Assembly: GCA_937868725.1 (NCBI GenBank)
Contig: CALMMQ010000023.1
Coordinates: 1-49,718, forward strand
Source: an uncultured Pleomorphomonas sp.
GTDB lineage: Bacteria > Pseudomonadota > Alphaproteobacteria > Rhizobiales > Pleomorphomonadaceae
Reading direction: 5' to 3'
DNA length: 49,718 nt
Part shown: positions 1 to 49,718 of the stretch, one piece after another
How positions within the stretch are numbered: position 1 is the stretch's first letter
Layout of the letters: every line of letters begins with the position of its first letter
The notes under the pieces: generated by a model
What the model was told of the DNA's origin: nothing
The model's input: the letters and a program-made list of their open reading frames with translations, nothing else
The model's database searches: none
Position numbers and translations under genes: made by a program

Positions 1-762
1 GGCGCCAAGTTCAACAACGTCTTTGTCCAGCTCGGCTACGTGACCGTTGGTCGCCAGGACGACCTGACGGACGGCGACGTCCTGTACGGTGATGAAGGCT
101 TCACTGGCTTCAATGCCGCTTTCGGTGACACCAGCTACAACGGCATCACCGTTCTGGCTGACAACCTCGGTGGTGGCTTCTACGCTGGCGCCGGCGTCTA
201 TGGCAGCGGTGCAGTCGAGAACGCCTCGGTGCTCTACCGTGATGTGGACACCGGCAGCCAGGAATCGCATGCTCTGATCGAGGGTATCGTCGGTATCGCC
301 AAGCAGTCTTGGGGTTCCGCCGATCTGTCGGGCGGCTACCTGGCTGACTCGCAGTACAAGGACTCGTACTTCGTCAAGGCGACTGCCGAGTTCCTGATCA
401 CCAGCGAACTGTCGGCTCGTCTGACCGCCGCTTACGTCAACCTCGACAGCTATGCTGCTGGTGCGACCACGGGTAAGGACGTTTCGAAGGATTGGGAGAC
501 CGTTTCGGCTGCCGTCAAGTATCAGGCCACGCCTGACCTCGACGTTTACGCCGGTGGTGTCTACGCCTTCCAGGAAGGCGACGACGGCTACGCCCTCCAG
601 ATCGGCGCTGACTACATGCTGGCCAAGGGTCTGACCCTGACCGCCGAAGTCAACTACACCGACAAGTTCAAGTCGTTCGGTACCGACAGCTCCTACAGCA
701 CTGCCAACAACGGCGCTCAGCAGGACGTGTTCGGCATCGTTCGCCTGTCGCGTGAGTGGTAA
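1..762 (+). CDS. Outer-membrane porin, C-terminal part (5' truncated by window)
   Basis: The frame is open from base 1, so the signal peptide and N-terminus lie outside the window. The 253 visible residues show the alternating polar/hydrophobic, Gly- and Tyr-rich pattern of transmembrane beta strands and end in an aromatic residue (LSREW), the usual recognition signal for the BAM complex. The protein would form a passive diffusion channel in the outer membrane. Codon use is strongly biased, as in highly expressed genes. A strong intrinsic terminator follows 25 bases after the stop, so this is the end of its transcription unit. It resembles alphaproteobacterial general porins; the substrate cannot be told. 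Confidence 0.8.
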   Translation, partial: GAKFNNVFVQLGYVTVGRQDDLTDGDVLYGDEGFTGFNAAFGDTSYNGITVLADNLGGGFYAGAGVYGSGAVENASVLYRDVDTGSQESHALIEGIVGIAKQSWGSADLSGGYLADSQYKDSYFVKATAEFLITSELSARLTAAYVNLDSYAAGATTGKDVSKDWETVSAAVKYQATPDLDVYAGGVYAFQEGDDGYALQIGADYMLAKGLTLTAEVNYTDKFKSFGTDSSYSTANNGAQQDVFGIVRLSREW

Positions 763-787
763 TCTCAATCCCTTAGGGGTTTGACGG

Positions 788-820
788 AAAGGCCCGGCTC
801 GTCCGGGCCTTTCTGCATTT
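788..820 (+). terminator. Intrinsic terminator of the porin gene
   Basis: A perfect 10-bp stem (AAAGGCCCGG / CCGGGCCTTT, 788-797 and 803-812) with a 5-base loop is followed by CTGCATTTT. It lies 25 bases after the porin stop codon. Confidence 0.85.
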
Positions 821-1020
821 TGGGGTACCTTGCAACACTTGCCAATTCTTTCGGAATGAAGGCGGTTCGGCCGGCCTGAGATATTGCAAATCCTTGTTTT
901 GGAAGCTTATCCTTGCCGATGTCGCGTTGCGCCGGTCTGGATCGGTGGCGGGAATGCCGCGGTGTCCCTGAGCGGGGAAACGCGACGGTCGTGGGCTGAG
1001 TGGGACGAGGAGGTGTTGAA

Positions 1021-3456
1021 ATGGTGCGCTGGCAGATTTCAGCCATTCTCGGCGGCGCGGCCACCGTCGCCATCGCCGCCGCGGCTCTGATCGCCGACAC
1101 GTCGACCATCAAGCAGGACCTCATCGCCCGTACCGCCCAGGTGCTGGCCGGGGAGGCGACGAGCTGGGCCAGCGTCGAGATCGTCGGACGCGACGCGTAT
1201 CTGAGCGGCGCGGCGCCCTCGGAAGACCTGCGGGCGCTGGCCGTGGCGCGCTTGCAGCGGGTGTTCGGCATCCGGCGCGTCGATGACAGTGCCGCGACGC
1301 TGCTGGCCGACGTCAAGCCCTACCGTTTCGCCGTCGAACGCCTGGCTGACAACGAAGTCCGCCTTGAAGGCTTTGCGCCGTCGCTGCCCGATCGGGCGCG
1401 ACTGGATGCCGCGCTGCGCGCCGCTGTACCGTCGACGGTCTACATCGACAGCCTGGAGCTGGCGCGCGGCGCTCCCGACGAACGCTTCCTGACCGTGGCG
1501 ACGCAACTGATGCCGGTGGCGCGCAGTCTGCGTACCGGCCGCATCGAACTCGTCGATCACGCCGTTACCATCGCCGGCGAGGCGATGAGCAACGCCGAAT
1601 ACGACAAACTGCGGGCCAAGCCGCCCGTGCTGCCGGCTCCCTATGCGCTGGGCCGGTTTGATATCGTGCGACCGGTGGCTTCGCCCTACACCTGGTCGGT
1701 CGACCTGCGCGACGGCATGCTGGCGGTCGGCGGCTTCACGCCTGATCCGGCCACCCATACCCGGCTCGCCGCCGTCGTCCGCGCCGAGGCGACGGGCCGA
1801 ACCGTCCACGACCGTTCCGACCTTGCGTCCGGTGAGCCGTCGGGGTTCGCCGATGTGGTCGAGGAAGCCATCGACTACCTTGACCTGATGGCGGAGGCGC
1901 ACGTCGGCTTCAGCGATCGCAACATCACCATCGCCGGCCGGGCGACGACGCCGGGCAGCTATCGCACGCTGACGGCCTATCTCGAAACCTGGGCGCCGTC
2001 CGGCTTCAACGTCCAGTCATCCATCGACCTGCCGGTGGTCACGCCCTACACGCTGACCGCCTCGCGCATGGCTGGCCGCGTCACGGTGACCGGTTTTGCT
2101 CCCGACGACACGGCGCGCGACATCATTGCCGACGCCGCCACCAGCCAGTCGCAGGGGCCGGCGGTGGTCGAGGTGACGCTGGCCGACGGCGCCCCCAACG
2201 GCTTTGCCGGGGCGGCCCGTTTCGCCCTCGATCTGCTCGACAAGTGTTCGAGCGGCACGGTGCTGCTGTCGGACGGCCGCATCCGCCTCGAAGGCGTGGC
2301 CAAGACCGGCGGCGATCTCATCGAGCTGGAGGCGGCGGCGGCCAACCCGCCCGAGGGCTTCGAGGTCGACCTCAACGCCGATCCGCCGGTGGTATCGCCT
2401 TATGTTTGGCAGATCGAGAAGACGGCCGACCAGCTGATTCTGTCGGGCTCGTCGCCGTCGGAAGACCTGCGCTCGGCCATCAGCAGCGGTCTCGATGAGA
2501 CCGTCCCCGACCTCGCGGTCTACGACAAGACGTCGGTGGCCACCGGGCTCGCCGATGATGTCGACCTCAAGGCGGTCGCCAACCGTGCGCTTGAGGTGCT
2601 GGCGCATCTCAAGCGCGGCACCGTGACGCTGTCCGATCGCACGCTGTCGGTCTCCGGCCAAGCGACGTCGGCGGCCGAACGCAGCGCTGCCATGGCCGCG
2701 CTCGACACCTTGCCCGCCGGCCTCGTCAAGGGGGTGATCACCATCGAGTCGTCGATCACCTTCCGTCTGGTCATCGAACGCGGCCTCGACACCGTCACCA
2801 TCGACGGTGCCGTTCCGGACGAAGCGACGCAGGCAGCGCTGCAATCGGCCGTCGACCGGATGATCGGCAAGGCCGATGTCCTGGCCTCTCTCGAGATCGA
2901 CAGCGCCTTGCCGTCCGGCACCGGCGACGCCGAGCGTCTGGCTGTGCGGGCAGCTTCGCTGATCGCCAAGGGGCGGGTCAGCGTCGAGGACGGCGTCATC
3001 AGCGTTTCCGGCCAGGCCTTTACCGGCGTTGGCGCCACGCGCCTGTCGGCCGAGTTGTCGCCGGCGCTGCCGGCTGGCTACCGTCTGGCCGCGGCGGTGG
3101 GAGCGGCGCCCGACGAGCCGGAAATCGATGCTGCCACCTGCCGCACTCGCCTCGCCGACGTGCTGAAGCGCAATGGCGTACTGTTCGAACCGGGATCGGC
3201 GCTGCCGTCCAGCGACAGCCGCGGTCTGATCGACCGGCTCGGCGCCATCGCCCTGTCGTGCCCGTCGGCGCGCATCGACATCGTCGGCCACGCTGACGCC
3301 GGTGCCGATGCGGCCGATCTCGGCCAGGCGCGGGCGGCGGCCGTCGCCGACGCACTGGAAGAGATCGGCGTCGATCGCGCCCGTCTGGATGTGACGGCGT
3401 CAGGCAGTGCTCTCAGCGAGCGGGCCGGCGCCATTGATGTTGTCGCCAAGCCCTGA
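1021..3456 (+). CDS. OmpA-like envelope protein with five internal repeats (BON-like)
   Basis: The 811-residue protein begins with a hydrophobic segment (about residues 4-25) that is an uncleaved anchor or a signal peptide. Five related units begin near residues 99, 221, 341, 459 and 580 with an aromatic/proline motif (KPYRF, SPYTW, TPYTL, SPYVW, ITFRL), so the repeat is about 120 residues long; each contains a BON-like fold pattern ending in G-x-x-P. From about residue 700 an OmpA-type domain follows (RIDIVGHADAGAD), which normally binds peptidoglycan. ATG 1021 was chosen over the in-frame GTG at 1000 because GAGGAGG lies about 7 bases upstream. It likely sits in the periplasm tied to the wall. 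It heads a cluster with two small membrane-linked genes. Confidence 0.75.
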   Translation: MVRWQISAILGGAATVAIAAAALIADTSTIKQDLIARTAQVLAGEATSWASVEIVGRDAYLSGAAPSEDLRALAVARLQRVFGIRRVDDSAATLLADVKPYRFAVERLADNEVRLEGFAPSLPDRARLDAALRAAVPSTVYIDSLELARGAPDERFLTVATQLMPVARSLRTGRIELVDHAVTIAGEAMSNAEYDKLRAKPPVLPAPYALGRFDIVRPVASPYTWSVDLRDGMLAVGGFTPDPATHTRLAAVVRAEATGRTVHDRSDLASGEPSGFADVVEEAIDYLDLMAEAHVGFSDRNITIAGRATTPGSYRTLTAYLETWAPSGFNVQSSIDLPVVTPYTLTASRMAGRVTVTGFAPDDTARDIIADAATSQSQGPAVVEVTLADGAPNGFAGAARFALDLLDKCSSGTVLLSDGRIRLEGVAKTGGDLIELEAAAANPPEGFEVDLNADPPVVSPYVWQIEKTADQLILSGSSPSEDLRSAISSGLDETVPDLAVYDKTSVATGLADDVDLKAVANRALEVLAHLKRGTVTLSDRTLSVSGQATSAAERSAAMAALDTLPAGLVKGVITIESSITFRLVIERGLDTVTIDGAVPDEATQAALQSAVDRMIGKADVLASLEIDSALPSGTGDAERLAVRAASLIAKGRVSVEDGVISVSGQAFTGVGATRLSAELSPALPAGYRLAAAVGAAPDEPEIDAATCRTRLADVLKRNGVLFEPGSALPSSDSRGLIDRLGAIALSCPSARIDIVGHADAGADAADLGQARAAAVADALEEIGVDRARLDVTASGSALSERAGAIDVVAKP

Positions 3457-3469
3457 AGCGGAGGTCGTC

Positions 3470-3568
3470 ATGTTCTATCTGCTTTCGGCGTTTTGGCCTT
3501 ATGTGCTGGTGGCCGTTGCCGCCGGCGTGGTGATCGGCTGGTTCGGCTCGGAGCGCAACGAGTCGTGA
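3470..3568 (+). CDS. Small single-span membrane peptide, 32 residues
   Basis: An ATG at 3470, preceded by GGAGG at about 3459, opens a 32-residue frame: a hydrophobic stretch (residues 4-25, rich in Val/Ala/Trp/Phe) and a short charged tail (SERNES). It lies 13 bases after the OmpA-like gene and 57 bases before the helix-hairpin-helix gene, in the same direction, so the three are probably one operon. The composition is that of a one-pass membrane peptide. The function is unknown; a structural partner of the envelope protein is inference. Confidence 0.55.
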   Translation: MFYLLSAFWPYVLVAVAAGVVIGWFGSERNES

Positions 3569-3625
3569 TCTGCGCCTCGCCCTGGCAGGCGGTGCCGGTT
3601 TGGCGGCGAGACTGAGAGGATGGCC

Positions 3626-4150
3626 ATGGTCTTTCTGGTGTTCGAGACAGTGGTGCTGATCGCCGCCGCGGTGGCATGCGGCATTTTTCTTGGCATCGTG
3701 GCCAAGCAGCTGTTCGGCAAGGTGATTGTCGTTGACGGCGGTCCGCGCTTCACCGAGATCATGGATCAGGCCGCCGCTGACGAACGCGGCGCCGCCGAGG
3801 CCTCGACCATCGACGCCGTGGTGGCGGAAGTGGCCGCCGAGGCCGACGTGGTGGCCCCCGATCTCGAGCGGGCCGAGGCCGCCGATCGCGTCGGCGCCCG
3901 GCCGCCGCTGCTGTCGGAGCCGCTTGACGGCGGCGCCGACGATCTCAAGAAGATCAAGGGCATCGGTCCGCAGAACGAGGCCCGCCTCAATGCCCTCGGC
4001 GTCTACCACTATCGCCAGATCGCCGCCTGGACGCCGGAGGAGGCCCGCTGGGTCGGCGCCTACCTCGCCTTTGCCGGCCGCATCGAGCGTGAAAACTGGA
4101 TTGGCCAGGCCAACACCCTGCTCAGCGCCGACGATGGACGCCCGGTCTGA
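3626..4150 (+). CDS. Membrane-anchored helix-hairpin-helix protein
   Basis: The protein has an N-terminal membrane segment (VFETVVLIAAAVACGIFLGI), an acidic Ala/Glu-rich linker and a C-terminal helix-hairpin-helix domain (DLKKIKGIGPQNEARLNALG, then WVGAYLAFAGRIERENW). This domain type is common in alphaproteobacteria as a stand-alone fold and at the end of some NADH dehydrogenase and L21-like proteins; it can bind DNA non-specifically, but that is not shown here. Two starts are possible, 3620 and 3626; 3626 gives better spacing to GAGAGGA. It is the last gene of the plus-strand cluster; the efflux operon converges on it with a gap of 10 bases. Confidence 0.65.
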   Translation: MVFLVFETVVLIAAAVACGIFLGIVAKQLFGKVIVVDGGPRFTEIMDQAAADERGAAEASTIDAVVAEVAAEADVVAPDLERAEAADRVGARPPLLSEPLDGGADDLKKIKGIGPQNEARLNALGVYHYRQIAAWTPEEARWVGAYLAFAGRIERENWIGQANTLLSADDGRPV

Positions 4151-4160
4151 CGGTCGGCCG

Positions 4161-5699
4161 TCAATCCGCGTCGGGCATTGACGGTTTGACCTCGGTACTC
4201 TTGGGCGGCTTGCGCAACACCAGGATGAGCGGCAGCACCAAGAGCGTCACCCACATCATCAGCTTGAAGTCGTCAACGTAGGAGATCATCGCCGCCTGCG
4301 CCTGGACGATGTTGTCGAGGATCGACGAGAAGGTCAGCGTGTTGGCGTGCATGCCGACGGCGTGGGCGGCGGCGTCGACTTCGGGCGAGAATGGCGTCAG
4401 GTGCTCGCCGAGCTCGGCGTGATTGATCTGGATGTTGCGGCTCAGCATCGACGTCACGACGGAAATGCCGATCGACGAGCCGATGTTGCGCACGAGGCTG
4501 TAGAGGGCGGCGCTTTCCGTCCGGAGCTGCGGCGCCAGCGTGGCAAAGCCCACCGTCGACATCGGCACGAACACGAAGCCGAGGCCAAAGCCCTGCATGA
4601 CGCCGGACAGCACCACCGGCCAGGCGTCCATGTCGGTGGAAAATCCGGTCATGTCGTAGAGCGACCAGGTGGTCAGCGCCAGCCCGCCGAGGATGAGCAG
4701 GCGGGCGTCGACAACGCGCAGCAGCCGGCCGACCATCAGCATGGCGATCATGGTGCCGATGCCGCGCGGCGCCATGGCCAGCCCCGTCGTCACGGTGGGA
4801 AAGCCCATCAGCCGCTGCAGGATGGGGGGCAGCAGGGCCGTGGTGGCCAGTAGCACCACCGAAATGGCAAAGGAGAAGACGCAGGCGGTGACGAAGTTGC
4901 GGTCGCCGAAGATCTGCGGGTGGATGAACGGATGTTCGGACGTCATGGAATGGATGACGAACACCCACAGCGCCGCCAGCGACACGGCCGCCTCGATGAT
5001 GATCTCGGTTGATGAGAACCAGTCGAGGAGTTCGCCCCGGTCGAGCAGCAGCTGCAGCGCGCCGACGAACAGGCCGAGCATGGCGAAGCCGAAGAAGTCG
5101 AACGACCGGCGGTGATGGGCGGACGCCGGCATGAACAGCGCGATACCGGCGAAGGCCAGCGCGCCCACCGGCACGTTGATGTAGAACACCCAGCGCCAGT
5201 CGAAGGTATCGGTCAGCCAGCCGCCCAGTGTCGGCCCGAGAATCGGCGCCACCATGATGCCGGCGCCCCACATGGCCATGGCCTGACCGTGGCGTTCGCG
5301 CGGGTTGATGTCGAGCAGCACCGCTTGCGACAGCGGCGCCAGCGAAGCGCCGAACACACCCTGCAGCACGCGGAAGGCGACCATTTCGGCAAGGCTGGTG
5401 GCGAGGCCGCACATGCACGAAGCCAGCGTAAAGCCGGCCACGGAGACGAGGAACAGCCGGTTGCGGCCGATGACCTCGGCCACCCAGCCGGTAATCGGCG
5501 TGGCAATGGCCGAGGCGACGATATACGACGTCAGTACCCAGTTGATGGTGTCCTGGGCCGCGCCAAGGTTGCCCTGCATCGACGGCAACGCCACGTTGGC
5601 GATGGTCGTGTCGAGGATCTGCATGATCACCGCCAGCATGGTGGCGAGCGTCAGCAAGCCACGATGCGGCACGTCGAGCGTCGGCCGGGAGAGGTTCAC
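4161..5699 (-). CDS. emrB: EmrB/QacA-type multidrug efflux transporter (MFS, DHA2 family)
   Basis: The 512-residue protein has the length and hydrophobic pattern of 14-helix drug:proton antiporters. The antiporter motif C is present in segment 5 (GIMVAPILGPTLGGWL), preceded by the typical LDTTIANVALPSM in helix 1. It pumps toxic compounds across the inner membrane together with an EmrA-type adaptor and an outer-membrane channel. The start codon overlaps the end of the adaptor gene by 4 bases (ATGA), so translation is coupled. Substrates cannot be predicted. No outer-membrane TolC-type gene is nearby. Confidence 0.9.
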   Translation of the reverse strand: MNLSRPTLDVPHRGLLTLATMLAVIMQILDTTIANVALPSMQGNLGAAQDTINWVLTSYIVASAIATPITGWVAEVIGRNRLFLVSVAGFTLASCMCGLATSLAEMVAFRVLQGVFGASLAPLSQAVLLDINPRERHGQAMAMWGAGIMVAPILGPTLGGWLTDTFDWRWVFYINVPVGALAFAGIALFMPASAHHRRSFDFFGFAMLGLFVGALQLLLDRGELLDWFSSTEIIIEAAVSLAALWVFVIHSMTSEHPFIHPQIFGDRNFVTACVFSFAISVVLLATTALLPPILQRLMGFPTVTTGLAMAPRGIGTMIAMLMVGRLLRVVDARLLILGGLALTTWSLYDMTGFSTDMDAWPVVLSGVMQGFGLGFVFVPMSTVGFATLAPQLRTESAALYSLVRNIGSSIGISVVTSMLSRNIQINHAELGEHLTPFSPEVDAAAHAVGMHANTLTFSSILDNIVQAQAAMISYVDDFKLMMWVTLLVLPLILVLRKPPKSTEVKPSMPDAD

Positions 5700-6844
5700 G
5701 GGTGGATGTCCCCGGCATAGCTTGGCGAAATGCCAAGCAGAGCCAGCGTCTTGCGCACCGCGCCAGGCAAGGGCCGCACAAAGCCGGTGTCGATGTCGAC
5801 GGCGACCGACAGGCCGGCGCGCAGGGCTGGTCCGTCGGCTTGGTCGATGGCGATGCGCACCGGCACGCGCTGCACCACCTTCACCCAGTTGCCGGTGGCA
5901 TTCTGCGCCGGCAGGATGGAGAAGATGGCGCCGGTGCCGCCGCCCAGGCTTTCGACGTGGCCGCGGAGCTGCTGATCGGGATAGGCGTCGAGCGTCAGCT
6001 CCGCTTCCTGGCCCGGCCGCATGTGCTCAAGGTCCGTTTCCTTGAAGTTGGCCTCGATCCAGGCCGACGACGTGTCGATCAGCGCCATGACGGCGGTGCC
6101 CGACGTCAAGTACTGGCCGACCTGAAGATTGGCGACCTGGCTGACCGTGCCGACCGCCGGCGCCCGGATGGCGGTGTGTTCGAGGTCGAGGCGGGCCCGG
6201 TCGAGGGAGGCGAGCGCCTGCAGCACCGAAGGGTGCTCGTCCGTGTCGATGGCGGCATCGCCGCCAAGCGCCGCCAGCGCGTCGACGACGCCCTGATCGG
6301 CCTGAGCGACCGCCTGACGGGCGAGGTCGAGATCGTGGCGCGAGGTGTCGAACTGCGCTTCGGTGGTGTTGCCGGTCTGGCGCAGCTTGTCCTGCCGGTT
6401 GAACTGCACCTGCTGATAGTCGAGCGTGTTGCGGGCGGTGATGGCCCGGAGCTCGGCGTCCTTGAGCGCGGTGCGCATCTGGTCGACCTGCAGCCGGGCG
6501 AGCGCCACCGCGCTCACCGCCTTGTCGAGGGCGATGCGATAGCCGGCGTCGTCAAGACGGAACAGGATGTCGCCCGGCTGGACGACCTCGTTCTGCCTGA
6601 CGCGCACCTCGGCGATCCGCCCCTCGACCTCGGAGCTGATCAGCACCTTGTTCTGCTGCACGTAGGCATTTTCCGTCGACGCCCAGCGGCTGCCGTTGAT
6701 CCAGTACCAGCCGCCGGCGACGGCGAGGGCCAGTGGCAGGGCGGTCATCAGCGGAATGCGCAGCCAGTTGGAGGCTCGGCGCGGACGGGGCGGGGGGAGA
6801 ACAGGCGCCGCCGGGGCGTGTTCGCGGTTGGTATCTTCGGACAT
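5696..6844 (-). CDS. emrA: EmrA-type membrane fusion protein of the efflux pump
   Basis: The 382-residue protein has a short cytosolic N-terminus rich in Pro/Arg, one membrane helix (about residues 31-48, ending YWINGSRW), and a periplasmic part with the split lipoyl half-motif (ISSEVEGRIAEVRVRQNEVV), a long coiled coil and a beta-barrel region (AYPDQQLRGHV). It links the inner-membrane pump to an outer-membrane channel. It begins 4 bases after the marR stop and overlaps emrB by 4 bases, so the three genes form one operon. Confidence 0.9.
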   Translation of the reverse strand: MSEDTNREHAPAAPVLPPPRPRRASNWLRIPLMTALPLALAVAGGWYWINGSRWASTENAYVQQNKVLISSEVEGRIAEVRVRQNEVVQPGDILFRLDDAGYRIALDKAVSAVALARLQVDQMRTALKDAELRAITARNTLDYQQVQFNRQDKLRQTGNTTEAQFDTSRHDLDLARQAVAQADQGVVDALAALGGDAAIDTDEHPSVLQALASLDRARLDLEHTAIRAPAVGTVSQVANLQVGQYLTSGTAVMALIDTSSAWIEANFKETDLEHMRPGQEAELTLDAYPDQQLRGHVESLGGGTGAIFSILPAQNATGNWVKVVQRVPVRIAIDQADGPALRAGLSVAVDIDTGFVRPLPGAVRKTLALLGISPSYAGDIHP

Positions 6845-6848
6845 GGGA

Positions 6849-7340
6849 TCAGGCTTCCGTTTCCGGCCCGAGCCGGTTGATCTTGGAGGTGTCGAACGGG
6901 GACTCTTCGCCGACGCTGACGAGGAGGTTGTGGTAAAGGCGACCGAGCAGGCCGGTCAGGGTGTCGATTTCACTGGCCGAGAAGCCGTTCAGCGCCTCGC
7001 CGAACACTTCCATGGCGGCGGCGTGCATGCGCTCGATGCCGGGTTTGGCCGCTTCGGTGGTGTGGATGAGGCGGGCGCGCCGGTCTTCGGGGTCGGGGCG
7101 GCGCTCGACCAGCCCCAGGGCTTCCAGGCGGTCGACCATGCGGCAGATGGTGATCGGCTCGACACCGCTGATGTCGGCGAGGGTGGCCTGGTTGATGCCC
7201 TGGCGCTTGGCGACACGCGCCAGCACGTACCATTGGGCGCGCGACATGCCGGTGGTGTCGGCGAAGCGGTCGAAACGCTTCTTGATCAGGCGGTCCGTCT
7301 CATGCAGCAGGCCGCCAATGGAGATTGTCGGTTTGGTCAT
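6849..7340 (-). CDS. MarR-family transcriptional repressor of the efflux operon
   Basis: The 163-residue protein has the MarR winged-helix layout: dimerisation helices at both ends and a helix-turn-helix with INQATLADISGVEPITICRM followed by a wing with the family signature DPEDRRARL. MarR proteins usually repress their own operon and release DNA when a small compound binds. It is the first gene of the operon with emrA and emrB, and a palindrome lies directly before it. The first base of the start codon is only 13 bases from that palindrome. Confidence 0.9.
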   Translation of the reverse strand: MTKPTISIGGLLHETDRLIKKRFDRFADTTGMSRAQWYVLARVAKRQGINQATLADISGVEPITICRMVDRLEALGLVERRPDPEDRRARLIHTTEAAKPGIERMHAAAMEVFGEALNGFSASEIDTLTGLLGRLYHNLLVSVGEESPFDTSKINRLGPETEA

Positions 7341-7350
7341 GAGCCTTCAT

Positions 7351-7370
7351 ATGATAAGCATGCTTATAAT
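7351..7370. promoter_or_regulatory. Palindromic MarR operator overlapping the marR promoter
   Basis: A perfect 14-bp palindrome ATAAGCATGCTTAT (7354-7367) extends to 20 bp with a single mismatched pair. On the minus strand TTGCAT, a 17-base spacer and TATGAA (7346-7351) frame it, so the operator lies inside the spacer of a plausible sigma-70 promoter. This is the usual design for MarR autoregulation. That promoter would give an almost leaderless message, so another start further upstream is possible. Confidence 0.6.
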
Positions 7371-7485
7371 GCAAGAGCTCATCAGCAGTATAGTAAAGCA
7401 CTGTAGACTATTGCCGCGGAGAAGGCGGCGACAGCCGGATCGGCGCGGACAACGGCCGTTTGCTGCCGCGCCACCACCTCGGCTC

Positions 7486-7514
7486 TTGCCAGACGCCACC
7501 ATTTCCTCTATTAG
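7486..7514 (+). promoter_or_regulatory. Candidate sigma-70 promoter for rpsB-tsf
   Basis: TTGCCA (7486-7491), a 17-base spacer and TATTAG (7509-7514) lie 121 bases before rpsB. A GC-rich stretch (CCGCGCC) follows the -10 box, as in promoters of ribosomal genes that respond to ppGpp. The leader of about 110 bases could hold S2 feedback control, but no specific structure was identified. Confidence 0.45.
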
Positions 7515-7634
7515 CCGCGCCATTCCACACGCGGGACCCACGGGTGCGTTGTTGCGCATCCTTCCGGTCGCGACCGGCGCTCTTGCCGGCGTGATTTTCC
7601 CGCGGAGGCTTGAAACCGGAAAAGGTACGACAAA

Positions 7635-8405
7635 ATGGCTCTTCCCGATTACACCATGCGCCAGTTGCTCGAGGCCGGCGTGCACTTCGGTCACCAGACG
7701 CACCGCTGGAACCCGAAGATGAAGCCGTTCATCTTCGGCTCGCGCGCCAACATCCACATCCTCGATCTGGCCCAGACCGTTCCCCTGCTGCACCAGGCCC
7801 TCAAGGCCGTGTCGGACACCGTCGCCCGTGGCGGCCGCGTGCTGCTGGTCGGCACCAAGCGTCAGGCGCAGGACGATATCGCCGAGGCGGCCCGCCGTTC
7901 GGCTCAGTACTACGTCAACAGCCGCTGGCTCGGCGGCATGCTGACCAACTGGAAGACCATTTCCGGTTCGATCCAGCGCCTGCGCAAGCTCGACGAGACG
8001 CTGAACTCCGAGCAGGCCGCCCGCCTGACCAAGAAGGAACGCCTGGTCATGACGCGCGAACGCGACAAGCTGGAGCGCGCGCTCGGCGGTATCAAGGACA
8101 TGGGCGGCACCCCTGACCTGATCGTCGTCATCGACACCAACAAGGAAAAGAACGCCATCGACGAGGCCCGCCGCCTCGGCATTCCGGTGGCCGCCATCCT
8201 CGATTCGAACTGCGATCCGGACGGCATCACCTATCCGGTTCCCGGCAACGACGACGCCGGCCGCGCCATCGCGCTCTACTGCGACCTGATCTCGCGCGCC
8301 GCCATCGACGGCATCTCGCGCGCCGCTGGCGCCATGGGCCTCGACCTCGGCGAAGCTGAAATGCCGATCGAAGAGCCGGCCCTGGCCGAGGGCGCCGAGG
8401 CCTGA
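7635..8405 (+). CDS. rpsB: 30S ribosomal protein S2
   Basis: The 256-residue protein starts [20 protein letters not shown], the standard S2 N-terminus, and carries the conserved [14 protein letters not shown] and [21 protein letters not shown] segments. S2 binds late to the 30S subunit near the junction of head and body. Upstream of the ATG is AAAAGG. It is followed by tsf, as in most bacteria; the gap of 209 bases contains no terminator that I could see. The C-terminus is acidic ([11 protein letters not shown]), as in other alphaproteobacterial S2 proteins. Confidence 0.97.
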
Positions 8406-8614
8406 TCGGCCCAGCGTCCCACTTGACGTGACAATCGGGCGGGTCCTGTGGGGTCCGCCCGAAGCATTACCGGCCAGCATGATCCGCGTTTGCGCGTATG
8501 CCGCTCTTTGCGCCGCCGGCCGGCCTCAATTCTGCCCATCGCTCCTTCATGAACCCGTCAGCGCAGCGCTGTAGGCTTGGAGCATGGAGCGCACTCGAAC
8601 TGAACGAGGGTAAG

Positions 8615-9538
8615 ATGAACATTTCCGCCACCATGGTGAAGGATCTGCGCGACAAGACCGGCGCCGGCATGATGGATTGCAAGCACGCCCTGGCCGAAAA
8701 CAACGGCGACATCGAAGCCGCCATCGACTGGCTGCGCGCCAAGGGCCTCAGCAAGGCCGCCAAGAAGGCCGGCCGCGTTGCCGCCGAAGGTCTGGTCGGC
8801 GTTGCCGTCGGCGCCACCTCGGCCGCCGTCGTCGAAGTGAACTCCGAGACCGACTTCGTTGCCCGCAACGACGCCTTCCAGGCGCTGGTGCGCGCCGTCG
8901 CCGCCGTGGCCGTCGAGAAGGATGGCGATGCCGCCGCCGTCGCCGCCGCCACCTATCCCGGCAAGGCCCACTCGGTCGACGCCGAGGTCAAGGAACTGGT
9001 TGCCACCATCGGCGAGAACATGAACTTCCGCCGTTCGGCCGCCCTCAAGGTGTCGGCTGGCGCCGTTGCCACCTACATCCACTCGGCCGTCTCCGAGAAC
9101 CTCGGCAAGATCGGCGTGCTGGTGGCTGTCGAGTCGACCGGCAAGACCGAGGAGCTGGTGAAGCTCGGCAAGCAGATCGCCATGCACGTCGCCGCCACCA
9201 ACCCGCTGGCGCTCGCCGCCGAGGACATCTCGGCCGACGTCGTCGAGCGCGAACGCGCCATCTTCATCGAGCAGGCCAAGGAGTCGGGCAAGCCGGCCGC
9301 CGTCATCGAGAAGATGGTCGAGGGCCGCATCCGCAAGTTCTTCGAAGAGTCGACGCTGCTGAAGCAGGCCTTCGTCATCAATCCGGAACTGACCGTCGAA
9401 GCCGCCGTCAAGGCGGCCGAAGGTCCGGCCGGCGCGCCGATCAAGATCACCGGCTTCGTCCGCTTCGCCCTCGGCGAAGGCATCGACAAGCAGGAATCCG
9501 ATTTCGCCGCTGAAGTCGCCGCCGCGGCCGGTCACTGA
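8615..9538 (+). CDS. tsf: Translation elongation factor Ts
   Basis: The 307-residue protein begins with the UBA-like domain [20 protein letters not shown] and contains the EF-Tu contact motif TDFVARN. EF-Ts exchanges GDP for GTP on EF-Tu. The ATG at 8615 follows GAGGGTAAG and fits the family N-terminus; longer in-frame extensions upstream are not conserved in EF-Ts. A strong terminator follows 33 bases after the stop, so rpsB-tsf form a unit. Confidence 0.97.
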
Positions 9539-9571
9539 CCGCCCGGCTGTCGGCTGAAAGCGCAACAACAG

Positions 9572-9600
9572 AACCCCGGAGCGATCCGGGGTTTTTTGTT
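9572..9600 (+). terminator. Intrinsic terminator after tsf
   Basis: A perfect 9-bp stem (AACCCCGGA / TCCGGGGTT, 9572-9580 and 9585-9593) with loop GCGA is followed by TTTTGTTG. Confidence 0.9.
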
Positions 9601-9792
9601 GCCGTCAGCCTCCCGCGCGGGCAGATGAGCCCCCGGGGCCTTGTCTCGCCGAAAGAAATTGGCCGCTCGCCGGCCTTGGGGCCCTGCCGGGGGTTTTCTG
9701 GCGGCTTCAGGCGCGCTAGGTGATGCGGCAGAGCGTTGTCGTGGCCCTTGCGGGCGAGTCGCGGCAATTGATCAACCTAGCGGAGTACCTCC

Positions 9793-10509
9793 ATGGCGGA
9801 AGTCAAGTATCGTCGCGTGCTGCTGAAACTGTCGGGCGAAGCCCTGATGGGGGACCGGGGTTTCGGCATCGATCCCAAGGTGGTCGACCGCATCGCCAAG
9901 GAAATCGTCGAGGCGCATCGGCTGGGCGTGCAGATCGGCGTCGTGGTCGGCGGCGGCAACATCTTCCGCGGCGTCTCCGTTGCCGCCCAGGGCGGTGATC
10001 GCACCACCGGCGACTACCTCGGCATGCTCGGCACCGTCATGAACGCCCTTGCCATGCGCTCGGCCATTGACCGCTTCGGCGTGCCGGCCGTCGTGCTGTC
10101 GGCCATCGGCATTCCCGCCCTGTGCGAGACCTTCACCCAGCGCGGCGCTCTCACCCATTTTGCCGAGAACAAGGTGATCGTCTTCGCCGGCGGCACCGGC
10201 AATCCGTTCTTCACCACCGACTCCGGCGCTGCCCTGCGCGCCGCCGAGATGGACTGCGACGCCCTGCTCAAGGGGACGCAGGTCGACGGCGTCTATACCG
10301 CTGATCCCAAGAAGGATCCGACCGCCAAGCGCCTCGATCGCCTGAGCCACCAGGACGTGTTGTCGCGCAACCTCCAGGTCATGGACGCCGCCGCGATTGC
10401 CCTTGCCCGCGACAACAAGATTCCGGTAGTGGTGTTCTCGGTTCATAACGAGGGTGCATTCGTCGATGTGCTTAAGGGGCAGGGCCTCTGCACCGTCATC
10501 GACGGCTGA
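9793..10509 (+). CDS. pyrH: UMP kinase
   Basis: The 238-residue hexameric amino-acid-kinase-fold enzyme phosphorylates UMP to UDP. The nucleotide-binding start RVLLKLSGEALMGDRGFGID, the glycine-rich VVVGGGNIFRG and FAGGTGNPFFTTDSGAALRA are all present. The ATG is preceded by GGAGTACC. It comes after the tsf terminator and is followed 82 bases on by frr, the conserved pyrH-frr pair. Confidence 0.97.
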   Translation: MAEVKYRRVLLKLSGEALMGDRGFGIDPKVVDRIAKEIVEAHRLGVQIGVVVGGGNIFRGVSVAAQGGDRTTGDYLGMLGTVMNALAMRSAIDRFGVPAVVLSAIGIPALCETFTQRGALTHFAENKVIVFAGGTGNPFFTTDSGAALRAAEMDCDALLKGTQVDGVYTADPKKDPTAKRLDRLSHQDVLSRNLQVMDAAAIALARDNKIPVVVFSVHNEGAFVDVLKGQGLCTVIDG

Positions 10510-10591
10510 CAACATCGCGGCGCCCGGGACGATGGTGGCTTAGCGGCTCCATCGTCTGGCGCCGCGCAAAGACTGCGGAAGGTAGAAGGCC

Positions 10592-11152
10592 ATGGCCGAC
10601 GACTATGACATGAATGACCTCAAGCGTCGCATGAACGCCACGCTTGCTTCCTTCAAGAACGAACTCTCCGGTCTCAGGACCGGTCGCGCCAGCGCCAGCC
10701 TGATGGACCCGATCGTCGTGCAGGCCTACGGCAGCACCATGCCGCTCAATCAGGTGGCGACGGTGTCGGTGCCCGAACCGCGCATGATCTCGGTCCAGGT
10801 CTGGGACAAGGGCATGGTGCACGCCGTCGAGAAGGCCATCCGCGAATCGTCGCTCGGCCTCAATCCGGTCATCGAAGGCACGCTGCTGCGCCTGCCCATT
10901 CCCGAGCTCAACACCGAGCGCCGCAAGGAACTGGTCAAGATCGCCCACAAGTACACCGAGGCGACCAAGGTGGCCATCCGCCACATCCGCCGAGACGGCA
11001 TGGACGAACTCAAGGACCTCGAGAAGGAGGGCCTTCTCACCGAGGATGCCAGCCGCCACTTCGCCGACAAGGTGCAGAAGCTCACCGACGATTCGATCGC
11101 CGAGGCCGACAAGCTGCTGGCGGCCAAGGAAAACGAGATCATGCAGGTCTGA
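10592..11152 (+). CDS. frr: Ribosome recycling factor
   Basis: The 186-residue protein has the standard RRF length and motifs: [20 protein letters not shown] and the C-terminal helix [18 protein letters not shown]. It splits post-termination ribosomes together with EF-G. The start follows GGAAGG. It lies between pyrH and uppS in the typical order. Confidence 0.97.
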
Positions 11153-11313
11153 TGTCGGGAGGGCACCTCGGGCATCTGGCGTCGGCGCTCCGGTGTAGGG
11201 TTTGATGCACGTCGGGATTGCGCGCCACCAGCTGTCTTGCCGCCTTCATATTGACACGGATGGGCGGCACGACGGCGTTCGGTGGGCAGACGATTGAGCG
11301 GGGGCGGTAGACC

Positions 11314-12063
11314 ATGGCGGAACAGGTCGCGGCGAGGGATGCGGTAAGGGCGGTGCCCGAGCATGTCGCCATCATCATGGATGGCAACGGCCGCTGGGCT
11401 CGCTCACGCGGCCTGCCACGCATCGAAGGCCACCGGCGCGGTGTTCAGGCGGTGCGGGCCGTTGTTGCCCACGCCCAGAAGGCCGGCGTCAAGTGGCTGA
11501 CGATCTTCTCGTTTTCGACCGAGAACTGGTCGCGACCGGCCGACGAAGTGCGCGACCTGATGACGCTGATCAAGCTGTTCGTCCGCCGCGATCTCGCCGA
11601 CCTGCACAAGGGCGGCATCAGGGTCAAGGTGATCGGCAGCCGCGGCGACCTCAAGCCCGACATGCTGGCCATCGTCAACGAGGCCGAGACGTTGACGCGC
11701 GACAACACCGGCCTGACGCTGGTGCTGGCCTTCAACTATGGCGGTCGCGACGAGATCGCCCGCGCTGCCCGCGCGGTCGCCCGTGACGTCGCCGCCGGGC
11801 TCATCGCCGCCGACGCCGTCGATGAAGCGGTGATCGCCAGCCGTCTCGACACCGCCGGCATGCCCGACCCCGACCTCATCATCCGCACCTCCGGCGAACA
11901 GCGGCTGTCCAACTTCCTGCTCTGGCAGGCGGCCTACGCCGAGTTCGTCTTCGTCGCCGACTTCTGGCCCGATTTCGACGGCGCGGTGTTCGATCGCGCC
12001 ATTGCCGAGTTCCAGGGCCGGGATCGCCGCTTCGGCGGCGTCAAGCAGGAGGCGGCCGTCTGA
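11314..12063 (+). CDS. uppS: Undecaprenyl diphosphate synthase (cis-prenyltransferase)
   Basis: The 249-residue enzyme makes the C55 lipid carrier for peptidoglycan and O-antigen from farnesyl and isopentenyl diphosphates. The catalytic Asp is in IIMDGNGRWA (Asp23). The SFSTENWSRP and DLIIRTSGEQRLSNFLLWQA motifs are also intact. The last base of its stop codon is the first base of the cdsA start (TGATG), so the two are translationally coupled. Confidence 0.96.
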   Translation: MAEQVAARDAVRAVPEHVAIIMDGNGRWARSRGLPRIEGHRRGVQAVRAVVAHAQKAGVKWLTIFSFSTENWSRPADEVRDLMTLIKLFVRRDLADLHKGGIRVKVIGSRGDLKPDMLAIVNEAETLTRDNTGLTLVLAFNYGGRDEIARAARAVARDVAAGLIAADAVDEAVIASRLDTAGMPDPDLIIRTSGEQRLSNFLLWQAAYAEFVFVADFWPDFDGAVFDRAIAEFQGRDRRFGGVKQEAAV

Positions 12064-12914
12064 TGGGCACGCAAACGCCGCAGGCGTCAGGACTGTTCGG
12101 CCGGGAACTCCTGCTCCGCATCGCCTCGGCGCTGGTCATGGGCGTGGTGGCCCTCGGCTTTCTCTGGTGGGGCGGCATCGCCTTCGCCGTGCTCGCCGCC
12201 GCCATGTCGGTGCTGATCCTGCACGAATGGGTGGGCATCACCGGCCCGTTCCGCCTGCGGTTGGCCGTGCGCGTCGCCTATGCCTTCGTCGCCTTCTCGG
12301 TCATCATCGCCACCGATCAGCCGGTGCAGGCGACGCTGTTCACCTGGGTGGTGGCCGGCGGCATCCTGCTGGCCGCCAGCGCCGACCGTCATCTGGTCTG
12401 GCTGGCCGGCGGTCTGCTCTACGCCACCTTGCCAGGCATCGCCTGCGTCATGCTGCGCGATTCCAGCGCCGCCGGCTCGCTCGATTCCATCGCCGTCATC
12501 TTCGTCTTTCTCGTCGTCTGGGCCACAGATACCGCCGCCTACTTCAGCGGTCGGCTGATCGGCGGTCCCAAGCTGGCGCCGCGCTTTTCGCCCAAGAAGA
12601 CCTGGTCGGGCGCCATCGGTGGCGCCAGCGCCGCCGTCGTCGTCGGCCTTGTGGTCGCCTTGGTCGCCGGCATCGAGGGCAAACTGTGGGCGGCGGCCAT
12701 CGCCTTCGCGCTGTCGGTGGTCAGCCAGTTCGGCGATCTCGGGGAATCGGCGCTGAAACGCCGCTTCGACGTCAAGGATTCCGGCGCGCTGATTCCCGGA
12801 CATGGCGGCATCATGGATCGCGTCGACGGTCTCGTCGCCGCCATGGTGGTGGCCGTGATCATCGGTCTCCTGCGTGGTGGCGACGACATCGCCGCCGGTC
12901 TACTGGTCTGGTGA
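12063..12914 (+). CDS. cdsA: Phosphatidate cytidylyltransferase (CDP-diacylglycerol synthase)
   Basis: The 283-residue membrane protein has about eight hydrophobic segments and the family signature near the C-terminus (SALKRRFDVKDSGALIPGHG, then GIMDRVDG). It activates phosphatidic acid with CTP for phospholipid synthesis at the inner membrane. It overlaps uppS by one base and dxr starts 2 bases after it. Confidence 0.95.
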   Translation: MGTQTPQASGLFGRELLLRIASALVMGVVALGFLWWGGIAFAVLAAAMSVLILHEWVGITGPFRLRLAVRVAYAFVAFSVIIATDQPVQATLFTWVVAGGILLAASADRHLVWLAGGLLYATLPGIACVMLRDSSAAGSLDSIAVIFVFLVVWATDTAAYFSGRLIGGPKLAPRFSPKKTWSGAIGGASAAVVVGLVVALVAGIEGKLWAAAIAFALSVVSQFGDLGESALKRRFDVKDSGALIPGHGGIMDRVDGLVAAMVVAVIIGLLRGGDDIAAGLLVW

Positions 12915-12916
12915 AA

Positions 12917-14140
12917 ATGCCGATGTCCACAGATGCAGCCCCCAAGCCCGCCGCCCGGCGGCCCGATTGCGCCGCGCCGATGCGGCTGTCCCTGCTCGGG
13001 GCCACCGGGTCGATCGGCACATCCACCCTTGATCTCGTCGCCGCCGATCCCGAACGTTTCGAGGTCGAGGCGCTGACCGCCGCCAACAACGTCGAACGAC
13101 TGGCCGAGATCGCCGTCCGCTTTCGCGCCCGCCACGCCGTCATCGCCGACGAGCGTCGCTACCCGGAACTGGTCGAGCGGCTGTCGGGCACCGGCATCAC
13201 CGTCGCGGCGGGCGCCAGGGCCGTGGCCGAAGCGGCCGCCCGCCCCGTCGACATGGTGGTGTCGGCCATCGTCGGTGCCGCCGGCCTGGCTCCCAGCCTC
13301 GCCGCCGCCGAGAACGCCCGCGCCGTGGCGCTCGCCAACAAGGAGACGCTGGTCTCGGCCGGCGCCCTGTTCATGACCACGGCGCGGCGGCACGGCACCA
13401 CCGTCCTGCCGGTCGACAGCGAACACAATGCCATCTTCCAGGTGTTCGAGGACGACAACGCGGCCGAGGTCTCCGAGGTGATCCTGACCGCTTCCGGCGG
13501 CCCGTTCCTGCGCACACCGGCGGCCGAGCTCGCGTCCGTCACGCGCGAGATGGCCCTCAAGCACCCGCGCTGGAGCATGGGGCCGAAGATCACCATCGAT
13601 TCGGCGACGCTGATGAACAAGGGCTTCGAGGTGATCGAAGCCTACCAGCTCTATCCCGTCGGCCCCGATCAGCTGTCGATCCTGGTCCATCCCCAGTCGG
13701 TGGTGCACGGCCTCGTCCGCTACACCGACGGTTCGCTCCTGGCCGAGCTCGGCGTTCCCGACATGCGGACGCCGATCGCCTGCTGCCTGGCCTGGCCGGA
13801 ACGGCGCAGGACCTCTGTCCGGCCGCTCGATCTGGCCGAGATCGGCACGCTGACCTTCGAACATCCCGATCGCCAGCGTTTCCGCTGCCTGCCTATCGCC
13901 GAGGCGGCGCTGGCCCGGGGCGAGGGGGCGACCTGCGTGCTCAACGCGGCCAACGAGGTGGCGGTCGAGGCGTTCCTGGCCGGATCCATCGGCTTCCTCG
14001 ACATCGCCGCCATCGTTGAAGAGACGCTGGAGGCGGCCGATCGTGGCGGCCTGTGCCGCGAGCCGGCGACGCTGGCGGCCGCTCTCGAACTCGACGGTGC
14101 CGCCCGGCGGCTGGCGGCCGAGGCGGCCGGCGCCTGCTGA
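12917..14140 (+). CDS. dxr: 1-deoxy-D-xylulose 5-phosphate reductoisomerase
   Basis: The 407-residue enzyme makes methylerythritol phosphate, the committed step of non-mevalonate isoprenoid synthesis. The NADPH site LSLLGATGSIGTSTLDLV, the metal-binding PVDSEHNAIFQ and the MNKGFEVIEAYQLY segment are present. ATG 12917 lies two bases after the cdsA stop; an ATG at 12923 and one just before LSLLGATG are alternatives, as the N-terminal 25 residues are not conserved. The product feeds UppS through IPP, which suits the operon. Confidence 0.95.
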   Translation: MPMSTDAAPKPAARRPDCAAPMRLSLLGATGSIGTSTLDLVAADPERFEVEALTAANNVERLAEIAVRFRARHAVIADERRYPELVERLSGTGITVAAGARAVAEAAARPVDMVVSAIVGAAGLAPSLAAAENARAVALANKETLVSAGALFMTTARRHGTTVLPVDSEHNAIFQVFEDDNAAEVSEVILTASGGPFLRTPAAELASVTREMALKHPRWSMGPKITIDSATLMNKGFEVIEAYQLYPVGPDQLSILVHPQSVVHGLVRYTDGSLLAELGVPDMRTPIACCLAWPERRRTSVRPLDLAEIGTLTFEHPDRQRFRCLPIAEAALARGEGATCVLNAANEVAVEAFLAGSIGFLDIAAIVEETLEAADRGGLCREPATLAAALELDGAARRLAAEAAGAC

Positions 14141-14225
14141 CCACCGCTGCCCCGGCCCCTCGGGGCCAGGAACGACAATGCGCCCGCGGCCGCTGCCGGC
14201 CGGCGAAGCGAAGAAAGAAGCCCGC

Positions 14226-15332
14226 ATGATATCCACGCTCGGTTCTCTTCTGATCGGAACCATCCTGCCGTTTCTGGTGGTGCTGACGGTGGTCGTGTTC
14301 GTGCACGAACTCGGGCATTTCCTGGTGGCCCGTGGCGTCGGCGTCGCCGTCAAGACCTTCTCGCTGGGCTTTGGTCCGGAACTGTTCGGGCGTGACGACG
14401 CCAAGGGCACGCGCTGGCGCCTGTCGGCGGTGCCACTCGGCGGCTACGTCAAGTTCGTCGACGACGCCAATGCCGCCAGCGTGCCCGACTTCGAGGCGCC
14501 GCCGGTGGCGGGCGGCTTCCGCAGCAAACCCGTGGCGGCCCGCGCTGCCGTGGTGGCGGCGGGCCCCCTGGCCAATTTCCTGTTCGCCATTGCCGTGCTG
14601 GCCTGCCTGTTCCTGGCCTTCGGCCGCGCCGTGACGCCGCCGATCGCCACCGAGATCGACGCCGGCAGCGCCGCTGCCGAGGCCGGTTTCCTGCCCGGCG
14701 ACCGCCTGCTCAAGGTCGACGGCCAGGACGTCGCGAGTTTCGAGGACGTGCAGCGCATCGTCATGCTGCGCCGTGGCGTCGCCATGCCCATCGTGGTGGC
14801 GCGCGGCGACGGTCAGCTGACCCTCACCGCCACCCCGCGCGAAACCGAGGTGACCGACGGGCTGGGACACAAGCAGAAACTGCCGCTGCTCGGCCTGCGC
14901 CAGACCAACCCCAAGGTCGAAATCGTCCGCTTCGGACCGCTTGGCGCCGTTCTCGAGGCGACTCGCGAAACCGGCTCGATCGTGTCGAGCACGCTGTCGT
15001 CGGTGGCGGGCATGTTTTCCGGTCGTACCTCGACCGATCAGATCAGCGGCCCCATCGGCATCGCCCGCATGTCCGGCGAGATGGCGGCGCTCGGCTGGAT
15101 ACCGCTCATTAACCTTGCCGCCATTCTTTCGATTTCGATCGGTCTCATTAACCTGTTTCCAATCCCGCTGCTGGACGGTGGACACTTGGTATTCTACGCG
15201 ATCGAAGCTGTGCTCGGCCGCCCTCTGCCCGAAAGGGCGCAGGAAATCGGGTTCGGAATCGGGTTCGCGATCGTGCTTGGGCTGATGGCGTTTGGGGTTG
15301 TCAATGACATCGTCCGCATCGCGACGGGTTAA
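14226..15332 (+). CDS. rseP: RIP metalloprotease RseP (site-2 protease)
   Basis: The 368-residue inner-membrane zinc protease has HELGH at residues 27-31 and the second metal motif LLDGGH near residue 315. A PDZ domain lies between (about residues 130-215). It cleaves anti-sigma factors and old signal peptides within the membrane. The start at 14226 is chosen because the N-terminal membrane helix begins there and a purine-rich stretch AAGAAAGAAG lies just upstream; an in-frame ATG at 14178 would add a non-conserved extension. It precedes bamA as in other alphaproteobacteria. Confidence 0.94.
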   Translation: MISTLGSLLIGTILPFLVVLTVVVFVHELGHFLVARGVGVAVKTFSLGFGPELFGRDDAKGTRWRLSAVPLGGYVKFVDDANAASVPDFEAPPVAGGFRSKPVAARAAVVAAGPLANFLFAIAVLACLFLAFGRAVTPPIATEIDAGSAAAEAGFLPGDRLLKVDGQDVASFEDVQRIVMLRRGVAMPIVVARGDGQLTLTATPRETEVTDGLGHKQKLPLLGLRQTNPKVEIVRFGPLGAVLEATRETGSIVSSTLSSVAGMFSGRTSTDQISGPIGIARMSGEMAALGWIPLINLAAILSISIGLINLFPIPLLDGGHLVFYAIEAVLGRPLPERAQEIGFGIGFAIVLGLMAFGVVNDIVRIATG

Positions 15333-15492
15333 CGAAAACGTGACCTCCGGGCAACTCCCCGGGGGCAAAAGCACCTTGGCGGCTGCGACTTGGCTTGCGC
15401 ATCCCGCCAAAGGCTGTAAAACCGGTTGGCAAGACTCTGTCGGGAGGAAATCCCGCCGGACTTTGGCTGCTGATTAGCGGGTAAGTGATTAA

Positions 15493-17838
15493 ATGCGCTC
15501 ATTCAAGCAATGGACGAAAGTCGTCGCCCTCTCGGTGTGTATCGCCGCGACGGCTCCCGTCGTTGGGGACTTTCCGGTTCTCGGGGTGGCTCAGGCCCAG
15601 GCGGCGACCATCAGTAAGGTCACGGTGACCGGTGCAACCCGCATCGAGCAGCAGACCGTTGTCTCCTATCTGACGATCAAGCCGGGCAAGCCGTTTTCGG
15701 CCGTCGACATCGACGACTCGATCAAGGCCCTGTTCTCGACCGGCATGTTCTCCGATGTGCAGATCACCCAGCAGGGCGGTGTCCTGGTGGTCAAGGTCGC
15801 CGAGAACCCGGTGATCGCCCGTATCGCCTTCCAAGGCAATTCGGCCCAGTCCGACGAGATGCTGACCGGCGTCGTCGAGCTGCAGCCGCGCGCCGTCCTG
15901 ACCAAGGCCAAGGTCGAGTCGGATACGCAGCGCATCCTCGAATACTACCGTCGCACCGGCCGCTACAACGCCACGGTTGATCCCAAGACCGTCGATCTCG
16001 GCCAGGGCCGCGTCGATCTGATCTTCGATATCAGCGAAGGTCCGCGCACCGAGGTGTCGAGGATCAACTTCGTCGGCAACAAGGCCTTCTCGGCCTGGCG
16101 GCTGCATGACGTTGTCTCCACCAAGGAATCTGGCATCTTCGGCTGGCTCAAGACGTCCGACAACTACGATCCGGATCGTCTCAACGCCGACCAGGAAGCT
16201 CTGCGCGACTTCTACTACAATCACGGTTACGCCGACTTCCGCGTCGTTTCGGCTGTCGCCGACTTCGATCGCGAGCAGAACTCGTTCTTCATCACCTTCA
16301 CCGTCGACGAAGGTCCGCAGTACCACTACGGCCCGGTCAAGGTTGAGACGACGTTGTCCGAGGTCAAGGCTGACGACCTCAAGAATGTGGCGGCGATCAA
16401 GGAAGGCGATACGTACTCGGCCCGCGACGTCAAGCGCTCGCTTGAGGACATGACGAGCGCCGTGGCCGCCAAGGGCTATGCCTTCGTGCAGGTCCGCCCG
16501 CGCGGCGACCGCGACTACAACAGCCACACCATCTCCGTGACGTTCTTCGTCGACGAAGGCCAGCGCGCCTACATCGAACGTCTGAACATCATCGGCAACA
16601 CCCGTACGCGTGACTATGTCATCCGTCGCGAGTTCGACATTGGCGAGGGTGACGCCTACAATCAGGTGCTGATCGAGAAGGCTGAGCGCAAGCTCAAGAA
16701 CCTCGGCTACTTCAAGACCGTCAAGGTCTGGTCCGAGCAGGGCTCGACGCCGGACAAGGTCATCGTCAACGTGCAGGTCGACGACCAGCCGACCGGTGAG
16801 ATCAGCGTTGGCGTCGGCTATTCGACCTCGGATGGTGTTCTCGCCCAGCTGTCGATGACCGAAAAGAACTTCCTCGGCCGTGGTCAGTACGTGCGGGCCT
16901 CGGTGTCGCGCGGCATCACCACCAACGGCACTGATGGCGCCTCGTCCTACGCGCTGTCGTTCACCGAGCCGTATCTGTTCGATCGCCACCTGCAGGGCGG
17001 CTTCGACCTCTACGACAACAACATCAGCGACGGCAGTGACGATATTCATCCCTACGATGAAGAGCTGCTCGGCGGTAAGCTGCGCCTCGGTGTGCCGCTC
17101 ACCGAAGACCTCAACCTCGGCATCTACTACGAGGGCTACCAGCAGAAACTCTCGAACGTCCACTCGGATGAGCAAAATCTGGTCCAAGAGGGCGACTCGT
17201 TCGTGTCGTCGGTCGGTTACACGCTGACCTACAACACCATCGACGACTACGCCTTCCCGCGGAATGGCTACTACGCCCAGTTCGGCCAGCAGTTCGCCGG
17301 TGTCGGTGGCGACGTGTCGTTCATCAAGACGACGGCCCGTGCCGACGCCTACAAGGAGCTGTTCGAGGATTGGGACCTGATCGGCCACGTCGGCGTCAAG
17401 GGTGGCTACATCACCGGCTACAGCGACGATCTGCGCTACGTCGACCAGTTCCGTATCGGTGGCGAGACCATCCGCGGCTTTGCGACCGAGGGTATCGGAC
17501 CGCGTGACTCGACCTCTGGTTACGCGCTGGGCGGCAAGTTCTACGTCGCCGCCACGGCCGAGACGATCTTCCCGTTCCCGATGCTGGCCAAGGAATATGG
17601 TCTGTCCGGTTCGTTGTTCGCCGACGCCGGTTCGGTTTGGAACTCGGACGTCGGCGGCAGCGGTACGGCAACGCCGACCAACGTCAACAACGACTTCGCC
17701 CTGCGGGCGTCGGTCGGTGCCGGCGTTGTCTGGCAGTCGCCGTTCGGTCTGCTGCGGGCCGACTTCGCCCTGCCGGTGCTCAAGGAGAGCGAAGACAAGA
17801 CCCAGTACTTCCGCTTCTCCGGTGGCACGAAGTTCTGA
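15493..17838 (+). CDS. bamA: Outer membrane protein assembly factor BamA
   Basis: The 781-residue protein has a cleavable signal peptide ending about AQAQA (residue 36), five POTRA domains from ATISKVTVTGATRIEQQ onward, and a C-terminal 16-strand barrel. The barrel carries the conserved loop-6 motif GGETIRGF and a terminal Phe (GGTKF). It folds and inserts outer-membrane proteins such as the porin at the left edge. A terminator follows its stop, so lpxD and later genes depend on readthrough or on their own promoter. Confidence 0.97.
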   Translation: MRSFKQWTKVVALSVCIAATAPVVGDFPVLGVAQAQAATISKVTVTGATRIEQQTVVSYLTIKPGKPFSAVDIDDSIKALFSTGMFSDVQITQQGGVLVVKVAENPVIARIAFQGNSAQSDEMLTGVVELQPRAVLTKAKVESDTQRILEYYRRTGRYNATVDPKTVDLGQGRVDLIFDISEGPRTEVSRINFVGNKAFSAWRLHDVVSTKESGIFGWLKTSDNYDPDRLNADQEALRDFYYNHGYADFRVVSAVADFDREQNSFFITFTVDEGPQYHYGPVKVETTLSEVKADDLKNVAAIKEGDTYSARDVKRSLEDMTSAVAAKGYAFVQVRPRGDRDYNSHTISVTFFVDEGQRAYIERLNIIGNTRTRDYVIRREFDIGEGDAYNQVLIEKAERKLKNLGYFKTVKVWSEQGSTPDKVIVNVQVDDQPTGEISVGVGYSTSDGVLAQLSMTEKNFLGRGQYVRASVSRGITTNGTDGASSYALSFTEPYLFDRHLQGGFDLYDNNISDGSDDIHPYDEELLGGKLRLGVPLTEDLNLGIYYEGYQQKLSNVHSDEQNLVQEGDSFVSSVGYTLTYNTIDDYAFPRNGYYAQFGQQFAGVGGDVSFIKTTARADAYKELFEDWDLIGHVGVKGGYITGYSDDLRYVDQFRIGGETIRGFATEGIGPRDSTSGYALGGKFYVAATAETIFPFPMLAKEYGLSGSLFADAGSVWNSDVGGSGTATPTNVNNDFALRASVGAGVVWQSPFGLLRADFALPVLKESEDKTQYFRFSGGTKF

Positions 17839-17864
17839 TTGCTGCCAAAAGGCGTGAAATTGCA

Positions 17865-17897
17865 GGACCGCCGCCGTCAAAGGCGGCGGTCTTTCGT
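17865..17897 (+). terminator. Intrinsic terminator or attenuator between bamA and lpxD
   Basis: A perfect 10-bp stem (GACCGCCGCC / GGCGGCGGTC, 17865-17874 and 17882-17891) is followed by TTTCGTT. The weak T run suggests partial readthrough to the co-directional lpx genes. Confidence 0.8.
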
Positions 17898-18005
17898 TAA
17901 CGGCAGGGATCAAAAGCGGCGTCGAGCGTTCAGCTTTGGTCGTGCCGATCGATGGTTCCGCCGAACCGCCGTGCGCGGCGAGACGCGGCTAAGGACGACA
18001 AGACC

Positions 18006-19055
18006 ATGACCGATCCGGTGTTCTTTCCCTCGGCCGGCCCCTTGAAGCTCGGTGATCTGGCCAAGCTCTGCGGCGGCGAACTGGTGCGCGGCGACGGCGA
18101 GCGGCTGGTGGTGCGCGTCGCCGCTCTTGATCAGGCCGGCCCCGACGATCTGGCGTTTTTCGAGAACCCGCGTTACCTCGACGATTTCAAGGCGACACGG
18201 GCCGGAGCCGTCATCTGTTCGGCTGCCCACGTCGCGGCCGCGCCAGCCGAGGCGGCGGTGCTGGTGGCCCGGCAGCCCTATCGCGCCGTGGCGCAGATCA
18301 TGCAGGCGCTGTTCCCGACGGCTTTCCGCCTGGAGGGGCCGTATGGCGAGACCGGCATATCGCCGGCCTGCCACATCCATCCCGACGCCCGTCTCGAAGC
18401 TGATGTGACGGTCGAGCCGGGCGCCGTTATCGGCGCCGGTGCCGAGATCGGCCGCGGCACGGTGATTTCCGCCAACGCCGTCATCGGCAAGGGTGTGCGC
18501 ATCGGTCGCGACGGCTACGTCGGCGCCGGCGCCACCGTCGCCTTCGCGCTGATCGGCAACCGCGTCATCATCCATCCCGGCGTGCGCATCGGTCAGGACG
18601 GCTTCGGCTTCGCCATGGGACCGGGCGGGCACCTCAAGGTGCCGCAGATCGGCCGCGTCATCATTCAGGACGACGTCGAGATCGGTGCCAACACCACCAT
18701 CGACCGTGGCTCCAACCGCGACACGGTGATCGGTGAGGGTACCAAGATCGACAACGAGGTCCAGATCGGTCACAACGTCGAGGTCGGCCGGCATTGCGTG
18801 CTGGTGGCCAAGGTCGGCATCTCCGGCTCGTCGAAGCTTGGCGACTACGTGGCGCTCGGTGGCTACAGCGGCCTCGCTGGCCACCTGACGGTCGGTATGG
18901 GCGCCCAGCTGGCCGGTGGCTCGATGCTGAAGGACGACATGCCCGCGGGAGCGCGCTGGATCGGCATGCCGGCCAAGCCCATCCGCGAGTGGACGAAGGA
19001 GCAGATGGCCATTAAGAAGGCCGCGCAAGACAAGACGGGAAGGGACGAACCGTGA
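18006..19055 (+). CDS. lpxD: UDP-3-O-(3-hydroxymyristoyl)glucosamine N-acyltransferase
   Basis: The 349-residue trimeric enzyme adds the second acyl chain in lipid A synthesis. It has the N-terminal uridine-binding domain ([20 protein letters not shown]) and a left-handed beta-helix of hexapeptide repeats ([20 protein letters not shown]), with the catalytic-His region [23 protein letters not shown] 18006 begins the conserved N-terminus; the preceding bases ACGACAAGACC give only a weak ribosome binding site, and an earlier in-frame start at 17952 is possible. It overlaps fabZ by 4 bases. Confidence 0.95.
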
Positions 19056-19528
19056 GCGAGACCAATCCGAACGCCCCCGAGACCAAGGCCAGCCTGGCTG
19101 CCATGGACATCATGGCGCTGCTCAAGGCGCTGCCGCACCGCTATCCGTTTCTGCTGATCGACAAGATCATCGAGATCGACGGCGACAACTCGGCGGTCGG
19201 CATCAAGAATGTCACCATGAACGAGCCGCAGTTCCAGGGGCACTTCCCGGCGCAGCCGGTCATGCCGGGCGTGCTGATGATCGAGGGCATGGCCCAGACC
19301 GCCGGCGCCATCTGCGTGCGTGCCTGGGACGGCCCGGCGCCGAGCCTCGTCTACTTCATGACCATCGATAAGGTGAAGTTCCGCAAGCCCGTCGGCCCCG
19401 GCGATGTGCTGGAGTATCACGTCAAGAAGACGCGCCAGCGCGGCAACATGTGGTGGTACGAGGCGGTGGCCACGGTTGGCGGCACGCGCGTTGCCGAGGC
19501 CGAACTCAGCGCCATGCTGGTGCCGTGA
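19052..19528 (+). CDS. fabZ: 3-hydroxyacyl-ACP dehydratase FabZ
   Basis: The 158-residue hot-dog-fold enzyme dehydrates 3-hydroxyacyl-ACP in fatty acid synthesis and so competes with LpxA/LpxD for the same substrate. [13 protein letters not shown], then [20 protein letters not shown], hold the active-site His and Glu. It starts with GTG inside the lpxD stop region (GTGA overlap). The pairing with lpx genes is the usual one. Confidence 0.95.
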
Positions 19529-19674
19529 CGGCGCGCCATCGGCCGCGGTCCGGTAACAGACTGAAACATTAATTGCCTCCGGTTCGGCGCCATTCGCCTG
19601 TATAGAGCGGCGGCGGAGCCGGTGGCAGACGTCCCGGCCCCCGCGCCGTTCACCCACAGGCATCCGAGACGCCG

Positions 19675-20481
19675 ATGAGCTCCATTCATCCGACCGCAAT
19701 CATCGAACCAGGTGCCGAGATCGGCGCCGACGTCACCATCGGCGCCTACTCGATGGTCGGTGCCGACGTGCGCCTCGGCGATGGCGTCGTGCTGCACCCG
19801 CACGTGGTTGTCGGCGGCCGTACGACGGTCGGAGCCGGCGTCAAGGTGTTCCCGCACGCCACCGTCGGCATGGTGCCGCAAGATCTCAAGTATCACGGCG
19901 AACCGAGCCGGCTTGAGATCGGCGCCAACACGGTGATTCGCGAGTGCGCGACGCTGCACCTCGGCACCGAAGGCGGCGGCATGCTGACGCGCGTCGGTTC
20001 GGGCTGCCTGATCATGGCCAACGCCCACGTCGCCCATGACTGCGTCGTCGGCAACAACGTCATTCTCGTCAACTGCGCCACCCTCGGCGGCCACGTCCAC
20101 GTCGGCGACAACTGCATCGTCGGTGGTCTGTCGGCGGTGCACCAGTGGGTGCGCCTCGGCGACGGCGTCATGGTCGGTGGCATGACGGGCGTCGAGTTCG
20201 ACGTCATTCCCTACGGCATGGTGGTCGGCAACCGGGCCCGTCTCGGTGGTCTCAATCTCGTCGGCCTGCGCCGCGCCAATCATCCGCGCGATGAGATCCA
20301 TGCCCTGCGCGCCGCCTACAAGCTGCTGTTCGCGGGCGACGACACGCTGGCCGCCCGCGTTGACCGCGTCGAGGCCGCCCACGGCGGTTCGCCGCTGGTC
20401 GACCGCATGATCGCCTTCATTCGTGAAGGTGGCGACCGGGGCATCTGCGTGCCCCAGCGCAGCCAAGACGAGGCCGAATGA
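19675..20481 (+). CDS. lpxA: UDP-N-acetylglucosamine acyltransferase
   Basis: The 268-residue enzyme makes the first lipid A precursor. Hexapeptide repeats begin at the N-terminus (IHPTAIIEPGAEIGADVTIG) and the catalytic His lies in NAHVAHDCVVGNN. The C-terminal helical part (LRRANHPRDEIHALRAAYKL) is typical of LpxA and separates it from LpxD. A 146-base gap precedes it; the ATG overlaps lpxI at its end by 4 bases. Confidence 0.95.
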   Translation: MSSIHPTAIIEPGAEIGADVTIGAYSMVGADVRLGDGVVLHPHVVVGGRTTVGAGVKVFPHATVGMVPQDLKYHGEPSRLEIGANTVIRECATLHLGTEGGGMLTRVGSGCLIMANAHVAHDCVVGNNVILVNCATLGGHVHVGDNCIVGGLSAVHQWVRLGDGVMVGGMTGVEFDVIPYGMVVGNRARLGGLNLVGLRRANHPRDEIHALRAAYKLLFAGDDTLAARVDRVEAAHGGSPLVDRMIAFIREGGDRGICVPQRSQDEAE

Positions 20482-21359
20482 TCGCGCCAGCTTTCGATCC
20501 TGCCCGCCCGGTACTCGGCATCATCGCCGGCGGCGGCGGTGTACCGGCGCTGGTGGCGGCTGCCGCCACGGCTGCCGGCCGTCCGGTCTGCATCCTGGCC
20601 ATCAAGGGCGAAGCCGACGCTTCCGTCGAGCGCTTCCCGCACCATTGGCTGCATTGGGGCGAAATCGGCCGGCTGTTCGATCTCCTGTCGCGCGAACGCG
20701 TCGGCGATGTGGTGATCTGCGGCGCCGTCAACCGTCCGGACTTCGCCAGCATCCGCGTCGACCTCGGCGCCATCCTCAGCCTGCCGCGCATTTTGTCGTT
20801 CATGGTCGGCGGCGACGATACCGTGCTCAAGAACGTCGTGCGCTTTCTCGAAGACCGCGGCTATCGCGTTGTCGGCGCCCACGAGATCGCGCCCGACCTT
20901 GTCGGCGATGCCAGCCTGTCCGGCCGCCATCGGCCCGGCAAGGACGCCGATGGCGATATCGCCGTCGGCATCGAAGCCTCGCAAAGCCTCGGCCGACTCG
21001 ACATTGGACAGGCCGTCGTCGCCATCGGCGGCCGCGTCATCGCCGTCGAGGGCATCGAGGGCACCGACGAGATGCTGTCGCGCGTCGCCGACCTGCGCGA
21101 GCGCGGCCGCATCAAGGCCGGCCGTGGCGCCGGCGTGCTGGTCAAGGCGGCCAAGCCGCAGCAGGATCTGCGCGTCGACATGCCGACCATCGGTCCCCGC
21201 ACGGTGGAGACGGTGGCACGCGCCGGGCTCGGCGGCATTGCCATCGAAGCCGGCCGGGTGATGATCGTCGACCGGGCCGCCACCATCGAGACGGCCGACC
21301 GGCTGAAGATTTTCCTTGCGGCCCGCGACTTCGGGTCCAGCGGCAGCCGGCGGCCATGA
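20478..21359 (+). CDS. lpxI: UDP-2,3-diacylglucosamine pyrophosphatase LpxI
   Basis: The 293-residue protein matches the LpxI (DUF1009) family: the Gly-rich N-terminus GIIAGGGGVPALVAAAA and the C-terminal VDMPTIGPRTVETVARAGLG. LpxI replaces LpxH in alphaproteobacteria and cleaves UDP-diacylglucosamine to lipid X. ATGA overlaps join it to lpxA on one side and lpxB on the other, so the three are coupled in translation and catalyse linked steps. Confidence 0.93.
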   Translation: MIAPAFDPARPVLGIIAGGGGVPALVAAAATAAGRPVCILAIKGEADASVERFPHHWLHWGEIGRLFDLLSRERVGDVVICGAVNRPDFASIRVDLGAILSLPRILSFMVGGDDTVLKNVVRFLEDRGYRVVGAHEIAPDLVGDASLSGRHRPGKDADGDIAVGIEASQSLGRLDIGQAVVAIGGRVIAVEGIEGTDEMLSRVADLRERGRIKAGRGAGVLVKAAKPQQDLRVDMPTIGPRTVETVARAGLGGIAIEAGRVMIVDRAATIETADRLKIFLAARDFGSSGSRRP

Positions 21360-22558
21360 CCACCGACCGGCCGCTCAAGGTGTTTCTCGTCGTCGGCGAG
21401 GAATCGGGCGACCAGCTCGGAGCCCGGCTGATGGCGGCGCTGAGACGCCAGGACGAAACCATCGCTTTCGCCGGTGTCGGCGGCGACCGCATGGCCGGCG
21501 AGGGGGTCGCGAGCCTGTTTCCGCTGCACGATATCGCCGTCATGGGCATTGGGCCGGTGCTTCGTCGCCTGCCGACCATCCTGCGTCGCATCCGGGAGAC
21601 CGTCGCCGCCGTCGTCGCGGCCCGTCCCGATGTGCTGGTTATCATCGATAGCCCCGACTTCACCCACCGCGTCGCCCGCCAGGTGCGCGCCCGTCTGCCG
21701 GACCTGCCGGTGGTCGACTACGTGTCGCCGTCGGTGTGGGCCTGGCGCCCCGGCCGTGCCCGCAGGATGGCCGCCTACGTCGATCGACTGCTGGCGCTGC
21801 TCCCGTTCGAACCGGCCGTCCACGCCCGTCTGGGCGGCCCGGCGACGAGCTACGTCGGCCATCCGCTCGTCGACCGGCCGGAGGTGCTGCGCCCGGCCCC
21901 GGGCGAGCGCCTTGCCATTGAGGCGACCGACGAGCCGACGCTGCTGGTCTTGCCCGGCAGTCGCTCCGGCGAACTCGACCGCATGCTGAAGCTCTATGGC
22001 GAGGTTGTCGGTCATCTCGCCGCCAGCGGCCGCCGCTTCCGCCTGCGCCTGCCGGCTGTCGAACGACTCCGGGAGCGCATCAGCGCCGAAACCGCGGACT
22101 GGGCCGTGCGGCCGGAGATCGTCGTCGGCGAAGCGGCCAAGTTCGCCGCCTTCCGTCAGGCTCACGCGGCGCTCGCCACCTCCGGTACGGTGACGCTGGA
22201 ACTGGCGCTGGCCGGCGTGCCGATGGTGGTGGCCTACGCCCGCGATCCGCTGTTCAAGCTGGTGACCGAGATCGTTCGGCGGCTGCCCGGGCAGGTGCTG
22301 ATCACCTCCTTTGTGCTGCCCAACATCATCCTCGGTCATAACGCCATTCCCGAGTACCTCGACCCCGATCTCGCTCCGGCCATGCTGGCCACTCGGGTAG
22401 GCACCCTGCTCGAGCCGGGAACGCCCCGCGCCGCCCAGGTGGCCGAACTCGAACGCCTGTGGTCGGTCATGGCCCTGCCGGACGGCCGGCCGGCCGCCGA
22501 CAGCGCCGCCGACATCGTGCTGCGCCTTGCCCGCGAGGGGCGTCCAGCCACGCGCTGA
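21356..22558 (+). CDS. lpxB: Lipid-A-disaccharide synthase
   Basis: The 400-residue family-19 glycosyltransferase joins lipid X and UDP-diacylglucosamine. KVFLVVGEESGDQLGARLMA, DYVSPSVWAWRPGRARRMA, YVGHPLVDRP and LPGSRSGELDRML are family motifs. ATG 21356 overlaps the lpxI stop. A much longer upstream extension in this frame is not coding because it runs across lpxI. It is the last gene of the lpx unit. Confidence 0.95.
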   Translation: MTTDRPLKVFLVVGEESGDQLGARLMAALRRQDETIAFAGVGGDRMAGEGVASLFPLHDIAVMGIGPVLRRLPTILRRIRETVAAVVAARPDVLVIIDSPDFTHRVARQVRARLPDLPVVDYVSPSVWAWRPGRARRMAAYVDRLLALLPFEPAVHARLGGPATSYVGHPLVDRPEVLRPAPGERLAIEATDEPTLLVLPGSRSGELDRMLKLYGEVVGHLAASGRRFRLRLPAVERLRERISAETADWAVRPEIVVGEAAKFAAFRQAHAALATSGTVTLELALAGVPMVVAYARDPLFKLVTEIVRRLPGQVLITSFVLPNIILGHNAIPEYLDPDLAPAMLATRVGTLLEPGTPRAAQVAELERLWSVMALPDGRPAADSAADIVLRLAREGRPATR

Positions 22559-22583
22559 TCTTCAGTTCCGGGCCGCGACAACA

Positions 22584-22616
22584 AAAAACCCGCCGCGCGG
22601 GAACGCGGCGGGTTCA
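22584..22616 (-). terminator. Terminator of gltA between convergent lpxB and gltA
   Basis: A perfect 11-bp stem (AACCCGCCGCG / CGCGGCGGGTT, 22587-22597 and 22604-22614) is flanked on the left by AAAAAA, which gives a T run for minus-strand transcripts of gltA. The plus side lacks a T run, so it serves lpxB less well. Confidence 0.85.
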
Positions 22617-22638
22617 AGGACTTGTCCCGGTTCAGGGA

Positions 22639-23931
<1,293 letters not shown>

Positions 23932-24209
23932 CAGGTCTGACCTCCAGGAGGGTTGGGTGGACCAGGCCACGGGTCGGCGTAGGCAAAGCGTTGACGTTGA
24001 CATAAACGGATGTGCTCCGATCGAGCCGCCAGTCATTCGTTGCGTAGCGGAAAATCCGTAGGACGGCAAGCCGTCAACTGGGGAGGTCGGGGTGTCCTTT
24101 TGATCAATCGCTGGCTTGTAACGGCAATTTGTCCGCCACGCTGCACAGTGAAAATGGCTTTACCACATTGACCGCCCCCTGCCGAAATTGCTGAGGGGCA
24201 AACTGCGTC
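23932..24209. other. Regulatory gap upstream of gltA
   Basis: No gene is seen in the 350 bases between gltA and gltX. On the minus strand TTGACGG sits next to a short perfect palindrome GACGGC-AA-GCCGTC (24062-24075), a possible -35 region with an operator for gltA; no clear -10 box was found. The stretch 24100-24180 is less GC-rich than its surroundings. The gltX terminator occupies 24210-24248. Confidence 0.4.
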
Positions 24210-24248
24210 CAGTGGAAATGCGGAAGGCCCGGACGGGGCCGGGCCTTC
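24210..24248 (-). terminator. Terminator of gltX
   Basis: A perfect 10-bp stem (GAAGGCCCGG / CCGGGCCTTC, 24223-24232 and 24239-24248) is followed on the minus strand by CGCATTTCC. The stem sequence nearly repeats that of the porin terminator at 788. Confidence 0.7.
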
Positions 24249-24282
24249 TGAAGCGAGCGTGGTGTCTGGCGCCGCCGGCCGG

Positions 24283-25704
24283 TCAGGCGGCGGCGTCGCC
24301 GATGCGGCCAAGCGCCTCTTCACGGCCGAGGATGGCCAGCACGTCGAAGATCGGCGGCGACATGGCCCGACCGGTCGAGGCCGCGCGCAGCGGCTGGGCG
24401 ACCTTGCCGAGCTTGAGACCGGCGGCCGTGGCGTAATCGCGCACCACGGCCTCGATCGCTTCCGCCTTCCACTCCGGGAGGGCTGCGAGGGCCGGCAGCA
24501 CGGCGGCCAGCGTCGCCTTGCCGGCGGCGTCCAGCAGCGCCTGAGCCTTGTCGTCATAGGCAAGCGGCCGGCTCGAGAACAGGAAGCCGGCGCCGTCGAT
24601 CAGCTCCAGCAGCGTCTTGGCCCGCTCCTTGAGGCCGGGCATGGCGGCGAGCATCTGGGCGCGGGTCTTGTCGTTCAGTTTGGCGCGCAGCTCGGGCCCC
24701 TGCGGGATGTAGTCGAGCAGCTTGACGACGTGGTCGAGCAGTTCCTCGTCCGGCGTCTGGCGGATGTAGAGGCCATTGAGGTTCTCGAGCTTGACGAAGT
24801 CGAAGCGCGACGGCGAGCGGCCGATGCCCTCGAGGTCGAACAGCGCCGTCATCTCGTCGGTGGATAGCACCTCGGCGTCGCCGTGGGCCCAGCCGAGGCG
24901 GACGAGATAGTTCCTGAGCGCCACCGGCAGGTAGCCCATGGCGCGGTAGGCTTCGACGCCCAGCGCGCCGTGGCGCTTCGACAGCTTGGCGCCATCCGGC
25001 CCGTGGATCAGCGGAATGTGGGCGACCTTGGGCATCTCCCAGCCGAGCGCGTCATAGATGATCTTCTGGCGCGCCGAGTTGGTCAGATGGTCGTCGCCAC
25101 GGATGATCTGGGTGACGCCCATGTCATGGTCGTCGACGATGACCGCCAGCATGTACGTCGGCGTGCCGTCCGAGCGCAGAATGATGAAGTCATCAAGGTC
25201 CTTGTTGGGGAAGGTCACCGTGCCCTGCACGCCGTCCTCGATCACCGTTTCGCCTTCGAGCGGCGCCTTGATGCGGATCGACGGGGCGACGCCGGCCGGC
25301 GCCTCGGAGGCATCGCGGTCGCGCCACTGACCGTTGTAGCGCGGCGGCAGGCCATTGGCCTTGGCGTGCTCGCGCATCTCGGTCAGCTCTTCGGCCGTGC
25401 AGTAGCAGTAATAGGCCTTGCCCATCGCCACCAGCTGGCGGGCGACTTCGGCGTGACGACCGGCGCGCTGGAACTGCGAGATGGGCGCGCCTTCCCAGGT
25501 GAGGCCGAGCCAGGTCAGGCCGTCGATGATGGCGTCGACCGCTGCCTGCGTCGAGCGTTCGCGATCGGTGTCCTCGATGCGCAGCAGCATCTTGCCATTG
25601 TGGCGGCGGGCATAAAGCCAGTTGAACAGGGCCGTACGTGCCCCACCGATGTGCAGGAAGCCGGTGGGAGAGGGGGCAAAGCGCGTGACGACAGGCGTGG
25701 ACAT
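24283..25704 (-). CDS. gltX: Glutamyl-tRNA synthetase
   Basis: The 473-residue class I synthetase charges tRNA-Glu. The HIGH-type motif is in [19 protein letters not shown] and the KMSKS-type motif in [18 protein letters not shown]. Alphaproteobacteria often carry two such enzymes, one of which also charges tRNA-Gln; which one this is cannot be decided here. Start 25704 matches the family N-terminus (MSTPVVTRF); an ATG 15 bases upstream is an alternative. Confidence 0.95.
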
Positions 25705-25974
25705 GAACGGCGGTTCCATGGCGGGTGGAAGGAGACGGACCACTGGCCGCAGTCTGGCGCACCGAGCTGTCCAACGGCAACGGACGCCGATCGGCTCCGG
25801 TTCCGTGGCTTCGATGCACTAGTCGCGCGTCGAGTCCTTTTCGTGGCAGGCGTCTTACAGGATCCCTGCGCAATTTACAAAACAAGATCGCGCTGGCGCC
25901 GCCACCTTGTCGAATGCTAGATACAACCGAGGATTTATTCTTTGGCCTTCCCCAGCCGCTGAGGCCCGTCCCCC

Positions 25975-28119
25975 ATGCCGACGCTGCCGCCAGCCCGCGT
26001 CAGAGCCTTTGCCCTGGTCGACGATTTCCGGCGCGATCTGGCCGCTGGCCGCGGCTTTCTCTGGTGGCCGGTGGCCTTCGGCATCGGCGCGGCGGGCTAT
26101 TTCGTACCGCTCGACGAGCCCACGATGGCGATCGTGGCCGTCGCCGCCGCCGCTCTGACCGTGCTCATTGTCACCGCCCAGCGGTTCCGCCTGCCGACGT
26201 TCCCCGTTGCCCTCCTCGCCCTGGCGCTGGCCGGCTTCCTGCACGCCGACGCCATGACCCGGTTCGCCGCCCATCCGACGCTGGTCCGCGAGCGCACCGC
26301 TGACCTGCGCGCCATTGTCGTGGCGGTGGAGGCGCGCGAGCACGGCGCCGTCCGGCTGCTGCTGAAGCCGGATGCCATCGAGCCGTCGCCGCGCGAAGGG
26401 TTGCCACCGCTCATCCGCCTGACGGCACGCGGTCTCAAGCAATCGCCGCTGCCCGGCGAGGGCTGGCAGATGCGCGCCCGCCTGCTGCCGCCGTCGCCAC
26501 CGGCGCTGCCGGGCGGCTACGACTTCTCCCGCGTTGCCTGGTTCGCGGCCATCGGCGCCACCGGCTTCAGCCTCGGTCCGCCGCAGCCCTGGCCAGACGC
26601 GCCAGCGCCCGATTTCGGCTTGCGCCTGCGGGCCGGCATCGAGACCGTGCGCACCGCCATTGCTACGCGCATCCGCGCCGAGGTGCCGGGTGACGCCGGT
26701 GGCATCGCGGCGGCGTTGATCGTCGGCGACCGCGGCGGCATCGGGCAGGAGGTGACACGCGCCATGCGCATTGCCGGCCTCAGCCACGTGCTGTCGATCT
26801 CCGGCCTGCACATGAGTCTCGTCGCCGCCTGCCTGTTCGGGGCGTTGCGCCTTGCTCTGGCGCTCGTGCCGCCGCTGGCCCTCGATTGGCCGATCAAGAA
26901 GATCGCCGCCGCCCTGGCCCTCTGTGGCACCACCGCCTATTTCGTCTTCTCCGGCATGGACGTGCCGGCCCAGCGTTCGGCCATCATGGTGGCGGTCATG
27001 CTGCTGGCCATCCTCATCGATCGACGGGCCCTTTCCCTGCGCGTCATCGCCGTGGCCGCGCTGCTGACGCTGCTGGCCAGCCCACAGGCGGTGATCGACC
27101 CGGGCGCCGAGATGTCGTTCGCCGCCGTGCTGGCCCTCATCGCCTCGGCCGAGGCCATCGACCGGCGCACCAGGGACGGGCCGGAGGATATCAGTCTGGT
27201 GGCGCGAACGGCGCGGCGGGCGGCGTTGGCCGTCGTCGCTGCCATGGCCACGACGCTGGTGGCCGGAGCCGCCACCGCCCCCATCGCCCTCTATCACTTC
27301 GGCCGCCTGTCGCCACTCAGCATGATCGCCAACCTGATGGCCGCGCCGCTGGTGTCGCTGGTCATCATGCCGGCCGCCCTCGTCGCCATGCTGGCCATGC
27401 CGTTCGGCCTCGACAGCGGGCCGCTGACCGTCATGGGCTGGGGCATCGACGGCATGATCGCCGTTGCCGATCTGGTGGCCGGCTGGACGCCGGGCGGCGG
27501 GCTCTGGGGCCGGCCGCCGGTGACGGCGATGCTGCTGGTGGTGGCCGGCGGCATCTGGATTTGTCTCTGGACCGGCCGCAAACGCTGGCTGGGGCTGGTG
27601 GGCGTGGGGCTTGGCATGATCGGCGCCATGACGGCCGCCCCGCCGGCCGTGATCGTTGCCGGCGATGGCCGGGCGGTGCTGCTGCGGAACGCCGACGGTC
27701 AGCCGCGCCTGGTTGGTCGCCGGGCCGGGTTCGAGCTCGACGTCTGGCTGTCGGCCATCGGTATTGAAGGCTCGCACCGCGCCGATCTGTCGGCCGGTGT
27801 GGGCAGCGACGGCCAGGCCTCCGTCGTCGATCTCGACGCCGACCGGACGCTCGCCGCCGTCATCACCGATCCTCTGGCCTTCGGCGAGGAATGCCCTCGC
27901 GCCGTGCTGGTGGTGTCGCCGCGCCGCGCCCCGCTCTGGTGTACGCCGCCCCTGTTGATGGATGGTGCGCGGCTCGCCCGCACGGGCGCCCTGACGTTCG
28001 ATGACGCCGGTGCCTTCGGTCGTGACGGCGATGCCAGCCGCCTCCGCGAAACCGGTCGCGTCTATGGCGAGCGCCGCCGTCTGTGGCAGGCGCCGCTCAG
28101 CGCTTTGGCCGGTCGCTAG
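25975..28119 (+). CDS. comEC: ComEC/Rec2-family membrane protein (DNA uptake channel)
   Basis: The 714-residue protein has many hydrophobic segments, an N-terminal DUF4131-type part (about residues 30-200) and the conserved competence core GLSHVLSISGLHMSLVAACL. ComEC moves single-stranded DNA across the inner membrane. After residue 560 the C-terminal part has no HxHxDH motif, so the metallo-beta-lactamase domain found in many ComEC proteins is absent or degenerate, as is common in this class. In related genomes lexA follows; here it does not. Start 25975 gives a standard N-terminus. Confidence 0.88.
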   Translation: MPTLPPARVRAFALVDDFRRDLAAGRGFLWWPVAFGIGAAGYFVPLDEPTMAIVAVAAAALTVLIVTAQRFRLPTFPVALLALALAGFLHADAMTRFAAHPTLVRERTADLRAIVVAVEAREHGAVRLLLKPDAIEPSPREGLPPLIRLTARGLKQSPLPGEGWQMRARLLPPSPPALPGGYDFSRVAWFAAIGATGFSLGPPQPWPDAPAPDFGLRLRAGIETVRTAIATRIRAEVPGDAGGIAAALIVGDRGGIGQEVTRAMRIAGLSHVLSISGLHMSLVAACLFGALRLALALVPPLALDWPIKKIAAALALCGTTAYFVFSGMDVPAQRSAIMVAVMLLAILIDRRALSLRVIAVAALLTLLASPQAVIDPGAEMSFAAVLALIASAEAIDRRTRDGPEDISLVARTARRAALAVVAAMATTLVAGAATAPIALYHFGRLSPLSMIANLMAAPLVSLVIMPAALVAMLAMPFGLDSGPLTVMGWGIDGMIAVADLVAGWTPGGGLWGRPPVTAMLLVVAGGIWICLWTGRKRWLGLVGVGLGMIGAMTAAPPAVIVAGDGRAVLLRNADGQPRLVGRRAGFELDVWLSAIGIEGSHRADLSAGVGSDGQASVVDLDADRTLAAVITDPLAFGEECPRAVLVVSPRRAPLWCTPPLLMDGARLARTGALTFDDAGAFGRDGDASRLRETGRVYGERRRLWQAPLSALAGR

Positions 28120-28120
28120 A

Positions 28121-28227
28121 GCTTTCCGACCTGATGAAATCATCAGGTCGACAAGAAATCACTCCAAAATCAATAAGTTGAGCAGCCGCTTGTCGATCAT
28201 GTTGTTTCAATATGATCGGCGGATGCT
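28121..28227. repeat. Palindromic intergenic element after comEC, possible dispersed repeat
   Basis: A perfect 10-bp stem CGACCTGATG-AAAT-CATCAGGTCG (28127-28150) is followed by an AT-rich stretch and a second inverted repeat CGATCAT / ATGATCG (28194-28200 and 28212-28218). The arrangement resembles short palindromic repeats scattered in Hyphomicrobiales genomes. The first hairpin could also end comEC transcription, but it has no T run. Confidence 0.45.
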
Positions 28228-28237
28228 CTCGCCGGGA

Positions 28238-29293
28238 TCAGTCGAGCGTGCCGTCGCTCGGGCTCAGCGCTGCCTCGGTGCAGACGCGGTTGCGACCGCT
28301 GCGCTTGGCGACGTACAGCGCCGCGTCGGCGCGTTCGATGAGCGTGGCGGGACTGTCGTCGGCGTGGAAGGTGGCGACGCCGATGGAGATGGTGATGTAA
28401 CCGAGGTTCTCGCCCGTCGAGCGCTTGACCAGTTCCTTCGACATGACGGCGACGCGGATCTGTTCGGCCAGCTTGACGGCGTTGTCGATGCCGGTGCGCG
28501 GCAGGATGATGCCGAACTCTTCGCCGCCGTAGCGGCAGGCCACGTCGTGGCCCTTGACGTTCTGCTTGACGGCCAGGCCGACGAGACGCAGCACCTGATC
28601 GCCGGTCTGGTGGCCATAGGTGTCGTTGAACACCTTGAAGTGGTCGATGTCGGTGATGAGCAGCGAGAATCCTTCGCCGCTGTCGCGGGCCTGGGTGATC
28701 ATCCGTTCCAGCGACTGGTCGAAGTGCTTGCGGTTGGCCAGCGTCGTCATCTCGTCGGTCAGGCTCTCGAAACGGATGGCGTCGAGGCTTTCCTTGAGCT
28801 CGATGATCTGGCGCTGGCTGTCGGCGAGCTGCGCTTCGAGCTCGCGGTTGACCGCTTCGGTGGCGCGCGTGGCGTTGATCAGATTCTGGACGATGCCTTC
28901 GATGCGCTGGGCGTTGGTGGCTTGCGTCAGCTCGGTTGATGCGCCCGACAGCGAGTCGCAGTACTTGGCGTTGGCGGCGATGGTGCGGCCGACCATGGCG
29001 ACCACGTCGTTGATTTCGCCGGAAATCCGGCCACCGACCTCATCGATGCGGTCGCCGAGACGGAAGGGCGCCAGATACTGGTCGTAGATGGACTGGACTT
29101 CCTCGGCGGAAATGCCACCGCGCGACCGGATGATATCGTTGATCGCCTTGTTGAGGGCGTGGTTGAACCCGGCGCAATAGGTATACCAGAGCTCGTAATT
29201 GCGCGGATAGGCCGGCGTCTCGTTACGACGGATCTGTCCGATTGCCGCTTCACCGTAGCCGATCGTCCGCTGATATTCTTCTCGCTGGGACAT
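28238..29293 (-). CDS. Diguanylate cyclase (GGDEF domain) with helical N-terminal sensor
   Basis: The 351-residue protein makes cyclic di-GMP from two GTP. The catalytic motif is GGEEF (residues 256-260) in VACRYGGEEFGIILP, and the preceding FSLLITDIDHFKVFNDTYGH holds the metal-binding Asp. The inhibitory I-site, normally RxxD five residues before the motif, reads KGHD, so product inhibition may be weak. Residues 1-170 contain a helical domain with YPRNYELWYTYCAGFNHAL and a coiled coil, without membrane segments; its signal is unknown. It lies between comEC and the integrase and points away from the element. Confidence 0.9.
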   Translation of the reverse strand: MSQREEYQRTIGYGEAAIGQIRRNETPAYPRNYELWYTYCAGFNHALNKAINDIIRSRGGISAEEVQSIYDQYLAPFRLGDRIDEVGGRISGEINDVVAMVGRTIAANAKYCDSLSGASTELTQATNAQRIEGIVQNLINATRATEAVNRELEAQLADSQRQIIELKESLDAIRFESLTDEMTTLANRKHFDQSLERMITQARDSGEGFSLLITDIDHFKVFNDTYGHQTGDQVLRLVGLAVKQNVKGHDVACRYGGEEFGIILPRTGIDNAVKLAEQIRVAVMSKELVKRSTGENLGYITISIGVATFHADDSPATLIERADAALYVAKRSGRNRVCTEAALSPSDGTLD

Positions 29294-29336
29294 CCGACCC
29301 CGCCTGAATGATCAAAATTTAGGTAATTCATACAGA

Positions 29337-29353
29337 CCAGCAGTGAATGCTGG
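29337..29353. promoter_or_regulatory. Inverted repeat upstream of the diguanylate cyclase gene
   Basis: CCAGCA-GTGAA-TGCTGG lies 44 bases before the start codon of the minus-strand gene, next to a TTAACC stretch that could act as a -35 box. A regulator site is possible but not shown. Confidence 0.3.
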
Positions 29354-29394
29354 GTTAAGGCATTTTGAGAGACCCCAGACGCGCTATCCTTTGT

Positions 29395-29411
29395 GTATCC
29401 GGGGGTATCCG
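29395..29411. repeat. Two GTATCCG direct repeats one helical turn apart
   Basis: GTATCCG occurs at 29395-29401 and 29405-29411, exactly 10 bp apart, about 140 bases before the integrase gene. Such phased short repeats are typical of arm-type or Xis sites near the attachment site of tyrosine integrases. The attachment core itself was not identified. Confidence 0.35.
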
Positions 29412-29527
29412 ATTTCCCGATAACCGACTGTAAGCACTAGCTTTTTTCGGCTATTGATCCATTCATACCTAACCGGATGTACGCTACGGTTGGCTTTCTA
29501 GGAGCACCTATTCTGCACCTGAAATCC

Positions 29528-29543
29528 AACCTCAACGGAGGTT
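29528..29543 (+). promoter_or_regulatory. Hairpin covering the integrase ribosome binding site
   Basis: AACCTC-AACG-GAGGTT forms a perfect 6-bp stem in which the Shine-Dalgarno sequence GGAGG is paired. The start codon lies 5 bases after it. This should hold integrase translation low unless the stem is opened. Confidence 0.5.
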
Positions 29544-29547
29544 AGGA

Positions 29548-30975
29548 ATGCCCAAAATCAAACTCACCAAGACCGCTGTAGACGCCGCAAGCCCGAAGGA
29601 GCGCGACTACGAACTCAGAGATACGATGATACCCGGCTTCCTTGTCAAGGTCACGCCGGCTGGCCGCAAAATATTCATGGTGGCCTACGTCGCCCACAAC
29701 GGCCAGCGCCGCAAGCCGGCGATCGGCCGGTACGGCGAGATCACCGTAGAACAGGCGCGGGGGATCGCCCAGGATTGGCTCGCAGAGGTCAGACGGGGCG
29801 TCGATCCCAGCGCCGAACGGGCAGCCGCCCGTCAGGCGCCCACGGTCAAGGAACTCTTCGACCAGTTTATGACCGACTATTCGGAGAGCCGGAACAAGCC
29901 CTCGACCGTGGAGTCCAATCGCGGCTACGGGAAGCGCTACATCATTCCAATCCTCGGCCACCTCAAGGTGCCGGATGTGGCGCGCGCCGACATCGCGCAT
30001 CTCATGAAGAAAATGAACCACAGCCCCACCAACGCCAACCGGGTTCTGGCCACTGTGCGCAAGATGTTCAACATGGCCGAGGTCTGGGGCATGCGCCCTG
30101 ACGGCTCCAACCCTTGCCGGCACGTCCCCAAATATCCCGAGCGCGGCAAGACCCGGCTCATCACCGATGGCGAGTTGCGCAAGCTCTATGAGTATCTCGA
30201 ACGGGCCGAGGCCGAGGGGCTTGAACACCCTTTCATCCTTCTCGCGATCCGCCTGCAATTCGAGTTTGCGGCCCGGATGTCCGAGATCCTCGAACTCGAA
30301 TGGGCGTGGATCGACTTCGACAACCGGCGCGTGGTCTGGCCGGACAGCAAGACCGGCGGCATGTCGAAGCCGATGAGCGCCGAGGCGATCCGACTGTTCG
30401 AAACGGCTCCTCGGCTAGAGGAGTCGCCATTCGTCTGCCCTTCCGTTTTCGATCCTGCCCTGCCGATGTCCAAGCACACCTATTATCAGGGCTGGCGGCG
30501 TATTCTCGAACGGGCCGGCCTACCGCATATCGGAACGCATGGCATTCGCCACCGTGCCGCAACCGATATCGCCAACTCCGGAATCCCGGTCAAAGTCGGT
30601 ATGGCGCTCACCGCGCACAAGACCGTGACCATGTTCATGCGTTACGTCCATACTGAGGATGATCCTGTTCGGGCGGCCGCCGAAGCAGTCACGCAGCGCC
30701 GGCTATCCCTGGTCGGCGCCAGCCAGTCGCCAGCGCCGTCAAATCCGGCGCCCGCGATCGCCCCACCGGAGTTGCCAACGGTCGCGCCGGCCGTCGAGGT
30801 GATCCCTGCGGAATTGGGACCGGACGGCAAGCCACTTGGATTCGAGGACGGTAAGTATGCCTCCCGAACCCGTCTGGGAAACTATCGCCCCTTCCGGCAT
30901 CGCACCGGCGAAAATCGCGCCGTCCCGCCCGGAACGAAACGCGCCGAGGCACAGGAGGAGGCAAGCCATGCGTGA
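29548..30975 (+). CDS. int: Tyrosine-family integrase of the mobile element
   Basis: The 475-residue protein has the N-terminal P4-type arm-binding domain (ELRDTMIPGFLVKVTPAGRK), a core-binding domain (TVKELFDQFMTDY) and a complete catalytic set: Arg243 in AARMSEILELEW, His331 and Arg334 in HGIRHRAATD, His357, and Tyr366 in MRYVH. It would integrate and excise the element. About 110 residues follow the catalytic Tyr, rich in Ala/Pro and ending in Arg/Glu-rich sequence, longer than usual. The next gene overlaps it by 8 bases. Confidence 0.93.
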   Translation: MPKIKLTKTAVDAASPKERDYELRDTMIPGFLVKVTPAGRKIFMVAYVAHNGQRRKPAIGRYGEITVEQARGIAQDWLAEVRRGVDPSAERAAARQAPTVKELFDQFMTDYSESRNKPSTVESNRGYGKRYIIPILGHLKVPDVARADIAHLMKKMNHSPTNANRVLATVRKMFNMAEVWGMRPDGSNPCRHVPKYPERGKTRLITDGELRKLYEYLERAEAEGLEHPFILLAIRLQFEFAARMSEILELEWAWIDFDNRRVVWPDSKTGGMSKPMSAEAIRLFETAPRLEESPFVCPSVFDPALPMSKHTYYQGWRRILERAGLPHIGTHGIRHRAATDIANSGIPVKVGMALTAHKTVTMFMRYVHTEDDPVRAAAEAVTQRRLSLVGASQSPAPSNPAPAIAPPELPTVAPAVEVIPAELGPDGKPLGFEDGKYASRTRLGNYRPFRHRTGENRAVPPGTKRAEAQEEASHA

Positions 30976-31270
30976 GAAGACCAAAGCTCAACGCCGCTGG
31001 CCGACCCCCGATGTCCTTCGACGCGCCCAATTCGTCTCAGATCCTGGCCCGATCCGATTCGTCGATACCGAAGCCGCAGCGCGATACCTTGCGCTGGAAG
31101 CACACACCCTCGAATGCTACCGCTCGCTGGGAGGCGGTCCCGCTTACCACAAATTCGGTAAGTGGGTCCGCTATGCAGTCGATGATCTCGATGCCTGGGC
31201 CGCGAGCTGCCGCCGATCGACGGTCGCCTCGCCAGAGGCACCGCGCGTCCTTTCCGTTGACCGCGCATAG
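30968..31270 (+). CDS. Small helix-turn-helix DNA-binding protein, Xis/AlpA-like
   Basis: The 100-residue protein has a MerR/excisionase-type helix-turn-helix: FVDTEAAARYLALEAHTLEC, then GPAYHKFGKWVRYAVDDLDA. Proteins of this kind bind DNA as excision factors or as regulators of integrative elements. ATG 30968 sits inside the end of int, with GGAGG just upstream (30957-30961), so both are translated together. Directional factor for the integrase is the likely role by position and fold. Confidence 0.75.
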   Translation: MREKTKAQRRWPTPDVLRRAQFVSDPGPIRFVDTEAAARYLALEAHTLECYRSLGGGPAYHKFGKWVRYAVDDLDAWAASCRRSTVASPEAPRVLSVDRA

Positions 31271-31282
31271 CTTGGAGGCTAT

Positions 31283-31651
31283 ATGGAGTGGGAAGTCCAA
31301 TTCCATGCAGCCTTCGAGGCGGAGGTTTTGGCCTTTGAGCGTGAGGTTCGCATCGCATTGATCGCGGCGACCAGGCTGCTGTCGGACTATGGACCGCAGC
31401 TTGGCCGGCCCCACGCGGACACGCTCAAAGGCTCGAAACACGCCAACATGAAGGAGTTGCGGTTTGAGGCGGCCGACGGCGAATGGCGCGCAGCCTTCGC
31501 CTTCGACCCCGAAAGGCGAGCGATCATGCTCGTGGCGGGCGACAAATCCGGGGGAAGCCAGAAGCGGTTCTACCGGCAACTCATCGCAAAAGCGGATCTC
31601 CGGTTGTCCGAGCATCTGGAAAGCCTGAAACCCGCAAAGAAGGGACGTTGA
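31283..31651 (+). CDS. RelE/HigB-type toxin (Gp49-like family)
   Basis: The 122-residue protein matches the phage Gp49/HigB toxin family: an N-terminal FHAAFEAEVLAF, the middle GRPHADTLKGSKHANMKELR and WRAAFAFDPERRAIMLVAGD. These toxins cut mRNA on the ribosome. It begins 12 bases after the previous gene, and the antitoxin gene starts one base after its stop. Toxin before antitoxin is the HigBA order. Confidence 0.85.
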   Translation: MEWEVQFHAAFEAEVLAFEREVRIALIAATRLLSDYGPQLGRPHADTLKGSKHANMKELRFEAADGEWRAAFAFDPERRAIMLVAGDKSGGSQKRFYRQLIAKADLRLSEHLESLKPAKKGR

Positions 31652-31652
31652 G

Positions 31653-32027
31653 ATGGCACGTAACCTGAATGACATCATTGCCGCGCTTCCTGCGGACGAG
31701 CAGGTCGCGATCGAATCCCGCTACCAGGAACTGAAGCACGAGGTCGAGGGCTTGCGCGAGCTTCGCCAGATCGCCGGCAAGGCGCAGGAGGACATCGCCA
31801 CGGCCCTCAACATCAAGCAGCCGTCCGTCTCCAAGATCGAGAAGCAGGCGGATATGTATCTCTCGACACTCCGCAGCTATGTCGAGGCCGTCGGCGGCAA
31901 GCTCGAACTCACCGTGAAGCTCCCGGCACATCCCGCGCTTCGGCTGCAAAGCCTGGGTGATGTCAGTGCCCCGAACGTTCCGGCACGGAGCGTCGCGCGG
32001 CGGCAAAAATCGACGGTGGCGCAATAG
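31653..32027 (+). CDS. XRE-family antitoxin (HigA-like)
   Basis: The 124-residue protein has a helix-turn-helix in its middle: LRQIAGKAQEDIATALNIKQ followed by PSVSKIEKQADMYLSTLRSY. It should neutralise the preceding toxin and repress the shared promoter. It starts with ATG one base after the toxin stop and has AAGGGACG upstream. The pair likely stabilises the element against loss. Confidence 0.85.
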   Translation: MARNLNDIIAALPADEQVAIESRYQELKHEVEGLRELRQIAGKAQEDIATALNIKQPSVSKIEKQADMYLSTLRSYVEAVGGKLELTVKLPAHPALRLQSLGDVSAPNVPARSVARRQKSTVAQ

Positions 32028-32031
32028 ATCT

Positions 32032-33072
32032 ATGCTCCCATTGGATAGCGACAACACCGTACCCGCGCCCAAATGCAGATTGTGCGGCTCAGACCTGACC
32101 GACGCCAACGATTCGGAAGCCCACGTCATACCGAACGCCCTGGGCGGACGATTGAAGCCGAAGGGAATTCTCTGCCGGACCTGCAACACGGAATTGGACG
32201 ACCTGGCCGACAACGCGCTGGTCAAGGCTTTCGGTGATTGGCCCACGCTCCTCGATATCCCGAGGGACCGTGGCAAAAACCCGCCTAAGAAACTGGAAAC
32301 CCGCGACGGCAAGACGGTGCGATTGGAGCCCGACGGAACCGTCACCCGCATCGACGTCCTCTACGATGTCGTTCCGATCGAGGAAGGGCATGAGGTCCGG
32401 ATCGGCGCGGGCGACATGACGACCTTCCGGCAATTGCTCATGCGTGCCGCCAAGCAATTCCCGCAGCTCGATCCGAAGGTCGCTGAAGAGCACGCCCGAA
32501 CAATCGGCATCGATGATGACGATCACCTTAAGATGAGCCTGGATTTCAGCCCGCAGGCTGTGTTCGGCGGGATCATCACTGCGATCTGGCTGTTCCTGAT
32601 CATGAAAACCGGCCGGGCCTTCATGGATCGGCAGCGTCTTTCACAGGTCATCAAAACCATGCAGTCCTACGGCGGGACCTTCCGCTATTTGATCGCGGGG
32701 CTACCGGGCCTGCTAGGTCCCGATGTGCCGATCGGTCACAAGATCATCGTGAGGTCCGTTCCCTCCACGGGCGAACTTATCACCTATGTCGAGATTCTCG
32801 GCATATTGAAGGTCGGTGGGGTTCTCGCCACGGCTCAACCATCTTGTATCCCTCTCGAGTACATCTACGCCTATGATGTCGTGGGGCGACGTGACGTCAG
32901 TGCCGATTTTTCCGTCGACGCGAGCATCTTCGAAAAACAGATGTGGAGAGAGGTCGGGCTCGGCCCCACCGATGCAGAAGCGCTACAAGAGTATTTTCGT
33001 GAAGCTCTGGAGACCGTCTTTGAACAGCATTATCGGGCGCGATTCACGCAGACTGAAAGTGATCAAGCATGA
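32032..33072 (+). CDS. HNH-type (HNH_5-like) zinc-finger protein
   Basis: The 346-residue protein begins with a treble-clef zinc finger of the HNH_5 pattern: CRLCG (Cys15, Cys18), the AHVIPNALGG segment (His31) and CRTCN (Cys48, Cys51). This fold usually cleaves or binds nucleic acid. The remaining 290 residues match no domain I recognise; a hydrophobic stretch IITAIWLFLIM lies near residue 185. It follows the antitoxin by 4 bases, so it may be cargo of the same unit. A defence role is conceivable but not shown. Confidence 0.65.
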   Translation: MLPLDSDNTVPAPKCRLCGSDLTDANDSEAHVIPNALGGRLKPKGILCRTCNTELDDLADNALVKAFGDWPTLLDIPRDRGKNPPKKLETRDGKTVRLEPDGTVTRIDVLYDVVPIEEGHEVRIGAGDMTTFRQLLMRAAKQFPQLDPKVAEEHARTIGIDDDDHLKMSLDFSPQAVFGGIITAIWLFLIMKTGRAFMDRQRLSQVIKTMQSYGGTFRYLIAGLPGLLGPDVPIGHKIIVRSVPSTGELITYVEILGILKVGGVLATAQPSCIPLEYIYAYDVVGRRDVSADFSVDASIFEKQMWREVGLGPTDAEALQEYFREALETVFEQHYRARFTQTESDQA

Positions 33073-33200
33073 CACTTCCAGGCCGATGAGGCTCTCTGTG
33101 GCGAAACAGCTATTCCCAGTTGCCATGAGGTTGTGTCTGCGACGTAGCCTCATCACAATGAGATCCTGAGCCACGGCTTTGCGGGTTTAGGTTCTACGGC

Positions 33201-33281
33201 GGGGGAAAGCCTTCCCCCTGGCCGGCACTGCGTTGCCGGCGCACCCCCTTCAGCGGGGAGACCCCGCAACGCCCCTTTTAG
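33201..33281. other. Three consecutive hairpins at the border to the element core
   Basis: Three inverted repeats follow each other within 70 bases: GGGGGAA/TTCCCCC (33201-33207 and 33212-33218), GCCGGC/GCCGGC (33221-33226 and 33235-33240) and GCGGGG/CCCCGC (33253-33258 and 33262-33267). The last is followed by AACGCCCCTTTTAG and could end transcription from the integrase side. They separate the integrase and cargo genes from the core. Confidence 0.55.
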
Positions 33282-33361
33282 AGTGAGAGTGCGGACCGGG
33301 TTTACCGTGACGGGTTGAGGGCTGGGAGAGAGGCTCCCGGCGCCCGTCGCGGAGAACCGCG
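33275..33361 (+). promoter_or_regulatory. Structured leader, class I, copy 1 (ArdC gene)
   Basis: The leader can form an outer stem GTGACGGG/CCCGTCGC (33307-33314 and 33343-33350), an inner 7-bp hairpin with loop AGAGG (stem 33322-33328 and 33334-33340), and a start-site hairpin CGCGG-AGAA-CCGCG (33348-33361) that contains the ribosome binding site GGAG and ends at the ATG. The start-site hairpin shares CGC with the outer stem, so the two exclude each other. Two further copies lie at 35211 and 39241. Confidence 0.7.
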
Positions 33362-34324
33362 ATGTCCAGACATGACCGCAGCGCGCGCACCGGCTCAGAC
33401 CGGGCGAACCTTTACGACGAAATCACCGGCAGGATCATCGCCGAGTTGGAGGCCGGGCGCATTCCCTGGGTGCAGCCCTGGGGAACCTCCGCTGCGAAGG
33501 CGCCACTCGGCCTGCCGCAAAACGCCTCGACCGGACGAAATTACTCGGGGATCAACGTCCTGATCCTCTGGGGCGCCGTCATCGAGCATGGTTTCCCCGG
33601 CCAGGGCTGGCTCACTTTCCGTCAGGCCCTCTCGCTCGGCGGCAATGTCCGCAAGGGCGAGCGCGGCACCACCGTCGTCTATGCCGATCGCTTCGTTCCC
33701 GAGGACGAGAAGAAGCGTGCCCGCGACACTGGCGATGAAGCCCACGCTATCCCTTTCCTGAAAAGATTCACCGTCTTCAACACGGCGCAATGCGAAGGTC
33801 TGCCCGAGGAGATCGGGGCCGTCGCGCCGCCACCGCCGCCCGGCATGATCGAGCCGAAGGTCGAGGCGCTGATCAAGGCGACGGGCATCGACTTCCGCAT
33901 CGGCGGCAATAAGGCGTTCTATGTCCCGGCGCTCGACTATATCCAGGTCCCGCCGCCGGCCGCCTATTTCGAACCGATCAACTGGCACAGAACTGCGCTG
34001 CACGAAGTCAGTCACGCGAGCGGCCACCATAGCCGGCTCAACCGTGATCTCTCCGGTTCCTTCGGCTCAAAGCCCTATTTTTTCGAGGAATGCGTGGCCG
34101 AAATTTCCAGCGCCTTTTGCTGCGCGGCCACCGGGATCGTCCCGACCGTGCGGCACAGCGATTACATCGGCGCGTGGATCGAAACGATGCGCGCCGACAA
34201 TCGTGTCATTGTCCGCGCCGCCTCGCAGGCGAGCAAGGCGGCCGACTGGATCTTGTCCTTCCTGCCGGAAGACGAGCGGCCGACCGCGGAGCCGGACACT
34301 ACCATCGACAGGAGGGCCGCGTGA
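33362..34324 (+). CDS. ardC: ArdC-like antirestriction protein
   Basis: The 320-residue protein has the N-terminal ArdC single-strand DNA-binding domain (YDEITGRIIAELEAGRIPWV, ASTGRNYSGINVLILW) and a C-terminal zincin-type domain with HEVSH at residues 214-218 and a downstream FFEECVAEISSAF that supplies the third ligand. ArdC proteins protect incoming single-stranded DNA during conjugation from host restriction. A Pro-rich linker (APPPPPG) joins the domains. It has a class I leader and overlaps the next gene by one base (TGATG). Confidence 0.9.
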   Translation: MSRHDRSARTGSDRANLYDEITGRIIAELEAGRIPWVQPWGTSAAKAPLGLPQNASTGRNYSGINVLILWGAVIEHGFPGQGWLTFRQALSLGGNVRKGERGTTVVYADRFVPEDEKKRARDTGDEAHAIPFLKRFTVFNTAQCEGLPEEIGAVAPPPPPGMIEPKVEALIKATGIDFRIGGNKAFYVPALDYIQVPPPAAYFEPINWHRTALHEVSHASGHHSRLNRDLSGSFGSKPYFFEECVAEISSAFCCAATGIVPTVRHSDYIGAWIETMRADNRVIVRAASQASKAADWILSFLPEDERPTAEPDTTIDRRAA

Positions 34325-35100
34325 TGCGTTTCCATCGCGGGCACAGGCCCGAGCCCTATGGAGACACGTCGCGCAAACGCGCGGCGTTCCTGCGCAAGCA
34401 GCGTCTCGAACGCGAGGCACTGCCGCTCTTTGCCGCCGACATCGCCGCCGGCCAGCACAGTGTCGACCAGGAAATGGCCCGCCGTGCCATCTGGTGGGAC
34501 GAAGCCGAACGCGAGCGCCGCAGCCGGCGGGCAGCCTGGTGGCGCAAGGGCCGTGCGCGGCTGTTCGCGCTGCCCGATCCGCTGCGCCAGCGCGTCCGCG
34601 AGATCTGGCGGACCTGCCCCTATCCGGCCGATCCGGCGAGCTTTGCCGATTTCCTCCATCAGATCGCCGTCGGCAAGCTCGATCCCTACAGGCCGCCATG
34701 GGTCTTCCATCAGGAGCGCGCGGCGCGGATCACCCGCAACCCGGCAACCTTTGCCGACGCCTTCCGCCAGATCGGCAAGCGCAAGGCCGGTGGCGGGCAG
34801 AACCCGACCGAAGCCGACGAGCTGCTCTTCTGCGGCAATCTCGGCTCCGGCATCCTTTTCCTCGCCTCGCAGATCCGGCCGATCGATCCGGGCGAAAGCC
34901 TCCATATCCTCAACGGTCATCGCCTCGGCGGCGGCTATGTCGGTCGGGCCAGCCATTGGGTCGAGATCGAGGTGCGCGGCGCGTGCTCCGATGCGGACCT
35001 CGCCCTGATCGAGCGGCTCGCCCAGGCCGGCGACACGCGGCCCGTCGTCGTCCGGCGCATGGTCTCCTCCGCAGCCATAACCGGGAAGGCGCAGTCATGA
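34324..35100 (+). CDS. Conserved protein of unknown function, two-part
   Basis: The 258-residue protein looks like two units. Residues 1-105 are rich in Arg, Ala and Trp (RRSRRAAWWRKGRARLFALP) and probably helical; residues 130-258 contain ELLFCGNLGSGILFLASQIR and LNGHRLGGGYVGRASHWVEI, a compact mixed fold. I do not recognise a catalytic motif. It is coupled to ardC by the TGATG overlap, which suggests a shared role in establishment of the element. GTG 34321 is an alternative start. Confidence 0.7.
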   Translation: MRFHRGHRPEPYGDTSRKRAAFLRKQRLEREALPLFAADIAAGQHSVDQEMARRAIWWDEAERERRSRRAAWWRKGRARLFALPDPLRQRVREIWRTCPYPADPASFADFLHQIAVGKLDPYRPPWVFHQERAARITRNPATFADAFRQIGKRKAGGGQNPTEADELLFCGNLGSGILFLASQIRPIDPGESLHILNGHRLGGGYVGRASHWVEIEVRGACSDADLALIERLAQAGDTRPVVVRRMVSSAAITGKAQS

Positions 35101-35127
35101 GCGATGTGCCCCATCCGCCTGAAATAC

Positions 35128-35193
35128 GCAAAGCCGGAAATGCGGGTCTCCGGGTGTCCGGCTTTGCGCTTCCGTCTGTTTCCGGTTCGCCGG
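35128..35193 (+). terminator. Hairpins after the ardC pair, REP-like and terminator-like
   Basis: A perfect 10-bp stem GCAAAGCCGG/CCGGCTTTGC (35128-35137 and 35158-35167) encloses GGGTCTCCGG, and is followed by a small hairpin CCGG-TTCG-CCGG (35182-35193) and TTTTGTT. The second part can terminate transcription before the next leader. A related palindrome lies inside the helicase gene at 42121. Confidence 0.55.
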
Positions 35194-35210
35194 TTTTGTT
35201 GGCGCTGCTC

Positions 35211-35297
35211 TCCTTAGAGTGAGAGGGCGGCGCTTTGCTTCGTGACGGGTTCAGGGTTGAGAGAGAGGCTCTCGACGCCCGTCGTGGAGAAACCACC
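35211..35297 (+). promoter_or_regulatory. Structured leader, class I, copy 2 (ParB-like gene)
   Basis: The outer stem is GTGACGGG/CCCGTCGT (35242-35249 and 35278-35285), the inner hairpin TTGAGAG/CTCTCGA with the same loop AGAGG (35257-35263 and 35269-35275), and the start-site hairpin GTGG-AGAAA-CCAC (35284-35296). Compared with copy 1, two inner pairs change from C-G to T-A and from G-C to A-T, keeping the stem. Confidence 0.7.
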
Positions 35298-37454
35298 ATG
35301 GCAAAAGCTGCCAAGAAAATCGTCTTTTCGCGTTCGCGCGACATTCCTTTCAACCAGCTCGTGCTCAGCGAGGCCAACATCCGGCGTGTCCGTCCCGACG
35401 CCAATGTCGAGGAACTGACCCAGGACATCGAACGCCGCGAGGATTTGATCCAGGGCCTCAATGTCCGTCCGGTTCTCGACTCCGACGGCAACGAGACCGG
35501 CCTGTTCGAGGTCCCGGCCGGCGGTCGCCGCTACCGGGCGATCGAGCGGCTGGTGAAGGCGAAGCGTTTTCCGAAGGATGGCCTCGTGCCGTGCATCGTG
35601 CGCGATCCGGGCACCAGGATTCTCGCCGAGGACGACTCCCTTGCCGAGAACGTCCAGCGCGTCGGCATCCATCCGCTCGACCAGTACCGCGCCTTCCATG
35701 ACATGCACCGGAAGGGCATGAGCCACGAGGAGATCGCCGTCGCCTATTTCACGACGTCCGAGTTCGTGAAGCAGCGGCTCCGGCTTGCCGGCGTTTCGCC
35801 CGTCCTGCTGGACATCTACGCCGACGACGGCATGACGCTGGCGCAACTGGAGGCGTTCACCGTCAATCCCGACCATGCCCGCCAGGAACAGGTCTGGGAC
35901 GCCATCCAGCATTCCTACAATCGCCAGCCCTGGTATATCCGCCAGTTGCTGACCGAGACCACCGTTCCCGCTTCCGACAAGCGGGCGCGGTTCATCGGCA
36001 TCGACGCTTATGTCGCCGCCGGTGGCCCGGTCCTGCGCGACCTGTTCCAGGCTGACGAAGGCGGCTGGCTGGAGGACGTGCCGCTGCTCGACCGGCTGGT
36101 CTCCGAAAAGCTGAAGACCATCGCCGACGAGATCGCCAATGAAGGCTGGAAGTGGATCGCCGTCGATATCAATCTTCCCTACGGCTATGATCGCGGCTTG
36201 CGCGCCATCGCCAGCACCTTCGCCGATCTGACCGACGACGAGCGGACCGCCCGCCAGGCGCTTCGCGAAGAATACGAGCGGATCGAGGCCGAACACGAAG
36301 GCGCCGACGAACTACCAGACGAGATTGATCATCGCCTTGGCGAGATCGAGACGGCGCTTGAGGCCTTCGAGAAGCGTCCGGTCATCTACGATCCCGCCGA
36401 AATGGCATGCGCCGGCGTCTTCGTCAGTATCGACGGCGAAGGCGAGCTTCTGATCGATCGCGGCCATGTCCGTCCGGAGGACGAGGCCCCGGTCGAGATC
36501 GAAGGCGCCCAACCGGACGGAGATGCCGAAGCCGAAGGCTCCGACGCACCGGCCGACCCCGTCGTCCATCGTGCCGTCATCACCATCGGCGGCCAGCAGC
36601 CCGAACCGGAGGAGGAGGATGAGGTCGACGTCATCAAGCCGCTGTCCGAGCGCTTGGTGACGGAACTGACGGCCGAACGCACGCTTGCGCTGCGCGACAA
36701 GATGGCGAACGATCCTTCGGTCGCTTTCCTTGCCGTCCTGCACAAGTTCTGCAGGGACGTCTTCCCCCGCTTCAGCTCTTACGGCCCGGCCATGACGGTC
36801 TCGGTTCGCAGCACCGACTTCTCCCTTCAGGCGACGGGCCTGAAGGATACGCTGGCGGCGCGCGCCATCTTGGAGCGCCGCAAGGCCTGGGAGGAGCGCA
36901 TGCCGAAGGACGAGGACGCCCTCTGGGATTGGCTCGTCTCCCTGGACGGCACCGAACAGGCGGCGCTGTTCGCCCATTGCGCGGCGCTGGGCGTCAATGC
37001 GCTCTACGAGAAGCCGAACGGCACGACGATCACCGAGCATGGCATCCGGCAGCGTCTGGACGAAGCCGACCGTCTCGCCCGTGCCGTCGATCTCGACATG
37101 GCGGAGGCAGGCTGGAAGCCCACGGTCGAGAACTACCTCGGCCGCGTTCCCAAGGCCCGCATCCTCGCAGCCGTCCGCGAAGGCGCCGGCGACCGTGCTG
37201 CCGATCTGATCGCTCATCTGAAAAAGGGCGACATGGCCAAGGAGGCCGAGCGCCTGCTGGCCGATACCGGCTGGTTGCCGGAACCGCTGCGCCTTGCCGA
37301 TCTCGACGCTGATCAGGCCGTGGAGCCGTCGGCAGGCGTTGAGGACGGCGACGAAACGGCGCTGCCGGACTTCCTCGCCGGAGATGACGACGAGAATGCC
37401 TCGGATGACGACGCCAGTAGCGAGGAGCCGGAGCACCTGGTCGCCGCCGAATAG
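35298..37454 (+). CDS. Large ParB/Srx-fold CTPase-like DNA-binding protein
   Basis: The 718-residue protein has a complete ParB N-terminal module: GGRRYRA (residues 75-81), ENVQR (117-121) and a helix-turn-helix with MSHEEIAVAYFTTSEFVKQR (141-160). The first two motifs bind CTP in ParB proteins. The following 550 residues, with an acidic stretch near residue 435 (PEPEEEDEVDV) and an acidic C-terminus, are a feature of ParB-like proteins of alphaproteobacterial plasmids and integrative elements. No parA or parS cluster is visible, so a role in transcription or DNA protection is as likely as partition. It has a class I leader. Confidence 0.85.
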   Translation: MAKAAKKIVFSRSRDIPFNQLVLSEANIRRVRPDANVEELTQDIERREDLIQGLNVRPVLDSDGNETGLFEVPAGGRRYRAIERLVKAKRFPKDGLVPCIVRDPGTRILAEDDSLAENVQRVGIHPLDQYRAFHDMHRKGMSHEEIAVAYFTTSEFVKQRLRLAGVSPVLLDIYADDGMTLAQLEAFTVNPDHARQEQVWDAIQHSYNRQPWYIRQLLTETTVPASDKRARFIGIDAYVAAGGPVLRDLFQADEGGWLEDVPLLDRLVSEKLKTIADEIANEGWKWIAVDINLPYGYDRGLRAIASTFADLTDDERTARQALREEYERIEAEHEGADELPDEIDHRLGEIETALEAFEKRPVIYDPAEMACAGVFVSIDGEGELLIDRGHVRPEDEAPVEIEGAQPDGDAEAEGSDAPADPVVHRAVITIGGQQPEPEEEDEVDVIKPLSERLVTELTAERTLALRDKMANDPSVAFLAVLHKFCRDVFPRFSSYGPAMTVSVRSTDFSLQATGLKDTLAARAILERRKAWEERMPKDEDALWDWLVSLDGTEQAALFAHCAALGVNALYEKPNGTTITEHGIRQRLDEADRLARAVDLDMAEAGWKPTVENYLGRVPKARILAAVREGAGDRAADLIAHLKKGDMAKEAERLLADTGWLPEPLRLADLDADQAVEPSAGVEDGDETALPDFLAGDDDENASDDDASSEEPEHLVAAE

Positions 37455-37463
37455 GTCACATCC

Positions 37464-37487
37464 GCGGGGCGGCTCCGGTCGCCCCGC
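37464..37487 (+). terminator. Hairpin after the ParB-like gene
   Basis: An 8-bp perfect stem GCGGGGCG/CGCCCCGC (37464-37471 and 37480-37487) is followed by TGTCTTCC. It may end or slow transcription, although the T run is poor. Confidence 0.5.
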
Positions 37488-37512
37488 TGTCTTCCATCCC
37501 TTTGTTTCGTGC

Positions 37513-37554
37513 GCCCGGCCCCGTGCCGGGCTTTCTTTTTTGCGGAGAGAAACC
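37513..37554 (+). promoter_or_regulatory. Terminator-type leader, copy 1 (141-residue protein)
   Basis: GCCCGGC-CCCGT-GCCGGGC (37513-37531) is followed by TTTCTTTTTTG, a full intrinsic terminator shape, and directly by the ribosome binding site GCGGAG for the next gene. The same GC hairpin plus pyrimidine run precedes three other small genes of the element. Confidence 0.65.
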
Positions 37555-37980
37555 ATGAAAGTTCGTGCCATCCTCGAATTTGATCTCGAAAACGAAAGCG
37601 GCGACCCGATTACGGGGCGAAAGGAGTATGTCTGGGCTGCCGAGGCCGCCGATGACGCCATTCGCTCGCGTCTCATGGGCGCCGGATTTCTGGCCGACGA
37701 CACCATGATCGGCACCTATACGCTCGACGTCACCGTCATCGACGGGACGGACGGAGGCAGCACGGCGGCCGAGCCGGAGCCGAACCAGGCCCCCGACAGC
37801 GCCGTTCTGACCAGCGATCAGTTCGACAACCTGCTCGACGACGCGACACACGCCGTCAACGATATGATTCCCGACCATGTGCTCGCAGGCCTTTCGAACG
37901 ATGGTCGCACGGATCTTCTCTACGCAATCAACGACGCGCTGACGGCGGTGCTCGATCCGTACATCGAGAGAAAACCGTGA
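37555..37980 (+). CDS. Small acidic protein of unknown function, 141 residues
   Basis: The N-terminal half (VRAILEFDLENESGDPITGR) looks like a beta-rich domain; the C-terminal half (VLTSDQFDNLLDDATHAVND) is helical. It is strongly acidic: about 29 Asp/Glu against about 9 Lys/Arg. No motif is recognised. It has its own terminator-type leader, and GCGGAG lies 8 bases before the ATG. Occurrence with ArdC, ArdB and ParB genes suggests a function in element establishment or counter-defence; that is inference. Confidence 0.7.
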   Translation: MKVRAILEFDLENESGDPITGRKEYVWAAEAADDAIRSRLMGAGFLADDTMIGTYTLDVTVIDGTDGGSTAAEPEPNQAPDSAVLTSDQFDNLLDDATHAVNDMIPDHVLAGLSNDGRTDLLYAINDALTAVLDPYIERKP

Positions 37981-38038
37981 ATCGCACCGGCAGCGAACGA
38001 CGACCCGTTCTCTGCGGGCTGCCTCTGCCCCGAACCAT

Positions 38039-38094
38039 CCCGATCAATCGAGCCCGGCCGTCGCGCCGGGCTTTCCCGTTTCAGGAGAACAGCA
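38039..38094 (+). promoter_or_regulatory. Terminator-type leader, copy 2 (88-residue protein)
   Basis: CCCGATCAATCGAGCC leads into the hairpin GCCCGGC-CGTCGC-GCCGGGC (38052-38071), then TTTCCCGTTTC and the ribosome binding site AGGAG. Copies at 39899 and 40579 keep the same words in the same order. Confidence 0.65.
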
Positions 38095-38361
38095 ATGGCT
38101 ATCCCCGAACATGCCCGCACCAACTTCAACACGCTCCTGCGTGCCGCAGGCGACGGCAATCTCGCCCTCATGGAGTGCCTGGATGCAGTCACCGGCGAGC
38201 CGCGCTATGTCCTTTGCGCGGTCGGCCGCGATGATGGCGATTATATTTTCATCCCGTTCGGCCATCTGGCCGACGGCAACCCCTACGATGCCTACCTGCC
38301 ACCGGACCCTGACGATCCGGCGGGCTTCCTTCCGAGGCAAGCGAACGGAGGTCCGGCATGA
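38095..38361 (+). CDS. DUF6117-like small protein
   Basis: The 88-residue protein (MAIPEHARTNFNTLLRAAGD) resembles the DUF6117 family, found next to ArdC/ParB genes in alphaproteobacterial elements. The core LALMECLDAVTGEPRYVLCA reads as a strand-rich fold; charge is moderately acidic. AGGAG lies 8 bases before the ATG. It overlaps the next gene by 4 bases, so the two products are made together. Function unknown; the family name is from memory and unverified. Confidence 0.7.
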   Translation: MAIPEHARTNFNTLLRAAGDGNLALMECLDAVTGEPRYVLCAVGRDDGDYIFIPFGHLADGNPYDAYLPPDPDDPAGFLPRQANGGPA

Positions 38362-38657
38362 TCACGCTCGACGAGATATTTGCCGAGGATCGCCAAAACC
38401 CTCCCCAGGATCGCTCGCTTCCATGGGAGGAAATCCAGGACGGCATGACCGTCGTCGTCGAGCCCAAGCCGCACTGGGCTTCCGACATGAGGGCCTTCCA
38501 GCTCACGGACCGGGCTTACTGCTACTACGCCGACTGGACCGGAAAGGGTCCCGGCGCGCGGTTCTTCGCTCATCCCGAGACCTGCGGCGACGACGTGATG
38601 ACGAAGGCCCGCGCCATGATCGCGCGCGCGATCGCCGACGGTATCCGGAAGCCTTGA
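38358..38657 (+). CDS. Small protein of unknown function, 99 residues
   Basis: The protein (MITLDEIFAEDRQNPPQDRS) has a central strand-rich part, GMTVVVEPKPHWASDMRAFQ, and ends with a helix. It contains an aromatic cluster YCYYADW. I do not recognise a family. It starts inside the end of the previous gene (ATGA) and its stop codon already belongs to the class II leader of ardB. Confidence 0.65.
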   Translation: MITLDEIFAEDRQNPPQDRSLPWEEIQDGMTVVVEPKPHWASDMRAFQLTDRAYCYYADWTGKGPGARFFAHPETCGDDVMTKARAMIARAIADGIRKP

Positions 38658-38748
38658 GAGGAAGAGGGCTGTGGGGCCGGGACGGGTCCGGACGGGCAAG
38701 AGAGCGCTGTCCGGATCTTTCCCTTCCGCTCTCCGGAGAATGAACCCC
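38654..38748 (+). promoter_or_regulatory. Structured leader, class II, copy 1 (ArdB gene)
   Basis: One long hairpin (38679-38693 with 38709-38723, one mismatch and some G-T pairs) exposes a loop with GAGAGCG (38700-38706). This is perfectly complementary to CGCTCTC (38727-38733), which is followed by CGGAG, the ribosome binding site. CTCC can instead pair directly with GGAG. Loop pairing would therefore free the binding site. The leader begins with TTGAGAGG-AAGAGG, as does the copy at 41743. Confidence 0.6.
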
Positions 38749-39171
38749 ATGACCACTCAAGCGATCACATCTCCCCTCGCAACGCTTGTCCCCGATCATC
38801 GCCGCGAGATGTTCCTGCCGACGCTGTTCGGACTGCCGCTGCTGATCATCGCCGAGAACGCGGTCTACACATTCATGGACCGGCTCAGCCCGCGCGACTA
38901 TGGCGGCGGCTTCTGGAATTTCTACGAATACGAGGGCAGCACGCTGTTCCTCGCTCCGACGTCCAAACCGCGCTACCGGATCGAAAGCGAGATCACGGAA
39001 TATCGCGGCGATGTCTCGGCGGAGGCGGCAGGCATCATCGCCACGCTGTTCACCTTCTCGCATCTTTCCTTCCGGTATCAATCCGACCTGCTCGCGGAGG
39101 GGTACGACCGGCTCTACACCTATTCGACGCGCCATCCGGAAGCTTCCGGGATATTCCAGGCGATCGACTGA
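38749..39171 (+). CDS. ardB: ArdB/KlcA-family antirestriction protein
   Basis: The 140-residue protein shows the ArdB/KlcA pattern: FLPTLFGLPLLIIAENAVYT, FMDRLSPRDYGGGFWNFYE and GTLFLAP-type segment before a C-terminal helical part (YDRLYTYSTRHPEASGIFQA). ArdB proteins block type I restriction in vivo without mimicking DNA. Two starts are possible, 38740 and 38749; the second has better spacing to GGAG. It has a class II leader and a strong terminator after it. Confidence 0.88.
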   Translation: MTTQAITSPLATLVPDHRREMFLPTLFGLPLLIIAENAVYTFMDRLSPRDYGGGFWNFYEYEGSTLFLAPTSKPRYRIESEITEYRGDVSAEAAGIIATLFTFSHLSFRYQSDLLAEGYDRLYTYSTRHPEASGIFQAID

Positions 39172-39180
39172 ACGATATGG

Positions 39181-39210
39181 GCGCCCCGCTTTCCGGTGGG
39201 GCGCTTTTCT
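39181..39210 (+). terminator. Intrinsic terminator after ardB
   Basis: GCGCCCC (39181-39187) pairs with GGGGCGC (39198-39204) and is followed by TTTTCT. Confidence 0.85.
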
Positions 39211-39240
39211 CATGCCAGCCACCGCTCTCGCATGAGAACG

Positions 39241-39326
39241 ATGAGAGGAAGAGTGCGGCCGGTTTGGCCGTGACGGGATTGTGGGTCGGGAGAGAGGCTC
39301 CCGCCGCCTGTCACGGAGATATCGTG
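39241..39326 (+). promoter_or_regulatory. Structured leader, class I, copy 3 (182-residue protein)
   Basis: The outer stem is GTGACGGG/CCTGTCAC (39270-39277 and 39307-39314), the inner hairpin CGGGAG-AGAGG-CTCCCG (39287-39303), and the start-site hairpin CACGG-AGATA-TCGTG (39312-39326). An additional upstream hairpin CGGCC-GGTTT-GGCCG (39256-39270) is clear in this copy. The changes relative to copies 1 and 2 largely keep pairing. Confidence 0.7.
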
Positions 39327-39875
39327 ATGAACACCTTCAGCTCTGCAATCGCCGCCGCGCCGACCGCCCGCGCCATCGCGGCACTCGCCGCCGCCCGGAA
39401 ATTCCCGCTGCGGATCACCTGCCTCGGCGAAATCCGCTATCGGGAAGACGATCCGGTCTACGGCACCTATACGGTCCCGCGCACCGTCGAGCTGGCGCAA
39501 TGCGATTCCCTCGACGCCGCGATCGCCAGCGTCGAGCGGATCGCCGGACAGGACCGCATCGTTACCGGCGACGACGAGGCCGTCGATTTCGAGCCACGCC
39601 TGTTCGTCGTCATCGACAGCGAGCAATGCCAGGTGCTTGCCGGTGAACCCTCGCGGCATGGCATCAGATGGTGCGAACCCGTTGCCTCCGACGGCGAGGC
39701 CCGCCTCGTCGTGGAAAAGGCGAGCAAGCTGCGCGGCGAAGCCTCCTTCGAGGCGGGCTGGGACAACCACAGCACCGCCCGCACGCTTCGCTTCCGCGCC
39801 AGCGTGCTCGAGGGCCGCCTCGTTCACCCGGACTGGCGGCAGGCCGCCCGCGTCGCGCTGCTCAGGGCCGCGTGA
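39327..39875 (+). CDS. Protein of unknown function, 182 residues
   Basis: The protein begins with an Ala-rich stretch (IAAAPTARAIAALAAARKFP) and continues with a strand-rich domain (LRITCLGEIRYREDDPVYGT, RLFVVIDSEQCQVLAGEPSR). I do not recognise a family. It has a complete class I leader like ardC and the ParB-like gene, which suggests the three are controlled together. No membrane segment or catalytic motif is visible. Confidence 0.65.
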   Translation: MNTFSSAIAAAPTARAIAALAAARKFPLRITCLGEIRYREDDPVYGTYTVPRTVELAQCDSLDAAIASVERIAGQDRIVTGDDEAVDFEPRLFVVIDSEQCQVLAGEPSRHGIRWCEPVASDGEARLVVEKASKLRGEASFEAGWDNHSTARTLRFRASVLEGRLVHPDWRQAARVALLRAA

Positions 39876-39898
39876 CGCCGCCAAGCGCCTTTTGCACT

Positions 39899-39955
39899 CC
39901 CGATCAATCCAGCCTGGCCGTCCGCGCCGGGCGCTTCCTCTTGAGGAGTTTCCCC
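39899..39955 (+). promoter_or_regulatory. Terminator-type leader, copy 3 (133-residue protein)
   Basis: CCCGATCAATCCAGCC leads to GCCTGGC/GCCGGGC, a 7-bp stem in which one pair is T-G, then GCTTCCTC and the ribosome binding site GAGGAG. It is the most divergent of the four copies but keeps pairing. Confidence 0.55.
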
Positions 39956-40357
39956 ATGCCGAAATTTATCGTCCGCAAAAGCCATGACGCGCTGGTCTAT
40001 TACGAAACCATCGTCGACGCCGAGACGCCCGAAGACGCGCGAAGCCTCGCCAGGAGCTTCCTCTACGAAGGCGAATGGTTGGCCACCGGAGATGTGTCGG
40101 AGTACGACAACTTCGAAATCGACGCCGACGACGGCGTTCGCCCGCTCGAAGACGGCGAGGTCATCGAGGAATATCTGACCGTCGGCGTGACGGCCGAGGA
40201 GCGCGATGCCCTGCTGACCGGCCTGCGGCTGCTTCAGGCGGCCCTTGAGACAGGAGACATCGCGCCGATGCTCCGGGACATCTTCACCAACAACGATGCT
40301 CACATCGGCCTTGATCTGAAGAAGATCGACGGCCTGTGCGAGCGCATCAATAGATAG
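39956..40357 (+). CDS. Small acidic protein of unknown function, 133 residues
   Basis: The N-terminal half (FIVRKSHDALVYYETIVDAE) is strand-rich, the C-terminal half (AEERDALLTGLRLLQAALET, LDLKKIDGLCERINR) helical. Acidic residues are about twice as many as basic ones, with a dense run DNFEIDADDGVRPLEDGEVI. No family motif is recognised. It has the terminator-type leader; the next gene starts 9 bases after its stop. A DNA-mimic role is an inference from charge and context only. Confidence 0.68.
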   Translation: MPKFIVRKSHDALVYYETIVDAETPEDARSLARSFLYEGEWLATGDVSEYDNFEIDADDGVRPLEDGEVIEEYLTVGVTAEERDALLTGLRLLQAALETGDIAPMLRDIFTNNDAHIGLDLKKIDGLCERINR

Positions 40358-40366
40358 GAGTCCGTA

Positions 40367-40561
40367 ATGTACGCCACCTATCTGCGACTCGACATTCTGG
40401 TCTGGGACAGCAACCGGACCGTCATCCGCGCCGCGCGCACCAGGCTCGCGCGTGTCGCCCGGCGCGATCCGGCGAAGCGGGAAGCGCGCAAGCGCTTCTA
40501 CCGCGAAATGCTCCGCCATCACGCCGACGCCCAGCGGCTCGTGGCGCATTTCCGCCTCTGA
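40367..40561 (+). CDS. Small basic protein of unknown function, 64 residues
   Basis: The protein is strongly basic, with many Arg in one helical region (RAARTRLARVARRDPAKREA). It starts 9 bases after the preceding acidic protein, with TAGGAG upstream, so both come from one message. An acidic protein paired with a basic one could form a complex, but nothing else supports this. Nucleic-acid binding is plausible from charge. Confidence 0.55.
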   Translation: MYATYLRLDILVWDSNRTVIRAARTRLARVARRDPAKREARKRFYREMLRHHADAQRLVAHFRL

Positions 40562-40578
40562 TGCCACAGCACCCCGAC

Positions 40579-40635
40579 ATCCCATCAACCCGAGCCCGGC
40601 CACCGCGCCGGGCTTTCTCGTTTCAGGAGCCTGAC
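40579..40635 (+). promoter_or_regulatory. Terminator-type leader, copy 4 (138-residue protein)
   Basis: CCCATCAACCCGAGCC leads to a GCCCGGC/GCCGGGC hairpin, then TTTCTCGTTTC and the ribosome binding site AGGAG, nearly identical to copy 2 at 38039. Confidence 0.65.
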
Positions 40636-41052
40636 ATGGCCGACTATTTCACCCATTTTTCGTGCCTTCTCGATGTCGGCACGCCCGACAACGCCGCCCG
40701 GGCACTGGACCTCTACAACAAGCTTTCCGAGGATGGCGGTTCGGAGGAGCCGCCTTCCGACGGCTTCCTCCTCTCGATCCAGCCCGAGCATGGCGGGACG
40801 CAGCTCTGGATGCGCGATGACATCACCGGCGATCCCGAGCGTCTGATCCAGTTCGTGAAGATCTGCGCCGTCGAGTTCAGCCTGACAGGTCGCTGGGGCT
40901 TCCAGTACGCCACGACCGCTTCGAAGCCGAGGGTGAACGCCTTTGGTGGCGGTGCTCACGTCCTCGATCTTACCACCGGCGACACAGTGGCATGGACCTA
41001 TACCGACGGCTGGCTCGCCCAGGTTCTAGACGGAGGCGATCCCGATGCCTGA
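40636..41052 (+). CDS. Small acidic protein of unknown function, 138 residues
   Basis: The protein starts MADYFTHFSCLLDVGTPDNA and contains TQLWMRDDITGDPERLIQFV and GRWGFQYATTASKPRVNAFG; the pattern suggests a mixed alpha/beta domain, with an acidic loop (SEDGGSEEPPSD). No membrane segment or catalytic motif is visible. It overlaps the next gene by 8 bases, so their translation is coupled. Similar proteins accompany the next gene in mobile elements, as far as I recall. Confidence 0.68.
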   Translation: MADYFTHFSCLLDVGTPDNAARALDLYNKLSEDGGSEEPPSDGFLLSIQPEHGGTQLWMRDDITGDPERLIQFVKICAVEFSLTGRWGFQYATTASKPRVNAFGGGAHVLDLTTGDTVAWTYTDGWLAQVLDGGDPDA

Positions 41053-41689
41053 GATCATCGAAACCACCGTCTATCGGCTGGACGAGCTTTCGGACGCCGC
41101 GAAGGACAAGGCCCGCGCCTGGTATCGCGAGGGCGGCTTCGACTACGATTGGTATGATGCCGTCTATGAGGATTTCCAACGCGTCGCCGAGATCCTCGGC
41201 CTGCGCCTCAAGACCCGCGCCACCCGCCTGTATGGCGGCCGCACGAGGCCGCAGCCCTGCATCTGGTTTCGGGGTTTCTGGAACCAGGGGGACGGTGCCT
41301 GCTTCGAGACCTTCTATTCCTACCGCAAGGAAGCGCCCCGCAGGATCAGGGAATACGCGCCGCAGGATACCGAGCTTCACCGCATCACCGATGTGCTTCA
41401 GGCGGTCCAGCGCCGCAATTTCTACCAGCTCCGCGCCGAGGCCAGCCATCGCGGTCACTATTATCATGAATACTGCAGGGCGATCTCGGTCGAACGCGAC
41501 AGTCCGACCTGTCAGGACATGACCGATGGCGCGGAAGACGTCGTGATGGAGACGCTGCGCGATCTCGCCCGCTGGCTCTACCGCCAGCTTGAACGCGAAT
41601 ATGACGCGCTGACCTCGGATGAGGCCGTCGACGAGGCCATCACCGCCAACGCATACACTTTCACCGAGGCCGGTCGGCCCTTCGGTTGA
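41045..41689 (+). CDS. Phage/plasmid protein of the 'antitoxin of TA stability system' type
   Basis: The 214-residue protein begins ETTVYRLDELSDAAKDKARA, then WYREGGFDYDWYDAVYEDFQ, the hallmark of a family common in phages and mobile elements. It is often labelled as an antitoxin of a stability system, a label with little experimental support. A Tyr/Trp-rich middle and a long C-terminal helix (MTDGAEDVVMETLRDLARWL) follow. No matching toxin is adjacent. A terminator follows the stop. Confidence 0.65.
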   Translation: MPEIIETTVYRLDELSDAAKDKARAWYREGGFDYDWYDAVYEDFQRVAEILGLRLKTRATRLYGGRTRPQPCIWFRGFWNQGDGACFETFYSYRKEAPRRIREYAPQDTELHRITDVLQAVQRRNFYQLRAEASHRGHYYHEYCRAISVERDSPTCQDMTDGAEDVVMETLRDLARWLYRQLEREYDALTSDEAVDEAITANAYTFTEAGRPFG

Positions 41690-41699
41690 TGTCGACAGG

Positions 41700-41723
41700 C
41701 GCCCCTGCGGGGGGCGTTTTTGC
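41700..41723 (+). terminator. Intrinsic terminator before the helicase leader
   Basis: CGCCCC (41702-41707) pairs with GGGGCG (41713-41718) and is followed by TTTTTG. The bases after it (GTGCCAGCCACGCTTGCC) recur in part after the ardB terminator near 39213. Confidence 0.85.
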
Positions 41724-41742
41724 CGTGCCAGCCACGCTTGCC

Positions 41743-41843
41743 TTTTGAGAGGTAGAGGAAGGCCGGGACGGGTTTGAGCCAGTGCGGTCGAGAGAGAGCG
41801 CTGCGCGAGCTCGATCCTGTCCCGCTCTCCCGAGGCTTTTCCC
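41743..41843 (+). promoter_or_regulatory. Structured leader, class II, copy 2 (methylase/helicase gene)
   Basis: The outer stem GGGACGGG/CCTGTCCC (41765-41772 and 41816-41823) encloses an inner stem (41787-41792 with 41810-41815). The loop carries GAGAGCG (41794-41800), perfectly complementary to CGCTCTC (41823-41829), just before the purine stretch CGAGG that precedes the ATG. This is the same loop/anti-site pair as in the ardB leader, although surrounding bases differ. Confidence 0.6.
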
Positions 41844-44800
41844 ATGAGCATGATTTCCGCATCCGTGGCGGTCTCCGCCACCGCGCCGCTTCCGCTTGTC
41901 TCCGACACCGATGTTTCCGCCGCCATCTTCGCGGCGGCGGGCTTGCTGCTTCCCCATATCGAGCGCGGCCAGCGTGTCGATGCCGCCATCCTGCGCCAGG
42001 CGATGGAGACCGCCTTTGGCGCATCCGATGCCAGCGGCGCCTGGGATTGGAAGTCCGGCTACGACGCCTGTGAGGCCGCGACTGTCCTCATGTTGCGCAA
42101 ATACGGAAAGGCGCTTTTCCGGAAAGCCGGGTCTCCGGCTGCACGGCTTTCCGCGCTGACGAAGATCGCCAGCCTCCTGCCGACGCATACGCGCCGCTCG
42201 GAGGAAAGCCAGACCTTCCAGCAGTTCTCGACCCCGATCCCGCTCGGCCTGGTCGCCACTACCGCAGCCGCGATCACGTCGGCCGACCGTGTGCTGGAAC
42301 CTTCGGCTGGCACCGGCCTGCTCGCCATTCTGGCCGAGATCGCCGGCGGCACGCTCATGCTCAACGAGCTGGCCGAGATGCGCGCCGGTCTTCTCTCCTC
42401 CCTCTTTCCGGCCATCTCCGTCACCCGGCACGATGCCGCCCAGATCAACGACCATCTCGATCCGGCCGTGGTGCCGACCATCGTCTTGATGAACCCGCCG
42501 TTCTCGGTGCTGGCCAACGTCGAGACCCGTGTTGCCGACGCGGCTTATCGCCATGTCGCTTCAGCGCTGGCGCGTCTCGCGCCCGGTGGCCGGCTGGTGA
42601 CGATCACTGGCGCGAACTTCGCTCCCGACAATCCGGCTTGGACCGACGCTTTCACCCGGCTGCAGGAGCGCGGCCGCGTCGTCTTCTCCGCCGCCATCGA
42701 CGGCTCGGTCTATGCCAGGCATGGCACGACCTTCCCGACGCGGCTCACCGTCATCGACAAGCTGCCCGCCGATGATCCGGCTATGTTTCCGGCCGCTCCC
42801 GGTGTCGCGCCGGATGTCGCCACGCTGATGGGCTGGCTTAACGCGCATCTGCCTGCGCGGCTTCCCGTCGATCCGTCCGCCGCCGTGGCGGTCACTGCTG
42901 CGCCCGTGCCCCGCAGCGTGCGCAGCTATCTGAACCGTACCGCGAGATCCGCACCGGCCATCCCGATGGCGGAACCCGAGGGTCTGCCGCTCGCCTATGA
43001 GTCCATCGATTGGCAGGCTGCCGAGGATGGGCGCATCTCCGATGCCATCTATGAGGAATACGGACTTCAGGCGATCCGTATTCCCGGCTCTCAGGCCCAT
43101 CCGACCAAGCTGGTGCAGTCGGCGGCGATGGCCAGCGTCGCGCCGCCGAAGCCCGGTTATCGGCCGTATCTGCCGGCCAATGTCCATGAACTGCTCTCCA
43201 ACGCGCAGTTGGAAACCATCGTCTACGCGGGCGAGGCCCATTCCGATTACCTCGCCGGATCGTGGACGGTGGACGAGACCTTCGATCTCGTCACGGCCGC
43301 GCCCGAGCATGCGAAGAACGCCGTGCGATTCCGGCGCGGCTATATGATCGGGGACGGCACCGGGGTCGGCAAGGGCCGCCAGTCCGCCGCGGTCATCCTC
43401 GACAACTGGCTCCAGGGCCGCCGCAAGGCGGTGTGGATCTCGAAGTCGGACAAGCTCCTGGAAGACGCGCAGCGGGATTGGAGCGCGCTCGGCATGGAGC
43501 GCCTGCTGGTCACGCCGCTCTCGCGCTTTCCGCAGGGCAAGCCCATCACGCTGCCGGAAGGCGTCCTATTTACAACCTATGCCACGCTACGCTCCGACGA
43601 CCGTGGGACAAGGGTTTCCAGGGTCAAACAGATCATCGAATGGTTGGGCTCCGACTTCGATGGAGTGATCATTTTCGACGAGGCGCATTCGATGCAGAAC
43701 GCCGCCGGCGGCAAAGGAGAACGCGGCGATGTCGCCGCCTCGCAGCAGGGCCGTGCCGGTCTGCGGCTTCAGCACGCGCTGCCGAATGCCCGCATCGTCT
43801 ACGTCTCGGCGACCGGCGCCACCACGGTCCACAATCTCGCCTATGCCCAGCGGCTCGGACTTTGGGGCGGCGAGGATTTTCCGTTCTCGACCCGCGCCGA
43901 GTTTGTCGAGGCGATCGAGGACGGCGGCGTCGCAGCGATGGAGGTGCTTGCCCGCGATCTTCGCGCGCTCGGCCTCTACACGGCCCGATCGCTCTCCTTC
44001 GACGGCGTGGAATACGAGCTGGTCGAGCATGAGCTGACGCCCGAGCAGGTCCGCATCTACGACGCCTATGCCGGCGCCTTCGCCATCATCCATAACAATC
44101 TGGATGCGGCGATGGAGGCGGCCAACGTCACCGGCTCCTCCGGCACGCTGAACAAACAGGCGAAGTCCGCCGCCCGCAGTGCATTCGAATCGGCAAAACA
44201 GAGGTTCTTCGGCCATTTGTTGACCAGCATGAAGGCGCCGACCCTGATCCGCTCGATCGCGCTCGATCTGGAACAGGGCCATGCCGCCGTCATCCAGATC
44301 GTCTCGACCGGCGAAGCGCTGATGGAACGGCGCCTCGCCGAGCTGCCGACCGAGGAATGGAACGACGTCCGCGTCGACATCACGCCGAGGGAGTACGTCC
44401 TCGACTACCTCGCCCATTCCTTCCCGGTCCAGCTCTACGAGCCGTTCACCGACTCGGAGGGCAACCTGTCGTCGCGTCCGGTCTATCGCGACGGCCAGCC
44501 GGTCGAAAGCCGTGAGGCCGTTGCCCGCCGCGACGACCTGATCGCCAGGCTCGCCAGCCTGCCGCCGGTTCCGGGCGCCCTCGATCAGGTCGTCCAGCAT
44601 TTCGGGACGGATGTGGTCGCCGAGGTGACGGGCCGCTCCCGCCGTATCGTCCGCAAGCCGGGCAATGGCGTCACCGCCGACCGGCTCGTGGTCGAAAACC
44701 GCGCCGCCGCCGCCAATCTCACTGAGACGCAGGCGTTCATGGACGATGCCAAGCGCATCCTGATCTTTTCCGACGCGGGCGGAACCGGAAGGAGCTATCA

Positions 44801-46190
44801 CGCCGAGCTTTCGGCGAAGAACACCCGGTTGCGGACCCACTATCTGCTCGAACCGGGCTGGAAGGCCGACGCCGCCATTCAGGGCCTCGGCCGCACGCAC
44901 CGGACCAATCAGGCACAGCCGCCGCTGTTCCGGCCGATCGCGACGAATGTGAAGGCGGAGAAGCGGTTCCTGTCGACCATCGCCCGCCGCCTCGACACGC
45001 TGGGCGCGATCACCCGCGGGCAGCGCCAGACGGGCGGTCAGGGTCTGTTCCGGCCCGAGGACAATCTGGAGAGCGTCTATGCCCGCGACGCGCTGCGCCA
45101 GCTCTACCTCCTCCTGATCCGCGGCAAGGTCGAGGGATGCTCGCTCGACCGCTTCGAGGCGGCGACCGGCCTGAAGCTGATGGATTCGACCGGTATCAAG
45201 GACGAATTGCCGGGCATTACGACCTTCCTGAACCGGATGCTGGCGCTCACCATCGAGCTTCAGGGCATCCTGTTCACCGCCTTCGAGCAGCTTCTGACCG
45301 CCAAGATCGAAGGGGCGATCGCGTCCGGCACCTATGATGTCGGGCTGGAGACGCTGACGGCCGAGAGCTTCGCCGTCCCCGACCGCAAGGTGATCTACAC
45401 CCATCCGGGCACCGGCGCCGAAACCCGGTTGCTGACGATCACCGAGCGCAAGCGCAACCAGCCCGTCACGCTGGCCGAGGCGCTCGACCATCTCGACGAT
45501 CCGCGCGTCCGGCTTCTCGTCAACGAACGGTCGGGTCGCGCCGCCGTGCAGATCCCGACTACCAGCGTCATGCTGGACGATGGCGAGATCGAGCGGCGCA
45601 TCCGCCTGATCCGGCCGATGGAGGCGCATAATATCCCGGTGAAGATGATGGGCGAGACCCATTGGGTCGAAGCCGACCGGGAAGCCTTCGCCTCGGCCTG
45701 GAATGCGGAGATCGCCGAGGTGCCGGCCTTCTCCGACAGCACCATCCATGTCGTCACCGGCTTGTTGCTCCCGATCTGGAAGCGGCTCCCGAACGACAGC
45801 ACCCGCGTCTATCGTCTCCAGACCGACGAGGGGGAGCGGATTATCGGCCGCCGCGTCTCTCCGGCCTGGGCGGCGAATGCGACCGTGACCGGCACGGCCT
45901 CGCTGACGCCGGACGATGCCTTCACGGCGCTGATGGACGGCCGCACGATCATCGATCTCGCGGAGAGCCTTCAGCTTCGCCGCAGCCGCGTCATGGGCGC
46001 CAATCGCATCGAGCTGTCGGGCTTCACCGACACCATGCGCGAACGGCTCACCGCCTATGGCCTGTTCCACGAGATCATCTCGTGGAAGCTCAGGATGTTC
46101 GTTCCGGTCGACGCCAACGGCCCCGCCGTTCTCGGCAGGCTGTTCGACCGCTGGCCGGTCGAACGTATCTCAGAACGCGAGGCTGCGTGA
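41844..46190 (+). CDS. Methyltransferase fused to strawberry-notch helicase (DarB-like)
   Basis: The 1448-residue protein has an adenine-methylase-like N-terminal domain with VLMNPPFSV (NPPF at 217-220) and a SAM-site-like VLEPSAGTGLLA. The strawberry-notch superfamily 2 helicase follows: Walker A GDGTGVGKG (503-511), DEAH (612-615) and, in the second lobe, GLGRTHRTNQAQPP (1014-1027). Phage P1 DarB has the same domain pair and protects incoming DNA from type I restriction, so a similar role is likely but inferred. It has a class II leader and overlaps the toprim gene by one base. A palindrome is embedded at 42121. Confidence 0.88.
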   Translation: MSMISASVAVSATAPLPLVSDTDVSAAIFAAAGLLLPHIERGQRVDAAILRQAMETAFGASDASGAWDWKSGYDACEAATVLMLRKYGKALFRKAGSPAARLSALTKIASLLPTHTRRSEESQTFQQFSTPIPLGLVATTAAAITSADRVLEPSAGTGLLAILAEIAGGTLMLNELAEMRAGLLSSLFPAISVTRHDAAQINDHLDPAVVPTIVLMNPPFSVLANVETRVADAAYRHVASALARLAPGGRLVTITGANFAPDNPAWTDAFTRLQERGRVVFSAAIDGSVYARHGTTFPTRLTVIDKLPADDPAMFPAAPGVAPDVATLMGWLNAHLPARLPVDPSAAVAVTAAPVPRSVRSYLNRTARSAPAIPMAEPEGLPLAYESIDWQAAEDGRISDAIYEEYGLQAIRIPGSQAHPTKLVQSAAMASVAPPKPGYRPYLPANVHELLSNAQLETIVYAGEAHSDYLAGSWTVDETFDLVTAAPEHAKNAVRFRRGYMIGDGTGVGKGRQSAAVILDNWLQGRRKAVWISKSDKLLEDAQRDWSALGMERLLVTPLSRFPQGKPITLPEGVLFTTYATLRSDDRGTRVSRVKQIIEWLGSDFDGVIIFDEAHSMQNAAGGKGERGDVAASQQGRAGLRLQHALPNARIVYVSATGATTVHNLAYAQRLGLWGGEDFPFSTRAEFVEAIEDGGVAAMEVLARDLRALGLYTARSLSFDGVEYELVEHELTPEQVRIYDAYAGAFAIIHNNLDAAMEAANVTGSSGTLNKQAKSAARSAFESAKQRFFGHLLTSMKAPTLIRSIALDLEQGHAAVIQIVSTGEALMERRLAELPTEEWNDVRVDITPREYVLDYLAHSFPVQLYEPFTDSEGNLSSRPVYRDGQPVESREAVARRDDLIARLASLPPVPGALDQVVQHFGTDVVAEVTGRSRRIVRKPGNGVTADRLVVENRAAAANLTETQAFMDDAKRILIFSDAGGTGRSYHAELSAKNTRLRTHYLLEPGWKADAAIQGLGRTHRTNQAQPPLFRPIATNVKAEKRFLSTIARRLDTLGAITRGQRQTGGQGLFRPEDNLESVYARDALRQLYLLLIRGKVEGCSLDRFEAATGLKLMDSTGIKDELPGITTFLNRMLALTIELQGILFTAFEQLLTAKIEGAIASGTYDVGLETLTAESFAVPDRKVIYTHPGTGAETRLLTITERKRNQPVTLAEALDHLDDPRVRLLVNERSGRAAVQIPTTSVMLDDGEIERRIRLIRPMEAHNIPVKMMGETHWVEADREAFASAWNAEIAEVPAFSDSTIHVVTGLLLPIWKRLPNDSTRVYRLQTDEGERIIGRRVSPAWAANATVTGTASLTPDDAFTALMDGRTIIDLAESLQLRRSRVMGANRIELSGFTDTMRERLTAYGLFHEIISWKLRMFVPVDANGPAVLGRLFDRWPVERISEREAA
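42121..42152. repeat. REP-like palindrome inside the helicase coding sequence
   Basis: GGAAAGCCG (42121-42129) and CGGCTTTCC (42144-42152) enclose GGTCTCCGG, as does the intergenic palindrome at 35128-35167. It encodes residues around 93-103 of the helicase without breaking the frame. Confidence 0.5.
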
Positions 46191-47227
46191 TGGCCCGCCA
46201 CGATGCTTCCGAACTGGCAAGCCGTCTCGGCCGGGAGGCCGAGGCGGTGTGCCGCGAATATCTCTCGTCCGGCAAACGCACCGGAAACTACTGGCTGGTC
46301 GGGGATGTCCAGAACAGCCCCGGCCGCTCGCTCTATGTCCGTTTGAGGGACTCCGCCAAGGGTCCGGCGGGCAAGTGGACGGACAGCGCAACGGGCGAAC
46401 ATGGAGATCTTCTCGACGTCATCCGCGAGGCGCTTGGCCTGGTCGACTTCAGGGACGTGGCCGAGGAAGCGCGCCGTTTCCTCTCGCTCCCGCATCCAGA
46501 ACCGGAAAGGACGAGGACGCCGACCGGCAGGGTGTCGAGTGTAGCGGTCGGTTCGCCCGAAGCGTCGCGGCGGCTCTTCGCCATGTCGCAGCCGATCGGC
46601 GGCACGCTTGCGGAAATCTACCTCGGCGGCCGGGCGATCACGTCGCTCGAAGGCACCGCCGCACTGCGCTACCATTCGCGCTGCTATTACAGGCCCGACG
46701 AGCATTCGCCCACCGAGATCTGGCCGGCGATCATCGCTTCCGTCACGGACCTCGCCGGACGGCAGACCGGAGCGCACCGCACCTGGCTCGCCCCGGACGG
46801 TTCTGGCAAGGCGCCTGTCGAAACACCGAGGCGGGCGATGGGCGACCTTCTCGGGCACGGCGTCCGCTTCGGCGTATCCGGTGAGGTGCTGGCGGCTGGC
46901 GAAGGGATCGAGACCGTGCTGTCGCCCCGCCAGGTCTTGCCCCGCATGCCGATGCTGGCGGCGCTCTCGGCCGCGCACCTCGCTGCCATCCTGTTCCCGG
47001 CAACGCTGCGTAGGCTCTATGTCCTTCGCGATCGCGATCCGGCAGGCGACGGCGCAAGGGACAGCCTGATCGCCAGGGCAGAGAGCGTCGGCATCGAGGC
47101 GATTGCGGTGTCGCCGGTCGGCGAGGACTTCAACGATGATCTGCGCTGGCGCGGTGTCGACGCCCTGCGGGCGACCTTGATGGATCAGCTTCGTCCCGAA
47201 GACATCAGCCGGTTCATGGAGGGGTGA
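46190..47227 (+). CDS. Toprim-domain primase-like protein
   Basis: The 345-residue protein has a toprim fold in its second half: AAGEGIETVL with Glu238, and LRDRDPAG with Asp281 and Asp283, the metal-binding residues. The N-terminal part (YWLVGDVQNSPGRSLYVRLR, KWTDSATGEHGDLLDVIREA) matches the kind of domain found in plasmid primases without a zinc finger. It may prime the complementary strand after transfer. The ATG shares a base with the helicase stop. The following 376-base gap ends the unit. Confidence 0.85.
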   Translation: MARHDASELASRLGREAEAVCREYLSSGKRTGNYWLVGDVQNSPGRSLYVRLRDSAKGPAGKWTDSATGEHGDLLDVIREALGLVDFRDVAEEARRFLSLPHPEPERTRTPTGRVSSVAVGSPEASRRLFAMSQPIGGTLAEIYLGGRAITSLEGTAALRYHSRCYYRPDEHSPTEIWPAIIASVTDLAGRQTGAHRTWLAPDGSGKAPVETPRRAMGDLLGHGVRFGVSGEVLAAGEGIETVLSPRQVLPRMPMLAALSAAHLAAILFPATLRRLYVLRDRDPAGDGARDSLIARAESVGIEAIAVSPVGEDFNDDLRWRGVDALRATLMDQLRPEDISRFMEG

Positions 47228-47603
47228 GACGATCGGCGGGGATGAGGCGCGGCCCAGGTATCTCCATCTGTCATCTCCGCCTGCCGTCTCCGCCCATCCC
47301 CGGAAACATCCTCCCTGTCGGAGAGAGGCGCCCACGGCCTTCTGAGAGGGCGATCGGCCCACAAACGGCACGGCCGGGCAATGGCGGCGCTCCGGCTATT
47401 TTCCGCCGGCGGGTAGCCACCCCACGCGACAGGTCGCGTGGGGACCCCGTCTCAGCCCCGCCTTTGCAGCGCGAAACAAAATAGCCGGGCTTGGCCATCA
47501 AGGCCCTCGCGGGAGCGCGAGGGCTGCCAGGCCGTGCCGCCCGTGGGCTTTCGACGCCTGCGAAGGCCGCGATGGGCGCGGTCTCCAGACAAGGACGCTC
47601 CCG
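47228..47603 (+). ncRNA. Structured non-coding region before the SLOG gene
   Basis: No gene is seen here, but three strong structures are. CCGGCTATTTT (47393-47403) and AAAATAGCCGG (47478-47488) are perfect inverted repeats of 11 bp. Inside them is an 11-bp perfect palindrome CCCCACGCGAC-AG-GTCGCGTGGGG (47420-47443). Next comes GGCTTGGC/GCCAGGCC around GCCCTCGCG-GGAG-CGCGAGGGC (47503-47524). A weak relative of the class I hairpin (CGGAGAGAGGCGCCC) is near 47319. It may be a small RNA, a leader for the next gene, or a DNA site. Confidence 0.45.
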
Positions 47604-48539
47604 ATGATGAACGAAGACGAAGATGCAGGCTTCGAGCCGGTCCACACCTCATCCCCCACCGATCATGTCCTCAATGAACTCCAACTCTATGGCTGGCGTC
47701 GGTTTCAGGACGAACCCGATCCGAGGCCGCTGCCGGAGGGTAATGCCGTCGCCGCCGCGGTCGCAGACATCTTCGATGCCCTCGTCGCCACGCTCGGCGA
47801 CACCCGCCTCGAACCCGACCTTGACGATCTGCTCTGGGGGGCCGTCAATCTCTTCCACCGTGTCGCGAACCGGGTGCTGCGCGAGCTTGACGACAACGAG
47901 CAGGCCCAGCGCCGCCTTCAGAGGGAACAAGATGGCAGCGAGGTGAAGTCGGTCGAGCTGGAGCGCCTGACGGCAGAGGGGCAGACCCTGATCGAGCGGC
48001 GCGACAGCATGGAACTCTTCCGCGATCTCTCCGCCGAAGCCTTCGAGCACCACACCGGCAGCGCCTGGCGGCCGCGCACCGGCTCAATGGTCAACCATCG
48101 TCATCTGACCTCGGCAATGATCGACAGCCGCGACTTCCTCGCCGCAAAACGCCGGGCCGAGAAAGAGGTGCTGCTGCCCGCCGGTCCCAGGGTTGCCGTG
48201 ACCGGCGGCGCTGACTTCAACGACCATCGCCTGATCTGGGCGAAGCTGGATCAGGTCCATGCAAAGCACCCCGATATGGTGTTGCTGCACGGCGGCACGC
48301 CGAAGGGTGCCGAACTGATCGCCTCCCGCTGGGCAGATGCCCGCAAGGTGCAACAGGTCAGCTTCAGGCCTGACTGGACGAATCATGGCAAGGCCGCGCC
48401 GTTCAAGCGCAACGACGTCATGCTCGACACCCTGCCGGTCGGCGTCCTCGTCTTCCCCGGCACCGGGATTCAGGAGAACCTCGCGGACAAGGCAAAGAAG
48501 CTCGGCATCCCCGTCATGAAGTTCGACGGCGGCGCGTAA
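47604..48539 (+). CDS. SLOG/YspA-like (DUF2493) nucleotide-binding protein
   Basis: The 311-residue protein has an N-terminal helical region and a C-terminal SLOG Rossmann fold: RVAVTGGADFNDHRLIWAKL, MVLLHGGTPKGAELIASRWA and VGVLVFPGTGIQENLADKAK. SLOG domains bind nucleotides or their derivatives and are frequent in defence and signalling genes of mobile elements; the ligand here is unknown. The stop codon lies in the loop of a 9-bp hairpin. ATG 47604 is followed by a second ATG, either of which may be used. Confidence 0.85.
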   Translation: MMNEDEDAGFEPVHTSSPTDHVLNELQLYGWRRFQDEPDPRPLPEGNAVAAAVADIFDALVATLGDTRLEPDLDDLLWGAVNLFHRVANRVLRELDDNEQAQRRLQREQDGSEVKSVELERLTAEGQTLIERRDSMELFRDLSAEAFEHHTGSAWRPRTGSMVNHRHLTSAMIDSRDFLAAKRRAEKEVLLPAGPRVAVTGGADFNDHRLIWAKLDQVHAKHPDMVLLHGGTPKGAELIASRWADARKVQQVSFRPDWTNHGKAAPFKRNDVMLDTLPVGVLVFPGTGIQENLADKAKKLGIPVMKFDGGA

Positions 48540-48549
48540 AGCGCCGCCG
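48527..48549 (+). terminator. GC hairpin around the stop codon of the SLOG gene
   Basis: CGGCGGCGC (48527-48535) and GCGCCGCCG (48541-48549) form a perfect 9-bp stem with the TAA stop in the loop. There is no T run, so Rho-independent termination would be weak. Confidence 0.45.
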
Positions 48550-48704
48550 CTCGGCGGCTATTGGAGCCGCCTATACTTGACCGAACCCCCCATTTCTGGT
48601 CAGATAAAGCATCCTTGCAGAACCGGCGAATTAGCATAATCGCAGGCTGAGCGTATTCATTGGCAGCCTGTCGCGATCCGTAAACCGTTCATGCGGAGGC
48701 CGCC

Positions 48705-49124
48705 ATGACGCTGATCCTGCTTGCTATCTCCCTGACCGTCGCGCTTTGCGTGATCGCCTACAATTTTGCGATCTACGCGCTGCCCTTCATGGTCGGGCTG
48801 ACCGCCTTTCAATATGTCCATGGAATGGATGCCGGCTTCCTGATGTCCGGCCTCGCTGCCATCGGTGCGGCGCTGCTTTCAGTGGCATTGGTTATCGTTG
48901 CCCTCGGCTTTGCAAAGAACCCCGCATTGCGGCTGATCGCGCTCACCGTCTTTGCCGTACCCGCCACGATCGCCGGTTATGCGCTCGTCCATGGCGTTAC
49001 AAGGAACTTCATCGACTCGACGATCGCGCTCAACCTCCTGGGCGGTGCTGGCGGCCTGTTCATTGGCATCGCTGCGATGCTCAATCTCAACGCGCTTGGC
49101 ACGGCCGTCTTCTCGCGCGTCTAA
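48705..49124 (+). CDS. Small membrane protein, about four helices
   Basis: The 139-residue protein consists mainly of hydrophobic segments (LILLAISLTVALCVIAYNFA, LMSGLAAIGAALLSVALVIV, LIALTVFAVPATIAGYALVH, LNLLGGAGGLFIGIAAMLNL). It has no known motif. GCGGAGG lies 6 bases before the ATG. It follows the SLOG gene by 165 bases without an obvious promoter, so it may belong to the core module. Similar proteins occur in alphaproteobacterial elements; a role is not known. Confidence 0.75.
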   Translation: MTLILLAISLTVALCVIAYNFAIYALPFMVGLTAFQYVHGMDAGFLMSGLAAIGAALLSVALVIVALGFAKNPALRLIALTVFAVPATIAGYALVHGVTRNFIDSTIALNLLGGAGGLFIGIAAMLNLNALGTAVFSRV

Positions 49125-49718
49125 GACCGCCGCCGCGATCTGGCTCTCCATGGGAAAACCCGGCGGCTTGCGCCGCCGGGCCTGCCAACACCCTCCAGAG
49201 CAAGGTGCTCATGGCGTGACACACTGGTTGTGTCCTCCCCATTCGCTAATCCCGGCTCAGTGAGTCGGTCATCGTGCGGCGATCGCGCCAGCCATGAAAC
49301 GATCATCGCCAGCCACGTTGATCCCCTCCATGTCATCGTCGATATGGCCGCGCGGCCCTTCACCTTCTTGTTCCGCAATTTCACCAGACCGTGCCTTGGA
49401 GCGTTTGAGGCGGTAATGCGATGCCGGATGCCTGAAGCCCGATAGCTGTTTTCGTCCCGGCTTGACCATCCGATGGAGGGAACACGAGGCCGGTAAAGAG
49501 GGCGACGCTGGTGCCCCGGCATGCCAGGGCTTCGGATTTGATGCGGGGCTGCTGCCGACAAGGACGAAGGTTCGGCTGTGCGCCTCCGTTTGTGCTCTCG
49601 AAAGGCACCAATCCCTCCGACTGACTGATCCCCTAAGACCGTTCTGTTTCCGACCGCAACCCGCGCGGCTCCGGACCGTGTTGCCGCGCAAGCGCGGCTG
49701 CCCGCCCCACTCCGGGCC
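49125..49718. other. Gap at right edge, no convincing gene
   Basis: No frame on either strand has a convincing start, ribosome binding site or recognisable product. A 9-bp hairpin CCCGGCGGC-TTGC-GCCGCCGGG (49159-49167 and 49172-49180) has AAAA on its left, so it would work as a terminator for minus-strand transcripts. A second perfect palindrome GCCGCGC-AA-GCGCGGC lies at 49683-49698. The stretch may be a control region or start of the transfer module beyond the window. Confidence 0.45.

Follow-up and report, generated by a model that had tools for sequence, protein, structure and literature searches.

Leaders and genes of the locus

In the window (the whole analysed stretch of 49,718 nucleotides from an uncultured Pleomorphomonas sp.), a leader of 85-86 nt, designated class I, is common to ardC, a ParB-like gene and an open reading frame (ORF) of 182 amino acids (aa), and the 3' end of each leader is the ATG. 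The outer stem (P1), inner hairpin (P2), start-site hairpin (P3) and Shine-Dalgarno (SD) sequence of each copy are listed below, along with the genes, the adjoining sequence and two class II leaders.

33170..33279, plus strand: 110-nt stretch 5' of the first leader; similar sequence (GGGGAAAGCCTTCCCC ... CCCCTTCTGCGGGGAGACCCCGCAACGCCCC) lies before other ArdC and DUF932 leaders
33280..33364, plus strand: class I leader of ardC, 85 nt
33280-33289, plus strand: 5' box of the ardC leader, AGAGTGAGAG
33307-33314 with 33343-33350, plus strand: P1 core of the ardC leader, extended by CC 33305-33306 with GG 33351-33352
33322-33328 with 33334-33340, plus strand: P2 of the ardC leader, loop AGAGG 33329-33333
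33348-33352 with 33357-33361, plus strand: P3 of the ardC leader; SD GGAG 33351-33354, ATG 33362
33362..34324, plus strand: ardC, 320 aa, with ArdcN and MPTase-PolyVal domains
35216..35300, plus strand: class I leader of the ParB-like gene, 85 nt, ATG 35298
35238-35249 with 35278-35289, plus strand: P1 of the ParB-like leader, 12 pairs, the entire SD GGAG 35286-35289 lying opposite CTTC 35238-35241
35257-35263 with 35269-35275, plus strand: P2 of the ParB-like leader, loop 35264-35268
35283-35287 with 35296-35300, plus strand: P3 of the ParB-like leader
35298..37454, plus strand: ParB-like protein, 718 aa; ParB_N at E 8e-4 and 19.9 bits, under the Pfam cut-off of 26.3
38656..38751, plus strand: class II leader of an ArdB/KlcA-type (Antirestrict) gene starting at 38749, with a similar 5' box and GACGGG element
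39244..39329, plus strand: class I leader of the 182-aa ORF, 86 nt, ATG 39327
39270-39277 with 39307-39314, plus strand: P1 of the 182-aa ORF leader, extended by CC 39268-39269 with GG 39315-39316
39287-39292 with 39298-39303, plus strand: P2 of the 182-aa ORF leader, loop AGAGG 39293-39297
39312-39316 with 39322-39326, plus strand: P3 of the 182-aa ORF leader; SD 39315-39318
39327..39875, plus strand: 182-aa protein, without a Pfam match at E 0.01
41747..41846, plus strand: class II leader of a 1448-aa strawberry-notch-type helicase gene, ATG 41844

The initial annotation had described a leader shared by the three genes, with an outer stem, an inner hairpin looped by AGAGG and a start-site hairpin; all of these were found in the three copies, each at its reported place and ending at the ATG, and the 3' arm of the outer stem (CCCGTCGC at 33343) was correctly positioned. 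In each copy P1 forms 8/8 pairs and P3 5/5 (G-T counted); P2 forms 7, 7 and 6. The pairing-preserving changes reported between copies were likewise recovered: in the inner and start-site stems C-G is replaced by T-A and G-C by A-T, and the outer stem uses G-T. Two features were absent from that first reading, namely the continuation of P1 into the SD GGAG and the complementarity of a variable 5' segment to the spacer preceding the ATG.

Distribution and gene partners

Covariance model searches yielded 127 copies across 64 searched sources, with aligned lengths of 80-89 nt, and the last codon of the leader is the start codon in 115 of them. The genes that follow encode ParB-like proteins (56), ArdC (33), DUF932 proteins (26), the 182-aa type (5) and RadC (4), 124 in total; relatives of the 182-aa protein stand downstream of four further leaders among the 127. 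Plasmid records with a class I match number 207; of 385 genomes sampled from the class, 27 have one (the window's own genome included), representing 24 of 277 genera. Viral contigs gave no match to one exact pattern. A structured RNA leader with compensatory changes, recurring in numerous other genomes and plasmids before establishment-type genes, is supported. By ORF clustering, the ParB-like protein is present at 49 of 61 loci, and no small regulator is evident in the families common to most of these loci, among the 40 families listed (antisense ORFs included). The 110-nt likeness upstream extends to 29 of the 127 leaders, as picked by GCAAC[GA]C within 40 nt.

The three copies are more than chance would give: within the 4.13-Mb genome, the model matches these leaders only (E 2.5e-19 to 6.1e-15), the three window copies being included among the 44 sequences behind it. 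Exact GAGAGAGGCTC sites also number three in this genome, all at class I leaders; a looser 16-base pattern with two mismatches gives three matches, a count equally reached by 3 of 100 shuffles.

Evidence for an RNA fold

Covariation beyond phylogeny in homologous leaders, the lack of which had been put forward as a refutation, was found against a tree-based null: P2 carries 17 double-substitution events versus 1.3 (sd 1.1) and P1 carries 9 versus 1.0 (sd 1.0), values reached in none of 200 null runs for either stem. Alignment A3 derives from a structure-using search and is biased towards the structure. In 50 distinct copies outside it, for which the search pattern put no constraint on the P2 arms, P2 pairing amounts to 90.9% versus 77.1% with arms swapped (sd 1.3; maximum of 1000, 80.9). 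Furthermore, G-U cells far exceed A-C cells in P2 (135 and 22), in P1 (186 and 20) and in P2 of the 50 further copies (45 versus 6), which places the fold in the mRNA-sense strand.

No individual base pair is significant in a phylogeny-preserving pairwise test, with a null that preserves the changes per branch (best E 0.17 for A3 and 0.74 for a MAFFT alignment). When all 3240 column pairs are ranked, P2 and P1 pairs make up four of the top five, the fifth being a P2 pair shifted by one column. Two of five shuffle measures on alignment A2 are without signal: pairs with a double change (6 versus 4.5, with 70 of 500 shuffles reaching 6) and pair types (21 versus 20.9, with 343 of 500 reaching 21). 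Taken as comparative evidence, these results support the P2 hairpin well and the nearly invariant outer stem P1 less strongly; because P1 is close to invariant, its sequence may be kept for another reason.

Predicted closure of the start site

The consensus fold is one long hairpin without a junction, in which the 5' arm of P1 supplies an anti-SD, often UUCC or CUUC, that pairs with the GGAG; the absence of a junction also makes a metabolite riboswitch aptamer less likely. In individual folds, the mean unpaired probability of GGAG is 0.15, exceeding 0.5 in only 4 of 125 leaders. The SD window is unpaired at 0.24 in the 127 leaders, compared with 0.39 in 68 control starts and 0.46 in 180 shuffles (the first 70 nt shuffled, three each for 60 leaders), and the mean minimum free energy (MFE) is -54.7 kcal/mol in the leaders versus -37.9 in the 68 control starts, which are of lower G+C. 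Among the 110 leaders with exact landmarks, pairing of the 5' segment with the pre-ATG spacer beats swapped partners (0/300) and shuffled spacers (0/100). Within classes, this pairing is partner-specific for ParB-like (11 of 300 swaps reach it) and DUF932 leaders (5/300), and not for ardC (169/300) or the other six leaders (77/300). The foot of P1 is predicted to hide the SD, with a default state that would be translationally closed.

The initial annotation had reasoned in the opposite direction, with formation of the outer stem freeing the ribosome binding site; this is not supported by the consensus and most of the 125 folds, in which P1 itself sequesters GGAG. Its related proposal, that the outer stem and start-site hairpin exclude each other, holds in part, as the inner P1 pairs remain when P3 is forced. 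P3 forms 5/5 pairs in 45 of 110 related leaders and 4/5 in another 45, and over all leaders together its complementarity is above swapped (0/300) and shuffled (0/100) controls. For ParB-like leaders the observed value is reached by pair count in 0/300 swaps and 0/100 shuffles, and by energy in 52/300 swaps; swaps reach the ardC value in 46/300 by pairs and 84/300 by energy, and the DUF932 value in 172/300 by pairs and 5/300 by energy. Since the spacer is also complementary to an arm of the start-site hairpin, there is still room for a two-state device. A switch in which P1 is the ON and P3 the OFF state, and a P1-favouring signal exposes the ribosome binding site, would account for the complete P3 in the three window copies and for its overall excess in relatives. 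We nevertheless regard it as unlikely: the SD is paired by P1 itself, P3 likewise pairs the GG of the SD, P3 is the less stable of the two in the window copies, where forcing it together with P2 carries a penalty of 8.6, 4.7 and 2.6 kcal/mol, respectively, and the partner-specific P3 signal is weak or mixed in other classes or by energy.

Searches for promoters, terminators and trans-acting factors

Sigma-70-like hexamers within 120 nt upstream are not above chance (mean 6.73 of 12 versus 6.95 in shuffles), and 33050-39400 contains a single sigma-70 consensus site, internal to the ParB-like gene. Intrinsic terminators precede 8 of 127 leaders, compared with 7 of 127 in shuffles. An upstream ORF within the leader was rejected, the start codon at box positions 4-6 being present in just 61 of 127 and not conserved. 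Control by CsrA or ProQ was also discarded, with PF02599 and PF04352 in 0 of 20 carrier genomes at E 0.001. A search for an antisense partner on the window's plus strand gave no complement of the 5' box at up to one mismatch and a single complement of the loop, at 2885, within an OmpA/BON gene.

Relation to known elements

A search of alphaproteobacterial plasmids and genomes and of Rfam, as initially suggested, produced many copies and no Rfam family at threshold. At the gathering threshold, nothing fell on the leaders in the window and three plasmid loci (L099-L101), and one terC RNA was found elsewhere. At low thresholds, 33100-39400 gave five sub-threshold matches, of which Clostridiales-2 (minus strand, E 0.18) overlaps the ardC leader by two bases at its 5' end, and L101 gave one irrelevant match. 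Among the matches listed, the class I leader is undescribed in the literature searched, mostly open-access papers.

CUP elements of IncN plasmids are repeated before leading-region genes, including antirestriction genes, and are double-stranded promoters repressed by ArdK. Class I differs in being an RNA fold at the start codon, with no sigma-70 promoter signal inside or next to the repeat.

EGeRS1 is a conserved, G+C-rich sequence of 400-600 bp with inverted repeats, found before ardC and other establishment operons of pLS20-family plasmids; a consensus RNA structure was predicted from five copies, no strong sigma-A promoter was found upstream of pLS20 ardC and the mechanism was left open (PMC8708921). 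Class I leaders also precede ardC and other establishment genes. They differ from the Bacillus element in their 80-89 nt, their compensatory changes and their ending on the start codon, and only some ArdC and DUF932 leaders have a further 110 nt of similar sequence upstream. Before class I leaders, the sigma-70 consensus does not exceed shuffles, in a scan that covered the sigma-70 type only.

Frpo/ssi elements are structured elements before leading-region anti-defence genes, with -35/-10 in a folded single DNA strand that is the transferred template (PMC11541004). For class I, no -35/-10 was found when the linear sequence, rather than a folded strand, was scanned for the consensus, and the fold lies on the sense strand, given G-U far above A-C. 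STAXI is a repeated pseudoknot motif near Ssb, antirestriction and integrase genes of Enterobacteriales (PMC2864571); class I shares a repeated motif near antirestriction genes, and differs from these pseudoknot repeats, and the window gave no Rfam match at threshold.

The radC RNA (RF01754) is tabulated as a structured RNA of Proteobacteria, certainly an RNA and probably cis-regulatory (PMC2864571, Table 1). It resembles class I as a leader repeated before mobile-element genes (class I stands before RadC-type genes in 4 of 127) and repeated in one contig (five copies on contig 33 of genome G003). It differs in its 149 positions, successive hairpins and other conserved sequence, whereas class I is a single hairpin. 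As a candidate identity it was rejected, scoring below the 40-bit gathering cut-off in the window and L099-L101, and being absent at E <=5 in 33100-39400 and at E <=10 in L101 6600-8700. Among 18 genomes it is above threshold in G003 only, on contig 33, with class I leaders on contig 44; none of the weaker matches listed lies on a class I leader.

Interpretation and alternatives

By alignment and covariation, a near-invariant P1 carries a covarying apical P2 (loop mostly AGAGG) on the sense strand, placed directly on the start codon, and is accompanied by a conserved 5' purine box, AGAGNNAGAG, which the consensus fold leaves unpaired. The reading that we consider rather probable is that of a translation-closing cis leader of about 86 nt, copied before establishment genes and opened in trans, so that these genes are made together. 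In alphaproteobacterial integrative elements and plasmids, class I leaders would regulate in cis the translation of several establishment genes: the P1 foot would pair the SD GGAG with the anti-SD of the 5' arm, and the pre-ATG spacer would pair with the 5' variable segment, giving a closed default. All copies may answer to one trans signal, most probably a protein or an RNA that reads the 5' box and AGAGG loop and would open the hairpin or stop it from closing. The presence of five gene families behind 124 of 127 copies suggests a single regulon, in which ArdC, the ParB-like protein and others would be co-expressed, such as when the element enters a new host, and otherwise kept silent.

Alternatively, the repeat could belong to a double-stranded DNA regulon, in which a repressor encoded by the element would bind it as an operator or promoter block, for which CUP elements bound by ArdK and the KorA/KorB sites are precedents. 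The strongly conserved 5' box and the inverted GACGGG ... CCCGTC, repeated before several genes, and the conserved DNA upstream of the first gene fit such an operator, yet compensatory changes, strand-asymmetric G-U tolerance, a position fixed on the start codon, and upstream hexamers at chance level with the sole consensus site inside the ParB-like gene leave it a small probability. It appears very improbable that the strand entering during transfer carries a single-stranded DNA promoter or structure, of the Frpo/ssi kind or of the kind proposed for STAXI. The genes are of leading-region type, and leader and MOBP-type relaxase share a strand in at least seven records (about four plasmid types) among the matches listed, a polarity that, under the convention that the relaxase enters last, would make the transferred strand the template. 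A template-strand fold would, however, tolerate G-T, read as A-C in the sense strand, where A-C cells are few, and an upstream -35/-10 pair is not above chance. Finally, a constitutive structural leader without switching, serving mRNA stability, an RNase site or ribosome standby, is also improbable: the long hairpin is stable (subject to the lower G+C of the controls) and its unpaired purine box could be a standby or protein site, but stabilisation would not require pairing of the SD or spacer, both of which are paired beyond controls, and the recurrence of one element ahead of five gene families points to shared control.

Implications

Fast, brief expression of anti-restriction and establishment genes after entry has been explained for a few systems (by a repressor absent from the recipient or by single-strand promoters). 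It is conceivable, though doubtful, that class I and class II leaders form one RNA superfamily, in which a single factor or entry signal acting via the GA-rich box and loop would open all establishment mRNAs at once in the recipient (translational zygotic induction); if true, this would parallel CUP and Frpo control at the post-transcriptional level. Should the preferred reading of a trans-opened, translation-closing leader hold, the 182-aa protein, the DUF932 gene and the ParB-like protein would gain a shared regulatory label, and translational control of establishment would be directly testable on one 86-nt element.

The integrative element and its leaders

The first part of the window, about 29 kb with Omp85, LpxD, LpxI and further housekeeping genes, reads as chromosome; after it an integrative element starts with a tyrosine integrase gene (29548-30975). 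Beside the integrase, two adjoining small ORFs of 122 and 124 aa (31283-32027) were read by eye as a putative toxin-antitoxin pair. Three genes of the element carry a class I leader, which ends at the ATG in each case, and these are the only three covariance-model matches in the genome:

33280-33364, class I leader (85 nt), before ardC (start 33362; ArdcN and MPTase-PolyVal domains)
35216-35300, class I leader (85 nt), before a ParB-like gene (start 35298; 718 aa; ParB_N at E 8e-4, under Pfam's cut-off)
39244-39329, class I leader (86 nt), before a gene for a 182-aa protein without a Pfam match (start 39327)

The stretch of about 110 nt that lies 5' of the first leader (33170-33279) resembles that preceding other ArdC and DUF932 leaders. 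It carries GGGGAAAGCCTTCCCC and further inverted repeats, is nearly invariant without covariation and, as selected by GCAAC[GA]C, accompanies 29 of 127 leaders.

Consensus fold and covariation

Of 45 nhmmer hits in 20 fetched regions and the window, 44 were aligned; the hit at 12713 of region L050 was excluded as a class II leader. RNAalifold on this alignment gave an outer stem P1 of 11 pairs and an inner hairpin P2 of 7 pairs with a five-base loop. Pairing cells (96.8% vs 92.6% in shuffles), double-change cells (55 vs 20.5) and the covariation score (0.324 vs 0.235) all exceeded shuffling, 0 of 500 shuffles reaching the observed value in each case; the counts of double-change pairs (6 vs 4.5; reached by 70/500) and of pair types (21 vs 20.9; 343/500) were not unusual. 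A covariance model built from the alignment recovered 127 copies from 64 sources at E 0.01. In a phylogeny-preserving pairwise test no single pair fell below E 0.05, the best being 0.17 in the 127-copy alignment and 0.74 when the same copies were aligned with MAFFT; among 3240 column pairs, the top five in both alignments comprise four pairs of P2 or P1 and one P2 pair displaced by a single column. The tree-based event count is clear for both stems, with 17 double substitutions in P2 against 1.3 under the null and 9 in P1 against 1.0 (0/200 null runs reaching either count), P1 being taken here as the RNAalifold stem shifted by one pair, with the A of the Shine-Dalgarno (SD) motif in and the innermost U-G out.

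In 50 further distinct copies, retrieved with a pattern in which the P1 core and loop are fixed and the P2 arms unconstrained, P2 pairing was 90.9% against 77.1% with swapped arms. G-U cells outnumber A-C cells in P2 (135 vs 22), in P1 (186 vs 20, one P1 pair being mostly U-G) and in the new P2 set (45 vs 6), which places the fold in the mRNA-sense strand. Among the 111 of the 127 copies having an exact GACGGG, the loop is AGAGG in 63, and a simple scan found fewer than five pairs around any five-base loop in 22.

A second leader type, class II, has a 5' purine box of the same kind and a GGGACGGG (GACGGG) element:

38656-38751, class II leader, before an ArdB/KlcA-type gene (38749)
41747-41846, class II leader, before a 1448-aa strawberry-notch helicase gene (41844)

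A single pattern recovered 23 distinct copies from the 64 sources and missed the window copy at 38656. Since their RNAalifold consensus is weak (-6.7), class II is only a putative relative of class I, linked to it by shared sequence.

Distribution and downstream genes

The ardC leader matched 207 plasmid records by blastn at E 0.01, 115 of them with at least 80% query coverage, and 25 of 100 related genomes including its own, part of them by short pieces alone. The covariance model matched 27 of 385 genomes of the class and 33 of 398 of the phylum, own genome included in both, and all 33 belong to Alphaproteobacteria. An exact-pattern scan of named genomes returned at least 120 stretches; of 80 titles among the matches listed, we take 79 to be recognisably alphaproteobacterial, the remaining one reading Proteobacteria only. 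The same pattern gave no match in viral contigs.

By blastp against eight reference proteins, the genes behind the 127 leaders are ParB-like (56), ArdC (33), DUF932 (26), the 182-aa protein (5), RadC types (4) or none of these (3), and the last codon of the leader is the start codon in 115. In each of the seven plasmid records common to the matches listed (60 of 207 and 60 of 266), the leader shares its strand with a MOBP-type relaxase gene. This polarity fits a leading-region layout, in a small sample that includes four Pseudosulfitobacter plasmids, each about 110 kb long.

Known systems and candidate signals

No description of the class I leader was found in the literature searched. Its nearest catalogued relative in role is the radC RNA (RF01754), a different RNA. 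Five above-threshold RF01754 copies lie on one strand within 34 kb of contig 33 of a same-genus genome, G003 (regions L157, 3170-11263, and L158), and constitute a parallel repeated-leader system. The window's own genome holds a sub-threshold radC-like RNA (contig 62, 810-952, minus strand; regions L143 and L159; 33.5 bits, the cut-off being 40). On a Roseicitreum plasmid (L099, 27295-27361, minus strand) a terC RNA (RF03067, 55.9 bits) lies directly 5' of a Bax inhibitor-1/YccA family gene.

CUP elements are promoter-based. Frpo, too, depends on promoters (PMC11541004). Nearest in problem is EGeRS1 of pLS20 plasmids, a conserved structured DNA preceding ardC and other establishment operons, without a strong promoter and with its mechanism left open (PMC8708921). 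For the class I leaders, sigma-70-like promoters did not exceed chance in the 120 nt preceding each of the 127 copies, and the sole sigma-70 consensus site of 33050-39400 falls inside the ParB-like gene. Neither the CsrA nor the ProQ family was found in 20 carrier genomes, and no small regulator was seen among the families common to most leader neighbourhoods.

Accessibility of the ribosome binding site

The start-site hairpin (P3) proposed in the initial annotation does exist as a sequence feature, its complementarity being above chance overall; within ParB-like leaders it is so by pair count (0/300) and not by energy (52/300). The accompanying proposal, that formation of P1 frees the ribosome binding site, finds no support: for the three window copies, forcing P3 costs 8.6, 4.7 and 2.6 kcal/mol, P3 pairs the GG of the SD (GGAG) itself, and its overlap with P1 is limited to the outer pairs of that stem.

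Folding of 125 of the 127 leaders with 40 nt downstream (two without an exact GGAG were dropped) gave the four SD bases a mean unpaired probability of 0.15, above 0.5 in only four leaders. The P1 core exceeded a probability of 0.5 in 100 of the 125, copies without an exact GACGGG being scored as misses, and the extension pairing the SD with its 5'-arm partner did so in 81; in the window's ParB-like leader, all of GGAG falls within an uninterrupted run of 12 pairs. In 110 leaders with exact landmarks, pairing between the pre-ATG spacer and the 5' variable segment beat both swapped partners (0/300) and shuffled sequence (0/100). Within classes, this partner-specific effect is seen in ParB-like (11/300) and DUF932 (5/300) leaders, but not in ardC leaders (169/300), whose spacers hardly vary, or in the other six (77/300). 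Openness of the SD window was 0.24 in leaders against 0.39 in 68 other starts (P 1e-7), the controls being lower in G+C (0.57 vs 0.64), and rose to 0.46 in 60 leaders after shuffling of their first 70 nt.

Given the paired SD in these folds and the cost, SD pairing and limited P1 overlap of P3, the class I fold would most likely close translation by default. The conserved parts left unpaired in the consensus are the loop and the 5' box, which is AGAGTGAGAG in 51 of 127 leaders and a close variant in most others; these two would be the expected contact sites of a putative partner.
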